Below the pieces are notes generated by a model. That model was not told the DNA's origin. It did no database searches and saw only the letters and a list, made by a program, of their open reading frames with translations. Shown in pieces: positions 1-51,378 of a DNA stretch of 51,378 nt; positions within the stretch are counted from its first letter, which is position 1, and every line of letters starts with the position of its first letter. The DNA lies in the NCBI GenBank assembly GCA_009996515.1, contig JAACZV010000006.1:150142-201519 (forward strand). Direction: 5' to 3'. The stretch is from Comamonadaceae bacterium (GTDB lineage: Bacteria > Pseudomonadota > Gammaproteobacteria > Burkholderiales > Burkholderiaceae_C). Made by a program: the position numbers and the translations under genes.

Positions 1-27
1 GCGCGTGTCCGTGATCAGCAGCGCCAT
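1..27 (-). CDS. start of a probable YfhL-type 4Fe-4S ferredoxin (partial)
   Basis: Only the first nine codons are inside the window, reading MALLITDTR on the minus strand. This N-terminus resembles YfhL-type dicluster ferredoxins, which commonly lie directly after coaD in betaproteobacteria. The last codons of coaD supply an AAGGGGGG Shine-Dalgarno, and the ATG follows the coaD stop by two bases, so the two are probably co-transcribed. The cysteine motifs lie outside the window, so the family call rests on the N-terminus and position alone. Confidence 0.45.
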
Positions 28-29
28 CG

Positions 30-530
30 TCAGCCCCCCTTCCGGCAACGCTCGTTCAGGCGCGCCAGCACGGACGGCGACACGAACTCCGCCACCTCGC
101 CGCCCAGCGTCGCGATCTCGCGCACAAAGGTGCTGGAGGTGTACTGGTGGCGTTCGCCAGGGGTCAGGAAGATGGTCTCGACCTCGGGCATGAGCTTGCG
201 GTTCATGCCGGCCATCTGGAACTCGTACTCGAAGTCGCCGCCGGTGCGCAGGCCGCGCACGACGACCCGGCCCGCGTTCGCGCGCACGAAGTCGCGCAGC
301 AGGCCGTCGAAGGCGATGACCTCGACGTTCCCCAGCGGTGCGGCCACCTCCTGCGCCATCGCCAGGCGCTCCTCCAGCGAGAACAGCGTCTTCTTGTGGT
401 GGCCCACGGCCACGGCCAGCACCAGCCGCTCGAACATGCCGGCGGCGCGGCGCATCAGGTCTTCATGCCCCAGCGTGATGGGGTCGAAGGTGCCGGGATA
501 GACGGCGGTGATGGTGGTGCGGGAGGTCAT
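30..530 (-). CDS. coaD: phosphopantetheine adenylyltransferase
   Basis: CoaD transfers AMP from ATP to 4'-phosphopantetheine, the fourth step of coenzyme A synthesis, in the cytoplasm. The 166-residue product has the usual family length. The N-terminal YPGTFDPITLGHEDL segment (about residues 11-25) carries the T/HxGH nucleotidyltransferase motif, and the C-terminal TSSTFVRE segment (about 130-138) matches the family's second nucleotide-binding signature. The start overlaps the rsmD stop by four bases (ATGA), so the two genes are translationally coupled. The rsmD-coaD pairing is standard in proteobacteria. Confidence 0.97.
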   Translation of the reverse strand: MTSRTTITAVYPGTFDPITLGHEDLMRRAAGMFERLVLAVAVGHHKKTLFSLEERLAMAQEVAAPLGNVEVIAFDGLLRDFVRANAGRVVVRGLRTGGDFEYEFQMAGMNRKLMPEVETIFLTPGERHQYTSSTFVREIATLGGEVAEFVSPSVLARLNERCRKGG

Positions 531-1078
531 GGAGTTGAATTGTCCTCGCGCCGCAACAATTGATAGTGCACGGCGCCCGCACGGCCCTGACGCCAGGCGG
601 TGAATCCGGCCGGCGCGGCGATCTCATGCGGCGATTCGACATAGACCAGCCCGCCGTCGGCCAGCAGCGGCAAGGCGGCGGCCAGCGCCTGCTCGAACAG
701 GTCGGCCGCGAATGGCGGATCGAGCAGGATCAGATCGAACGAGGCCCGCGGCGCGGCGCGCATCCAGGCCAGCGCGTCGGCCGCGTGGACCTGCATGGTC
801 GTGGCCTTGAGCCGCTGCACGCTGGCGCGCAGCCCGGCGACGAGCTTGGCGTCGCGCTCCACCAGTACCACCTCGGCCGCATCGCGCGAGGCCGCCTCGA
901 AGCCCAGCGCGCCGCTGCCGGCGAAGGCGTCCAGCACGCGCCAGCCCGTCAGCGTCTGGCCCAGCCAGTTGAACAGCGTCTCGCGGATGCGGTCGGACGT
1001 GGGGCGCAGCCCCGGCGCGTCGTGCACCGGCAGCTTGGAGCGCTTCCACTGGCCGCCAATGATTCGTATCTCACCCAT
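527..1078 (-). CDS. rsmD: 16S rRNA (guanine(966)-N(2))-methyltransferase
   Basis: RsmD methylates G966 of 16S rRNA using S-adenosylmethionine. The 183-residue protein has the expected length. It shows the SAM-binding motif I, VLDAFAGSGALGFEA (about residues 47-61), and the N6/N2-methyltransferase motif IV, DPPF (about residues 119-122). The RIIGGQWKRSKLPV opening is typical of the family and supports this ATG. It overlaps coaD downstream by four bases and lies 27 bp after hisF, in the place where hisI or hisE usually stands in related clusters. Confidence 0.96.
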   Translation of the reverse strand: MGEIRIIGGQWKRSKLPVHDAPGLRPTSDRIRETLFNWLGQTLTGWRVLDAFAGSGALGFEAASRDAAEVVLVERDAKLVAGLRASVQRLKATTMQVHAADALAWMRAAPRASFDLILLDPPFAADLFEQALAAALPLLADGGLVYVESPHEIAAPAGFTAWRQGRAGAVHYQLLRREDNSTP

Positions 1079-1105
1079 GGCCGCATTGTCCGCGGCGGCG
1101 CCGAA

Positions 1106-1879
1106 TCACTGGCGGACGGTGATGCCGCGCGCCGCCATCAGCGCCTTGGCCTCGCCCACCGTGTGCTGGCCGAAGTGGAAGATGCTGGCGGCCAGCACCG
1201 CGTCGGCGCCGCCTATCGTGATGCCGTCGGCCAGGTCTTCCAGCGAGCCCACGCCGCCCGACGCGATGACGGGCACCGGCACGGCGTCAGACACGGCCCG
1301 GGTCAGTTCGAGATCGAAACCGCTCTTGGTGCCGTCGCGGTCCATGCTGGTCAGCAGGATCTCGCCAGCGCCGTACTCGGCCATCTGGCGCGCCCATTCG
1401 ACGGCGTCCAGGCCCACGTTCTTGCGGCCGCCATGGGTGTAGACGTCCCAGCCCTTGCCTCTCGGGTCATCGTCGGCGCGGCGCTTGGCGTCGATGGCGA
1501 CGACGATGCACTGGGCGCCGTAGCGGTCGCTGGCGGCGCGTATCAGCTCGGGGTCGGCCACGGCGGCGGAGTTGAAGCTGACCTTGTCGGCCCCGGCGTT
1601 CAGCAGCCGGCGCACGTCGGCCACCGAGCGCACGCCGCCGCCCACCGTCAGCGGGATGAAGACCTGGGCGGCCACGGCCTCGATGATGGGCAGGATGAGG
1701 TCGCGGCCGTCGCTGGTGGCGGTGATATCCAGGAAGGTCAGTTCGTCGGCGCCCTGCTCGTTGTAGCGGGCGGCGATGTCGACCGGGTCGCCCGCGTCGC
1801 GCAGGCCGACGAAGTTGACGCCCTTGACGACGCGGCCGGCCGTGACGTCGAGGCAGGGAATGATGCGTTTGGCGAGCAT
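1106..1879 (-). CDS. hisF: imidazole glycerol phosphate synthase, cyclase subunit
   Basis: HisF pairs with HisH and turns PRFAR plus ammonia into imidazole glycerol phosphate and AICAR. The 257-residue (beta/alpha)8 barrel begins [12 protein letters not shown], which contains the catalytic Asp of the N-terminal half. The second catalytic Asp is in [12 protein letters not shown], and phosphate-binding glycines are in TVGGGVRS and IASGGVGS. I chose the ATG at 1879; the frame stays open upstream but that sequence is not HisF-like. It is separated from hisA by a plus-strand gene, so it probably has its own promoter. No hisI or hisE follows it. Confidence 0.96.
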
Positions 1880-1906
1880 GGCTGGATTGTCGCCGCTGCG
1901 CCGCCG

Positions 1907-1936
1907 CCCCCGACTTGAGGGGAGTAGTTCCCCCTC
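1907..1936. promoter_or_regulatory. overlapping GGGG/CCCC inverted repeats upstream of a PEP-CTERM gene
   Basis: A run CCCCC-(GACTTGA)-GGGG-(AGTAGTT)-CCCCC forms two overlapping inverted repeats that share the central GGGG. It lies in the gap between divergent hisF and the CHRD/PEP-CTERM gene, ending 64 bp before that gene's ATG. It could be an operator or a transcript hairpin. A partly similar stretch (CCCAACTTGAATGAGGG) lies at 6756-6772 upstream of the other PEP-CTERM gene. Its function is an inference. Confidence 0.4.
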
Positions 1937-2000
1937 GCCAGCCGGCGCGCACGCGCCTAAGCTCGCGCCACCGCCCACGGGCCGCGTCCAGGAGAAGTCC

Positions 2001-2597
2001 ATGCCACGATTCGCTCCCCTCGTCCTGGCGGCCTGTCTGGCCGCCCCCGCGCTGCCGGCCCAGGCCTTGTTGGTCAGCTATGCCGCCACGCTCAGCGGCA
2101 GCGCGGAGGCGCCGCCGAATGCCTCACCCGGCACCGGCAGCGCGCTGCTGACCATAGACACCGTCCTCCACACGATGAGCTTGCAGGTCACGTTCTCGGG
2201 CCTGCTCGCCGGCGTGACGGCCTCGCACATCCACTGCTGCACGACCGTCGCCGGGAGCGGCACCGCCGGCGTCGCGACGACCACACCGACCTTCCCGGGC
2301 TTCCCCGGCGGCGTCACGGCGGGCAGCTACGACCACCTGTTCGACCTGCTCGACGCGGGGAGCTGGAATCCGTCCTTCGTCACCGCGCATGGCGGCACGC
2401 CGGCGATGGCGGAGGCGGATTTCCTGACCGGGCTGGCCCAGGGCAAGGCCTATCTGAACATCCACACGACGCAGTTCCCGGGCGGCGAGATCCGCGGCTT
2501 CCTGACCGCCGTGACCGCACTGCCCGAACCCGCCAGCCTGGCGCTGGCGGGCATGGCGCTGGCCGGGCTGGCGGCCACGCGCCGCCGCAGGGGCTGA
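2001..2597 (+). CDS. CHRD domain protein with PEP-CTERM sorting signal
   Basis: A 198-residue exported protein. The N-terminus (residues 1-22) is a signal peptide ending PAQA. The body, about residues 25-170, is a CHRD domain: it starts [16 protein letters not shown] and ends [16 protein letters not shown], both hallmark segments. The C-terminus carries [19 protein letters not shown] followed by RRRR, the Pro-Glu-Pro, hydrophobic helix and basic tail of an exosortase-processed protein. AGGAGA sits 6 bp before the ATG. It is transcribed against the his genes and lies between hisA and hisF. The exosortase itself is not in the window. Confidence 0.85.
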
Positions 2598-2607
2598 GCG
2601 CGAGGGC

Positions 2608-3357
2608 TCAGGCGCCGGCCCGCTGCAGGGCGTCCGCGCGGGCCTGGGCAGCGGCGAAGTCCAACGCGCCGGTGTAGATGGAGCGACCGCAGATGACGCC
2701 CTCGACGCCTTCGCTTTCGACGGCGCACAGGCGCTCGATGTCGGCGATGTCCGAGAGGCCACCCGACGCGATGACGGGGATGGTCAGCGCCTGGGCCAGC
2801 TTGACGGTGGCCTCGATGTTGATGCCGGTCAGCATGCCGTCGCGGCCGATGTCGGTGTAGATGACGCCTTCGACGCCGTAGTCCTGGAACTTGCGGGCCA
2901 GGTCGACGACCTCGTGGCCGGTCAGCTTGCTCCAGCCGTCGGTGGCGACCTTGCCGTCCTTGGCGTCCAGGCCCACGATGATGTGGCCGCCGAAGGCGCT
3001 GCAGGCGTCCTTCAGGAAGCCGGGGTTCTTCACCGCGGCCGTGCCGATGATGACGTAGGAGAGGCCGTCGTCCAGGTAGCGCTCGATGGTGTCGAGGTCA
3101 CGGATGCCGCCGCCCAGCTGGATGGGGATCTCGTCACCCACCTCCTTGATGATGGCCTTGATGGCCGGCTCGTTGACCGGCTTGCCCGCGAAGGCGCCGT
3201 TCAGGTCCACCAGGTGCAGGCGGCGCGCGCCGGCATCCACCCAGCGGCGCGCCATTGCGGCGGGGTCCTCGCCGAAGGTGGTGGAGTCGTTCATGTCGCC
3301 TTGCTTGAGGCGGACACAGCGACCGTCTTTCAGGTCGATGGCAGGGATCAGCAGCAT
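2608..3357 (-). CDS. hisA: phosphoribosylformimino-5-aminoimidazole carboxamide ribotide isomerase
   Basis: HisA isomerises ProFAR to PRFAR, giving the substrate of HisFH. The 249-residue barrel starts [17 protein letters not shown] with the catalytic Asp (residue 8). The second catalytic Asp is in [11 protein letters not shown], and glycine-rich phosphate sites are in QLGGGIRD and ASGGLSD. Length is normal. Its stop is only 10 bp from the stop of the convergent CHRD gene, with no obvious terminator between them. A 159-bp inverted repeat lies just upstream, between this gene and hisH. Confidence 0.96.
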
Positions 3358-3402
3358 GGCCTGGGGCTAGAGAGCTGGGGGATGAAGAAACGGCGAGGCG
3401 CA

Positions 3403-3561
3403 GAGGCTGTGAGCCGTGCGCGCGTGCCCGAGCGGGTCGTCCAGGTGGCGCCAATCAAGGCGCGAAGCGGAGCCGTAGTGCGGGCTACGGCGAGCATTTG
3501 CAACGCTGAGTGGCGGCGCTTGGGCGGCACGAGCGGGCATGTGGGCACGGCTCGCAGCCTC
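3403..3561. repeat. 159-bp long inverted repeat with central hairpin
   Basis: The arms GAGGCTGTGAGCCGTGC (3403-3419) and GCACGGCTCGCAGCCTC (3545-3561) pair at 16 of 17 positions. Exactly at the centre of symmetry a second hairpin, CCGTAG-TGCGGG-CTACGG, occupies 3473-3490. Inner sequence is partly complementary as well (3427-3453 against 3510-3536, about 19 of 27 positions). The element fills the hisH-hisA gap and its right arm ends at the hisH stop codon. No ORF inside looks coding. It has the form of a palindromic intergenic repeat or small non-autonomous element that would fold into a long structure in the his mRNA. Confidence 0.7.
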
Positions 3562-4209
3562 TCAGGGCTTCCAGTGCAGGAAGTTGCGGTACAGGGCGAG
3601 GCCCAGCGCGGCACTTTTCTCGGGGTGGAATTGGGTCGCAAAAATGTTATCCCGCGCGACTGCACAGGTAAAGCGCAGGCCGTAGTCGGTCTCGCCGGCG
3701 CTGTGCTCGGGCGACGCGGTGGTCGCGTAGAAGCTGTGCACGAAGTAGAACCAGCTGTCGTCCGGGATGCCGGCCCACACCGGGTGCGCGCGCGCCTGGT
3801 GCACGCGGTTCCAGCCCATCTGCGGCACCTTGAAGCGGCTGCCGTCTTCCTGCAGCCGGCCCTCGAGGCGAAAGCGCTGCACGCGCCCCGGGATCAGGCC
3901 CAGGCCCGGCGTGTCCTGCTCCTCGCTGTGGTCCAGCAGCATCTGCATGCCCACGCAGACGCCCAGCAGCGGCTTGGCTGAGGCCGCTTCCAGCAGCGCT
4001 TCTTTCACTCCCGAGTCGGCCAGTTCGCGCATGCAGTCGCGCATCGCGCCCTGGCCCGGCAGCACGACACGCTCGGCGCGGCGCACCACGTCGGGATCGC
4101 AGGTGATGGACACCTCGATGCCGCTGCCCACCGCTGCATGGATGACGGCCTGCGACACCGAGCGCAGATTGCCCATGCCGTAGTCGACGACGGCGACGGT
4201 TCTTGTCAT
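3562..4209 (-). CDS. hisH: imidazole glycerol phosphate synthase, glutamine amidotransferase subunit
   Basis: HisH hydrolyses glutamine and channels ammonia into HisF. The 215-residue class I amidotransferase has the nucleophile Cys in [13 protein letters not shown] (about residue 83) and the His-Glu pair in ATQFHPEKS near the C-terminus. The start [15 protein letters not shown] is typical. hisB ends one base before this start codon, so the two are tightly coupled. Its stop abuts the inverted repeat at 3403-3561. Confidence 0.96.
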
Positions 4210-4210
4210 G

Positions 4211-4819
4211 TCAGAGGCTGCCCTTGGTCGACGGAATCACGCCGGCCGAGCGCGGGTCCGGCGTCGTGGCCATGCGCAGCGCGCGGCCGAAGGCCTTGAA
4301 CATGGTCTCGGCCTGGTGGTGGGCGTTGTGGCCCTTCAGGTTGTCGATGTGCACCGTGGCCAGCGCATGGTTGACGAAGCCCTGGAAGAACTCGAAGGTC
4401 AGCTGGGTGTCGAAGGCGCCGATGCTGCCGGCCGTGAACTTGCAGTCCATGTGCAGGCCGGGGCGGCCGGACAGGTCGATGACAACGCGCGACAGCGCCT
4501 CGTCCAGCGGCACATAGCTGTGGCCGTAGCGCGTCAGGCCGGCCTTGTCACCCACCGCCTGCGCGATGGCCATGCCCAGCGTGATGCCCACGTCTTCCAC
4601 CGTGTGGTGGCCGTCGATGTGCAGGTCGCCCTCGCAGTGCACGGCCAGGTCGATCAGGCCGTGGCGGGCGATCTGGTCCAGCATGTGATCGAAGAAGCCG
4701 ATGCCGGTGTGCAGCTTGGAGCGGCCCGTGCCGTCCAGGTCGATGCGCACGGTGATGCGGGTCTCGCGGGTGTTGCGCGTGACTTCGGCAACGCGGGAAG
4801 TGGCGGTGGTGGTGCTCAT
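4211..4819 (-). CDS. hisB: imidazoleglycerol-phosphate dehydratase
   Basis: HisB dehydrates imidazole glycerol phosphate to imidazole acetol phosphate. At 202 residues it is the monofunctional dehydratase without the phosphatase domain found in enterobacterial HisB. Both manganese-binding repeats are visible: [10 protein letters not shown] and [23 protein letters not shown] is also a family signature. The ATG at 4819 overlaps the hisC stop as ATGA; the longer open frame upstream is only the hisC shadow. Confidence 0.96.
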
Positions 4820-5895
4820 AGACAGGCGGGCAGTTCGGCCAGCAGGCGGGTGTTTTCGTCGGGCATTCCGACGGTGAGGCGCACACAGTTCGCGAGCAGC
4901 GGATGCATGGCCGAGACGTTCTTGATCAGCACGCCGCGGGCCTTGAGCGCCGCGAAGGTGGCGGCCGCATCCTGCACCCTGGCGAGGATCATATTGCCCT
5001 GGCTGGGCCATGGCGCGATGCCGGGCATGGCCTGCAAGGCGTTGAGAAGCCGCTCGCGCTGCTCGCGCAGTTCGGCGGCCTGGGCGGCGTAGACCTCGGC
5101 ATGCTCCAGCGCGAACAGCGCCGCCTCGGCGTTCAGCACGCTGATGTTGTAGGGCGGGCGCAGCTTCTCGACCTGCTCCACCAGCGCCGGCGCCCCCAGC
5201 AGATAGCCGATGCGCACGCCGGCCAGGCCGAACTTGCTCATGGTCCGCATGACCAGCACGTTCTGCTGGCGGGCCATCAGCGCCAGGCTGTCGGCGCTGG
5301 CGAAAGGCTGATAGGCCTCGTCCATCACCACCAGGCCGGGCGCGGCCGTCGCGATGCGTTCGATGACGGCCGCATCCCACAGCGTGCCCGTGGGGTTGTT
5401 GGGATAGGCCAGATAGACCAGCGCCGGCCGGTGCTCGCGAATAGCGGCCAGCATGGCGGCCTCGTCGAGCTGGAAGTCGTCGGCCCGCAGCGGCACGCCG
5501 ACGAAGCCCAGCCGCTGCTGCCTCGCCAGCGCCTCGTACATGACGAAGCCCGGCACGGGCGCCAGCACGCAGGCACCGGGCTGGGCGACGGCCAGCGTCA
5601 GCAGGCCGATGAGTTCGTCGGAGCCATTGCCCAGCGTCACGCCCACGTCGTCGCCCACGCCCGCATGGCGGGCCAGCGCGCGCGCCAGCTCGGCGGTGCG
5701 CTCGGCCGGGTAGCGGTTCAGCGCCAAGGCGCCCAGGCGCTCGCCCAGCGCCCGCTGCAGCTCGGGCGGCAGGCGGTAGGGGTTCTCCATCGCGTCCAGC
5801 TTCAGCAGGCCGGCGCTGGGCTGCACCGCATAGGCATGGGCCGCGCGCACGTCGGGGCGGATCTGGGCAAGGGCTTGGTCTAGGGCGGCGGTCAT
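4816..5895 (-). CDS. hisC: histidinol-phosphate aminotransferase
   Basis: A class I/II PLP-dependent aminotransferase that makes histidinol phosphate from imidazole acetol phosphate and glutamate. The 359-residue protein has [11 protein letters not shown] near the N-terminus, the [12 protein letters not shown] substrate/PLP segment, VMDEAYQPF, and the PLP lysine in [14 protein letters not shown]. It overlaps hisB (ATGA) downstream and the PIN-domain gene by four bases upstream. The start at 5895 is chosen for that coupling and for the family-like N-terminus. In related clusters hisD precedes it directly; here 3 kb separates them. Confidence 0.96.
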
Positions 5896-6320
5896 GGCGC
5901 GACGACGAGAGGGTTGAGCACCTGCACGCTGTCGTAGACCGCCTCGTGAGGCAGGGCCAGGCTGAGCAGGCGGGTACAGCCCTGGGCCTTGGCGCTGGCG
6001 ACGACCAGCGCATCGGCGAAGGGCAGGCCGAAGCGGCTTTCCAGCGACCAGGCGGACTCGACGGTCGCCTGGTCGGTGGCCCAGGGCCGCCAGTGCTGGT
6101 AGCGGCGCACCTCGGCGCGCACGTCGCCCTGAGGCATGGGCGGGCTCACGCGTCGGGTGGCCAGCAGATAGAAGTCGTTGAGCACCTGCACCGACACGCG
6201 GCCGCTGCGTGTGGCCCACAGCTCGCGCAGCCAGGCCAGCACCCGCTCGCGCTCGGGCGGACGGGCCCCATCCTCGCTGAACAGCAGCACGGAGGTGTCG
6301 ACGAAGACGGGATCGCTCAT
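5892..6320 (-). CDS. PIN-domain (VapC-like) protein, possibly a degenerate toxin
   Basis: A 142-residue PIN-domain protein. Family members are Mg-dependent RNases held in check by a cognate antitoxin. The first acidic residue is in FVDTSVLLF (Asp8). The second position, usually Glu in NEFY, is Asp49 in [11 protein letters not shown] third is Asp103 in [10 protein letters not shown]. The usual C-terminal S/T-E-D-L acidic motif reads LLSLALP here, so the fourth catalytic carboxylate looks lost. It overlaps hisC by four bases and the antitoxin by four bases, so it is embedded in the his operon. Toxicity is doubtful. Confidence 0.82.
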
Positions 6321-6535
6321 GTCGTGCTCCGGCCGGGATAGGGCTGGCCGTCGGACGACCAGCTGCGCTCGCGGTGCAGCCAGTCCTGCAGCGCGCGCTC
6401 GTAGGCGTCGTCATGCTGCATCTTCTCGGCCAGCAGCTCGCCCAGCAGGCGGGAGACGCTGGTGTTGCGCCGCGCGGCCTCCAGCCGGGCCCATTCGGCC
6501 ACGGCGTCGTCCATGGACACGGTGACGTTCTTCAT
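6317..6535 (-). CDS. ribbon-helix-helix antitoxin-like protein
   Basis: A 72-residue protein. [33 protein letters not shown] (residues 1-33, quoted in part: [10 protein letters not shown] and [10 protein letters not shown]) is a ribbon-helix-helix DNA-binding fold of the CopG/VapB kind. The C-terminal tail, with [10 protein letters not shown], would bind the PIN partner. I chose the ATG at 6535 because the fold starts there. Its stop overlaps the PIN gene by four bases, the normal antitoxin-toxin order. A perfect 16-bp-arm palindrome begins 11 bp upstream and is the likely autoregulatory operator. Confidence 0.82.
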
Positions 6536-6546
6536 GGCCGGCAGAG

Positions 6547-6581
6547 TATCACGAAGTTCGTGCAACACGAACTTCGTGATA
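6547..6581. promoter_or_regulatory. perfect palindrome upstream of the toxin-antitoxin pair
   Basis: TATCACGAAGTTCGTG (6547-6562), CAA, CACGAACTTCGTGATA (6566-6581): 16-bp arms with no mismatch. Each arm is itself almost palindromic (CACGAA-G-TTCGTG), giving two adjacent operator-like half pairs. The position 11 bp upstream of a ribbon-helix-helix start codon fits an autoregulatory operator. Assignment to that regulator is inference. Confidence 0.7.
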
Positions 6582-6852
6582 CACAAGACCCCAACGGCGA
6601 ACCCCAAGCTCGGGCCTGCGCGCAGCGTCTGTCGCGGCCATGGCAGCAGGCGTTCGCCTCGGCGCCACGGCATCGCGCCAACGTCGCCCCGCCCCGCTTG
6701 CCCGCGGCCCGGGACAGCCCTTCTCGGCTTTCCATCCCTAGCAAGCGCAGGCATACCCAACTTGAATGAGGGCTGCCGCCGATGTGAGGCATTGCCCCTC
6801 ATGGACGGCGAGTCGAACATCGGCGCTCCATGCAGCAACCGGGAGTGCGGCC

Positions 6853-7563
6853 TTGAAACTCAAAGTCCTGGCCTGCGGGCCGGCCGCGGTACTGCTTGCG
6901 GCGTCTGCCGCGCTGGCCGGGCCCGTCGCCTCGTACACCGGCACGCTGGCCGCCACCGACGATGCGCTGGGCGGCCGCATCGAGTTCACGCTGGCCAGCG
7001 CCACCACGGTCACGCTGCAGACCTTCGGCTTCGGCGGCGGCGTCAACGGCAACGGCACGGCCATCGCGGCCGGCGGCTTCGACCCCTTCCTCAGCCTGTT
7101 CTCGGGCAGCGGCGACAGCGCCAGCTTCATCGACGGCGACTCGGACATCATGAGCGACTACGCCGCCTACATAGGCTGCCCGCCGGCGGGCCTGGTGTCG
7201 ATAGGCGGCAGCCCGACCTGCGGGGACGTGAGGTTCAGCCGCTCGCTGGCCGCCGGCACCTACACCGTGCTGCTGACGGCCGGCGCCTACGTGCCGCTGG
7301 CCGCGTTCGGCGGGGGCACGCTGGCAGACGGCTTCGCGGACCTCACAGGGGGGCAGTTCCAGACCTGCATCGACGCCACCCATTGCATCAACACCACCGG
7401 CGCCTGGGCGCTGGACATCACGCTGGGCGACGTCGTCGTCAACCCGCCCGGCCTGCCCGAGCCCGCCACGCCGCTGCTGGCCATGCTGGCTTTGCTGGCC
7501 AGCCGGGCCGGCACGACCCGCCGAGGCCACTCCCACCCCGACCACCCTGGAGGTGCCCGATGA
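6853..7563 (+). CDS. DVUA0089-like secreted protein with PEP-CTERM signal
   Basis: A probable 236-residue exported protein. I prefer the TTG at 6853, because GGGAG lies 7 bp before it and a clean signal peptide follows (KLKVLACGPAAVLLAASAALA). The frame is open upstream, but that part is not signal-like. The segment GGFDPFLSLFSGSGDSASF, followed by an acidic DGDSD, resembles the DVUA0089 family. The C-terminus LPEPATPLLAMLALLASRAG plus TTRR is a PEP-CTERM sorting signal. Its stop overlaps the start of the next gene by four bases. Four cysteines could form disulfides outside the inner membrane. Confidence 0.75.
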   Translation: MKLKVLACGPAAVLLAASAALAGPVASYTGTLAATDDALGGRIEFTLASATTVTLQTFGFGGGVNGNGTAIAAGGFDPFLSLFSGSGDSASFIDGDSDIMSDYAAYIGCPPAGLVSIGGSPTCGDVRFSRSLAAGTYTVLLTAGAYVPLAAFGGGTLADGFADLTGGQFQTCIDATHCINTTGAWALDITLGDVVVNPPGLPEPATPLLAMLALLASRAGTTRRGHSHPDHPGGAR

Positions 7564-8093
7564 ATGAGTCTCCCTCTCCTCGCCGCCCGTCGTCCACGCG
7601 CCCTGTGCTGCTGGGCGTGATCGGCGCCGTCGCGGTGCTGTCGCTGGGCCTGTCGCCCACCGTGCGCGGCGCCGCCGCCGCGCTGGTGCAGGTGACCAAC
7701 GGTGCGGCCAACCCGGTGATGACCAAGGCCGTGGACGACCCCGCGCGCAGCGCCTTCGGCGCGCGCGTGTACCCGAGCGTGCGCAGCGCCGCGTCCATCC
7801 AGGTGCCGGCCAACAAGTATCTGGTCATCGACACCGTCATCGGCTTCACGAACGGCACGACCGTCACCGATGTCCAGATCGGCGCGCAGACGGCCGGCAC
7901 CCCAACCGGCACGCTGATCCCGTTCGCGCTCGCGGCGCGGCCGGGCAGCTGGCTGTTCACCGTGCCGACGCCGGTGCGCATCGTCGCGGACCCGGGGAGC
8001 ACCCTCTACGTCAGCGTCGATGACACCAATTTCAACGACTTCGCCGGCATCAACGTCGACATCAAGGGCTATTACGTCGACGCCACGCCTTGA
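7560..8093 (+). CDS. secreted protein of unknown function, coupled to the PEP-CTERM gene
   Basis: A 177-residue protein I do not recognise. Residues about 16-40 (VLLGVIGAVAVLSLGLSP) form a signal peptide or N-terminal anchor after a basic, proline-rich start. The mature part looks beta-rich (VQVTNGAANPVMT, FTNGTTVTDVQIG, STLYVSVDDTNF), like a small extracellular sandwich domain. There is no PEP-CTERM tail. The ATGA overlap with the preceding PEP-CTERM gene and the GGAGG 8 bases before the start (7550-7554) show the two are translated together, so they may work as a pair at the cell surface. The next gene is convergent. Confidence 0.7.
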   Translation: MNESPSPRRPSSTRPVLLGVIGAVAVLSLGLSPTVRGAAAALVQVTNGAANPVMTKAVDDPARSAFGARVYPSVRSAASIQVPANKYLVIDTVIGFTNGTTVTDVQIGAQTAGTPTGTLIPFALAARPGSWLFTVPTPVRIVADPGSTLYVSVDDTNFNDFAGINVDIKGYYVDATP

Positions 8094-8113
8094 CGGGCCG
8101 CGCCGGGCGGGGC

Positions 8114-8743
8114 TCAGCGCGCGCTGCGCGTGGCCTTGGCCGGCAGCTCCGGCGCCGGACCGGCTGCCGGAGCCGGCGGCGCGCCGAGCACGGCCGGCGG
8201 CCCGCCGGGCATGCCGGCGCTCACCCCCGGCGGGCCGGGCTCCGCATGGGTGGCGACCGGCAGCACCGGCATCCGGCTGCGACTGACCATGCGCACCGGC
8301 GGCGCCTCCGGCCGTGAGGCCAGGCGCAAGGTCAGCGGTGGTGCGCCGTCGACGGACCTCAGCAGCGCCGTTTCGGTGCCCAGGCTTTCGAGCCGATAGC
8401 GCCCATCCAACATGTCGCCGGGGCGCACCCAGCGCGGGCCGTCCCGACCGACTGCAATCGCGGCTTCCGGCGGCTGGCCGGTCTCGTTGAGGACGGCCAG
8501 CAGCGTGTAGACGACCGTCGCGGTGGGCTGCGATGCCGCCGGCGCCGAGGGCGGTGCGACAGCGTCGGAGGCCGACGGCCGGGCGGCAAGCGGTGCGGGG
8601 CCACGGCTGGGCATGGCAGCCACGGGCAGCGTCGCGGCCGTGTCCAGCGGCCCCGATGGTGGCCACAGCGCCACGGCGGCGATCAGCAGCATGATCCCGC
8701 AGCCCGCGCCCACGAGCACCCATCCGAGATCGCGCGGTCTCAT
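8114..8743 (-). CDS. GspC-like single-pass membrane protein
   Basis: A 209-residue protein with one N-terminal membrane helix (VLVGAGCGIMLLIAAVALW, about residues 9-27), an Ala/Pro-rich linker, a domain at about 75-145 and a Pro/Gly/Ala-rich tail. The middle segment (LLAVLNETGQPPEAAIAVG ... VRPGDMLDGRYRLESL) resembles the homology region of type II secretion GspC proteins. It stands alone here, with no other gsp gene adjacent. The ATG at 8743 gives the natural N-in topology; the longer open frame upstream is hisD shadow. The family call is by eye and uncertain. Confidence 0.55.
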   Translation of the reverse strand: MRPRDLGWVLVGAGCGIMLLIAAVALWPPSGPLDTAATLPVAAMPSRGPAPLAARPSASDAVAPPSAPAASQPTATVVYTLLAVLNETGQPPEAAIAVGRDGPRWVRPGDMLDGRYRLESLGTETALLRSVDGAPPLTLRLASRPEAPPVRMVSRSRMPVLPVATHAEPGPPGVSAGMPGGPPAVLGAPPAPAAGPAPELPAKATRSAR

Positions 8744-8925
8744 GCGGCGAAGGTCTTCAGCAGCCAGGGTGTCACGCGGCCCAGTATGCGCGCAGGCGCG
8801 CACCGTCTGCCAGTGCCCGTGGCGTGAATTCGAAGGTGCGAAGCGACCTGCCGCTTGCCCGGACGACCTTGCCGATTCGGTGCTCGCCGGGCTCGTCCGA
8901 CCGTGCGGACGAATGAGGGCGCCGG

Positions 8926-10233
8926 CTAGCGCAGCCGCAGCTCGGCCGCGCGTGCATGGGCCTGCAGGCCCTCGCCATGGGCCAGCTCGCTGGCGACGCG
9001 GCCCAGCACCTGCGCGCCCTCGGCGCTGACCTCGATGAGGCTGCTGCGCTTCTGGAAGTCGTAGACGCCCAGCGGCGACGAGAAGCGCGCGGTGCTTGCC
9101 GTGGGCAGCACATGGTTGGGGCCGGCGCAGTAGTCGCCCAGGCTCTCGCTGGTGTAGGCGCCCATGAAGATGGCGCCGGCATGGCGCAGCAGCGGCTCCC
9201 AGCGCTGCGGCTCGGCGGCGCTGATCTCCAGGTGCTCGGGCGCGATGGCGTTGCTGATCTCGCAGGCCTCTTCCATGGAGCGCGTCAGGATCAGCGCGCC
9301 CCGGCCCTGCAGCGACGCGCGGATGACGGCCTCGCGCGGCAGCTGCTGGACGAGGCGCTCCATGCTGGCATGCACGGCGTCCAGATAGGCCGCATCGGGG
9401 CACAGCAGGATGCTTTGCGCCAGCTCGTCATGCTCGGCCTGGCTGAACAAGTCCATCGCCACCCAGTCCGGCGGCGTCGTGCCGTCGGCGATGACCAGGA
9501 TCTCGCTGGGGCCCGCGATCATGTCTATGCCCACCTGGCCGAACACATGCTTCTTGGCCGACGCGACATAGGCGTTGCCGGGGCCGGTGATCTTGTCGAC
9601 GCGCGGGATGGTGGCCGTGCCGTAGGCCAGCGCGGCCACGGCCTGGGCGCCGCCCACGGTGAACACGCGATGCACGCCGGCCACGGCGGCGGCGGCCAGC
9701 ACCAGCGGGTTGCGCTGACCGTCCGGCGTGGGCACCACCATGATGATCTCGCGCACGCCGGCCACCTGGGCCGGGATGGCGTTCATCAGCACGCTGCTGG
9801 GATAGGCCGCCTTGCCGCCGGGCACGTACAGGCCCACCCGGTCCAGCGGCGTGACCTTCTGGCCCAGCAGGCTGCCATCCTCGTCGCGATAGCTCCAGCT
9901 GCGGCCGCAGGCCTCGAGCTGGCGCTCGTGATAGCTGCGCACGCGCCGGGCGGCGGCCTGCAGCGCCGCGGCCTGGGCCGGCGTGATCGACGCCAGCGCG
10001 GCCTGCAGCTGGGCCTGCGTGATCTCCAGCGCGGCGACGCTGTCCGCCTTCACGCGGTCGAAGCGGGCCGTGTAGTCCAGCACGGCGGCGTCGCCGCGGG
10101 CCTGCACGTCGGCCAGGATCTCGGCGACCCGGCCCTCGATGGCCGCATCCGTCTCCGCCGACCAGTGGCGCAGGCGCTGGAACTCGGCGTCGAAGTCGGC
10201 GGCGGTGGTGGCGAGGCGGCGGATCAGTGTCAT
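8926..10233 (-). CDS. hisD: histidinol dehydrogenase
   Basis: HisD oxidises L-histidinol to histidine in two NAD-dependent steps with a zinc ion. The 435-residue protein has normal length. Signatures include [29 protein letters not shown] and the catalytic EHLEI (in APEHLEISA), with [15 protein letters not shown] in the C-terminal part. The start overlaps the hisG stop by four bases. The usual next gene, hisC, is 3 kb away beyond a set of unrelated genes. 182 bp without a recognisable gene separate it from the GspC-like ORF. Confidence 0.97.
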
Positions 10234-10901
10234 GCGGAGACGGCTTTCGCAATAGCGTCGATGAGGGGACGCAAGGCCTCGCGCTTGAGCTTGAGCGCGG
10301 CCTGGTTGACGACCAGGCGGGAGGAGATGTCCATGATCTGCTCGACCTCGACCAGCTTGTTGGCACGCAGCGTGCCTCCGGTGGAGACCAGGTCGACGAT
10401 GGCGTCGGCCAGGCCGGTCAGCGGCGCCAGCTCCATGGAGCCGTAGAGCTTGATGAGGTCCACGTGCACGCCCTTGGCGGCGAAGTGCTGGCGCGCGATC
10501 TCGGTGTACTTGGTGGCGACGCGGATGCGCGAACCCTGCTGCACGGCCGCGGCGTAGTCGAAGTCGGCCCTGGTCGCCACGCTCATGCGGCAGCGGGCGA
10601 TCTTCAGGTCCAGCGGCTGGTAGAGGCCGTGCGAGCCGCCCTGGGCCAGCGCCTGCTCGTGCAGCACGTCGCGGCCGGCCACGCCCAGGTCGGCGCCGCC
10701 GTACTGCACATAGGTGGGCACGTCGCTGGCGCGCACCAGCACCACCCGCACGCCGTCGCGGTTGGTCGGCAGGATGAGCTTGCGCGAGGTCTCGGGGTCT
10801 TCCAGCACCTCGACGCCGGCGGCGCGCAGCAGCGGCAGCGTCTCCTCGAAGATGCGGCCCTTGGACAGGGCCAGCGTCAGGCCGGCGCTCACGGCTGCCA
10901 C
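10230..10901 (-). CDS. hisG: ATP phosphoribosyltransferase, short form
   Basis: HisG condenses ATP and PRPP in the first, committed step of histidine synthesis. At 223 residues it lacks the C-terminal ACT-like regulatory domain of the long form, so it is expected to need HisZ, which is not in this window. Visible signatures are [16 protein letters not shown] at the N-terminus, [13 protein letters not shown], and the PRPP-binding [14 protein letters not shown]. It overlaps hisD by four bases and the BolA-family gene by 13 bases, so it is probably transcribed from upstream of that gene. Confidence 0.96.
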
Positions 10902-11128
10902 TCCTCGGGCGTCAGCGTCTTCATGGACAGCGCATGGATCTCCTCGCGCATGCGCTCGCCCAGCGCCGCATAGACCCGCTGGTGACGCTTGATGCGCGAG
11001 AGGCCCGTGAACTCGGTGGACACGATGGTGGCGAAGAAATGGCGGCCATCGCCCTCGACCTGCAGATGCGCGCAGGGCAGCACTGCGGCAATGAAGTCGC
11101 GCACTTGTTGCGGGGTGGGGTCGGCCAT
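10889..11128 (-). CDS. BolA/IbaG family protein
   Basis: A 79-residue BolA-like protein. The family binds monothiol glutaredoxins and helps with iron-sulfur cluster handling. The class II KH-like fold shows in [17 protein letters not shown] and in the [16 protein letters not shown] helix, followed by [15 protein letters not shown], which is typical of the IbaG branch often found next to his or mur genes. The ATG at 11128 is preceded by a CAGGAG Shine-Dalgarno. Its stop lies inside the hisG start region (13 bp overlap). Confidence 0.9.
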
Positions 11129-11157
11129 CACGGGCTCCTGCAGGAAAACCCGCAATT

Positions 11158-11988
11158 CTAGGAACGGATCTTGTAGCCCCGCTTCAACAGCGACAAAGCC
11201 AAGCCCGCCGTCACGGCGAAGCTGGCCGCGACGACCGCCAGGCTGACCCACGGCGACACATCGCTGACGCCGAAGAAGCCGCGCCGGAAGCCGTCGATCA
11301 TGTAGAAGAACGGGTTCAGGTGGCTGAGCCCCTGCCAGAAGCCCGGCAGCGAATGCACCGAGTAGAAGACGCCCGACAGGAAGGTCATGGGCATGACGAT
11401 GAAGTTCTGGAAGGCCGCCAGCTGGTCGAACTTCTCGGCCCACAGCCCGGCGATCAGGCCCAGCGTGCCCATCAGGCCGGCGCCCAGCACCGTGAAGGCC
11501 AGCACCCACAGCAGGTTGTCCAGGCCCGGCGGCGCGAACCAGGCCGTGACCAGCAGCACGCCCGTGCCCACCGCCAGCCCGCGCACGACGGCGGCGCCCA
11601 CATAGGCGACGAACCAGGCCAGCGGCGACAGCGGCGTCAGCAGCAGGAACACCAGGTTGCCGGTGATCTTGCTCTGGATCAGGCTGGACGAGCTGTTCGC
11701 GAACGCGTTCTGCAGCACGCTCATCATGACCAGGCCCGGGATCAGGAACTGCGTATAGCCCACCGTGTCGTAGACCTTCACATGGTCTTGCAGCGTGTGG
11801 CCGAACACCAGCAGGTACATGACGGCCGTCAGCACCGGGGCCGCAACGGTCTGGAAGCTGACCTTCCAGAAGCGCAGCACTTCCTTCTTGAACAGGGTGG
11901 AGGCGCCGCCGAAGAGAGGCGCCCTGCGCGCTTCGCGCTGTTCCGCCAGGCGGGAATGAGCCCCTTCGGGCAAGCGTGCGGTGCTCAT
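11158..11988 (-). CDS. ABC-2 type exporter permease
   Basis: A 276-residue integral membrane protein with about six hydrophobic segments after a 35-residue cytoplasmic N-terminus ([15 protein letters not shown]-like start at FKKEVLRFW). [14 protein letters not shown], followed by [17 protein letters not shown], is the conserved ABC-2 (YadH/NodJ-like) C-terminal signature. It overlaps the ATPase gene upstream by four bases, so the two form one exporter. The substrate cannot be read from the sequence. A divergent TetR regulator lies beyond the ATPase gene. Confidence 0.93.
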
Positions 11989-12908
11989 GCCGAGGCTCCG
12001 TTCATGATTTCGAGAAACACGTCTTCCAGGTCGGCACGGCCGATCTCCAGGTCTTCCACCGGCACGCCCGCGGCGCGCAGCGCCGCCAGCGTGGCCTCCA
12101 CCTCGGCGGCGTCATGCGCCGTCACCTGCACGATGCGGCCCGTCACGCGGGCGCGCTGCGCGATGTCCGGCGGCAGCGCCGCGTCGGTCTTGAAGCGCAG
12201 CATGGTCGACGCCGTGCCGGCCAGCAGCTGCGAGGTGCGGTCCAGCGCGACGATGCGGCCGGCCTTCAGCATCGCGATGCGCTGGCACAGCGCCTCGGCC
12301 TCTTCCAGGTAATGCGTGGTCAGCAGCACCGTGTGGCCTTCCTTGTTGAGGCGGGCGATGAACTGCCACAGCGTCTGGCGCAGCTCCACGTCCACGCCGG
12401 CCGTGGGCTCGTCCAGCACGATGACCGGCGGGCGGTGCACCAGCGCCTGCGCCACCAGCACGCGGCGCTTCATGCCGCCGGACAGCTGGCGCATGTTGGC
12501 GTTGGCCTTGTCGGCCAGGCCCAGGTTCTCCAGCAGCTCGTCGATCCAGGCGTCGTTGTTCTTCACGCCGAAGTAGCCGCTCTGGATGCGCAGCGTCTCG
12601 CGCACGCTGAAGAAGGGGTCGAACACCAGCTCCTGCGGCACCACGCCCAGCGCCTGGCGGGCAGCGGCGTAGTCGTCGACGACGTCATGGCCCATCACCC
12701 GCACGCGGCCTTCGCTGGCGCGGGCCAGGCCGGCCAGCACGCTGATCAGCGTGGTCTTGCCGGCGCCGTTGGGGCCCAGCAGGCCGAAGAACTCGCCGCA
12801 ATGGATGTCGAAAGAGACGCCGTCCAGCGCCTTGACCTGCCCTCCCCGGTATGTCTTCTTGACGTTCTCGAATGCAATGGCGGGAGGGGATGAGGTCGGA
12901 CTGGGCAT
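11985..12908 (-). CDS. ABC exporter ATP-binding protein
   Basis: A 307-residue ATPase of the YadG/CcmA class, partner of the ABC-2 permease. Walker A is LLGPNGAGKTTLI (about residues 38-50), the signature is RQLSGGMKRRVLVAQ, and Walker B is VIVLDEPTAGVD, followed by the H-loop LLTTHYLEEAEAL. All catalytic residues are present. The C-terminal 60 residues form the family's accessory domain. The 169-bp gap to the divergent TetR gene is the likely control region; no clear palindrome was picked out there. Confidence 0.95.
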   Translation of the reverse strand: MPSPTSSPPAIAFENVKKTYRGGQVKALDGVSFDIHCGEFFGLLGPNGAGKTTLISVLAGLARASEGRVRVMGHDVVDDYAAARQALGVVPQELVFDPFFSVRETLRIQSGYFGVKNNDAWIDELLENLGLADKANANMRQLSGGMKRRVLVAQALVHRPPVIVLDEPTAGVDVELRQTLWQFIARLNKEGHTVLLTTHYLEEAEALCQRIAMLKAGRIVALDRTSQLLAGTASTMLRFKTDAALPPDIAQRARVTGRIVQVTAHDAAEVEATLAALRAAGVPVEDLEIGRADLEDVFLEIMNGASA

Positions 12909-13077
12909 AGGCGCGCGATTCTAGAAGTGGGCCTCTTTTGGCCGCAGATCACTGCCAGAATGCCCCGATGCTCGGTGTGCCCCCACGCTCATTTCATTCG
13001 CTGCCCCAAGGGTCGCGCAGCGGCCACTGCGTGGCTTGTGGGGCACCTCAGTCGCTCCGGGCGGCCACGCGCTCCTG

Positions 13078-13740
13078 ATGCCCACGCCCAAACGCCCCCG
13101 CCGCACCGCCGAGCGCATCCTGGAGGCCACGCTGGACCTCTTCAACCGCTTCGGCGAGCCCAATGTGTCGACGACGCTGATCTCGGCCGAACTGAAGATC
13201 AGCCCGGGCAATCTCTACTACCACTACCCGGCCAAGGACGAGCTCATCAACGCCCTCTTCGGCCGCTACGAGGCCCAGCTCAGCGAGCTGCTGGCCGCGG
13301 CCGACAACGTGCGCCATGTGGAGGACGCCTGGCTGTTCTTCCACATGCTGTTCGAGCTGATCTGGCAGCACCGCTTCCTGTACCGCGACCTCAACGACCT
13401 GCTGTTCAAGAACCGCCGGCTGGAGACCCATTTCCAGAGCCTGCTGGCCGCCAAGGAGCAGGCCATGCGCAACCTGCTGTCGGGCCTGCACCTGGGCGGC
13501 GCGCTGAAGATGGATGTGCGCGAAGCCGCGCCGACGGCCAGCGCGATGGTGGTGCTGGTCAGCTACTGGCTGAGCTACGAGTACGTGCGCGACCCGCGCC
13601 ATGCGCTGGAGCCCGAGCGCGCCGGCGCGGCGCTGATGCGCGGCGCCTTCCACGCGCTGAGCCTGCTGCTACCCTACCTTGAGCCCGCCTCCAAGGACCA
13701 CCTCTTCGAGCTCGCCGGCCAGTACCAATCAACGCCCTGA
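13078..13740 (+). CDS. TetR/AcrR family transcriptional regulator
   Basis: A 220-residue regulator. The N-terminal helix-turn-helix (about residues 8-55) shows RTAERILEATLDLFNRFGE and then ISPGNLYYHYPAKDELI, the classic TetR recognition helix. The C-terminal ligand domain ends SLLLPYLEPASKDHLF. I chose the ATG at 13078; an upstream start is possible but adds non-homologous residues. It is divergent from the ABC exporter, which it may control, and 13 bp upstream of the TPR gene. Confidence 0.9.
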   Translation: MPTPKRPRRTAERILEATLDLFNRFGEPNVSTTLISAELKISPGNLYYHYPAKDELINALFGRYEAQLSELLAAADNVRHVEDAWLFFHMLFELIWQHRFLYRDLNDLLFKNRRLETHFQSLLAAKEQAMRNLLSGLHLGGALKMDVREAAPTASAMVVLVSYWLSYEYVRDPRHALEPERAGAALMRGAFHALSLLLPYLEPASKDHLFELAGQYQSTP

Positions 13741-13753
13741 AGGAGACAACGCG

Positions 13754-14527
13754 ATGGCCAAGTGGACCGCCTTCCCCTACGACAACAGCGCCTTCGTCTA
13801 CACGCCGGCGACGCTGAAGAAGCACTGGGCCCGGCTGCATGCCGGCGACGCCGAGCCCTTCCCCAAGGATGCCGACGTCGTGCAGGCCTGGATCCACTTC
13901 CACGCCGGCGACTTCCAGGCCGCCCATGACGCGGGCCTGGCCGCGGGCGGCGCCGGCATCACGGTCGCCAACAAGGCCCAGGGCATCTACGCCAACTATC
14001 TGGAGAAGAAGGAGAAGGTGAAGCTGGAGATGTTCCTGGCGATCGCCGAGCGCGCCGAAGCGCAGCAGGCCGAGGACCCCAAGAACGCCAACGCCTGGTA
14101 CTGGCAGGCCTATGCGCTGGGCCGCTACGGCCAGGGCATCAGCGTCGCCAAGGCGCTGGCGCAAGGCCTGGGCAGCAAGGTCAAGACGGCGCTGGAAACG
14201 ACCATCCGGCTCGCCCCCAAGCATGCCGACGCCCACATCGCGCTGGGCGCCTTCCACGCCGAGGTCATCGACAAGGTCGGCAAGCTGCTGGGCAAGACGC
14301 AGGGCGCCGACGCGGCCACCGGCCTGAAGATGTTCGAGCAGGCCCTCAAGCTCAACCCGACCAGCGCCATCGCGATGATCGAGCGCGCCAACGGCCTCGT
14401 GATGCTGGAGGGCGACAAGCGCATGAAGGAGGCCGAGCAGCTGTACGCCGACGCGGCCGCCTGCGAGGCCATGGACGCGATGGAGCTGCTGGACATCGAG
14501 CTGGCCAAGGAAGAGCTGGAGGAATGA
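13754..14527 (+). CDS. TPR-like cytoplasmic protein of unknown function
   Basis: A 257-residue protein without signal peptide. AGGAGA 8 bp before the ATG supports the start. Helical repeats run through the whole protein (for example WIHFHAGDFQAAHDAGLAA, ALETTIRLAPKHADAHIALG and FEQALKLNPTSAIAMIERA), with the A/L-P spacing of tetratricopeptide repeats. The C-terminus is acidic (LAKEELEE). It is probably co-transcribed with the TetR gene. It is likely a protein-protein interaction scaffold; no enzymatic motif is seen. Confidence 0.8.
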   Translation: MAKWTAFPYDNSAFVYTPATLKKHWARLHAGDAEPFPKDADVVQAWIHFHAGDFQAAHDAGLAAGGAGITVANKAQGIYANYLEKKEKVKLEMFLAIAERAEAQQAEDPKNANAWYWQAYALGRYGQGISVAKALAQGLGSKVKTALETTIRLAPKHADAHIALGAFHAEVIDKVGKLLGKTQGADAATGLKMFEQALKLNPTSAIAMIERANGLVMLEGDKRMKEAEQLYADAAACEAMDAMELLDIELAKEELEE

Positions 14528-14542
14528 GGCCCGGCGCCAGCC

Positions 14543-14564
14543 GTTCGTGAAATGCGTCACGAAC
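14543..14564. promoter_or_regulatory. inverted repeat between the TPR gene and a small exported protein
   Basis: GTTCGTGA-AATGCG-TCACGAAC has perfect 8-bp arms, 15 bp after the TPR gene stop and 89 bp before the next ATG. There is no T tract, so it is more likely an operator than a terminator. The arms share TTCGTG with the toxin-antitoxin palindrome at 6547-6581. Confidence 0.4.
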
Positions 14565-14653
14565 AGCCCTCCCGCGCCTCCGGGGGTGCGGGTCCAGGCA
14601 CGGCGACGTAAGCTTCGCCCCATCACTCACCCCCCAAAAAGACGAGACAAGCC

Positions 14654-14983
14654 ATGAAGTTCCTGATCGCCGCCGCAGCCGCCCTGACCGCTTTCGCCGC
14701 CAGCGCCGCCAGCAACACCACGCCCGAGCAGGCCGAGCTGCGCGCCGAATGCGCCAAGAGCTACGAGGCCACCAGCAGCATCTCGACCCCGGTGGCCGCC
14801 AACGAATACCAGTTCGTCTACGCCAACGGCAAGTACAAGGGCGAGGCCAAGCCCGGCAGGCTGCTGGCGTGCACGAACGACCAGTACGCGGCCTACCTGG
14901 ACAAGGCTGACCCGGCCAAGGTGATGGCCGCCTACCCGACCGCCGCCGGCCGCCCCGTCGCGAAGAAGAAGGCCGCGCAGTAA
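14654..14983 (+). CDS. small periplasmic protein of unknown function
   Basis: A 109-residue protein with a signal peptide, MKFLIAAAAALTAFAASAAS. The mature part has two cysteines (RAECAKSY and LLACTNDQY), which could form a disulfide, and ends in a lysine-rich tail (PVAKKKAAQ). I do not recognise the family. GACGAGAC precedes the ATG. The gene has a strong intrinsic terminator 24 bp after its stop and is probably monocistronic and well expressed. Confidence 0.75.
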   Translation: MKFLIAAAAALTAFAASAASNTTPEQAELRAECAKSYEATSSISTPVAANEYQFVYANGKYKGEAKPGRLLACTNDQYAAYLDKADPAKVMAAYPTAAGRPVAKKKAAQ

Positions 14984-15006
14984 GCCGCACCGCCCTCGTC
15001 CACGCC

Positions 15007-15038
15007 AAAGGCGCTCTTCCGGAGCGCCTTTGTTGTTT
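15007..15038 (+). terminator. intrinsic terminator of the small periplasmic protein gene
   Basis: AAAGGCGCTC-TTCC-GGAGCGCCTTT forms a perfect stem (15007-15031 with flanking A/T pairs), followed by TGTTGTTT. Confidence 0.85.
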
Positions 15039-15154
15039 CCGGCTCGGGATGGCGTGTGGCGCGGCGTCGTCCATGCACGAGGCGCCGATGGCGTCCGCTG
15101 TCACGACGCTTTGCAAGGCCTGAATGGCCGCAGCTGCCCTCAAAACCGGGGACG

Positions 15155-15253
15155 CACGGGGCATCGACCCCGTGGAAACCCGAGGGTCCAGACACTAAGT
15201 TAATGGCAACGGCGACCGGTGCCGCCGATGTGGCGCATGAACCCATGCGCCAC
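15155..15253 (+). promoter_or_regulatory. structured 5' region upstream of a small exported protein
   Basis: Two perfect hairpins lie in the 244-bp gap before the 15276 gene. CACGGGG-CATCGA-CCCCGTG is at 15155-15174. GTGGCGCATG-AACC-CATGCGCCAC is at 15230-15253, ending 22 bp before the ATG. Between them is an AT-richer stretch (ACACTAAGTTAATGGC) that may hold a promoter. Whether the structures act as RNA or as operators depends on the transcription start, which cannot be fixed here. Confidence 0.45.
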
Positions 15254-15275
15254 GGCGTGACTGCAAGGGGTTTCC

Positions 15276-15623
15276 ATGTCGAGCCGACTTCTACTGATGT
15301 GTGCGCTGGCCTGCGGTCAGGCCCTGGCCCAGAGCAGCCCTTCCACCATGCCGGCCACGGAGCCGGCCGCGGGGCCGCCCGACTGCACGCCCGGCCGGGC
15401 CGCCCCCGCCGACCCGGGCGGCGCCAAGGCTTGCGAGGCCCGGATGTCCGCCGCCATGCCGGATCCGGACAAGATGCTGGCCGGCAGCCCGCCGGGCGCG
15501 GGCGCCCGGCCCGGGCCGCTGACCCGCAGCCAGGTGGTCGAAGAGCTCGGCCGCGCCCGCCTTGCGGGCGAGATGGATTTCGCCGCCTTCGAGCTGGGCC
15601 TGCCGGCCTCGCGGCGCCGCTGA
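15276..15623 (+). CDS. small exported protein with DUF4148-like C-terminus
   Basis: A 115-residue protein with a signal peptide (MSSRLLLMCALACGQALAQ), a Pro/Ala/Gly-rich middle with two cysteines (DCTPG and KACEAR), and a C-terminal helix, LTRSQVVEELGRARLAGEMD. That helix resembles the short DUF4148 motif common in Burkholderiales periplasmic proteins. GCAAGGGG lies just before the ATG. Function is unknown. The upstream region is strongly structured. Confidence 0.65.
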   Translation: MSSRLLLMCALACGQALAQSSPSTMPATEPAAGPPDCTPGRAAPADPGGAKACEARMSAAMPDPDKMLAGSPPGAGARPGPLTRSQVVEELGRARLAGEMDFAAFELGLPASRRR

Positions 15624-15627
15624 GCCC

Positions 15628-17055
15628 TCAGCTCTGCGGCTCCCAGGGCAGCATCAGCGACAGCAGCAGCAGCTTTTCGAACTCGGGGGCGAAGTTGGCC
15701 ACGATGGCTTCGGGGTCGGGGCACAGGCCGGTGTCGGTGATGAGGCCGAACTGCACGCGGCCGGCATAGGTCAGCAGGCTGACGCCCATGCCGATGTCGC
15801 CCGACTGCGGCACCCAGAACATCACCTTCTCGACCGTCGAGCCGCAGAACTTCAGCGCCTGGGCCGGGCCCGGCACGTTGGTCATGACCGCCGTCGCCTT
15901 GCGGGCGAAGATGTTCAGCATCGCGTGCTGCACCGGCTTGATCAGCAGGCCGGCCACCGACAGCAGGCCGAAGGCCATCACGGGCTGGAAGCTGCCCTTG
16001 AGCTCGCTCATGCGCGCGCGCACCGCGAACAGCCGCTCCACCGGGTTGGCGATGCCTATGGGCAGCACCAGCGGCACCAGGCCGAAGCGGTTGCCCAGCT
16101 GCCAGGCCTGCTCCAGCGGGCGCAGGTTCACCGGCACCATGGCGCGTATCTCCTTGCCCGCCGGGTCCTCGCCCTTGTCCGCCAGGTATTTGCCAATGGC
16201 CCCGGCCGCGCAGGCCAGCAGCACGTCGTTGATGGAGGCGCCCAGGGCGCGGCCGACGGCCTTGACCTCGGCCAGCAGCAGGCCGTCGTCCCAGGCCACC
16301 GTCTTGCCCACGCCGGGCTTGCCCTTGAGTCGCGTGGGCGAGTCGTCGGGCATCAGCGCGAACGCCGCCACATCGGACACGGCCTGGTAGCCCAGGCGGG
16401 CCACCTCCAGCGACGAGTCCACCGGGGTGGCGCCGCTCATCACCACGTCCATGCCCTTGGCCATGCCCTTGCCGGTCATGCCTATGGCCTTGACGGTCAT
16501 GTTGCTCATGGGCCGCAGGAAGGCGTCCAGCAGCCAGTCCGGCTCGCGCGGCTCCCGGGGCTCGCGCCGCGGCGGTGCCTTGCCGCCATCGGTGATGGAC
16601 AGCATGACGGCGATCAGCGCGATGCCGTCGGCGATGCAGTGGTGGATGCGCGCGATCAGCGCGCTGGTGCCGTCCCCCATGTCCTCGATGAGCTGGAACT
16701 GCCACAGCGGATGCGCCGGGTCCAGCGGCTGCGTGCACAGCTCGCCCACGCGCTCGCGCAACACCTGCTCGCGACTCTGGCCGCGCAGCGGCAGCGGCTG
16801 CTCGGCGACGACGTGGCGGGCGATGTCGAAGTCCGCGTCGGCCACCCATTGCGCGCCCAGCAGCCCGTCCTCGACGACCTTCTGCCTGAAGCGCGGGTAC
16901 TGCAGCAGGCGCTGGGCCACGCGCTCGCGCAGGCTGCCCAGCGTGATGCCGGGCCGGATGGACCAGACCCCGACGATCATCATCAGGTTGGCCTCGGTGT
17001 CCATGCGCAGCCAGGCCGTATCCACCTTGGACATGCGTTCGCTGATCTGGCCCAC
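15628..17055 (-). CDS. wax ester synthase/diacylglycerol acyltransferase
   Basis: A 475-residue WS/DGAT enzyme, which esterifies fatty alcohols or diacylglycerol with acyl-CoA to make storage lipid. The catalytic HHxxxDG motif is present as IHHCIADGIALI (about residue 135). VPVNLRPLEQ and TNVPGPAQAL match the C-terminal conserved blocks. I prefer a GTG at 17055, with AGGAG 5 bp upstream, over the TTG at 17070 or ATG at 17034; all keep the family N-terminus SKVDTAWLRMD. It is divergent from an acyl-CoA-binding protein gene. Confidence 0.9.
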   Translation of the reverse strand: MGQISERMSKVDTAWLRMDTEANLMMIVGVWSIRPGITLGSLRERVAQRLLQYPRFRQKVVEDGLLGAQWVADADFDIARHVVAEQPLPLRGQSREQVLRERVGELCTQPLDPAHPLWQFQLIEDMGDGTSALIARIHHCIADGIALIAVMLSITDGGKAPPRREPREPREPDWLLDAFLRPMSNMTVKAIGMTGKGMAKGMDVVMSGATPVDSSLEVARLGYQAVSDVAAFALMPDDSPTRLKGKPGVGKTVAWDDGLLLAEVKAVGRALGASINDVLLACAAGAIGKYLADKGEDPAGKEIRAMVPVNLRPLEQAWQLGNRFGLVPLVLPIGIANPVERLFAVRARMSELKGSFQPVMAFGLLSVAGLLIKPVQHAMLNIFARKATAVMTNVPGPAQALKFCGSTVEKVMFWVPQSGDIGMGVSLLTYAGRVQFGLITDTGLCPDPEAIVANFAPEFEKLLLLSLMLPWEPQS

Positions 17056-17153
17056 TGCATCTCCTCGCAAGCTGTTTTTCGGGGCCTAAACTCGGCGGCC
17101 CGTCGACCCATTGTCATGAGAATCGACGCCCCTGATCAGCCTGGAGAAACCCC

Positions 17154-17405
17154 GTGAGCCTGAAAGACCAATTCGAAGCCGCCGTCGCCGAATCGAAGAA
17201 CCTGCCCGAACGGCCGGACAACATGACGCTGCTGAAGATCTATGCGCTCTACAAGCAGGCCAGCAGCGGCGACGTGCAGGACAAGCGCCCCGGCTTCACC
17301 GACATGGTGGGCCGCGCCAAGTGGGACGCCTGGAACGAGCTCAAGGGCACGTCGGCCGACGACGCGATGCAGCAATACATCGACCTGATCGAGTCGCTGA
17401 AATAA
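17154..17405 (+). CDS. acyl-CoA-binding protein
   Basis: An 83-residue ACBP. It binds long-chain acyl-CoA in the cytoplasm and can deliver it to acyltransferases. Signatures are LLKIYALYKQASSGD, followed by RPGFTDMVGRAKWDAW, the conserved acyl-CoA contact region. The start is GTG with CTGGAG 9 bp upstream. It stands divergent from the WS/DGAT gene and convergent with the PHA-system gene, so a role in acyl-CoA supply for storage lipid is a fair inference. Confidence 0.95.
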   Translation: MSLKDQFEAAVAESKNLPERPDNMTLLKIYALYKQASSGDVQDKRPGFTDMVGRAKWDAWNELKGTSADDAMQQYIDLIESLK

Positions 17406-17429
17406 GCCGCTTTTGCGGCCCCGTGCAAG

Positions 17430-17456
17430 AACCGGCCCTCAGGCCGGTTTCTTTTT
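17430..17456 (+). terminator. intrinsic terminator after the acyl-CoA-binding protein gene
   Basis: AACCGGCC-CTCA-GGCCGGTT followed by TCTTTTT. The hairpin spans the stop codon of the convergent PHA-system gene, so it may also affect that transcript. Confidence 0.85.
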
Positions 17457-17762
17457 GGCCGGCGCCTTCTTCTGGGCCGCGAGCAGGCCGTCCAGCTCCT
17501 TCTCGATCTCGGACTCGATGCTCTTCTTGAAGGCGCCCAGCAGAAAGCCCAGCTGGGCCACCAGCTCGAAATGGTCGGGCGCCACGATCAGCTCGCCGCT
17601 GACGCCCGAACGCGTGAACTCCACGGTGTCGCTGGTCTCGCCCTCCAGCACCGTGCACTCCATGTCGAACTTCTCCTCGACCTGCTCGGCCCATTTCCAG
17701 GCGATCTCCCTGGCCTTGGCCAGGCCCAGCGCATGGTCTCGATGGATGCGGATCTCGGCCAT
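17439..17762 (-). CDS. polyhydroxyalkanoic acid system family protein
   Basis: A 107-residue protein of the PHA_gran_rgn (polyhydroxyalkanoic acid system) family. It has the typical start MAEIRIHRDHALGLAKARE, a middle beta region (VEFTRSGVSGELIVAPDHF) and a Lys/Ala-rich tail (KKAPAKKKPA). The family is associated with PHA granules; its exact role is not established. GGAGG lies a few bases before the ATG at 17762. Together with WS/DGAT and ACBP it makes a small carbon-storage neighbourhood. Confidence 0.85.
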   Translation of the reverse strand: MAEIRIHRDHALGLAKAREIAWKWAEQVEEKFDMECTVLEGETSDTVEFTRSGVSGELIVAPDHFELVAQLGFLLGAFKKSIESEIEKELDGLLAAQKKAPAKKKPA

Positions 17763-17856
17763 CGTTGGCCCTCCTTGTCTCGTGGCCCGCACTCTAACGC
17801 CGCGCCGGCATTGCCCGCATACTGCGCCACAGAAAGGCTGACCCCACGCCCCCACC

Positions 17857-18819
17857 ATGAGCTTTGCACTGCCCCTGAACACCCACCTGATCGACGTCGG
17901 CCCGCTGGTCTACGGCTGCATGGCCTTGGGGGGCGACTGGGGCGGCGGCCCCGTCACCGAGGCCGACATCGCCCAGGCCCATGCGGCCGTGGAGGCGGCG
18001 CTCGCCATCGGCGTCAGGCTCTTCGACCACGCCGACATCTACCGCCGCGGCAAGGCCGAGGCCGTGTTCGGCGAACTGCTCAGGCGCGACGCGGGCCTGC
18101 GCGCCCGGGTGAGGCTGCAGAGCAAATGCGGCATCCGCTTCGCCGACGACCAGCATGTGGGCCGTTACGACCTCAGCGCCGGCCACATCGAGGCCAGCGT
18201 CGACGCCATCCTGCAGCGCCTGGCCATCGAGCGCCTCGACATCCTGCTGCTGCACCGCCCCGACCCGCTCATGGAGCCCGCCGAGGTGGCCCGCGCCTTC
18301 GGGCGGCTCAAGGCGGCCGGCAAGGTGGGGCATCTCGGCGTCTCCAACATGCATGCCGGCCAGATGCGCTGGCTGCAGACGGCGCTCGCCGAGCCGCTGG
18401 TCGTCAACCAGCTGGAGCTCAGCCTGGCCAAGCTGGACGCCCTCGACGCGGGCACCACCTTCAACGACCCGCAGGCCGCGTCCCGCCCCGGCGCCGCCGC
18501 CTGGGCTGGCACGCTGGAGTACGCCCAGCGGCACGGCGTGCAGTTGCAGGCCTGGGGCGCGCTGGCGCAGGGGCGCTTCAACGACCCGGCGGCATCGCCC
18601 GCGGCCCAGGCCGTGCACGAGATCGCCGAGGCGCATCGCACGACGCCCAACGCGGTGCTGCTGGCCTGGCTGCTGCGGCATCCGGCGGGCATTCAGCCGG
18701 TCATCGGCAGCGGCAATGCCGAACGCATCCGAGCCTGCGCCGACGCAACCAGGATTCAGCTGAGCCGGGACGAGTGGTACCGGCTGTACGTGACGGCGCG
18801 GGGGCAGGCCTTGCCTTGA
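17857..18819 (+). CDS. aldo/keto reductase
   Basis: A 320-residue NADPH-dependent oxidoreductase of the YdhF-like branch. Catalytic residues are visible: Asp and Tyr in FDHADIYRRG, Lys in QSKCGIRF and His in ILLLHRPDPLM. The coenzyme-binding C-terminus includes PVIGSGNAERI. Length is standard. Substrate unknown. The gene is single, convergent with the GNAT gene, and has no obvious operon partner. Confidence 0.93.
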   Translation: MSFALPLNTHLIDVGPLVYGCMALGGDWGGGPVTEADIAQAHAAVEAALAIGVRLFDHADIYRRGKAEAVFGELLRRDAGLRARVRLQSKCGIRFADDQHVGRYDLSAGHIEASVDAILQRLAIERLDILLLHRPDPLMEPAEVARAFGRLKAAGKVGHLGVSNMHAGQMRWLQTALAEPLVVNQLELSLAKLDALDAGTTFNDPQAASRPGAAAWAGTLEYAQRHGVQLQAWGALAQGRFNDPAASPAAQAVHEIAEAHRTTPNAVLLAWLLRHPAGIQPVIGSGNAERIRACADATRIQLSRDEWYRLYVTARGQALP

Positions 18820-18828
18820 GCCGCCGGC

Positions 18829-19365
18829 TCAGGCGACGGCGGCCTGCACCAACGGCTGCCGCGGATGCAGCCGCGCCATCGTCACCACGTCCACATACTC
18901 GCCGTTGCGCAGCGCATAGGCCTTGAGCCGGCCTTCGGGCGCGAAGCCGTGCCGCTCGTAGAGCCGGATGGCGCGCTGGTTGTCGTGATAGACCGTCAGC
19001 TCGATGCGCAGCACCTGCGCCCAGTTGTCGGCATAGTCCAGCAGCGCCGTCATCAGCGCCTGGCCCACGCCCTGCCCCTGACGGGCCTTGGCGACGGTGA
19101 TGCCCAGCTCCATCGCATGACGGCGGCGCACGTTGCCGAAGGGATGCAGGCCGGCCAGGCCCACGGGCTTGTCGTCCAGCACCGCCGCCAGCACCAGCTC
19201 GTTGGAACCGGCGGCGGGCGGATTTTGGTTGGCGAAGCGTTGCGTCCAAAGCTCCACGCTGGGATAGGGCAGCTGCAGCGTGCCGCCGAAGACCTCGGGG
19301 TCGCTGAACTGTTCGGCGATGGCCGCGGCGTCAGCGGGTTTGACGCGGCGCAGGGTCAGGGTCAT
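18829..19365 (-). CDS. GNAT family N-acetyltransferase
   Basis: A 178-residue acetyl-CoA-dependent acyltransferase. The pyrophosphate-binding motif A is VAKARQGQGVGQALM, following MELGIT. Motif B, AIRLYERHGFAPEGRLKAYA, resembles the RimJ/RimL and spermidine acetyltransferase-like group. The ATG at 19365 is chosen over an upstream one because the domain starts at MTLTLRRVKPAD. Its start region overlaps the 3' end of the aminopeptidase gene by 35 bp, which suggests co-transcription. Substrate unknown. Confidence 0.9.
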   Translation of the reverse strand: MTLTLRRVKPADAAAIAEQFSDPEVFGGTLQLPYPSVELWTQRFANQNPPAAGSNELVLAAVLDDKPVGLAGLHPFGNVRRRHAMELGITVAKARQGQGVGQALMTALLDYADNWAQVLRIELTVYHDNQRAIRLYERHGFAPEGRLKAYALRNGEYVDVVTMARLHPRQPLVQAAVA

Positions 19366-20395
19366 GGGAGCCTCCTTGGCCGCGCAAGTTAGCACGCCGC
19401 TCGTCGCGCTCCAGCGGCTTCAGCCGCTCGACCGCCGCGTGAAACTTCACCCAGTCCCCGCCCTCTCGCTCGAACAGGCGCAGAAAGTCCGGCAGCAGCT
19501 CCTCATAGGCCGACAGGATGGCGAAGCTGGCGTTGTTGGCGCGCTGGAACCAGGCCTCCCAGCCCGGCGCCTCACGCGGCGCCCGCTCGCGCAGCTCGGC
19601 CATGACGGCGGCCTTGGCCACCGCGCGTGACTCGGCCGGGCCGGCATAGACGGCCAGCAGCCGCGCCCGCCCCTCGCGCGCCAGCGCCAGGAAGCGCGCC
19701 CGCCGCGCGCGGCCGGCCTCGAAGGCCGCCAGCGCCTCGGGCCTGGCGGCCAGCCACTGGCGGGCGCCCAGCAGCTCCACGGCGCCGGCATAGGCCTCGT
19801 TGAAACCGGTGTCGTCGGCCACGTAGACGCGCTGGTGGGCCAGCTCGTGGAACAGCATCGCCGCCAGCTCGCCCTCGGGGTAGCGGATGAAGGTGTTCAG
19901 CAGCGGGTCGCCGCCCAGCAGCCGGCTCCAGCCCAGCGTGGAGTAGGCCGGGATGGGCTGCAGCTGCACCTCCCAGCCCTGCGCCTTCAGCGCCTCGGCC
20001 TGCTGCCTGGCTTCGTCGAGATCGAACCAGCCCTGGTAGCCGGCGCAGCCCATCAGCGGATAGCACCAGGTCTTGAGCTGCAGGCCGAACTCGGGCGCGG
20101 CGACGAGGTTCCAGACGGCGGCCGGGCGGTGCAGATCGGCGTAGCGGCGGTAGCTGTTGTTGTCGGGCAGCGCCAGGCGCTGGCTGGCGAAGTCGCGCAT
20201 CTGCTGCGTGAGGCGCAGGCGCTCGGCAAGGTCAGCCGGCGTCGCGGGATCGGCCAGCCATTGGTCCACCGGCTTGGCGGCACGCACGATGGCCAGGTGC
20301 CCTCCCGCGGCCTGCGTCCAGTGGCCCAACGCGCCGCAGCCGCCGAGCCCGCTCAAGGCCAGCAGCGTCGCCACCAGCAGCAGCCGACGGATCAA
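19331..20395 (-). CDS. predicted lipoprotein aminopeptidase (PF10023-like)
   Basis: A 354-residue zinc peptidase-like protein. I set the start at the TTG (20395): its last two bases and the next A form the stop of the molybdoenzyme gene (TTGA overlap), and GGTGGAAG lies upstream. The N-terminus is a lipoprotein signal, LLLVATLLALSGLGGC, with Cys about residue 20. The metal motif is FHELAHQRVY (HExxH). CYPLMGCAGYQGWFDLDEA is a family hallmark. Translational coupling to the molybdoenzyme is odd for unrelated functions. Confidence 0.85.
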   Translation of the reverse strand: MIRRLLLVATLLALSGLGGCGALGHWTQAAGGHLAIVRAAKPVDQWLADPATPADLAERLRLTQQMRDFASQRLALPDNNSYRRYADLHRPAAVWNLVAAPEFGLQLKTWCYPLMGCAGYQGWFDLDEARQQAEALKAQGWEVQLQPIPAYSTLGWSRLLGGDPLLNTFIRYPEGELAAMLFHELAHQRVYVADDTGFNEAYAGAVELLGARQWLAARPEALAAFEAGRARRARFLALAREGRARLLAVYAGPAESRAVAKAAVMAELRERAPREAPGWEAWFQRANNASFAILSAYEELLPDFLRLFEREGGDWVKFHAAVERLKPLERDERRANLRGQGGSHDPDPAPRQTR

Positions 20396-22422
20396 GCCGC
20401 TTCCACCTGCACCAGACAGTCGTAGAAGGCCGGCGCATGGCCCATGTCGGTCAGGCGCTGGTGCGTCACTTCGTTGACGTTGCTGCCTTCCAGGCCCAGC
20501 TTGCGCCACCACACGCCCAGCCCGTTGACGACACCGGGCCGCGCGCGCTTGCTGACCTTGAGCGTGGCCACGTAGCGGCCGCGGTCGTTGAACGCAGCCA
20601 CGCGGGCGCCGTCGGCGAGCCCGCGTGCCGCGGCGTCGTCGGCATGCATCTCGATGACGGGCTCGCCCTCGATGTCGCGCAGGCTCTTCACGTTGACGAA
20701 GCTGCTGTTCAGGAAGTTGCGCGCCGGCGGCGAGATCATGGCCAGCGGATAGCGCGCCGCCAGCTCGGGGGCGCTCGCGGCGCTTTCGTAGTTGGGCACG
20801 TAGTCCGCGCCCGCCGCCTGCGCGCGGCCGTTGGGCGTGCGGAAGCCGCCGTCGGCGAACGGCGCCTCGGCAATGGGCAGCGCCTGCCAGCCCTGGCTGC
20901 GCAGCAGGCCCAGGTCGATGTCGGCCGTGAAGGCCTGGGCGGCGAGCTGCTCGTCGGTCTCGCTGAAGCAGGGGTCATCCAGCCCCATCGCCGCGGCCAG
21001 CTCGCGGAAGATCTGCGTGTTGGGTTTGGCCTCGCCCAGCGGCGCAATGGCCGGCTGGTTCATCAGCACGTCGGTGTGGCCGTAGCTGGTGTGCACGTCC
21101 AGGTGCTCCAGCTGCGTGGTGGCCGGCAGCACATAGTCGGCCAGGTCGGCCGTGTCGGTCATGAAGTGTTCCAGCACGACGGTGAACAGATCCTCGCGCT
21201 GGAAGCCCTGCACGACCTTGGGCGACTCCGGCGCCACCGCCACCGGGTTGCTGTTGTAGACCACCAGGGCCTCAATGCGCGGGCCGAACTCCGGCGAGGC
21301 CTGGGCCAGCAGCGCGTCGCCTATGGTGCTCATGTTGACCATGCGCGGGTTGCGGCCGGCCAGCAGATCGGGCCGCTCCAGGTCGGCGTTCTTGTAGGGC
21401 GCGAACCAGCCCGAGGCCGACAGCAGCACGCCGCCGCTCGCGTGCCGCCAGGCGCCGGTCAGGCAGGGCAGCAGCGCGATCAGGCGCACCGCGTTGCCGC
21501 CGCCGCGCACGCGCTGCAGGCCGTAGTTCATGCGGATGGCGGCGGGCGCCTGCAGGGCGTCGCGGTCGCCGTAGTCGCGCGCCAGGCCGCGCACCTCGTC
21601 GACCGTGATGCCGCAGGTGGCGGCCACGCGCTCGGGGGGCCAGGCCAGCGCCTTCTCGCGCAACTCGTCCCAGCCATCCACATGGCGGGCGATGTAGTCC
21701 TGGTCCAGCCAGCCGTTCTTGATGAGCTCGTGCATCAGGCCCAGCGCCAGCGCGCCGTCGGTGCCGGGCAGCACGGCGATGTGCTGGTGGCATTTGTCGG
21801 CCGTCTCGGTCTTGCGCGGGTCGATGCAGATCAGCTTGGCGCCGTCGCGCTTGGCCTGGTTGGCATAGGTCCAGAAATGCAGGTTGGACGCGATGCTGTT
21901 GCTGCCCCAAATGATGATGAGCCTGGCGCCGGCGAAGTGGCGCGTGTGCATGCCCAGCTTGTGGCCATAGGTGGCCGCCAGGCCGGCACCGCCGGCCGAG
22001 GCGCAGATGGTGCGGTCCAGCCGCGCGGCGCCCAGCGCATTCCACAGCCGGCCGGCCATGGCCTCGCCCTGGATCAGGCCCATGGTGCCGGCATAGCTGT
22101 AGGGCTGGATGGCCTGCGGGTCGCGCGCGGCGATGGCCTTCAGCCTCGCGGCGATGTCGGCCAGGGCCTCGGCCCAGCTCACCCGCACGAAGCGCGGCGC
22201 CTCGGTCTTCTTGCTGACGCGCTTGAGCGGATGCAGCACGCGCTCCGCGTGATAGGTGCGCTCCGGATAGCGCGACACCTTGGTGCACAGCGCGCCATGG
22301 GTGCTGGGATGCTCGGCGCGGCCCTGCACCTTGATGACGCGCTCGTTCTCGACGGTGATCTGCAGCGCGCAGGTGTCGGGGCAGTCATGGGGGCAGGCGC
22401 CGAAGACAGTGCGGGTGGTCAT
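20392..22422 (-). CDS. molybdopterin oxidoreductase with an N-terminal 4Fe-4S site
   Basis: A 676-residue member of the DMSO reductase superfamily. The N-terminal cluster motif is Cys10-x3-Cys14-x3-Cys18-x27-Cys46 (ACPHDCPDTC ... GALC). Molybdopterin guanine dinucleotide binding segments include LIIIWGSNSIASNLH, ICIDPRKTETA and VLPGTDGALALGLMHEL. The C-terminal domain includes PPARNFLNSSFVNV and VNEVTHQRLTDMG. No Tat signal is seen, so it should be cytoplasmic. There are no electron-transfer subunits nearby, and the substrate cannot be stated. It resembles formate dehydrogenase/thiosulfate reductase-like orphan enzymes. Confidence 0.9.
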   Translation of the reverse strand: MTTRTVFGACPHDCPDTCALQITVENERVIKVQGRAEHPSTHGALCTKVSRYPERTYHAERVLHPLKRVSKKTEAPRFVRVSWAEALADIAARLKAIAARDPQAIQPYSYAGTMGLIQGEAMAGRLWNALGAARLDRTICASAGGAGLAATYGHKLGMHTRHFAGARLIIIWGSNSIASNLHFWTYANQAKRDGAKLICIDPRKTETADKCHQHIAVLPGTDGALALGLMHELIKNGWLDQDYIARHVDGWDELREKALAWPPERVAATCGITVDEVRGLARDYGDRDALQAPAAIRMNYGLQRVRGGGNAVRLIALLPCLTGAWRHASGGVLLSASGWFAPYKNADLERPDLLAGRNPRMVNMSTIGDALLAQASPEFGPRIEALVVYNSNPVAVAPESPKVVQGFQREDLFTVVLEHFMTDTADLADYVLPATTQLEHLDVHTSYGHTDVLMNQPAIAPLGEAKPNTQIFRELAAAMGLDDPCFSETDEQLAAQAFTADIDLGLLRSQGWQALPIAEAPFADGGFRTPNGRAQAAGADYVPNYESAASAPELAARYPLAMISPPARNFLNSSFVNVKSLRDIEGEPVIEMHADDAAARGLADGARVAAFNDRGRYVATLKVSKRARPGVVNGLGVWWRKLGLEGSNVNEVTHQRLTDMGHAPAFYDCLVQVEAA

Positions 22423-22488
22423 GGCAATCGCGGATTCAGGCAGAGCCGCGATTGTCGCCAGCTGCGCCGGGGCCTGCTCGGCGCGGGC

Positions 22489-23904
22489 TCATGCCCCTGC
22501 GGCGCCCGCCTGGGCCTGGCGCGGCAGCGTCAGCCGCGCGATGCAGCCCTGCGGCGCGGCGGGCAGCAGCTGGGCGCTGCCGCCGTGGCGCTCGGCGATC
22601 TCGCGAGCGATGGCCAGGCCCAGGCCGCAGCCCTCGCCCGTCGTCGCGCCGCGCACGAAGCGCTCGAAGGCGCGCTCGCGCAGCTCGGGCGCCAGGCCGG
22701 GGCCGTTGTCCTCCACGTCCAGCCACAGGTCGTCGCCCGCGCGGCGCAGCCTGACGGTGAGGGTCGCACCGCGGCCGGCGTAGCGCACCGCGTTGTCGAT
22801 CAGGTTGACCAGGGCCTCGCGCAGCAGCAGCGCCACGCCCTGCACGCGCAGGCCCGCGTCGACGATGTCCAGGCCCAGGTCGCAGCCGGCGGCCAGCGCG
22901 CGCGGCACCCAGTCGGCCGTGACCTCGTGCACCAGGCGGTCGCAGTCCACCTCCGCCCAGCCCTGGGCCGCGACGGCCTCGGGCTCGGTGCGGGCCAGCA
23001 CCAGCAACTGCGACACCAGGCGGGCGCTGCGCTGCGCGCTCTCGTGCACGCGTTGCAGGCGCTGGCGCAGCGCGGGGTCGGTGGCCAGTTCGAGCGCCAG
23101 TTCGGTCTGGCTCTTCAGGCCCGCCAGCGGCGTGCGCAGCTGGTGGGCCGCGTCGCTGATGAAGCGGCGCTGCGCGGCCAGGTTCTGCTGCACCTGGCCC
23201 AGCAGCTCGTTGACGGCGCCCGCCAGCGCCCCCACCTCGGGCGGCGCAGCGCGCAGCTGCACCGGGTCCAGCGCGTCGGCGCGGCGCCCCTCCACCTGCT
23301 GCTGCAGCTCGGCCAGCGGCCTCAGGCCGCGCCGAATGCCGGCCCAGACCCCCATGCTCATCAGCGCGATCAGCAGCGACAACGGCAGCGCCGTGTCCAG
23401 CAGCATGCGCCGCGCCAGCAGCTCGCGCGGCGCACTGGAGCGGGCCACCTGCACGCGCAGCGTCGAATCGGCCGCGCCGGCAGCGCCCAGGTGCTGGTCC
23501 AGCGACACGACCCGCATGGGCTGGGGCACCGTGGTGTCGAAGAACACCGCCTCGTTCAGCGCCGGCGCGCCGGGCGGCGGCGGCAGCCGCGCGTCGCCCA
23601 GCAGCAGCTGGCCCGGCGGCGAGCTGACCATGTACAGCACGCGGTCCTGCGGGTCGGCGGGATCCGCCATCAGGATGTCCTGCGCCGAGCGCGGCAGGTC
23701 CACGAACAGGCCGCTGGCCGTGGGCTTGATCTGGCGCGCCAGCGCGCGAGCGGACTGCAGCAGGCTGGCGTCCAGCAGCTCGTCGGCATGCCGGCTGGCC
23801 AGGCGGTAGGCCCCGAAGGCGGCCACCAGCCACAGCACGATCTGCGGCAGCAGCAGCCACAGCAGCAGCTGCCGGTGCAGCGAGCGGCCGGCCGGCGCGT
23901 TCAC
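22489..23904 (-). CDS. sensor histidine kinase, TctE-like
   Basis: A 471-residue two-pass membrane kinase. TM1 is near residues 12-30 and TM2 near 175-192, flanking a periplasmic domain of about 140 residues. A HAMP region follows, then the H-box SDAAHQLRTPLAGL, the N-box ALVNLIDNAVRYA, and G-boxes DVEDNGPGLAP and GEGCGLGLAI. The ALARQIK and MADPADPQDRVLYMV segments match TctE-type tricarboxylate sensors. It overlaps the response regulator gene by four bases. Confidence 0.92.
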   Translation of the reverse strand: MNAPAGRSLHRQLLLWLLLPQIVLWLVAAFGAYRLASRHADELLDASLLQSARALARQIKPTASGLFVDLPRSAQDILMADPADPQDRVLYMVSSPPGQLLLGDARLPPPPGAPALNEAVFFDTTVPQPMRVVSLDQHLGAAGAADSTLRVQVARSSAPRELLARRMLLDTALPLSLLIALMSMGVWAGIRRGLRPLAELQQQVEGRRADALDPVQLRAAPPEVGALAGAVNELLGQVQQNLAAQRRFISDAAHQLRTPLAGLKSQTELALELATDPALRQRLQRVHESAQRSARLVSQLLVLARTEPEAVAAQGWAEVDCDRLVHEVTADWVPRALAAGCDLGLDIVDAGLRVQGVALLLREALVNLIDNAVRYAGRGATLTVRLRRAGDDLWLDVEDNGPGLAPELRERAFERFVRGATTGEGCGLGLAIAREIAERHGGSAQLLPAAPQGCIARLTLPRQAQAGAAGA

Positions 23905-24557
23905 GACGCGTTCGCTTCGAGCAGATAGCCCAGGCCGCGCACGGTGCGCACGGCCAGGCCCGAGCCTTCGAGCTTCTTGCGCAGGCGGTGGATGTAGACC
24001 TCGATGGAGCCGCCCTCGTCAGCGCCCCAGGCGTCGACGATTTGCTGCTTGCTGACGACGCGGTCGCGCTCGCTCAGCAGCAGGTCCAGCAGCGTCCATT
24101 CGCGCGGGCTCAGCTCCAGCGGCTCGCCGCCTATGCTGGCGCGGCGGGCGGCGCGGTCCAGGCTGAGCCGACGCAGCTGCTGGGCCTGGGAGGCTGGACG
24201 GCCGCGGCGCATCAGCGCATGCAGCCGCGCCTCCAGCTCGGGGAAGTCGAAGGGCTTGGTCAGGTAGTCGTCGGCCCCGGCCTGCAGCCCGGCGACGCGG
24301 TGCTCCAGCGCGTCCAGCGCCGTCAGCACCAGGATGGGCAGCGTGCGGCCGGCCTCGCGCACCCGCTTGAGCACCGTCAGGCCGTCCACCAGCGGCAGGC
24401 CCAGGTCCAGGATGGCGACGTCGAAGTCCTGCTTGCGCAGCAGGTACTCGGCCACGGCGCCGTTCTCCGCCCACTCGACCCTGAACGAGGCGTTAAGCAA
24501 CTGCTGCTGCAGCGCGTCGGCCAGCAGCACGTCGTCTTCGGCAAGCAGCAGGTTCAT
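23901..24557 (-). CDS. OmpR-family response regulator, TctD-like
   Basis: A 218-residue regulator. The receiver domain (1-115) has the acidic pair in LLAEDDVLL, the phosphoacceptor Asp in VAILDLGLPLVDG (about 51), Thr in LVLTALD and Lys in YLTKPFDFPE. The C-terminal winged helix (about 130-215) includes LSPREWTLLDLLL and SIEVYIHRLRKKLE. It works with the following kinase. An AT-rich region with two palindromes lies just upstream, in the gap shared with the divergent ABC ATPase gene. Confidence 0.94.
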   Translation of the reverse strand: MNLLLAEDDVLLADALQQQLLNASFRVEWAENGAVAEYLLRKQDFDVAILDLGLPLVDGLTVLKRVREAGRTLPILVLTALDALEHRVAGLQAGADDYLTKPFDFPELEARLHALMRRGRPASQAQQLRRLSLDRAARRASIGGEPLELSPREWTLLDLLLSERDRVVSKQQIVDAWGADEGGSIEVYIHRLRKKLEGSGLAVRTVRGLGYLLEANAS

Positions 24558-24590
24558 GGAGCCGGACTGTAGTCGCGCCGGCCCTCGTGG

Positions 24591-24629
24591 TTAATACGAT
24601 ATTAAGTTTATTAATCATCGGTAATGATT
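24591..24629. promoter_or_regulatory. AT-rich palindromes between divergent response-regulator and ABC ATPase genes
   Basis: TTAAT-ACGAT-ATTAA (24591-24605) and AATCAT-CGGTA-ATGATT (24613-24629) are both perfect. They stand out from the roughly 70% GC surroundings and sit 34 bp upstream of the regulator start and 55 bp upstream of the ATPase start. This fits a shared promoter and operator region, perhaps autoregulation by the OmpR-family regulator. Confidence 0.55.
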
Positions 24630-24683
24630 CGCCGCTACCGCCGCACCCGGCCGGTGCCTTGCAGAACACCACAGGAGACCTCC

Positions 24684-25745
24684 TTGACCCGCGTTCACAT
24701 CCAGGATCTCAGCATCCGCTTCGGCAGCCACGAGGTCATCAAGGGGCTGGACCTCGACGTCCACGGCGGCGAGTTCCTGGTGCTGCTGGGGCCGTCGGGC
24801 TGCGGCAAGTCCACGCTGCTGCACAGCATCGCGGGCCTGAACCCGGTCAGCGGCGGCAGCATCCACATCGGCGGGCAGGACATGACGCATGCCGAGCCCA
24901 GCCAGCGCGGCGTGGGCATGGTGTTCCAGAGCTATGCGCTGTACCCGACGATGACGGTGAAGGAGAACCTGGCCTTCCCGCTGAAGATGGCCAAGACGCC
25001 CAAGGCCGAGCTGGAGAGGCGCGTGGCCGCCGCGGCCGAGATGCTGCAGCTGACCGCGCTGCTGGACCGCAAGCCCGGCCAGCTCTCCGGCGGCCAGCGC
25101 CAGCGCGTGGCCATAGGCCGGGCCGTGGTGCGCGAGGCCAAGGTGCTGCTGCTGGACGAGCCGCTGTCCAATCTCGACGCCAAGCTGCGCACCGACCTGC
25201 GTCGCGAACTGAAGACGCTGCACGGCCGCCTGGGCAACACCATGATCTACGTGACCCACGACCAGGTGGAGGCGATGACGCTGGCCACGCGCATCGTCGT
25301 CATGCACCAGGGCGTCATCCAGCAGATCGGCACGCCGGCCGAGGTCTACGACCGGCCCAGCAACCTGCGCGTGGCCGGCTTCGTCGGCTCGCCGGCCATC
25401 AACCGCATCGACGGCCGGGTGGGCGAAGGCGGGCGGTTCGAGTCACCCACGCTCGGCATCCCGCTGCCCGCGGCGCTGGCCGGCCGCCCGCAGGGCGAGG
25501 CGCTGACGCTGGCCGTGCGGCCCGAGAACCTGAGGCTGGGCGAGGGCCTGCCCTTCGCGGGCGAGGTGCAGCTGGTGGAGCCGCTGGGCAACCAGCACGT
25601 GGTCTGGCTGAACTGCGCGGGCACGCCCCTGTCGGCCGTGCTGCCGGGACAGCCGGAGGTGGCGGAGGGCGCCCGCGTCGGCTTCGGCCTGGACGCGGCG
25701 AAGACGCTGTGGTTCGACGCCGCGGGCGAGCGGCTGCCCACCTGA
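24684..25745 (+). CDS. sugar ABC transporter ATP-binding protein (UgpC/MsmX-like)
   Basis: A 353-residue CUT1-type importer ATPase. Walker A is LLGPSGCGKSTLL, the Q-loop FQSYALYPTMT, the signature QLSGGQRQRVAIGRA, Walker B LLLDEPLSNLDAKLR and the H-loop YVTHDQVEAMTL. A TOBE-like regulatory domain occupies about 235-350 (LAVRPENLRLGE). The start is TTG at 24684 with AGGAGA 5 bp upstream. No permease is adjacent. The sugar importer at 30.4-33.4 kb has two permeases and a binding protein but no ATPase, so this could serve it. Confidence 0.93.
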   Translation: MTRVHIQDLSIRFGSHEVIKGLDLDVHGGEFLVLLGPSGCGKSTLLHSIAGLNPVSGGSIHIGGQDMTHAEPSQRGVGMVFQSYALYPTMTVKENLAFPLKMAKTPKAELERRVAAAAEMLQLTALLDRKPGQLSGGQRQRVAIGRAVVREAKVLLLDEPLSNLDAKLRTDLRRELKTLHGRLGNTMIYVTHDQVEAMTLATRIVVMHQGVIQQIGTPAEVYDRPSNLRVAGFVGSPAINRIDGRVGEGGRFESPTLGIPLPAALAGRPQGEALTLAVRPENLRLGEGLPFAGEVQLVEPLGNQHVVWLNCAGTPLSAVLPGQPEVAEGARVGFGLDAAKTLWFDAAGERLPT

Positions 25746-25898
25746 ACCCGCGTCGCCCGCGCGAACCCTAGCGCGGATTGGGGCCGCCATTGACCTTGGC
25801 TACGCAACAGTCCGTTCCAGCAACCCGCTCTTTCGATCCCGGTGGAAACCCCGATGTGTCTGCCTGTGCGAGGCCGTCAGAGGACGCCTGCGCACCGG

Positions 25899-25918
25899 GG
25901 GCCGCCCCTCGGCGGCCC
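25899..25918 (+). promoter_or_regulatory. hairpin in the porin 5' leader
   Basis: GGGCCGCC-CCTC-GGCGGCCC, a perfect 8-bp stem, ends 23 bp before the porin ATG and has no T tract. A TTGACC hexamer about 100 bp upstream (25789-25794) could be a -35 element. The rest of the 196-bp gap shows nothing I recognise. Confidence 0.4.
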
Positions 25919-25941
25919 GGCAGATATCGAAAGACGAGACC

Positions 25942-27021
25942 ATGAAGTACAAGACTCTTGCCCTCTCCGCGCTGGCCCTGGCCGCCAGCTCCGCCGCCCT
26001 CGCCCAGTCCTCGGGCCCGCAGGTGACGCTCTACGGCACGCTGGACGCCAACGTGCAGCTGCTGGACGGCGCCGCGCGCCAGACCCGGGTGCAGTCCGGC
26101 GGCCTGTCGGGCTCGCGCTTCGGCCTGCGCGGCAACGAAGACCTGGGCGGCGGCCTGAAGGCCTTCTTCACGCTGGAGTCGGGCATCAACGTCGATGACG
26201 GCAGCTACGGCCAGGGCAGTTTCTGGGGCCGCCAGGCCTTCGTGGGCCTGGGCACGCCCTATGGCTCGGTGTCGCTGGGCCGCCAGTACGGCAGCGTCTA
26301 CACGCTGACCAACGAGTTCAGCCAGTTCTCCAACGTCGGCAACGGCGCCAGCACGGCCGTCATCGGCGGCTTCGGCGGCTATGAGCCGGTGCGCGGCAGC
26401 GACAACTCGGCCACCGGCAACGGCGGCCCGGCGCGGGTCAACAACTCGGTGAAGCTGGAGAGCGTCAACTACGGCGGCTTCAGCGCCGGCGCGCTGTGGG
26501 GACTGGGCGAGGTGGCCGGCGGCACCAAGGGCAACCGCGTCGCCGACGTCTACGGCCGCTACACGGGCCATGGCCTGGACGCGATGCTGTCGCTGGTGGA
26601 CGACAAGGCCGATGCGCTGGGCCGCAACGTGCGCACCCTGTCGGCCGCCGCGGCCTACGACTGGGGCAACGTCCGCGTCAACGGCGGCGTGATGCAGGTC
26701 AACGACCGCAGCGCCGCCGACCGCGACGGCAAGGGCTACTGGCTGGGCGCCGGCTACCGGATGGGCCAGCACCTGTTCAAGGGCCAGTATGTGGAGAGCA
26801 AGAACGACGGCGCGCTGGCCGACGGCAAGACTCAGGCCTTCGGCGTGGGCTACCAGTACGACCTGTCCAAGCGCACGGCGCTGTACAGCTCGCTGACGCG
26901 CTTCAAGAACGACGGCGTGGGCTACACCAGCCGCGCGGCCGGCAGCATCCCGGTGGGCCTGACCGACGCGAACGACCGCAATCTGACCGAGTTCACCGCC
27001 GGCATCCGCCACAGTTTCTGA
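25942..27021 (+). CDS. Gram-negative general porin
   Basis: A 359-residue outer-membrane porin of the Burkholderia/Neisseria type (porin_4). The signal peptide MKYKTLALSALALAASSAALAQ is followed by VTLYGTLDANV, the usual first strand, then GSRFGLRGNEDLGGGLKAFF and the loop-3-like RQAFVGLG...GRQYG region. It ends GIRHSF with the C-terminal Phe needed for BAM insertion. GACGAGAC precedes the ATG. It is followed by two palindromic direct repeats and a terminator. Passive uptake of small hydrophilic solutes is the family role. Confidence 0.95.
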   Translation: MKYKTLALSALALAASSAALAQSSGPQVTLYGTLDANVQLLDGAARQTRVQSGGLSGSRFGLRGNEDLGGGLKAFFTLESGINVDDGSYGQGSFWGRQAFVGLGTPYGSVSLGRQYGSVYTLTNEFSQFSNVGNGASTAVIGGFGGYEPVRGSDNSATGNGGPARVNNSVKLESVNYGGFSAGALWGLGEVAGGTKGNRVADVYGRYTGHGLDAMLSLVDDKADALGRNVRTLSAAAAYDWGNVRVNGGVMQVNDRSAADRDGKGYWLGAGYRMGQHLFKGQYVESKNDGALADGKTQAFGVGYQYDLSKRTALYSSLTRFKNDGVGYTSRAAGSIPVGLTDANDRNLTEFTAGIRHSF

Positions 27022-27057
27022 GGCAGGACCGAGGACAGTCCCTGCGGACTGTCCGAC
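27020..27057 (+). repeat. palindrome-bearing direct repeat, copy 1
   Basis: A 38-bp unit starting in the porin stop codon. It contains GACAGTCC-CTGC-GGACTGTC. A near-identical unit with one extra C and one C-to-T change recurs at 27097-27135. Confidence 0.75.
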
Positions 27058-27096
27058 GCCTGACGAAGGCCAGGCGGCCTGCCAGCCGACTGGCAT

Positions 27097-27135
27097 GAGG
27101 CAGGACCGAGGACAGTCCCCTGCGGACTGTCTGAC
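27097..27135 (+). repeat. palindrome-bearing direct repeat, copy 2
   Basis: This 39-bp unit matches 27020-27057 (GAGGCAGGACCGAGGACAG then CCCTGCGGACTGTC). It forms a strong hairpin and lies just before the porin terminator. Tandem hairpins after an abundant mRNA could protect its 3' end. Confidence 0.75.
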
Positions 27136-27147
27136 GGCCCCTTCTTG

Positions 27148-27173
27148 GCCCACCCCGGCGGGGTGGGCTTTTT
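27148..27173 (+). terminator. intrinsic terminator downstream of the porin
   Basis: GCCCACCCC-GGC-GGGGTGGGC followed by TTTTT: a perfect 9-bp stem and a T tract. Confidence 0.9.
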
Positions 27174-27193
27174 CATGCGCGCGGGGCGCGGCC

Positions 27194-27988
27194 TCAGGCC
27201 TGGCCCCAGTCCACTTCGGCCACGCCGCGGAACAGCGGCCGCGCGAACAGATAACCCTGCATGCGCGTGATGCCCAGGTCCAGCAGGGCGTCACGCTCGC
27301 CCGGCGTCTCTATGCCCTCGGCGATCACCAGGATGCCCAGGTCGTTGCACAGGCGCACCAGGTGGTTGACGATGTGGCGGCGCGTCGCATCCGCGTCGAT
27401 GCCGCGGATGAGGTCCATGTCGAGCTTGATCAGGTCGGGTTGGAAATCGGCCAGCAGCTTCAGGCCCGCATAGCCGGCGCCGAAGTCGTCGATGGCGGTC
27501 AGGAAGCCGATGCGCTTGTACTCGCGCAGGATGGAGGCGAACCAGGGGCCGTCCTCGACCCGCTCGCCCTCGGTGACCTCGAAGATGATGCGCTCCACCG
27601 GGAAGCCGTGGGTGCGCGCGGCCTCGAGCGTGGTGCGGATGCAGATCTCGGGCCGGTAGATGGCATTGGGCAGGAAGTTGATCGACAGCCGCTCAGCCAG
27701 GCCCAGCTCGGACGCGCGCTTGATGGCCTTGACGCGGCAGGCCTGATCGAAGCGGTAGCGGTTGTCGTCGTTGACCAGCGACAGCACCTGACCGGCCGAC
27801 TCGCCGGCCGGGCCGCGCACCAGGGCCTCGCGGGCGAAGACCTCGCGGCTCGCCAGGTCGACGATGGGCTGGTAGGCGAAATCGAACTGAAAGCCCAGGC
27901 GGTCGCCGCGCGCACAGGCGGCGCAGTCTTCGGCCGTGCCCTCGAGGGGGACGAAGTGGGAAGCGGCTTCGAGACGGGGCATGGTCAT
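27194..27988 (-). CDS. EAL-domain cyclic-di-GMP phosphodiesterase
   Basis: A stand-alone EAL domain of about 264 residues. It hydrolyses c-di-GMP to pGpG. The signature is REALVRG (Glu about 54). The other metal and catalytic residues are present: Asn in INFLPNA, Glu in FEVTEGE, the Asp pair in AIDDFGAGYAG, Lys in LIKLDMDL, Glu in IAEGIET and Gln in MQGYLFARP. It is therefore probably active. Start candidates are ATGs at 28000, 27988 and 27982, none with a good Shine-Dalgarno. No sensor domain is attached; a short N-terminal cysteine pair (DCAACARG) is present. Confidence 0.9.
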   Translation of the reverse strand: MTMPRLEAASHFVPLEGTAEDCAACARGDRLGFQFDFAYQPIVDLASREVFAREALVRGPAGESAGQVLSLVNDDNRYRFDQACRVKAIKRASELGLAERLSINFLPNAIYRPEICIRTTLEAARTHGFPVERIIFEVTEGERVEDGPWFASILREYKRIGFLTAIDDFGAGYAGLKLLADFQPDLIKLDMDLIRGIDADATRRHIVNHLVRLCNDLGILVIAEGIETPGERDALLDLGITRMQGYLFARPLFRGVAEVDWGQA

Positions 27989-28149
27989 CCGTTTGAGCAT
28001 CGTGGGCGGCAGTGCCGACGAAACCTCCCATTCTGCAGTCAGCCAGGCCTGCGGCCCGGCGGCCGCTCGCACGGATGCGCAGGATTCACGCCGACTCCCC
28101 TCCAGCCCCGTCGGGGCCGGCCCGGTTCGGCCTGCAGCGCAGGCCTGCC

Positions 28150-29055
28150 TCAGTCCTCCCTGTAGACCCGCACCCAGTCCACCAGCATGCGGGCGGGCAA
28201 GGTCGTGGTGGCATCCGGTTCACCGGGCCAGTCGCCGCCGACGGCCAGGTTGAGGATGAGGAAGAAGGGCTTCTCGAAGACCCAGCTGCCGCCGGCCGGC
28301 AGCTGCGCGGGCGTCAGGCGGTGGAACTCGACGCCGTCCACGTACCAGACGATCTCGTTGGGCCGCTTGATGATGGTGTAGGTGTGGAAGTCATCGGACA
28401 CCGGGCCGCCGAACTCGCGCGGCTTGGCAAGGCCTTGCGCGCCGGAGTAGCCGGGGCCGTGCAGCGTGCCGTAGGTGGTGTTGGGCGTCTTGCCGACGAA
28501 CTCCATGATGTCGATCTCGCCGGACCTGGGCCAGCCGACCGTCGCGAGGTCGCTGCCCAGGGCCCAGAACGCCGGCCAGATGCCCTGGCCGGACGGCAGC
28601 TTCATGCGCGCCTCCACCTTGCCGTGCGTGAAGCTGATCTTGTTCTGGGTGTGGATGCGGGCCGACGTGAACTCGCAGGGTTTGCCGTTCCAGCAGGGGC
28701 CGGGGTTGGCGGCCTTCTCGGCGGTGATGACCAGCATGCCGGCGCCGTCCATCTGCGCGTTGCGCGCGTTGGCGGTGTAGTACTGGAACTCGTGGTTGCC
28801 CCAGCCGTTGTTCTCCGCGTTGCCGAGGTCGTAGTTCCAGGTCGCCTTGTCGGGCACGCTGCCGGCCGCGCCGTTGAACTCGTCGCTCCAAACCAGCGCC
28901 CAGCGGCTGGAGGGTGCCGGGGCTGGCGCCGATGCGGGAGCAGGCGCGGGTGCCGCGGTGGCCGAGCCGCCGCCGCCGCCGCAGGCGGTCAGCAAGGCGG
29001 CCAGCGCGGGCAGCGCGCGGCGCCAGGGTCGGGGGGCGGGGGTGGGATGGTTCAT
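28150..29055 (-). CDS. glycoside hydrolase family 16 lipoprotein (beta-glucanase)
   Basis: A 301-residue secreted endoglucanase, most likely beta-1,3(4)-glucan (laminarin) active. The lipoprotein signal ends LLTAC (Cys25), followed by a Gly/Ala/Pro linker of about 25 residues. The GH16 domain starts WALVWSDEFNGAAG. The catalytic motif is GEIDIMEFVG, with nucleophile Glu180, Asp182 and acid/base Glu185. It ends MLVDWVRVY, the family's last strand. It is probably surface-anchored and supplies oligosaccharides to the adjacent receptor and beta-glucosidase. Confidence 0.93.
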   Translation of the reverse strand: MNHPTPAPRPWRRALPALAALLTACGGGGGSATAAPAPAPASAPAPAPSSRWALVWSDEFNGAAGSVPDKATWNYDLGNAENNGWGNHEFQYYTANARNAQMDGAGMLVITAEKAANPGPCWNGKPCEFTSARIHTQNKISFTHGKVEARMKLPSGQGIWPAFWALGSDLATVGWPRSGEIDIMEFVGKTPNTTYGTLHGPGYSGAQGLAKPREFGGPVSDDFHTYTIIKRPNEIVWYVDGVEFHRLTPAQLPAGGSWVFEKPFFLILNLAVGGDWPGEPDATTTLPARMLVDWVRVYRED

Positions 29056-29080
29056 GCGGGTCTCCTGTGTCGTCGGTGCC

Positions 29081-30418
29081 TCAGCCTCGCCAGGCCTGGA
29101 GGAAGTCTCGATACCAGTGGGCGCTGGCCTTGGGCGTGCGGGCCAGCGTCGGATAGTCGACGTGCACGATGCCGAAGCGCTTCAGGTAGCCGCTGGCCCA
29201 TTCGAAGTTGTCCATCAGGCTCCAGACCATGTAGCCGGCCATGGGCACGCCCTGCTGCAGGGCGCGGGCCACGGCGGCGATGTGGCCGCGCAGATAGGCG
29301 ATGCGGTCGTCGTCCTGCACGCGGCCGTTGGCGAAGGTCTGGTCCTTGAAGGCGCCGCCGTTCTCGGTCACGTAGACCGGCGGCAGGCCGGGGTAGTCGC
29401 GATGCATCTGCAGCAGCAGGTCGGTCAGGCCCTGGGGGTAGACCTCCCAGTCCATGTCGGTCACCGGCAGGCCACGCGCCTTGGCGGCCCAGTCCTCGCC
29501 GCTGGCCGACACGACGCTGCGGGTGTAGTAGTTGATGCCCAGGTAGTCCATGGGCTGGGCGATGGCCGCCATGTCGCCGGCCTGCACCAGCGGCGCGTCG
29601 GCGCCCAGCTCGGCCAGCACTGCCTCGGGGTAGCGGCCCTGGAACAAGGGGTCGGCATACCAGCGGCGGGCGCGGGCGTCGGCCAGGTCGGCGGCGGCGA
29701 TGTCGGCGGGCATGGCCGTGGCCGGCACGGTGGAGGCCAGGTTGAGCACGATGCCCAGCCGGCTGCGTGCGCCATCGGCGCGCAGCGCCTGCAGCGCCAG
29801 GCCATGGCTGAGCAGCAGGTGGTGCGACACCTGGGCGGCGATGCGGCGACTCTTGATGCCGGGAGCGAAGCTGCCCTGTTCATGGCCCAGCGTCGCGACG
29901 ACCCAGGGCTCGTTGTGCGTGGTCAGGCCGTCGATGCGGTCGCCGAGCCGGGCCTGCACATGGCGCGCGTAGTCGACGAAGCGGTGCACCGTGTCGCGGT
30001 CGTTCCAGCCGCCGCGGTCCTGCAGGCCTTGCGGCAGGTCCCAGTGGTTCAGCGTGGCCCAGGCGCGGATGCCGCGGCGCCGCAGGCCGTCCACCAGCCG
30101 CTCGTAGAAGTCCAGGCCCTTGGGGTTCCAGTCGCCATGGCCCAGCGGCTGCACGCGCGGCCAGGCGATGGAGAAGCGGTAGGCATCGACGCCCAGCGAG
30201 GCGATGAGGTCGAGGTCGTCCTCCAGGCGGTGGTAATGGTCGCAGGCGATGTCGCCGTTGCTGGCGTCGGCGATGGCACCGGGCTGGCGGCAGAAGCGGT
30301 CCCAGATGGACTCACCCTTGCCGTCGGCCTGGGCCGCACCCTCGATCTGGAAGCTGCTGGTGGCAACGCCCCACAGGAAGTCGGGCGGGAACTGGCGGTG
30401 CAATGGGCGTTGGGGCAT
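29081..30418 (-). CDS. glycoside hydrolase family 1 beta-glucosidase
   Basis: A 445-residue cytoplasmic beta-glucosidase. The N-terminal signature FPPDFLWGVATSSFQIEGA is standard. The acid/base Glu is in TTHNEPWVVA and the nucleophile Glu is in VYVTENGGAF. LNHWDLPQGLQDRGGW is another hallmark. There is no signal peptide, so it acts on imported oligosaccharides. It lies 25 bp after the GH16 gene in the opposite direction of reading order (upstream on the minus strand) and 6 bp after the permease gene, so one operon is likely. Confidence 0.95.
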   Translation of the reverse strand: MPQRPLHRQFPPDFLWGVATSSFQIEGAAQADGKGESIWDRFCRQPGAIADASNGDIACDHYHRLEDDLDLIASLGVDAYRFSIAWPRVQPLGHGDWNPKGLDFYERLVDGLRRRGIRAWATLNHWDLPQGLQDRGGWNDRDTVHRFVDYARHVQARLGDRIDGLTTHNEPWVVATLGHEQGSFAPGIKSRRIAAQVSHHLLLSHGLALQALRADGARSRLGIVLNLASTVPATAMPADIAAADLADARARRWYADPLFQGRYPEAVLAELGADAPLVQAGDMAAIAQPMDYLGINYYTRSVVSASGEDWAAKARGLPVTDMDWEVYPQGLTDLLLQMHRDYPGLPPVYVTENGGAFKDQTFANGRVQDDDRIAYLRGHIAAVARALQQGVPMAGYMVWSLMDNFEWASGYLKRFGIVHVDYPTLARTPKASAHWYRDFLQAWRG

Positions 30419-30424
30419 GGAGGT

Positions 30425-31243
30425 TCACTTGACGGCGCCGGCGGTCAGGCCCGCGATGAGCTGGCGCGACGACAGGACGAAGAGGACCAGCAGGGGCAGC
30501 GTCGCGATGGCCGAACCGGCCATCAGCGCGCCCCACTCCGTGCTGGTGGTGCTGAAGAGGCTGCGCAACGCCAGCGGCAGCGTGTAGTTCTCGGCGCTGC
30601 GCATGACGATGAGCGGGTTCATGAAGTTGTTCCATGAACTGATGAAGGTGATGAGGCCCAACGTGCCCAGGGCCGGCTTCATCAGCGGCAGCGCGATGCG
30701 CCAGTACAGCCCCAGCTCACTGGCGCCATCGATGCGCGCGGCGTTGAGCAGTTCGCGCGGCACCGTGGAGGCCGCGAACTGACGCATCAGGAAGATGCCG
30801 AAGGCACTGGCCGCACCCGGCAGATACAGCGCGCGGTGGGTGTCAATCCAGCCCAGCGCGTCCATCACCATGAAGCTGGGGATCATGTTCATGAAGGCCG
30901 GCACCATCAGCGTGCCCAGCACCAGCGCGAACAGCGGCTTCTTGAAGCGGAACTCCAGCATCGCGAAGGCGTAGCCCGCCATGGAGCAGAACAGCAGCGT
31001 CAGCGCGGTGGACATCAGGCCCGCGTACAGACTCCAGCCGACGTTCTTCCAGAATGGCAGCCGCGTCGTCAGCACCTGGAGGTTGTTGAGCAGCTCGGTG
31101 CTGAAGAACAGCGGCGGCGGCACGTTGAAGATGTCGCTGCGCGACTGCGTCGCGAACACGAACATGAAGTAGAACGGCGCCAGCATGATGAGCGCGCCGA
31201 CGGCCACGAGGACATAGGCCAGGAGCTTGGGGGTTCGGTTCAT
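30425..31243 (-). CDS. carbohydrate ABC transporter permease (MalG-like)
   Basis: A 272-residue permease with six predicted helices. The EAA loop, contacting the ATPase, reads LLNAARIDGASELGLYWRI. SSWNNFMNPLIVM and the C-terminal LTAGAVK are typical of the CUT1 MalG subfamily. It overlaps the MalF-like gene by four bases. Sits between the beta-glucosidase and the other permease, so the cargo is probably beta-gluco-oligosaccharide. Confidence 0.94.
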   Translation of the reverse strand: MNRTPKLLAYVLVAVGALIMLAPFYFMFVFATQSRSDIFNVPPPLFFSTELLNNLQVLTTRLPFWKNVGWSLYAGLMSTALTLLFCSMAGYAFAMLEFRFKKPLFALVLGTLMVPAFMNMIPSFMVMDALGWIDTHRALYLPGAASAFGIFLMRQFAASTVPRELLNAARIDGASELGLYWRIALPLMKPALGTLGLITFISSWNNFMNPLIVMRSAENYTLPLALRSLFSTTSTEWGALMAGSAIATLPLLVLFVLSSRQLIAGLTAGAVK

Positions 31244-32136
31244 GTCTTCACCTGCCGTTCCGCGAACGCCTTGTTGGTGAGCCAGGTCAGCGCCGCGATG
31301 ACGCCGAACATGATCCAGGCCAGCGCGCTGGCGCCACCGAAGTCGCTGAAGTCGAAGGCCAGCCGGTAGAGGTAGATGCCCACGGTCATCGCGGCCTGGT
31401 CGGCGCCGCCCTTGCCGTTGGTCAGGATGAAGGGCTCCTCGAAGAGCTGCAGGCCGCCGATGACGGACAGCGTCACGCCGAACAGGATCATGGGCCGCAG
31501 TCCGGGCAGCGTGATGCGCCAGAACTGCTGCCAGGGGCCGGCGCCGTCGAGCCTGGCGGCCTGGTAGAGGTCTTGCGGGAGAGCCTGCAGCGCGGCGAGA
31601 TACAGCACGAGGTTGAAGCCGACATAACGCCAGAACACGACGATGGCGACCGCGGGCTTGATGGCTTCCGGCGCGCGCAGCCAGTGGATGTTCTCGATGC
31701 CGAACAACGCATGCAGCGCCTGGTTGACCAGCCCGTAGTCGGTGGAGAACAGCGAGCCGAACAGCATCGCGATGGCGACGGTGGACGTGATGTAGGGCAG
31801 GAAGTAGGCGCCCGAGACCGGGCCACGCCAGCGTTTGAGGCCCTGGTGCAGGAAGACGGCCAGCGGCAGCGCGACGAGGTGCTGCGGCACGCCCGACACG
31901 ATGGCCAGCCACAGCGTGTTGTAGAGCGACTTCCAGAACCAGCCGTCGGTCAGCGCGAAGACGAAGTTGTCCAGTCCCACGAAGCGCATGGCGTCCAGCC
32001 CGCTGGTCGGCTCCCAGCTCTGGAAGGCCAGCCACAGCGAGAACAGCAGCGGGAACAGGCCGAAGACCGCGAACAGGATCAGGAAGGGGCTGACCAGCAG
32101 ATAGGGCGCCCACGAGGCGGGAATGCGGCGGCTCAT
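31240..32136 (-). CDS. carbohydrate ABC transporter permease (MalF-like)
   Basis: A 298-residue permease with six helices. The start ASWAPYLLVSPFLILFAVF is typical, and the EAA loop is LYQAARLDGAGPWQQFWRI. It overlaps both neighbours by four bases (ATGA), so binding protein, MalF-like and MalG-like subunits are made together. No ATPase gene is present in this operon. Confidence 0.94.
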   Translation of the reverse strand: MSRRIPASWAPYLLVSPFLILFAVFGLFPLLFSLWLAFQSWEPTSGLDAMRFVGLDNFVFALTDGWFWKSLYNTLWLAIVSGVPQHLVALPLAVFLHQGLKRWRGPVSGAYFLPYITSTVAIAMLFGSLFSTDYGLVNQALHALFGIENIHWLRAPEAIKPAVAIVVFWRYVGFNLVLYLAALQALPQDLYQAARLDGAGPWQQFWRITLPGLRPMILFGVTLSVIGGLQLFEEPFILTNGKGGADQAAMTVGIYLYRLAFDFSDFGGASALAWIMFGVIAALTWLTNKAFAERQVKT

Positions 32137-33401
32137 CGGTTCGCGCGGTGGATCAGCAGGGCCTGGGCGTCTTGCAGGGCCTTGGGGATGGGCTTGTCGT
32201 ACTCCAGCACGTTGTCGAGTTCGGCATTGACGACCTCGTCGGCGAATTTCTGCTGCTTGTGCAGCCTGACGACGGGGATGCGCCGCGCCGCCTCGCGCCA
32301 CAGCAGCCGGGCACGCTGGCCGCCGAGGAAGGGCACGGGCTGGTCGAAGAAGGGGTCGTCCTGCGCAGCCAGCAGCGCCGGAAAGGCGTCCTGCGAGCGG
32401 AAGGCGTCGAGCTGGCGCCGCCGGTCCAGCGTCAGCTCCTGGATGAGCTGCCAGGCCAATTGCTTCTTCTCCGGTGCCGAGCGGCGCGGGATGGCGTAGT
32501 AGGTGCCGCCATAGGCGCAGAAGGTGTTCTCCGGCAGCTGGGCCACGCGCCATTTGCCGGCGGTGCCCGGCGCCACCCAGTTGGCCATCTGGCCGGCCAT
32601 CCAGCCGCCCGACATCTCGGTGGCCAGGCGGCCGCGCTTGAGCATCTCGGCCCAGTCGTTGAACCAGACCTCCACGCGCGCGTCCAGGCCCTGGCGACGC
32701 ACCCGGCGGGCCAGTTCGAAGGCGCGCACGAAGCGCGGCGACGTGAGCTGGGCCCGGCCCTGGCGATCGAAGAACTGGCCCTCGCCCGGCGGCGTGCCGG
32801 CGCGCACGATGATGTCCTTGAGCAGGCGCACGTCGCCGATCAGGTAGGCGCCGGTGCGGGCCTTGATCTGCGCGCCGGCCTCGACGTAGCTCTCCCAGGA
32901 GCGCGTCAGGTCGGCCTCCTGCAGGTCGGCCTGGGCGACCAGGTCGGCACGGTAGAACAGCGAGCCGGGGCCGATGTCGCTGGGCATGGCGACGATGGCA
33001 CCCTGGCGGTTGCGCGCCGTGTCGATGGCGAAGGGCACGAAGTCGTCCTTGAAGCGCTCCGCACCGAAGGCAGGCGCCGACAGATCCTCCAGGCCCGAGC
33101 CCAGCGAGAAGCGCCCCAGGTAGCTGGTCTCCAGTGCGATGACGTCGGGCAGGTGGCCCGAGGTCGACAGCGCCGTCGTCATGGCCGTGTGGTGGTCGTC
33201 GAACTGGCGGCTGATGACCTGGGTGCGAACGCCGGGGTGGCGCTGCTTCCAGCCCTTGAGCAGGTCCTTGGCGATGACGTCCACCAGCGGGAAGGCCGCC
33301 ACCGTCAACGGCGGCGGCTCCCGGGCTTCGCCCAGGCCGGCCGCGCCACCCAGGGCGGCGGCAAGCAGGTGGCGGCGATGGAGGGCGGGTGGGTTTGGCA
33401 T
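32133..33401 (-). CDS. sugar ABC transporter substrate-binding protein
   Basis: A 422-residue extracellular solute-binding protein of family 1. The N-terminus HRRHLLAAALGGAAGLGEA has a twin arginine and short hydrophobic stretch, so Tat export is possible. Binding-cleft-like segments are SDIGPGSLFYRADL, SGGWMAGQMANWVAPG and YGGTYYAIPRRS. The start codon lies only 4 bp from the LacI-type palindrome at 33406-33419, and no Shine-Dalgarno is seen. A short or absent leader, or a misassigned start, should be considered. It is the first gene of the minus-strand operon. Confidence 0.9.
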   Translation of the reverse strand: MPNPPALHRRHLLAAALGGAAGLGEAREPPPLTVAAFPLVDVIAKDLLKGWKQRHPGVRTQVISRQFDDHHTAMTTALSTSGHLPDVIALETSYLGRFSLGSGLEDLSAPAFGAERFKDDFVPFAIDTARNRQGAIVAMPSDIGPGSLFYRADLVAQADLQEADLTRSWESYVEAGAQIKARTGAYLIGDVRLLKDIIVRAGTPPGEGQFFDRQGRAQLTSPRFVRAFELARRVRRQGLDARVEVWFNDWAEMLKRGRLATEMSGGWMAGQMANWVAPGTAGKWRVAQLPENTFCAYGGTYYAIPRRSAPEKKQLAWQLIQELTLDRRRQLDAFRSQDAFPALLAAQDDPFFDQPVPFLGGQRARLLWREAARRIPVVRLHKQQKFADEVVNAELDNVLEYDKPIPKALQDAQALLIHRANR

Positions 33402-33405
33402 ATTC

Positions 33406-33419
33406 TGAAAGCGCTTTCA
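33406..33419. promoter_or_regulatory. LacI-type operator, binding-protein operon
   Basis: TGAAAGCGCTTTCA, a perfect 14-bp palindrome with the central CG typical of LacI-family operators. It lies directly upstream of the substrate-binding protein gene and 120 bp before the lacI-type ATG. The same site occurs at 34697 and 34877. Confidence 0.9.
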
Positions 33420-33538
33420 TGATTGTGCGCCAAGCCATGCGCCACCCCAGCAGCACAAACCCTAGGGCGGGCGGATTACCCCCGGAGCCGCCGCCCATGC
33501 CCACGCCTACACTCGCGGCCTGCCCCGTCCCCTCGCCG

Positions 33539-34588
33539 ATGAACGCCAAGCCTCTCGCCGCCAAGAAAGCGCCTTCAAGCCGACCCGACGGCGTCGTCAC
33601 GCTGGAGCAGGTGGCGGAAGCGGCCGGCGTGTCGCCCAGCACGGTGTCGCGCATCCTGAACGGCACGGCCGCCGTCAGCCAGGCCAAGAAGGATGCCGTG
33701 CAGGCGGCGATCCAGGAGCTGGGCTTCCGGCCCAACCCGGTCGCGCGCGGCCTGGCGGGCGGCAAGACACTGTCCATCGGCGTCGTCACGCAGATCATCT
33801 CCAGCCCCTTCTACGGCGAGGCCTTGCTGGGCATAGAACGCGAGCTGGAACGCGCCGGCTATGTGCCGCTGTTCGTGTCCGGCAACTGGCATGAGGACGA
33901 TGAGCGCAAGGCCATAGAGACGCTGCTGTCGCGCCGTGTCGACGGCGTGATCGTGCTGGCCGGCCGCCTCGGAGATGCCGAGCTGGCCCGGGTGGCGGAC
34001 GCCCTGCCCGTCGTCGTCGTGGGCCGCCAGGTGGCCGGGCCGCAGCTGTTCAGCTTCGGCTTCGACAACCGCACGGGCGCCCGCCTCGCCACCCAGCATC
34101 TGATCGAGCTGGGCCATCGCCGCATCGCCTTCGTCGCCGGCGACCTGATGCACGACGACGCCGTCGAGCGACAGAACGGCTATTTCGACGCGCTGGCCGC
34201 GGCCGGCATCGCCGTCGACCCGCAGCTCATCGTGCAGAGCGACTACACGGAGGCCGGCGGCATGCTGTCGGTGAGCCGGCTGCTGGAGCGCGACGCCCAC
34301 TTCACGGCGCTGTTCGCGTCCAACGACCAGATGGCCATAGGCGCCTGCCTGGGCCTGCACCGGCGCAACCTGCGCGTGCCGGACGACGTGTCGCTGGTCG
34401 GCTTCGACGATCTCATCATGGCCCGCTACGCGATGCCGCCGCTGACCACGGTGCGCCAGTCGGTCTACGAGATCGGCGTCGAGGCCGCGACCGCCATGCT
34501 GGAGATGCTGCGTGGCGGCCAGCCCCGCGCCCAGCTGCCCAGCCCCGAGCTGGTGGTGCGCGAGAGCACGCGCCGCGTCCAGCGCTGA
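33539..34588 (+). CDS. LacI family transcriptional regulator
   Basis: A 349-residue sugar-responsive repressor. The helix-turn-helix, about residues 20-70, reads VTLEQVAEAAGVSPSTVSRI, then LNGTAAVS and LGFRPNPVARGLAGG (hinge). The periplasmic-binding-like effector domain follows, with LSIGVVTQI, HRRIAFVAGD and DDVSLVGFDD. I take the ATG at 33539; upstream in-frame codons extend into the promoter and operator. It is divergent from the ABC operon and upstream of the TonB receptor. It very likely binds the TGAAAGCGCTTTCA sites on both sides. Confidence 0.94.
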   Translation: MNAKPLAAKKAPSSRPDGVVTLEQVAEAAGVSPSTVSRILNGTAAVSQAKKDAVQAAIQELGFRPNPVARGLAGGKTLSIGVVTQIISSPFYGEALLGIERELERAGYVPLFVSGNWHEDDERKAIETLLSRRVDGVIVLAGRLGDAELARVADALPVVVVGRQVAGPQLFSFGFDNRTGARLATQHLIELGHRRIAFVAGDLMHDDAVERQNGYFDALAAAGIAVDPQLIVQSDYTEAGGMLSVSRLLERDAHFTALFASNDQMAIGACLGLHRRNLRVPDDVSLVGFDDLIMARYAMPPLTTVRQSVYEIGVEAATAMLEMLRGGQPRAQLPSPELVVRESTRRVQR

Positions 34589-34597
34589 GGGCCCCAC

Positions 34598-34624
34598 CCG
34601 CCGCCGCGCCGCGTGCGGCGGCGG
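34598..34624 (+). terminator. strong hairpin after the LacI gene
   Basis: CCGCCGCCGC-GCCGCGT-GCGGCGGCGG has a 10-bp stem 10 bp after the stop codon. There is no T tract, so termination is only a possibility. Confidence 0.5.
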
Positions 34625-34696
34625 CCACGACCCGCGACTGTTGTTCGACCCGGGTTAACCATGTAGCCGCGGCCGGGGCGGCGGCGCATCATCATT

Positions 34697-34710
34697 TGAA
34701 AGCGCTTTCA
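34697..34710. promoter_or_regulatory. LacI-type operator O1, TonB receptor promoter region
   Basis: TGAAAGCGCTTTCA, identical to 33406-33419. It lies 227 bp before the receptor ATG and 180 bp before the copy at 34877, a spacing that would allow looping. Confidence 0.88.
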
Positions 34711-34850
34711 TTTCATCGATCAGCGCCCCGCCTTCCCGCCTGGCAGCCGCCCGTTTGCGACGGCCGCCCATGACGACAAGCCCTGTATCCATCCCCTCGG
34801 CACCGGCCCAGTCCGGCCACCGGGACCGGCACCCAGGGTGTTGCCTAGGT

Positions 34851-34864
34851 TGAAAGCGCTGCCA
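34851..34864. promoter_or_regulatory. degenerate LacI-type operator
   Basis: TGAAAGCGCTGCCA keeps the left half and centre of the operator and loses the right half (two of 14 positions changed). It lies 26 bp (centre to centre) from the perfect site at 34877. Confidence 0.6.
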
Positions 34865-34876
34865 TTGATCTATGCT

Positions 34877-34890
34877 TGAAAGCGCTTTCA
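34877..34890. promoter_or_regulatory. LacI-type operator O2, proximal to the TonB receptor gene
   Basis: TGAAAGCGCTTTCA, perfect copy, 46 bp before the receptor ATG, where it would overlap or follow the promoter. The remaining 348-bp intergenic region between lacI and the receptor holds only these operators and the hairpin at 34598. Confidence 0.9.
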
Positions 34891-34936
34891 GCTCCTCGCC
34901 GAGCACCGACAAGACCACAACTCCGGAGACAAGTGA

Positions 34937-37810
34937 ATGAGACAGCCAAGCCCTGCCCTTCGCCTCACCACGCTGGCCGCGGCCAGCGGCCTGCTGTTCG
35001 CCAGCGCTGCGGCCCATGCCCAGGGCGCGGCCCCAGCCGCCAAGGACAAGGAGACACAGCAGCTCGAAACCGTCGTCGTGAAGGGCATACGCTTCAGTCT
35101 CGAGACCTCGGTGGCGACCAAGCGCAACTCCGACTCCATCGTCGAGGCCATCTCGGCCGAGGACATCGGCAAGCTGCCCGACGCCAGCATCGCCGAATCG
35201 CTGGCCCGCCTGCCCGGCCTGACCGGCCAGCGCGGCCCCGACGGCCGTGTCAACGTGATCTCCATCCGCGGCCTCTCGCCCGAGTTCTCCGGCGTGCTGC
35301 TGAACGGCCGCGAGATCGTCAGCTCCAACGACAGCCGCGCCGTCGAGTACGACCAGTTCCCCGCCGAGCTGGTCAACGCCGCCACCATCTACAAGACCCC
35401 CGATGCCAGCCTGGTGGGTCAGGGCCTGTCGGGCACCGTCAACATCCAGACGCTGCGACCGCTGAGCCTGGGCAGCCGCCAGGTGGTGGTGAGCCTGCGC
35501 GGCGAGCGCAACTCCAACGGCACCATGGTGCCGGGCGTCACCGGCGCCACCGGCATGCGCTTCTCGGCCTCCTACGTGGACCAGTTCGCCAACCGCACGC
35601 TGGGCGTGGCCGTGGGCTTCGCACGTCTGGACTCGCCCTCGCAGACCAAGCAGACCGAGCTGGTGGAGTACGGCGACTACACGCCCTACGGCCTGCCGCT
35701 GACGGGCAACGCGCCGTCCAAGGTGGGCAGCGGCCAGGCCCTGCTGCCCATGTACTGGACGGCCCAGGGCGCCACCAAGAAGAACCTGCGCGACGGCCTG
35801 GTGGCCGTCGTCGAATACAAGCCCAGCGACGACCTGCATTCGCAGGTGGACCTCTACTACTCCAAGTTCAAGACGCACGAGGTCGCGGGCAAGTGGCAGC
35901 AGAGCCTGTTCGGCAACTGGTCCGCCGGCATCACGCCCGCGATGAGCAACATCACCACCCAGCAGATCGGCAGCAACACCTTCGCCACCGACGCCACGAT
36001 CTCGCAGCTGGTGGCCAACGTCGGCAGCATGGACACGCGCCGCACCGACGACATCGTCGCGCTGGGCTGGAACACCAGCCTCAAGCTGAACGAGAACTGG
36101 AAGGCGGTGACCGACCTCAGCTACTCGCGCGACAAGCGCAACGAGCGCTATGCCGAGGCCTACGGCGGCGGCTACGACTATGCCAACAAGGCCTGGACCT
36201 ACGGCGCCTACCGCTGGCATGTGCCGACCAACGGCGACCCGCAGACCTTCACGCCGGTGCAGGCCGACCTGCTGTCCAACCCCGCCAAGATGGCCTTCGG
36301 CGACGTGGCCGGCATGGACTGGGTGCCCAACGAGGCCTGGCTGGGCGCCATCCGCCACCCGGAGATCAAGGACGAAATCAAGTCGGCCCGCGTCTCGCTG
36401 GAACGCTCGCTGGACGGCCTCTTCAGCCATCTGACGCTGGGCCTGAACTACACCGAGCGCGGCAAGGACGTGGCCAAGAACGAAGACCGGCTGCTGATGA
36501 AGAAGGACGCGAACGGTGAGTTCATCCGCAGCATCCCCACCGGCGTGGTGCAGCAGCCCTTCGACATGAGCTGGGCCGGCATCCCCCAGCTGCTGCGCGT
36601 GGACGTGCCCGCGCTGGTCGCCAGCGGCGCCGTCACGCTGGAGGAGGGCCAGTTCAGCAAATGGGTGGCCAACAACTCCAACGTGCGCGAGAAGGTCACG
36701 ACCGCCTTCGGCAAGCTGGACATCGACACCGACCTGTGGGGGCTGTCACTGCGCGGCAACCTGGGCCTGCAAGTGGTGCACGCCAGCCAGAGCTCCGAAG
36801 GCTGGGAATACCGCGGCAACGACGAGATGCCCGACAAGAGCCTGTTGTTCAAGCGCACCGGCGGCACCGGCTACACCGACGTGCTGCCCAGCATCAACCT
36901 GGTGGCCGACTTCCGCAACAACTGGATCGCCCGACTGGGGCTGGCCACGTCCATCGTGCGGCCCAACATCGTGGACATGCGCGCCGGCACCAGCACGCCG
37001 GCCGTCAACGGCGATGCGGCCGGCACGCCGCATGCCGGCGAATGGACCACGGCCTACGCCGGCAACCCCGAGCTCAAGCCCTGGCGCGCGGCCGGCATCG
37101 ACCTGTCGGTGGAGCGCTACTTCGGCAAGCGCAGCTATGTGTCGCTGGCCGGCTTCCGCAAGAACCTGCTCAGCTACATCTACAACCAGCTGACCGCCGT
37201 GGATGCGTCGGGCTTCCCGCAGGTGGCGCCGCCGGGGGTCACACCCAAGCCCGTCGCGCCCATGATCCAGCCGCGCAACGGCACCGGCGGCAAGGTGGAG
37301 GGCATCGAGTTCGCCGCGGCGCTGGAGGGCGGCCTGCTCACCAAGGCACTCGACGGCTTCGGCGTCATCGTCAGCGCTTCCAAGCTGCGCAGCTCCATCA
37401 AGGACCAGAACCCCGATCCGACCGTCAGCACCGCTCGAGACGTCCCGCTCAACGGCCTGTCCGGCCGCTCCAACAGCGTGACGGTCTACTACGAGCGCGA
37501 CGGCTTCTCGGCCCGCTTCAGCCAGCGCTACCGCTCGCCGTTCACGGCCACCACGCGCGACATCTTCCTGAACAACACCACGCTGCAGCAGGCCGCCGAC
37601 AAGGTGGCCGACCTGCAGATCGGCTACGCGTTCGAGGAGGGCAGCCTGAAGGGCCTGGGGCTGACGCTGCAGGTGGGCAACGTCTTCGACAAGCCCACGA
37701 TGAACTACAAGTCGCTGGGTGGCGAGGCTCCGGACAAGACGGCGCTGATGCCCAACTACATCCGCTACTTCGGCCGCACCACCACGGTGGGCCTGACCTA
37801 CAAGTTCTGA
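34937..37810 (+). CDS. TonB-dependent receptor (carbohydrate type)
   Basis: A 957-residue outer-membrane receptor of the Caulobacter-type TIGR01782 group. The signal peptide ends AAAHAQG (about 32). The TonB box region is near LETVVVKGIRFSLETS, and the plug domain (about 60-170) shows IGKLPDASIAESLARLPGL, then VISIRGLSPEF and LLNGREIVSS. A 22-strand barrel follows and ends TTVGLTYKF. GGAGAC precedes the ATG. Three operators lie upstream and an SAL-type locus surrounds it, so the likely cargo is beta-glucan oligosaccharide rather than a siderophore. A halogenase-like gene follows after 7 bp. Confidence 0.95.
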   Translation: MRQPSPALRLTTLAAASGLLFASAAAHAQGAAPAAKDKETQQLETVVVKGIRFSLETSVATKRNSDSIVEAISAEDIGKLPDASIAESLARLPGLTGQRGPDGRVNVISIRGLSPEFSGVLLNGREIVSSNDSRAVEYDQFPAELVNAATIYKTPDASLVGQGLSGTVNIQTLRPLSLGSRQVVVSLRGERNSNGTMVPGVTGATGMRFSASYVDQFANRTLGVAVGFARLDSPSQTKQTELVEYGDYTPYGLPLTGNAPSKVGSGQALLPMYWTAQGATKKNLRDGLVAVVEYKPSDDLHSQVDLYYSKFKTHEVAGKWQQSLFGNWSAGITPAMSNITTQQIGSNTFATDATISQLVANVGSMDTRRTDDIVALGWNTSLKLNENWKAVTDLSYSRDKRNERYAEAYGGGYDYANKAWTYGAYRWHVPTNGDPQTFTPVQADLLSNPAKMAFGDVAGMDWVPNEAWLGAIRHPEIKDEIKSARVSLERSLDGLFSHLTLGLNYTERGKDVAKNEDRLLMKKDANGEFIRSIPTGVVQQPFDMSWAGIPQLLRVDVPALVASGAVTLEEGQFSKWVANNSNVREKVTTAFGKLDIDTDLWGLSLRGNLGLQVVHASQSSEGWEYRGNDEMPDKSLLFKRTGGTGYTDVLPSINLVADFRNNWIARLGLATSIVRPNIVDMRAGTSTPAVNGDAAGTPHAGEWTTAYAGNPELKPWRAAGIDLSVERYFGKRSYVSLAGFRKNLLSYIYNQLTAVDASGFPQVAPPGVTPKPVAPMIQPRNGTGGKVEGIEFAAALEGGLLTKALDGFGVIVSASKLRSSIKDQNPDPTVSTARDVPLNGLSGRSNSVTVYYERDGFSARFSQRYRSPFTATTRDIFLNNTTLQQAADKVADLQIGYAFEEGSLKGLGLTLQVGNVFDKPTMNYKSLGGEAPDKTALMPNYIRYFGRTTTVGLTYKF

Positions 37811-37817
37811 TGCGCGG

Positions 37818-39356
37818 ATGGGCGACATGAACGCCGTGCGCAGCGTCATCATCGTGGGCGGCGGCACCGCCGGCTGGATGAGCGCGGCCGCCTTCGCCAA
37901 GGCGCTGGGCGGCCGCGTGCAGATCCGGCTGGTGGAGTCCGACGAGATCGGCATCATCGGTGTGGGCGAGGCCTCCATCCCCAACCTGACCGAGTTCAAC
38001 CGCGCGCTGGGCGTGGACGAGGACGAGTTCCTGCGCGCCACGCAGGGCTCGTTCAAGCTGGGCATCGAGTTCGTCAACTGGGGCGCGGTCGGCGAGCGCT
38101 ACATCCACGGCTTCGGCCGCCTCGGCCAGCCCGAGGACACCGTGCCCTTCCACCAGTTCTGGCTGCGTCTGGCGCAACAGGGCCAGGCCCGGCCGCTGGG
38201 CGAGTATTCGATCAACACGGCGGCGCCGCGCGAGGCGCGCTTCATGCGCGCGCGGCCCGACATGCGCGGCTCGCCGCTGGCCGAGATCGCCCACGCCTAC
38301 CACTTCGACGCCAGCCTCTACGCGCGCTTCCTGCGCCACTACGCCGAGCAGCGCGGCGTGCACCGCACCGAGGGCAAGGTGGCGGGCGTGGAGCAGCACG
38401 AGAACGGCCACATCGCCGCGCTGCGCATGGAGAGCGGCGAACGCATCGCGGGCGACTTCTTCATCGACTGCACGGGCATGCGTGCCCTGCTCATCGGGCA
38501 GACGCTCAAGGCCGGCTACGAGGACTGGTCGCATTGGCTGCCCTGCGACCGCGCCATCGCCGTGCCCTGCGAGCGCGTGGACCCGCTGCTGCCGATGACG
38601 CGCTCCACCGCGCACGCGGCCGGCTGGCAGTGGCGCATCCCGCTGCAGCACCGCACCGGCAACGGCCATGTCTACAGCAGCCGCTTCATGGAGGCCCAGG
38701 ACGCCGAGGCCATCCTGTTGGCCGGGCTGGACGGCCGGCCCACCGCCGCGCCGCGCCACCTGAGCTTCCGCACCGGCCGCGCCGGGCGCTTCTGGATCGG
38801 CAACTGCGTCGCCGTGGGCTTGTCCAGCGGCTTCCTGGAGCCGCTGGAGTCCACCAGCATCCACCTCATCCACATGGCCATCGCGCGCATCCTGGAGTTT
38901 TTCCCGAACGCCGGCTTCGATGCCACCGACATCGACGAGTACAACGCGCTGACCCGCGAGGAGTTCGAGAACGTGCGCGACTTCCTGGTGCTGCACTACA
39001 AGCTCACGCGGCGCGACGACTCGCCGTTCTGGAACCACTGCCGCCAGATGGAAGTGCCGGAGCGGCTGGCGCGCAAGCTGGCGCTGTTCGCCGCCAACGG
39101 GCGCGTCTACCGCCGCAGCGACGAGCTGTTCGCCGAGTCCAGCTGGCTGCAGGTCATGGTGGGCCAGGGCCTGATGCCGCGCGGCCACCATCCCTTTGCC
39201 GACCAGCCGGACGAGGCCGAGGTGCTCGCCTATCTGGAGAACGTGCGCCAGGTGGTGGGCAAATGCGTGCAGGTCATGCCCACGCATGCGGAGTTCATCG
39301 CCCGGCATTGCGCCGCGCGCCCCGCGGCGCCGGCCGCCGCGGCCCAGCCGGCCTGA
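37818..39356 (+). CDS. tryptophan halogenase-like flavoprotein
   Basis: A 512-residue FAD-dependent protein. The Rossmann motif is IIVGGGTAGWMSAAA near the N-terminus. GVGEASIPNL and GSFKLGIEFVNW (the catalytic-lysine region of PrnA-type halogenases) follow, and the GWxWxIP halogenase signature is present as GWQWRIPLQ. GLSSGFLEPLESTSIHLI is also conserved. Members of this family are often encoded beside TonB-dependent sugar receptors, where no halogenation product is known. The start may instead be the ATG at 37827. It is probably co-transcribed with the receptor. Confidence 0.93.
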   Translation: MGDMNAVRSVIIVGGGTAGWMSAAAFAKALGGRVQIRLVESDEIGIIGVGEASIPNLTEFNRALGVDEDEFLRATQGSFKLGIEFVNWGAVGERYIHGFGRLGQPEDTVPFHQFWLRLAQQGQARPLGEYSINTAAPREARFMRARPDMRGSPLAEIAHAYHFDASLYARFLRHYAEQRGVHRTEGKVAGVEQHENGHIAALRMESGERIAGDFFIDCTGMRALLIGQTLKAGYEDWSHWLPCDRAIAVPCERVDPLLPMTRSTAHAAGWQWRIPLQHRTGNGHVYSSRFMEAQDAEAILLAGLDGRPTAAPRHLSFRTGRAGRFWIGNCVAVGLSSGFLEPLESTSIHLIHMAIARILEFFPNAGFDATDIDEYNALTREEFENVRDFLVLHYKLTRRDDSPFWNHCRQMEVPERLARKLALFAANGRVYRRSDELFAESSWLQVMVGQGLMPRGHHPFADQPDEAEVLAYLENVRQVVGKCVQVMPTHAEFIARHCAARPAAPAAAAQPA

Positions 39357-39421
39357 TCCGGCAAGCTCTGGTTCGGCGGCGCTCCCCGGTTGCTGCGCCG
39401 CCCTGGTTCGCCGCCTGGCGA

Positions 39422-39446
39422 GGCCGCGCAAGCGGCCGCTTTTTTT
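39422..39446 (+). terminator. intrinsic terminator of the receptor-halogenase operon
   Basis: GGCCGC-GCAA-GCGGCC followed by GCTTTTTTT. It isolates the downstream EF-G leader from the beta-glucan locus. Confidence 0.9.
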
Positions 39447-39511
39447 GGGGATGCGCTTGAAAGCCCCACGCAGGCCCCGACATTCATCGCCGACCGACAA
39501 TTCTTCGCATC

Positions 39512-39553
39512 ATGAAGCTCAACCCCACGACCCAAGCCCGCCACAGCACCTGA
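39512..39553 (+). CDS. 13-residue leader peptide upstream of the EF-G paralogue
   Basis: ATG AAG CTC, then codons giving MKLNPTTQARHST and a TGA stop. G or C is in nearly every third position, as in real genes here. It begins about 20 bp after a plausible promoter (TTGAAA at 39457, 17-bp spacer, ACATTC) and ends 51 bp before an intrinsic terminator. No Shine-Dalgarno is visible. Position and size fit a leader ORF for attenuation; whether it is translated is inference. Confidence 0.45.
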   Translation: MKLNPTTQARHST

Positions 39554-39571
39554 GGCGTCTTCGACCGTGTT

Positions 39572-39592
39572 CGGAAGGCGCGCAGCCTTCCG
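39572..39592 (+). promoter_or_regulatory. leader hairpin before the attenuator
   Basis: CGGAAGGC-GCGCA-GCCTTCCG, a perfect 8-bp stem between the leader ORF and the terminator. It could be a pause or anti-antiterminator structure. Confidence 0.5.
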
Positions 39593-39603
39593 GTTCAGCC
39601 CAC

Positions 39604-39642
39604 AACCCCGGCAGGCTCGCAGCCCCCGGGGTTTTGTTTTTT
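39604..39642 (+). terminator. intrinsic terminator (candidate attenuator) inside the EF-G leader
   Basis: AACCCCGG (39604-39611) pairs with CCGGGGTT (39626-39633), followed by TTGTTTTTTC. The T tract is strong and the site lies 176 bp upstream of the EF-G-like start, after the 13-codon ORF. A terminator here must be read through for the downstream gene to be expressed from the leader promoter. Confidence 0.75.
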
Positions 39643-39659
39643 CTGAGCCGACGGCCACC

Positions 39660-39767
39660 ATGTTCAAGCGCACCTTCGACAAGCTGATCGCCACGATTCC
39701 CGAGCGCCGGAGCGCGGCCAGCCCCTGCCTGTCGCATGCGCGCTTCGGCGTCCTGCCCACGCGCTAG
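39660..39767 (+). CDS. 35-residue small protein in the EF-G leader
   Basis: A small ORF encoding [18 protein letters not shown] followed by 17 more residues, with almost all codons ending in G or C. It starts 17 bp after the attenuator T tract and stops 50 bp before the EF-G-like ATG. The first half looks like a basic amphipathic helix. I do not recognise it; it could be a second leader peptide or a small protein co-made with the GTPase. A weak GAGCCGACGG precedes its ATG. Confidence 0.45.
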
Positions 39768-39789
39768 CCCTCGGCGATTCCGCCGAGGG
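39768..39789 (+). promoter_or_regulatory. hairpin upstream of the EF-G paralogue
   Basis: CCCTCGGCG-ATTC-CGCCGAGGG, a perfect 9-bp stem starting right after the stop of the 35-codon ORF and ending 28 bp before the EF-G-like ATG. No T tract follows, so a role in translation control is more likely than termination. Confidence 0.55.
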
Positions 39790-39817
39790 CCGGCCCCTCA
39801 GCCCTTCAGGAATCGCC

Positions 39818-41830
39818 ATGAACTCGAACAACTCCCGCCCACTGCGCAACATCGGCGTCATCGCCCACGTCGACGCCGGCAAGACCACCACCAGCGAACG
39901 CATCCTGTTCTACACCGGCGAGAACCATCGCATCGGCGACGTCAACGACGGCAACACGACGATGGACTTCGACCCCCAGGAGCGCCAGCGCGGCATCACC
40001 ATCCACAGCGCGGCCACCACCGTGCACTGGCGGGGCACGCAGATCAACCTGATCGACACGCCCGGACACATCGACTTCAACCTCGAGGTGCGCCGCTCGC
40101 TGCGCGTGCTGGACGGCGCCATCGTCGTCTTCGACGGCGTGGCCGGCGTGGAGCCGCAGACCGAGACCAACTGGCGCCTCGCGGACGAGTACCGCGTGCC
40201 GCGCATCGCCTTCGTCAACAAGCTGGACCGCGTCGGCGCGGATTTCCAGCGCGTCGTCGCGTCCCTGCAGGAGCGGCTGGGCGCGCGCGCGCTGCCGCTG
40301 CAGCTGCCTCTGGGCGCCGAAGGCGAGTTCCGCGGCGTGGTGGACCTGATCGCCATGCAGGCCCTGGTCTGGGAGCGCGACGACGCCAGCGCGCCGCCGC
40401 GCATCGAGGCCATCCCGGCCGCGCTGCTGAGCGCCGCCGAGGCCGCACGGGCGCGCATCGTCGAGGCCGCCGCCGAGCAGGACGACGCGCTGCTGGCCGC
40501 CTGGCTGAGCGGTGCCGAGCCGGCGCCGGACGCGCTGCGCGCGGCCTTGCGCCGCGGCACCATCGCCGGCGCCTTCGTGCCCGTGCTGGCCGGCGCCGCC
40601 TTCCGCAACCGCGGCGTGGAGCCGCTGCTGGACGCCGCCGTCGCCTACCTGCCCGCGCCCGGCGAAGCGCCCGGCGCCGCGCCCACCGACGGCCCGCTGT
40701 CGGCGCTGGCCTTCAAGCTCAGCGCCGATGACCACGGCGCGATGGTGTTCGTGCGCGTCTACAGCGGCCGGCTCCAGCGCGGCGACACGGTCTTCAACGC
40801 CAGCACCGGCAAGGCCGAGCGCGTGTCGCGCCTGTATGAGATCCACGCCGACCGCCGCGTCGAGCGCGACGCACTCGTCGCGGGCGACATCGCCGGCATC
40901 GTGGGCCTGAAGGAGGTGCTGACCGGCCACACGCTGGCGGACCGAAAGGACGCGCCGCTGCTGGAAAGCATCGCCGTGCCCGAGGCCGTCATCGACGTCG
41001 CCATCGAGCCGCGCAGGCAGGCCGATGCCGCCGCCCTCGCGAAGGGCCTGGGCGTGCTGGTGCGCGAAGACCCCTCGCTGCGGCTGCGCCAGGACGCCGA
41101 CTCCGGCCAGACGCTGCTGTCCGGCATGGGCGAGCTGCAGCTCGAAGTGGCGGTGGAGACGCTGCGCACGCGCTTCGGCGTGGAGGTGCAGGTGGGCCGG
41201 CCCCAGGTCGCCTACCGCGAGACCATCGCTCAATCGGCCGAGGTGCACCATCTGCACCGCAAGCAGAGCGGCGGCCCGGGCCAGTTCGCCGCGCTGACGC
41301 TGCGCGTGGCGCCGCGGCCGCGCGGGGCCGGCCTGCGCTTCGAGAGCCAGGTGGTGGGCGGCGCCATCCCGCGCGAGTTCATCCCGGCGGTCGAGGCCGG
41401 CATCCGCCGCGCCGCGCAGGCCGGCCCGTTCGCGGGCTATCCGCTGGTGGACTTCGAGGCGGTGCTGCTGGACGGCAGCGCCCACGTGAAGGACTCGTCG
41501 GCGCTGGCCTTCGAGCTGGCCGCCGCGGCGGCGCTGCGCGAGGCCGTCCTCAAGGCGGCGCCGCGGGTGCTGGAACCGGTGATGGCCGTCGAGGTCATCA
41601 CGCCGGCCGAGAGCCTGGGCGACGTCATCGGCGACCTGCTGCGCCGGCGCGGCCAGGTGCAGGGCCAGGACGCGCGCGGCAACGCGGTGGTCGTCACGGC
41701 CCATGTGCCGCTGGCGCAGATGTTCGGCTACATCGGCCAGCTGCGCGCGCTCAGCTCGGGGCGGGCCCAGTTCACGATGCAGCTGGGCCATTACGCTGAG
41801 GCGCCGGCGCGCGCCGCGCTGGCGGCCTGA
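39818..41830 (+). CDS. elongation factor G paralogue (EF-G-like translational GTPase)
   Basis: A 670-residue translational GTPase, about 30 residues shorter than housekeeping EF-G. G1 is [10 protein letters not shown] (16-25), switch I ends [10 protein letters not shown]3 is DTPGH (80-84) and G4 is NKLD (134-137). Domain II, III and IV segments are present, including [12 protein letters not shown] and [13 protein letters not shown]. It is not next to rpsL, rpsG or tuf, so it is not the main fusA. CAGGAA lies 6 bp before the ATG. The leader, with an ORF and terminator, suggests conditional expression, as for ribosome-protection or accessory EF-G proteins. Confidence 0.9.
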
Positions 41831-41834
41831 CCGG

Positions 41835-41861
41835 GGGTGGGGTGCCATGGCAGCCCCACCC
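41835..41861 (+). terminator. hairpin after the EF-G paralogue
   Basis: GGGTGGGG-TGCCATGGCAG-CCCCACCC has an 8-bp stem plus an inner TGCCATGGCA palindrome, starting 4 bp after the stop codon. There is no T tract. A second hairpin, GAGGGCC-CTCAGA-GGCCCTC, lies at 41932-41951. Confidence 0.5.
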
Positions 41862-41998
41862 GCTCGCGCACGCCACAGCCCTCGCGAAGAAAACCGCCTG
41901 GTTGAGACTTTTGACGCGCTATGACGCCGCAGAGGGCCCTCAGAGGCCCTCGTGGGCGGCCGGCTGCCCCCGGCGCCCTGCTTATGCAAGACAATTTG

Positions 41999-42013
41999 TT
42001 TGTCCTGGACAAA
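41999..42013. promoter_or_regulatory. TTTGTCC-T-GGACAAA palindrome upstream of the chemoreceptor
   Basis: A perfect 7-bp-arm palindrome in an AT-richer pocket 233 bp before the chemoreceptor ATG. The shape fits a dimeric repressor site (GntR or MarR class, for example). The rest of the 416-bp gap (41831-42246) shows no convincing gene, only hairpins and repeated GTCGAC/GACGCGTC words near 42165-42197. Confidence 0.5.
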
Positions 42014-42246
42014 TCATGAACGTCAAGACCCAGGAATGACCCGCCCATGACGACGCGCGGTCGCCTCTCGCCCTTGGGGCCCATGGTCGGCGCTGACCCT
42101 GGGCCAGGGGCCGGACGACCGGCGGGCTGCCCCGGCTTGGCCTCACACCACAGACGCGAGCCTGTCGCGTCGACTGCTGCCGCCCGACGCGTCGACGGAC
42201 CGCGGCAGGGCTTTGGTTTCGACAGGCTAGGTACGAAAGGATTCCC

Positions 42247-43689
42247 ATGTTGAATGCCGCCCTTCCCCACCGGGGCACCGCCCAGTACGCAAGACTGGGC
42301 GACAGGGTGCTGCTCGTCGCGATCGGGATCGGCGCGGTCGCCGCCTGGCTGCTGGGGCTGGCCTACGCGCAGACGGGGCTGGCGGTGGCCGCCTCCCTGG
42401 CACTGCTCGCGCTCGCCGGCATCGGATATGCGCTCACCCGGGGCGGCGCCAGCCGCTACGTGCTGACGTTGGTGCTGGTCGGACTGGTGGCGCTGCACAT
42501 CCAGCTGGCCCGGGGCACGAGCGAGTTCCACTTCGGGGTTTTCGTCGTGCTGGCCTTCCTGCTGGTCTATCTGGACTGGACCGTGATCGCCTTCGGCGCG
42601 CTGCTGTTTGCGCTGCATCACGTCGTCTTCGATCGCCTGCAGGCGGCCGGCCTGGGGGCCATCTGCACCACCGAGCCCGACTTCCCGCGGGTGTTGCTGC
42701 ACGCGGTCTACGTGGTCATCCAGGCCGGCATCGAGATCGCGCTGGCGCGCATCATGAGCCACGCGGCGCTGCAGGGCGAGGAGCTGCGGCTGCTGGTGGA
42801 GTGCGTCAACCGCGAACACGGCATCGCGCTGGACGTTGCCGCCATCGCCACCCGGACGCCGGGCGGCCAGGCGCTGAAGTCGACGCTGACACGCATGGAC
42901 CAGGCCGTGGCCACGGTGCGCAGCGGAGCCGCGAGCATCGAGGTCGCCAGCACCGAGATCGCCAGCGGCAACCAGGACCTCAGCCGCCGCACCGAACAGA
43001 CCGCCGCCAACCTGCAGCTCGCCAGCGGCAGGATGGCGACGCTCACGGACACCGTCCGCCTGACCGCCGAACGCGCCGGCCAGGCCAGCGGGCTGGCCCT
43101 GGAGGCCAGCCAGGTCGCGGCCCGGGGGGGCGCGACGATGGGGCAGGTCGTCGAGACCATGCAGGGCATCCACGAGAGCTCGCGCAGGGTCACCGACATC
43201 ATCGGCGTCATCGACGGCATCGCCTTCCAGACCAACATCCTGGCGCTGAACGCCGCGGTCGAGGCGGCGCGGGCTGGAGAACAAGGCCGCGGGTTCGCCG
43301 TGGTGGCCACCGAGGTGCGCTCGCTCGCCGGGCTCAGTGCCCAGGCCGCCAGGGAGATCAAGGCCCTGGTGGGCGCCAGCGTCGACCGTGTCGAACGTGG
43401 CAGTGCGCTGGTCACCGAGGCCGGCGCAACGATGAACCAGGTGGTCGCCGGCATCCGCCAGGTGGCCGGACTCATCAGCGAGATCCATGTGGCCAGCACC
43501 GAGCAGGCCAGCGGCGCTGCGGCGGTCAACGAGGCCGTGCAGGCGATGGACCAGGCCACCCAGCAGAATGCGGCGCTGGTCGAACAGATGGCGGCCGCCG
43601 CCGCAAGCCTGATGACGCAGGCCCGGGAGCTCGTGGGCACGGTGGCGATCTTCCAGTCCTCCTCGCAGGCGCCGGGGCGCAGCCACTGA
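42247..43689 (+). CDS. membrane-bound methyl-accepting chemotaxis protein
   Basis: A 480-residue chemoreceptor. About five or six hydrophobic helices occupy residues 20-170 with no large periplasmic domain and no HAMP, so sensing probably happens in or at the membrane. The coiled-coil signalling domain runs from about 215 to 465, and the hairpin tip VIDGIAFQTNILALNAAVEA plus ARAGEQGRGFAVVATEVRSL (321-360) is the canonical CheA/CheW contact. No C-terminal CheR-binding pentapeptide is seen. It is 86 bp upstream of the photoactive yellow protein gene, in the same direction, so a link to light sensing is possible. Confidence 0.93.
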   Translation: MLNAALPHRGTAQYARLGDRVLLVAIGIGAVAAWLLGLAYAQTGLAVAASLALLALAGIGYALTRGGASRYVLTLVLVGLVALHIQLARGTSEFHFGVFVVLAFLLVYLDWTVIAFGALLFALHHVVFDRLQAAGLGAICTTEPDFPRVLLHAVYVVIQAGIEIALARIMSHAALQGEELRLLVECVNREHGIALDVAAIATRTPGGQALKSTLTRMDQAVATVRSGAASIEVASTEIASGNQDLSRRTEQTAANLQLASGRMATLTDTVRLTAERAGQASGLALEASQVAARGGATMGQVVETMQGIHESSRRVTDIIGVIDGIAFQTNILALNAAVEAARAGEQGRGFAVVATEVRSLAGLSAQAAREIKALVGASVDRVERGSALVTEAGATMNQVVAGIRQVAGLISEIHVASTEQASGAAAVNEAVQAMDQATQQNAALVEQMAAAAASLMTQARELVGTVAIFQSSSQAPGRSH

Positions 43690-43775
43690 ACGCCCCGCGC
43701 CCCGGCCCTCCCCCTCGGGCACACCGGCCCGGCGCGCAACATCTGCCCCCGACCGAACGCGAACCCAGGATCGTC

Positions 43776-44165
43776 ATGAACGCTGAACACCCGCCCCGCT
43801 TCGACACCCCGTCTCTGCTCGACCTCCTGGCGCGGGCCTCGGAGGCCGAGCTGGATGCGCTGGACTTCGGCATCATCGGTTTCGACGCCGGCGGTGTGGT
43901 CACGCAGTACAACGCCCACGAGTCCAGGGCCGCGGGCCTGTCGCCGGCCCGGGTGCTGGGTCACCCGCTGTTCACCGTGGTGGCCCCCTGCATGAACAAT
44001 TTCATGGTGGCGCAGCGCTTCGAAGATGCCCAGGCCCAGGGCGAGCCGCTGGACGCCACCATCGACTACGTGCTGACGCTGCGCATGCGCCCCGTCAAGG
44101 TCAAGCTGAGGCTGTTGTACGCCCCCGCGATCGCCACACGCTACGTGGTGGTGCAGCGCTCATGA
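43776..44165 (+). CDS. pyp: photoactive yellow protein
   Basis: A 129-residue PAS-fold blue-light receptor of the PYP family. Residues that hold p-coumaric acid in Halorhodospira PYP are kept: Cys72 (VAPC, equal to Cys69), Tyr45 (QYNA, equal to Tyr42) and Glu49 (equal to Glu46). Thr50 and Arg52 are replaced by Ala and Leu, which may shift the absorption maximum or photocycle speed. ALDFGIIGFD, followed by PVKVKLRLL and YVVVQR, matches the fold throughout. It overlaps the diguanylate cyclase start by four bases. No tyrosine ammonia lyase or coumarate ligase gene is in the window. Confidence 0.92.
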   Translation: MNAEHPPRFDTPSLLDLLARASEAELDALDFGIIGFDAGGVVTQYNAHESRAAGLSPARVLGHPLFTVVAPCMNNFMVAQRFEDAQAQGEPLDATIDYVLTLRMRPVKVKLRLLYAPAIATRYVVVQRS

Positions 44166-45463
44166 GCGCCGGCCTGGAGGAGGAGCACGAGGCGCTGCTG
44201 CAGTTCCTCTACATGGCCCCGGTCGGCCTGGTGCAGACGCGGCATGACGGCGAGGTGCTGATGATCAACCCGCTCTGCGCGCAGTTGCTGATGCCGTTGT
44301 CGCGCGACGGGGGCCTGTCCAATCTTTTCAGCGCGCTGGGCGATGTGGCGCCCGACCTGAGGCACCGCGTGGCGCAGTTCGACGCGCCGCACGGCATGGT
44401 CTGCGATTCGCTGCAGATACAGCTGAGCCGCGGGCAGTCCGGCGACCGGGAGCCGCGCATCCTGTCGCTCAGCCTGCTCAAGCTCGATGCCGAGCGGCTG
44501 ATGGGGCTGCTGAGCGATGTCACGCAGTCCGTCAAGCGCGACCGCGCGCTGCGCCAGAGCCAGGCCTGGATCCACAGCATCGTCACCGGCATCTCCGACT
44601 ACGCCCTGCTGTCTCTGGACGAGCAAGGCCGGATACGGGACTGGAACCCGGCGGTGGAGCGCATGACCGGCTACAGCGGCGCGGCCCTGGTGGGCCAGCC
44701 GTTCTCCAGGTTCTATCCCGCCGACGCGGTACCCGCCGGCCGGCTGCAGGACCGGCTCCACGAGGCGGACGCCAACGGCTGGAGCCTGGATGAGGGCTGG
44801 CGCCTGCGCGCCGATGGCTCGCGCTACTGGGGCAGCTGCCTGATCGCGCCGCTGCACGGCCCGGGCGAGGAGCAGCCGGATGAGCGCGCCTACAGCCTGA
44901 TCCTGAGGGACATCTCCGACCGGCGCGCCGCCAACGAGGAGATACGCCGCTCGCTGACCTGCGATCACCTGACGGGGCTGCTCAATCGCCGCGCGTTCTT
45001 CGACGCGGCAGAGCCGGAGCTGCAGCGCTGGCGGCGCCGCCCGCGTCCGCTGGCGCTGGTGATGGTGGACGCCGACCACTTCAAGCAGGTCAACGACCGC
45101 CACGGCCATGCGGCCGGCGACGCCGTGCTGCGCCATCTCGCCGCGGGCATGCGCGCCACCTTCCGCGCGATGGATCTGATCGCCCGCATGGGCGGCGAGG
45201 AGTTCGCGGTGCTGCTGCCCGACACGACGGCCGAAGGCGCGCAATCGGTGGCCCAGCGGCTGTGCGAGCGCATCGCCCGCCAGCAGGTCGACGTCGACGG
45301 GCAGACGATCAGCTACACCGTCAGTGCCGGCGTCAGCGCAATGGATGCGGATGTGGCCGATCTCGAAAGCCTGCTGAAGCGGGCCGACGAAGCGCTCTAC
45401 CGCGCCAAGGCCGGCGGCCGCAATCGCGTGGAACTGTGGTGCGCCGGGCCTGCGGCCCGCTGA
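44162..45463 (+). CDS. PAS-PAS-GGDEF diguanylate cyclase
   Basis: A 433-residue soluble protein with PAS-like regions at about 8-125 and 133-258 and a C-terminal GGDEF domain (265-425). The active site is GGEEF (344-348) with the metal Asp in VMVDADHFK. An inhibitory I-site RAMD (335-338) sits exactly five residues upstream, so product inhibition is expected. It is translationally coupled to pyp (ATGA), which argues that the photoreceptor controls cyclase activity through direct contact, perhaps with the PAS domains. The first PAS is PYP-unlike and has no Cys at the chromophore position. Confidence 0.93.
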   Translation: MSAGLEEEHEALLQFLYMAPVGLVQTRHDGEVLMINPLCAQLLMPLSRDGGLSNLFSALGDVAPDLRHRVAQFDAPHGMVCDSLQIQLSRGQSGDREPRILSLSLLKLDAERLMGLLSDVTQSVKRDRALRQSQAWIHSIVTGISDYALLSLDEQGRIRDWNPAVERMTGYSGAALVGQPFSRFYPADAVPAGRLQDRLHEADANGWSLDEGWRLRADGSRYWGSCLIAPLHGPGEEQPDERAYSLILRDISDRRAANEEIRRSLTCDHLTGLLNRRAFFDAAEPELQRWRRRPRPLALVMVDADHFKQVNDRHGHAAGDAVLRHLAAGMRATFRAMDLIARMGGEEFAVLLPDTTAEGAQSVAQRLCERIARQQVDVDGQTISYTVSAGVSAMDADVADLESLLKRADEALYRAKAGGRNRVELWCAGPAAR

Positions 45464-45515
45464 TCCCGGGTGCCAGCAGGCGGCGCCTGGCGCGCGCCGC
45501 CGGCTGAGCACGTCG

Positions 45516-46829
45516 TCAGGGCGCCGGCCGCCCGGGCAGGCCTTCATCGACGCCGCCCGACAGGCTGCGCAGGAAGGCGACGATCTGGCGCGACTCCTCG
45601 TCGTCGAGGCGGATGGCCAGGCGCCCGGCACTGGGCTTGCCGCCCGGCGCCAGTTCGCTCGTGCCCGCCGCGGCCGGCGGCGAGCGGCGGTAATGCGCCA
45701 GCACCTCGTCCAGCGTCTTCAGCTGGCCGCCATGCATATAGGGCGGGCGCAGCGCCACGTTGCGCAGCCCCGGTGTCCTGAAGGCGCCCTCCATGCCGGG
45801 ATCGTCGGCAGCCACGAAGCGCAGCTCGCCGCAGGCGGCCGCGTCGGCATCGCTGTAGCGGCCCAGGCAGTTGAACTCGTCCGCCTGCACGCGGGCGATG
45901 GCGGCCGCCCGGCCCCGGTCGGGCTGGCCCGGCAGCCGCGGCGGCACGCCGGTGTTGTGGAAATGCTGGTCGCTGAACAGCGGGCCGTTGTGGCAGGTCG
46001 CGCACTGGGCCTTGCCGATGAACAGCCGCAGGCCGCGCACCTCGTCCGGCGTCAGCAGCTGGCGGCCGGCGGCATCGCCGCTCTCGACGGCACGCACATA
46101 GCCGTCGAAGCGGGACGGCCCGGAGGCCAGCGTCCGCTCATAGGCCGCCACCGCCTTGCCCAGGTTGGCGAACACCCGGTTCACCGCGTCGCGCTGCGCC
46201 TCGCTCATGCGCTCCCAGGCCTGGCGCTGCTCCGGCGTGCCGACCGGGCTGGCGTCGTCGGGCAGGCCCGCCAGCGGCGGGAACGCGCCGAACACCTGCT
46301 CGTACGGGGCCCGGTGATGGGCGTGCAGCTGCCGGGCGATGCGGGTGCGGTTGCTGCCGTGCTCGGCGCCGTCCTCCAGCGGCCCCAGCGCCTGCGACCA
46401 GAGGCTGTCCTTGCGCCCGTCCCAGAACAGCCAGGGGCTGCGGGCCGCGTCGGCGATGGGCATGGTGCGGCGCGCGCCGTCGGCGATGCCGCGCCCCACC
46501 GGTCGGCCGTCCTGGAACTGGCGCCCGGGGTCGTGGCAGCTGGCGCAGGACACCCGGCCGTCGCGCGACAGCCTCGCATCGAAGAACAGCGCCCGGCCCA
46601 GCCGGGCGGCCTCGGGGCGGTCCGCCACGGCATTGCCGGGGTCGGGCGGCAGCGCGCCCAGCCGGTCCAGCCGCATCCCCGCCAGCACGGCGAGCTCCGC
46701 GGCGGACCAGCCGTCGTCGCGGCCGCGGCTCCAGCCAAAGCCCGCCAGCACCGGCAGCAGCGCGGCCAGGACGATCCAGGCCCAGCGGCGGCCCGGCATG
46801 CGCCGCGGCGTCGGGCGGCGCGCCGTCAC
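45516..46829 (-). CDS. di-haem cytochrome c peroxidase family protein
   Basis: A 437-residue exported protein of the CCP/MauG family. A signal anchor (WAWIVLAALLPVLAGFGW) follows a basic N-terminus. Two haem c sites are present, CASCH (95-99) and CATCH, with RTPGLRNVALRPPYMHGG as the C-terminal signature. The start is taken as GTG at 46829, because it overlaps the YtkA-like gene stop as GTGA; the ATG at 46799 is an alternative. It reduces peroxides or carries out a related oxidation in the periplasm. It is the last gene of a three-gene operon. Confidence 0.9.
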   Translation of the reverse strand: MTARRPTPRRMPGRRWAWIVLAALLPVLAGFGWSRGRDDGWSAAELAVLAGMRLDRLGALPPDPGNAVADRPEAARLGRALFFDARLSRDGRVSCASCHDPGRQFQDGRPVGRGIADGARRTMPIADAARSPWLFWDGRKDSLWSQALGPLEDGAEHGSNRTRIARQLHAHHRAPYEQVFGAFPPLAGLPDDASPVGTPEQRQAWERMSEAQRDAVNRVFANLGKAVAAYERTLASGPSRFDGYVRAVESGDAAGRQLLTPDEVRGLRLFIGKAQCATCHNGPLFSDQHFHNTGVPPRLPGQPDRGRAAAIARVQADEFNCLGRYSDADAAACGELRFVAADDPGMEGAFRTPGLRNVALRPPYMHGGQLKTLDEVLAHYRRSPPAAAGTSELAPGGKPSAGRLAIRLDDEESRQIVAFLRSLSGGVDEGLPGRPAP

Positions 46830-47281
46830 GGCCGCTTCAGGCCGTCGCCGGCCATCACCACGTTGAACACCGCCTTGTCGCGCGCGCCGTCCGCATCGAT
46901 GTCCAGGCGCAGGTCCCACCAGCCGGTCATGCTGAACTTCATGCCTTCGATGAGGTAGGTGCCGGAGGCCAGCTCACGGGTCACGCGCGGCTTGGTCGGC
47001 AGCCCGTGGCCATGCTGCGGCATGCCGCCGTCGACGGCGATGCGCGCATGCGTCACCGGCGCGCCATCGGTGTTGGCCAGCTTCAGCGTCCAGCTGTGGA
47101 TCTGGCCGACGGCCGGCCCCTGCGCGGGCGGGACCATCTCGACGACAAAGCGGCCGGTGCTGCTGTGGTGCTTCAGCGAGTAGTCGAGGTCGGTGGGCGG
47201 CGTGCCGCAGCCGGACAGCGACAAGACGGCCGCGAGGGTGGCGGTGGCCAGGGTGGAGGTCAACAGGTAGGGCTTGAACAT
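46826..47281 (-). CDS. YtkA-like lipoprotein
   Basis: A 151-residue lipoprotein with signal LATATLAAVLSLSGC (Cys about 25). The mature domain resembles YtkA/FixH-like immunoglobulin-type modules: WTLKLANTDGAPVTHARIAV, then GGMPQHGHGLPTKP with a His/Met-rich loop, and FSMTGWWDLRLDI. The MPQHGHG loop could bind copper. It overlaps the peroxidase gene by four bases, so the two probably act together in the periplasm. Confidence 0.8.
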   Translation of the reverse strand: MFKPYLLTSTLATATLAAVLSLSGCGTPPTDLDYSLKHHSSTGRFVVEMVPPAQGPAVGQIHSWTLKLANTDGAPVTHARIAVDGGMPQHGHGLPTKPRVTRELASGTYLIEGMKFSMTGWWDLRLDIDADGARDKAVFNVVMAGDGLKRP

Positions 47282-47334
47282 GGTGTGGGTGCTCCAGATG
47301 GAGGGTGGGTGGGGAAGGGGGTCGCCTGCGCGGC

Positions 47335-47694
47335 CTAGGCGCGGGCCGCGTCGATGAGGCGCTGCAGGTCGGCGGGAATGGGCAGGGGCTTCCAGCCCGG
47401 CACGTCGGCGCCACCCGTGTTGCCGGGCGGCACGGCGCCCCAGGGCGTCAGCAGCGCGGCGGCGGCGATGCGCCAGAGCTGGCTCAAGGCCTCGCCCGCA
47501 TGGCGCCGGCGCAGTGCCCAGGCCAGCATGGCCACATGCACACGCACATGCTCGCGGGTGCTGGCCTGGCCCAGCACATGGGCCCGCTCCAGATGCCGGA
47601 AGGCCGTGGTGGGCGCGCCGAGCGCCTCGTGGAAGCGCGCGGCGCCGAGTTCGTTCGAGACGGGAAGGCGTATGCGCCTGGCAAAGGAAGTCAT
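47335..47694 (-). CDS. DUF3703-like cytoplasmic protein
   Basis: A 119-residue protein with no signal peptide. FHEALGAPTTAFRHLERAHVLGQ and HVRVHVAMLAWALRRR match the histidine-rich helical region of DUF3703 proteins, quoted here in parts under 20 residues each: TTAFRHLERAHVLGQ and EHVRVHVAMLAWALRRR. WRIAAAALLTPWGAVPPGNTG is also typical. CAGGAG precedes the ATG at 47694. First gene of the peroxidase operon. These genes often travel with metal-response functions; the role is unknown. Confidence 0.75.
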   Translation of the reverse strand: MTSFARRIRLPVSNELGAARFHEALGAPTTAFRHLERAHVLGQASTREHVRVHVAMLAWALRRRHAGEALSQLWRIAAAALLTPWGAVPPGNTGGADVPGWKPLPIPADLQRLIDAARA

Positions 47695-47782
47695 CTGGCA
47701 CTCCTGGGTTGAAGGTTGGGGTGGCGGGTGGGCTGTTGCCGGGAGCGGACTGTGGGCATGCGCCGTGCGGCCCGACAGCGCG

Positions 47783-47960
47783 GCGCGACCTGTGGTCGCA
47801 AAGCGTCCGGCAGCGGTCGTTTGCGGCGACCGAACGGGAGCCCGCGCCGAGGCCGCATCCGGCCGCCGCGCGGGGCGGCGGAGCTGGGCAGGCGGCCGGC
47901 GCCGTTCGGTCGACCGGACCGCCCCTTCCCGCCTGGGGCGCGACCACTCGTCGCAAAGCG
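47783..47960. promoter_or_regulatory. three palindromes between the peroxidase operon and the metallothionein-like gene
   Basis: GCGAC-N5-GTCGC followed by AAAGCG occurs twice: at 47783-47805 (GCGCGACCTGTGGTCGCAAAG...) and 47938-47960, where 19 of 23 bases are identical and only the central four differ. A third palindrome, CGGTCG-TTTGCGG-CGACCG, is at 47814-47832. They fill the 344-bp divergent gap and look like operators for one regulator acting on both transcripts. Confidence 0.55.
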
Positions 47961-48038
47961 CTGCCGGCAGCGCCAGGCCGGGCGGCACAGTCAACCCATC
48001 GACGACATCCCGTCGGCGATCAACCCAGGAGATCGACC

Positions 48039-48191
48039 ATGAACGACACCCAGACCTCTCAAGCCTGCCGCTGCAACGACTGCCCCGGCACGGGCTGCAA
48101 CTGCGGCTGCCAGGCCAAGCCGGCGCAGCCGTCCTGCGCCTGCGGGCCGCAATGCCGCTGCGGCCCGGCCTGCGCCTGCACCAAGTCCTGA
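48039..48191 (+). CDS. cysteine-rich metallothionein-like protein
   Basis: A 50-residue protein with 12 cysteines and no histidine. The N-terminal half has CRCNDC and CNCGC, the C-terminal half CACGPQCRCGPACAC. The CxC and CxxxC spacing is that of a metal-thiolate cluster protein, in two groups of six separated by QAKPAQPS. It has no aromatic residues. CAGGAG lies 7 bp before the ATG. It does not look like SmtA-type bacterial metallothioneins, which carry histidine and zinc-finger-like parts. It is divergent from the peroxidase/YtkA/DUF3703 operon. Confidence 0.8.
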   Translation: MNDTQTSQACRCNDCPGTGCNCGCQAKPAQPSCACGPQCRCGPACACTKS

Positions 48192-48310
48192 GCCGGCCGC
48201 CCCGGCCCGGCCACGCCCGAGTCGACGCCTACCGCGTCGACTCGATTGGCGGATGCCGCACCTGGCCGTAGAGTGACCGGCCGCCCCCTCACGAGCCCCC
48301 CGCGCCTCCC

Positions 48311-49363
48311 ATGACGCCCTCCGCCCCAACGGTCCCGCCCCGTGGCCTGCTGCAGATCCTGCTGATCGCCGCCGCCCTGTGGGCCCTCGCCGCCGTCCTG
48401 CTGTTCCTCGTCGTGCCGGGCATCGAGACCCTGCCCAGGGTGCTGATGTTCTCCGAGTGCGTGGGGCTGACCATGGTCGTCGTGGCGATGTTCCTGCACC
48501 GCAACCAGCATTTCTCCCGCTTCAAGCCGGCCTGGCGCTGGCTGTTCAGAGGCCTGATCGCCATCCCGGCGGGCTACTTCATCGGCCACCAGATCGCCTT
48601 CCTGCTGCTGGGCGAGCCCATGCAGATGGTCGGCCACCGCGCCATCAGCTTCATCCCCATCCTCTTCACCATCCTGGTGGGCGGCTTCGGCCTGCATTAC
48701 TACGCCACCCGCGAGCAGCTGGCGTCGGAAGCGGCGCAGCGCGCCGAGGCGCAGCGGCTGGCCGTCGAGTCCCAGCTGCGCCTGCTGCGCACCCAGCTCG
48801 AGCCGCACATGCTGTTCAACACGCTGGCCAACGTGCGCTCGCTGGTGCGGGAAGACGCCGGCCGCGCCGAGGCCATGATCGACCAGCTCATCGTCTACCT
48901 GCGCAGTGCATTGATCGCCTCGCAGACCGATGCCGTGGCGCTGAGCCGCGAGTTCGCGCAGGTGCGCGCCTACCTGGACATCATGGCGCTGCGCATGGGC
49001 GCGCGGCTGAGCTACCGGCTCAGCCTGCCCCAGGAGCTGGAGGACTTGCTGGTGCCGCCCATGCTGCTGCAGCCGCTGGTCGAGAACGCCATCAAGCATG
49101 GCCTGGAGCCCAAGGTCGGCGGCGGCAGCATCGAGGTGGAGGCGCTGCGCCAGGATGCCTTCATCGAGCTGCGCGTGCGCGACAGCGGCCTGGGCCTGCC
49201 CGCGGACGGCGACCTCGCCCCGCCAGGCCCGGCGACCAGCACCAGCTACGGCCTGCAGCATGTGCGCGACCGGCTGCACGTGACCTATGGCCAGGCGGCG
49301 GAGCTGCGCCTGGAACGGCGCCTGCCGGCCGGCGTCAACGCCGTGATCCGCATCCCGTGCTGA
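48311..49363 (+). CDS. LytS/YehU-type sensor histidine kinase
   Basis: A 350-residue membrane kinase. Four hydrophobic helices occupy about residues 12-135, followed by a short coiled coil (QLASEAAQRAEAQRLAVE). The phosphoacceptor region is QLEPHMLFNTLANVRSL, the His_kinase-family variant of LxPHFLFN. The ATPase part has LQPLVENAIKHGLEP and VRDSGLGLP, followed by YGLQHVRDRL. It is followed after 28 bp by the LytTR regulator. The stimulus is unknown. Confidence 0.93.
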   Translation: MTPSAPTVPPRGLLQILLIAAALWALAAVLLFLVVPGIETLPRVLMFSECVGLTMVVVAMFLHRNQHFSRFKPAWRWLFRGLIAIPAGYFIGHQIAFLLLGEPMQMVGHRAISFIPILFTILVGGFGLHYYATREQLASEAAQRAEAQRLAVESQLRLLRTQLEPHMLFNTLANVRSLVREDAGRAEAMIDQLIVYLRSALIASQTDAVALSREFAQVRAYLDIMALRMGARLSYRLSLPQELEDLLVPPMLLQPLVENAIKHGLEPKVGGGSIEVEALRQDAFIELRVRDSGLGLPADGDLAPPGPATSTSYGLQHVRDRLHVTYGQAAELRLERRLPAGVNAVIRIPC

Positions 49364-49391
49364 GCCCCACCCCGTCGTCCAGGAGACCGAC

Positions 49392-50198
49392 ATGCCAGAG
49401 ACCCGCGGCCCGACCGCCGTCATCGCCGAGGACGAGCCCCTGCTCGCCCGCACGCTGCGCCGCCTGCTGGAGCAGGCCTGGCCCGAGCTGCACATCGCCG
49501 CCGTGGCGGAGGACGGCCTGCAGGCCACGGAGCTGGCACTGAGCCATGCGCCGGACATCATGTTCCTGGACATCAAGATGCCGGGCCGCAACGGCATCGA
49601 GGTGGCGGAGGCCGTCGCGGACGAATGGCCGGAGGGGCTGGCCGAGCCGCTGTTCGTCTTCATCACGGCCTACGACGCCTATGCGGTCCCGGCCTTCGAG
49701 CGCGCCGCCGTCGACTACCTGCTCAAGCCCGCGACACCGGAGCGGCTGGAGCAGACCGTGCGGCGCCTGAAGACGCGGCTGGGCGAGCGCGCGCCCCTGC
49801 CGGGCGCCGGCGACATGGCCCAGGTCATGCAGCGCCTGCAGTCCATGACGGCCGCCCCCGAGGCGCCGCGGGAGCGCATCAAGGTCATACGCGCCGGCGT
49901 GGGCAACACCGTGCGCATGATCCCGGTGTCCGAGGTGGTCTGCTTCGAAGCGACCGACAAATACGTCAACGTCGTCACCGCGGGCGGCGAGGCGCTGGTC
50001 CGGATGAGCCTGCGCGAGCTGATGGCCAGCATCGACTCGACCGACTTCATGCAGGTCCACCGCGGCATCCTCGTCAACGCCAACGCCATCGTCAGCGCCA
50101 CGCGGGACGAGAACGGCCACTACAGCCTGAACCTGCGCGGCCTGGACCGCCCGTTCAAGGTCAGCCGCGCCTTCAGCCACCTGTTCCGGCCGATGTGA
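49392..50198 (+). CDS. LytTR-family response regulator
   Basis: A 268-residue regulator. The receiver (about 8-125) has the acidic pair in VIAEDEPLL, the phospho-Asp in IMFLDIKMPGRNG, Thr in FITAYDAYA and Lys in DYLLKPATPE. The LytTR DNA-binding domain (about 165-265) includes EVVCFEATDKYVNVVT, then FMQVHRGILVNANAI. CAGGAGA precedes the ATG. It is the partner of the preceding kinase; targets cannot be read from here. Confidence 0.94.
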   Translation: MPETRGPTAVIAEDEPLLARTLRRLLEQAWPELHIAAVAEDGLQATELALSHAPDIMFLDIKMPGRNGIEVAEAVADEWPEGLAEPLFVFITAYDAYAVPAFERAAVDYLLKPATPERLEQTVRRLKTRLGERAPLPGAGDMAQVMQRLQSMTAAPEAPRERIKVIRAGVGNTVRMIPVSEVVCFEATDKYVNVVTAGGEALVRMSLRELMASIDSTDFMQVHRGILVNANAIVSATRDENGHYSLNLRGLDRPFKVSRAFSHLFRPM

Positions 50199-50238
50199 CG
50201 ACGGCCCCGGCGTCGGCCGACACCGAGATCTCGGCGGT

Positions 50239-50255
50239 GGCGGGCATGGCCCGCC
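50239..50255. terminator. hairpin between convergent regulator and pirin genes
   Basis: GGCGGGC-ATG-GCCCGCC has a 7-bp perfect stem and no T tract, in the 63-bp gap between convergent genes. The palindrome CCGAGATCTCGG (50223-50234) lies just before it. Confidence 0.45.
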
Positions 50256-50261
50256 GCCCGG

Positions 50262-50981
50262 CTAGGCGAGGTCAAACCAGAGCCATCTCGCCGCGGTGCG
50301 GGCCGCCACGTCAAGCTGCCTGAGCGTCGACAGCTGCAGGCCGTCGCCGCCACGCAGCTCCAGCGGCTGCGGCTCACCGTCCACCTCGGCCAGCACCACG
50401 CCTTCCAGCACCTGCAGCCAGCCGTAGCGGCCCGCTGGCAGCTGGTGGCGGCAGCGCTCACCCGGCTGGGCCGCCACGGCCCAGATGTCCACCGGCGCAC
50501 GCAGCTGCAGCACGCCGGGCTGCGCCACCGCGCTGGCCACCAGGCGCGGGCCGTTGGTCGCCAGCAGCGCGCCCGGCAGCAGCTGGTAGCGCGGCGGCAG
50601 CTCGTCGGCATTGCCGTGCAGCCAGATCTGGAACAGATGCGTCGGCGTGTCGACCGCCGGGTTGCGCTCCGAATGCCTGACGCCGGTGCCGGCACTGATG
50701 AGCTGCACATCCCCCGCGCCCAGGCGCCCGTGGTGGCCCGCCGAGTCCTGGTGCTCCAGTTCACCGGACAGCATGAAGCTCAGGATCTCGAAATGCTCGT
50801 GGGCATGCTCGGCGAAGCCCGAGCCGCCGGCCACGATGTCCTCGTTGATCACGCGCAGGGCCCGGAAGCCCATGCGCGTCGGGTCGTTGAAGGAGCCGAA
50901 GGAAAACGTGTAGTGCGCCTGCAGCCAGCCCGTCCGGGCCCAGCCGCGCGCCTGCCGGTCGTGGAACACATCGCTGCTCAT
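50262..50981 (-). CDS. pirin family protein
   Basis: A 239-residue bicupin. Metal ligands are in HAHEHFEILSFMLSGELEH and HSERN, following GDVQLISAGTGVR. The start SSDVFHDRQARGW and FSFGSFNDP are YhhW-type pirin hallmarks. Family members bind iron and some have quercetinase activity; a function is not assigned here. The ATG at 50981 is preferred; an in-frame TTG lies at 50996. No operon partner. Confidence 0.92.
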   Translation of the reverse strand: MSSDVFHDRQARGWARTGWLQAHYTFSFGSFNDPTRMGFRALRVINEDIVAGGSGFAEHAHEHFEILSFMLSGELEHQDSAGHHGRLGAGDVQLISAGTGVRHSERNPAVDTPTHLFQIWLHGNADELPPRYQLLPGALLATNGPRLVASAVAQPGVLQLRAPVDIWAVAAQPGERCRHQLPAGRYGWLQVLEGVVLAEVDGEPQPLELRGGDGLQLSTLRQLDVAARTAARWLWFDLA

Positions 50982-51031
50982 CGTCTGCGGCCTCAAGGAG
51001 AGGGGGGTTCTGCGGGCTGCAAGGCTCAGGC

Positions 51032-51378
51032 CTAGACCGGCTGGCGGTAGCGCTGCCCCTTGAAGCGCAGCACCAGCTCGCGCGGGCGTATCTGCTCCAG
51101 CACCAGCTCGGCGCCCAGCTTCGCGCCCTCGCGCTGCACCTCGCCGTTGATCATCACGAAGCGGCTGGCCGGGTCGTCCGAATAGACCGAGCCGCTGATC
51201 GCCAGCGGGGGCAGCTCGCGGCGCAGGCTGTCGGGCAGCTCGGCCAGCCGCGGGATGCGGGCATCGGGAGCCGAGCCCGACGGGGCCGCGGCGAGCGCTG
51301 CCGGCGGCGCGGCCACCACGGGGGCCGGCGCCGCGGCGATGGCCACCGCGCCCGGTGGCGGCGCGGGCGGCAGATAGG
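51032..51378 (-). CDS. gspB: general secretion pathway protein B, C-terminal part (partial)
   Basis: The frame is open to the window edge and runs 115 codons plus a TAG stop. An Ala/Pro-rich linker precedes the GspB periplasmic domain: RIPRLAELPDSLRRELPPLA, then ISGSVYSDDPASRFVMING, VQREGAKL and LVLRFKGQRYRQPV. GspB works with ExeA/GspA-type ATPases in assembling the type II secretion outer-membrane pore. The N-terminal cytoplasmic part and membrane helix lie beyond the window. Confidence 0.88.
   Translation of the reverse strand, partial: YLPPAPPPGAVAIAAAPAPVVAAPPAALAAAPSGSAPDARIPRLAELPDSLRRELPPLAISGSVYSDDPASRFVMINGEVQREGAKLGAELVLEQIRPRELVLRFKGQRYRQPV

Follow-up and report, generated by a model that had tools for sequence, protein, structure and literature searches.

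A PAS domain that accompanies clade C photoactive yellow proteins is a candidate receiver in a putative two-protein light switch for c-di-GMP

Introduction

Photoactive yellow protein (PYP) is among the best-studied photoreceptors, yet the way in which its single-domain forms relay a signal is unsettled. A PYP-binding protein of Rhodobacter capsulatus, going by the title of a 2021 study by Kim, is reportedly a partner of a single-domain PYP. Signal relay from single-domain PYPs is stated to be an open question in PMC9664959 and PMC12826048, and a 2026 abstract (PMC13250908) says the same of the Halorhodospira PYP.

The same question is raised by a locus from a Comamonadaceae bacterium (assembly GCA_009996515.1, 4.58 Mb in 48 contigs), in which the gene for a free PYP overlaps the gene for a diguanylate cyclase. 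We analysed a stretch of 51,378 nucleotides that holds this pair, called the window here and forming part of contig JAACZV010000006.1 (C6), and asked on what its PYP would act. According to Xing, Gumerov and Zhulin (2022, PMC9664959) clade C PYPs are found mostly in Burkholderiales, none of them is characterised, and they often adjoin GGDEF genes; the pair in the window is a further member of this published class. Among the predicted pyp operons of Dohmen (2025, PMC12826048), 29 include GGDEF and 22 EAL. Two systems cited in both papers share PYP input and c-di-GMP output with the pair, but the Idiomarina loihiensis PYP, linked to biofilm, belongs to clade A, and Ppd of Thermochromatium tepidum is a single-chain PYP-phytochrome-GGDEF/EAL fusion.

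The PYP and its clade

The first-pass annotation of the window had described a 129-residue PYP with Cys, Tyr and Glu at the chromophore positions, and this was borne out. The open reading frame at 43776..44165 (+ strand) encodes 129 amino acids and matches TIGR02373 (photo_yellow; E 1.2e-23, 83.5 bits, below the cut-off of 143.05); its best match among solved structures is Ppr, by its PYP domain (1mzu, E 1.9e-18). PMC9664959 reports that, of the PYP homologues detected with BLAST, TIGR02373 covers 20%. In Halorhodospira numbering Tyr42 corresponds to Y45 (codon 43908..43910), Glu46 to E49 (43920..43922) and Cys69, the chromophore attachment site, to C72 (43989..43991), all on the + strand; Thr50 is replaced by Ala and Arg52 by Leu, and positions 92, 96 and 100 hold Ile, Leu and Met. 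Cys69, Glu46 and Met100 were present in 114 of 114 distinct clade C PYPs, and Tyr42 in 113. Position 92 held Ile (87 of the 114), Leu, Val or Met and never Phe, and position 96 held Leu in 111 and Phe in 3. Pro68, which adjoins the chromophore cysteine, was Gln in 14 of the 114.

When 399 genomes of the family were scanned with TIGR02373, 36 of them yielded a total of 48 places above 49 bits, with the next place at 29 bits. Any match at all was obtained in 70 of the 399, and the 34 additional genomes at 29 bits or less were taken to show general PAS similarity and left uncounted. Besides the window, the other 47 of the 48 places were examined in 44 regions. A tree of 63 rows was made from 47 of the 48 family places (the second copy in genome G035 was left out) and 16 rows from 13 plasmid records. 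It split into 50 and 13 rows with a bootstrap of 98, which had not settled, and an SH-aLRT of 99. Five family sequences above the TIGR02373 cut-off fell on the 13-row side, and the window PYP on the 50-row side. The sequences of Xing 2022 are absent from this tree, and the assignment to their clade C is based on residues, taxa and neighbours: as in the clade C described in PMC9664959, our set kept Tyr42, Glu46 and Cys69, lost Phe92 and Phe96 and conserved Met100, came mostly from Burkholderiales and had a neighbouring GGDEF gene. These features and the split of the tree place the window PYP, as judged from its sequence, in clade C and apart from the clade A branch.

Clade C PYP was not found in any of 19 congeners of the window species, which counts against a light switch of PYP and cyclase. 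Because of this absence the pair would have been either gained by the window species or lost by its congeners. The G+C content of positions 38000-49000, in 1 kb steps, stayed between 0.69 and 0.76 and showed no island, and there is no G+C sign of a recent arrival of the pair.

The cyclase and its first PAS domain

The cyclase gene (44162..45463, + strand, 433 amino acids) starts inside the stop of pyp, as had been claimed: the two genes overlap by the four bases ATGA at 44162..44165, with the cyclase ATG at 44162 and the pyp stop TGA at 44163-44165. In 35 of 79 relatives a start codon is available whose overlap with the stop of pyp is 1 or 4 bases. The arrangement suggests that the two genes are translationally coupled. 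A promoter and terminator scan of 43500-44300 found nothing and was uninformative.

A Pfam scan of the cyclase gave a GGDEF domain (157.7 bits; residues 267-422, 44960..45427) and one PAS domain, PAS2 (residues ~138-256, 44573..44929). The GGEEF active-site motif (45191..45205) and, five residues ahead of it, the I-site RAMD (45164..45175) are both present, so that with GG[DE]EF and RxxD intact the protein should make c-di-GMP. The PAS-PAS-GGDEF order of the first-pass annotation is thereby reproduced, with its first PAS domain coming from an AlphaFold model. This domain, PAS1 (residues 1-130, 44162..44551), was not matched by any Pfam or NCBIfam model at E 0.001. AlphaFold2 with an alignment of 70 rows, made of 39 of 62 and 30 of 62 rows plus that of the window, modelled it with a pLDDT of 88.3 and a pTM of 0.78, in a PAS-like strand order with one N-terminal and one C-terminal helix. 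Foldseek matched the model to PAS domains, best to a WalK model (E 3.8e-06), with PYP structures also among the matches, and a PDB search with the PAS1 sequence returned only weak PAS-kinase matches (best E 0.013). The PAS fold of PAS1 is accordingly a predicted one, taken solely from the modelled structure. A cysteine, C81 in the window, was conserved in 90% or more of the 70 rows. Homology of PAS1 to PYP itself was considered and rejected, as profile comparison gave a probability of 0.4 (of 100) and E 0.15 over 46 columns.

Co-occurrence of PAS1 with clade C PYP

The first-pass annotation had suggested testing whether linkage of pyp to the GGDEF gene is conserved in relatives. It was found widely, and comparison of the neighbourhoods specified it further: the constant neighbour of clade C PYP is the N-terminal PAS1 of the partner and not the GGDEF domain. 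In the 399 family genomes strong matches to PAS1 (profile A2, E below 1e-14) were obtained in 34, a set identical to that with clade C PYP, and in none of the other 365. Five genomes lacking clade C PYP (G215, G279, G284, G335, G354) gave weak matches of E 1e-4 to 1e-3; these were put down to general PAS similarity and left out of the count. The genomes with only non-C PYPs, G035 and G246, had no PAS1. Six genomes (G056, G078, G103, G183, G250, G316) carry both kinds of PYP, so the contrast in PAS1 exists within one genome. Among 369 genomes drawn from the order, with limits of E 1e-20 for clade C PYP and E 1e-10 for PAS1, clade C PYP occurred in 9 and PAS1 in the same 9, and PAS1 in none of the other 360; the two draws overlap, the genome of the window and at least ten other family genomes being in both. 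In each genome these searches scored only the 10 to 12 candidates that ranked best in an initial pass.

By a hand count 63 of 68 PAS1 matches, namely 51 strong ones in the family and 17 in the order besides that of the window, lie within 3 kb of a PYP. Two of the other five are near a contig edge (G261:C482). The remaining three (G261:C146:8589-8942, G573:C41:6368-6727 and G573:C110:22412-22768, the last with an internal stop) are in genomes that hold clade C PYP elsewhere, and possibly these copies are targets in trans.

We also scanned 84,980 species genomes, in which 272 stretches were confirmed and the best 80 were kept as named loci, with close relatives over-represented. PAS1 was directly downstream of pyp in 79 of these best 80 of 272, with no more than 125 bases between the stop of pyp and the start of the PAS1 match, and the remaining locus (L191) ends near a contig edge. 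Counted by distinct clade C PYPs, 110 of 114 had PAS1 within 5 kb downstream on the same strand, with a median distance of 39.5 bases between the two matches. The four exceptions differ: at L057 the contig ends too early, the PAS1 of L050 falls slightly short of the score limit (59.6 bits), and L068 and L217 are without PAS1, which counts against a PYP-PAS1 switch. In the 63-row tree, where 49 clade C PYPs could be assessed, 47 of them were followed immediately by a PAS1 gene, as were none of the 13 others; the label 'no PAS1' there means absence from the next gene, and L057 was left unlabelled for its contig end. At five loci (L040, L043, L219, L220, L227) a non-C pyp shares the locus with a clade C pyp, and PAS1 was credited to the latter only. 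Clade C PYPs on plasmids, from Rhizobium, Sphingomonas, Methylobacterium, Polymorphobacter, Indioceanicola and Caballeronia, had PAS1 in 11 of 12 cases; in two instances a pair of records shares one PYP.

The clade C PYP of L217 (5989-11051, a plasmid of Comamonadaceae OTU4NAUVB1) is altered at the Asn43 and Pro68 positions, and faces a gene for a CheB-CheR-PAS-kinase hybrid and a BLUF photoreceptor gene.

Exchange of outputs

The proteins to which PAS1 is joined differ between loci. Among the best 80 of 272 loci, 56 have the order pyp, PAS1-PAS2-GGDEF and a second PAS1 protein with EAL, which is PAS1-GGDEF-EAL in 53 and PAS1-EAL in 3. An automatic motif search of the same best 80 of 272 found EALVR in 63 of 69 EAL proteins, many of which also retain GGDEF, and in the GGDEF-only proteins GGEEF in 63 of 65 and RxxD in 58 of 65. 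The EAL proteins of the pyp loci are putative phosphodiesterases. The window locus has the cyclase member only and is without an EAL partner.

Elsewhere PAS1 was found on HisKA-HATPase kinases (L133, L160, L131, L046), on hybrid kinases (L081, L082) and at the C-terminus of a HisKA_3 kinase (L059), and alone in about 150 residues (L055, L058, and L065, which is cut off by a contig end). In the minimal case, L055, pyp is accompanied by PAS1 and an AMP-binding ligase with no enzymatic output, between aconitase and molybdopterin oxidoreductase genes. In a tree of 177 PAS1 rows, weakly resolved from a short alignment, the output class changed at least 11 times among four classes; the well-supported branches alone force 3 changes for kinases and 5 for each enzyme class.

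Two further arrangements were observed. At L179 (6997-9993) a single frame of 998 residues reads PAS1-PAS2-PAS1-GGDEF-EAL. At L058 (6384-9780) a PAS-kinase gene overlaps the start of the clade C pyp, a stand-alone PAS1 and a ligase follow, and the locus holds a PucC-family gene.

Signal relay from PYP to PAS1

Since PAS1 tracks clade C PYP across exchanged outputs, we propose that it is the receiver domain of this PYP, and regard a two-protein light switch for c-di-GMP, made up of clade C PYP and a cyclase with a PAS1 receiver, as the rather probable function of the pair. The soluble PYP would carry a p-coumaroyl thioester on Cys72 and, the genes overlapping, would be made in step with the cyclase. 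Blue light would bring PYP into its signalling state and alter its binding to the N-terminal PAS1 of the cyclase, from where the change would be relayed via PAS2 to the GGDEF domains and set the synthesis of c-di-GMP. In relatives this dedicated receiver would also serve GGDEF-EAL proteins encoded in the pyp operon and histidine kinases, or act unattached as an adaptor of about 150 residues, and one light sensor would thus reach different outputs through exchangeable PAS1 proteins.

A broader form of this reading, to which we give a little less than an even chance, sees clade C PYP as a soluble light-switched ligand for one plug-in PAS domain that evolution would have fitted to opposed activities, cyclase and phosphodiesterase, as well as to kinases and free adaptors, sometimes outside the operon, such that a single PYP could serve several outputs in trans.

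That a free PYP acts on a separate cyclase, as the first-pass annotation had suggested, is well supported by linkage. Its further proposal, contact between the two, drew no support from the structural prediction or from covariation. AlphaFold2 was applied to a read-through PYP-PAS1 chain from L122 with the stop read as Gly (17 joined and 116 single-domain rows, the latter being 57 of 63 PYP-only and 57 of 62 PAS1-only rows plus the two of the window). Both domains were folded (mean pLDDT 84.4), with a pTM of 0.50 and no confident docking. By mutual information, inter-domain pairs made up 71 of the top 200 against 103 expected from the numbers of pairs, a comparison of weak power with about 80 effective sequences. 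A PYP-PAS1 contact is what the linkage suggests.

These two null results speak for joint inheritance of the genes without contact. PAS1 would then sense a ligand of its own, and with its conserved C81 and PAS fold it could bind a cofactor; PYP would sense light and act elsewhere, with the cassette travelling jointly and the cyclase integrating other signals. Operon linkage by itself would also yield much of the co-occurrence. However, the linkage follows the domain and not one protein, as PAS1 is found with cyclases, phosphodiesterases and kinases, at the N- or C-terminus or alone. Furthermore, among the 10 to 12 candidates scored per genome, none outside the genomes with clade C PYP was a strong PAS1 match, and even the three copies distant from pyp are in PYP-bearing genomes. 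We therefore regard joint inheritance without contact as unlikely, and PAS1, which in the genomes examined occurs only where clade C PYP does, as a good candidate for the missing signalling partner.

The text of PMC9664959 names GGDEF and EAL neighbours and does not single out a shared N-terminal domain; similarly, the pyp operons of PMC12826048 contain GGDEF and EAL as here, with no shared partner domain named in what that paper says of them. In the openly accessible main texts searched, no dedicated partner domain for clade C PYP was named. As far as we have seen, PAS1 as the partner domain of clade C PYP has no earlier description, and it would be the first for a whole PYP clade. With a domain seen solely with one PYP clade and carried by exchangeable outputs, the relay question could be reduced to the binding of two small proteins, and the pair could be of use as a small tool of two parts that puts c-di-GMP or kinases under the control of light.

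Chromophore supply

A light switch of PYP and PAS1 would depend on p-coumaric acid being available, and here the evidence from the window genome and from its relatives differs. In the window genome no PYP-type coumarate-CoA ligase was found, the best match to TIGR02372 scoring 105.7 bits against a cut-off of 334.7. This match is an AMP-binding/ApeI protein in an aryl-polyene- or flexirubin-like cluster that also holds an aromatic ammonia lyase, one of two PF00221 ammonia lyases in the genome. For the cluster lyase the best NCBIfam match was to a TAL model (401 bits, cut-off 1000), with a histidine ammonia-lyase model scoring only slightly lower. The cluster (contig C5, 158000-171000; L210) includes the aromatic ammonia lyase, the AMP-binding/ApeI fusion, a LolA-like protein, an MMPL transporter and a FlxJ-like methyltransferase, and is a possible source of p-coumarate for PYP.

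In relatives, ligase genes were found directly beside clade C pyp. In 29 of the best 80 of 272 loci the clade C pyp has a ligase-like gene, defined by homology to the ligase beside the non-C pyp of G103, at a distance of no more than about 0.2 kb, and in 26 of the 29 the two genes are divergent; in all, 34 loci have such a gene, four together with a second PYP and one (L128) at 3.2 kb. Ligase genes also adjoin clade C pyp on alphaproteobacterial plasmids. Against TIGR02372 the ligases of L159, one of these 29 loci, and of L223 (a Rhizobium plasmid) scored 308 and 254 bits, below the cut-off, with the next model at 74 and 49 bits. Because of these adjoining ligase genes, clade C PYPs in general probably bind p-coumarate. 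On a plasmid of Indioceanicola profundi (L220, 2477-7622), a non-C pyp, a ligase, an ammonia lyase, a clade C pyp and a PAS1-GGDEF gene are lined up in one direction in an apparent operon.

That no such ligase was found in the window genome bears on a further explanation, in which the window PYP has ceased to sense light and is either apo or loaded only when p-coumaroyl-CoA is around, and would report plant phenolics or the redox state to the cyclase. Likewise, when four candidates were scored in each of the 34 family genomes with clade C PYP at an E limit of 1e-30, TIGR02372 matches of 177 bits or more were found in only 8, in five cases next to a non-C PYP, and redox neofunctionalisation has been proposed for some PYPs (PMC9664959). 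Against this, the invariance of Cys69, Glu46 and Met100 and the single exception at Tyr42 among the 114 PYPs are to be set, together with the ligase genes that adjoin clade C pyp in other genomes; PYP ligases can moreover be broad-range, and p-coumaric acid may come from outside (PMC12826048). We consider such a loss of light sensing quite unlikely.

The chemoreceptor and other neighbouring genes

The first-pass annotation had placed a chemoreceptor 86 bp upstream in the same direction and thought that it might share the pathway. The position is correct, as the gene (42247..43689, + strand, identified by domain matches) ends 86 bases before pyp. A share in the pathway was not supported. PYP would in that case signal to the chemoreceptor and direct phototaxis, for which the common strand, the short gap and the absence of a terminator-like site between the genes could be cited, as well as the clade B PYPs that adjoin chemoreceptors and the known MCP-PYP fusions (PMC9664959, PMC12826048). 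Chemoreceptors also lie within 6 kb of clade C pyp at one family locus besides the window (L053) and at 3 of 13 plasmid loci (L218, L221, L222), but their place or strand varies. The chemoreceptor signalling domain was absent from all 80 related neighbourhoods of up to 14 kb (best 80 of 272), and homologues of the window chemoreceptor (E 1e-100 or better) were present in 5 of the 19 congeners, in which clade C PYP was not found. As a conserved partner of PYP the chemoreceptor was rejected; it is probably outside the system, the 86-base gap is most likely due to chance, and we regard phototaxis through it as very improbable.

The absence of photosynthesis genes, noted earlier for the window, holds genome-wide for one marker, the reaction-centre gene PF00124, which was not found. 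Beside the chemoreceptor an EF-G-like gene was located at 39818-41830 (TIGR00484, 829.8 bits, above the cut-off). Downstream, a MauG-type peroxidase gene (45516-46919) faces the pyp-cyclase pair, and at 48039-48191 there is a cysteine-rich frame of 50 residues that, judging from its translation, we take to resemble a small metallothionein.
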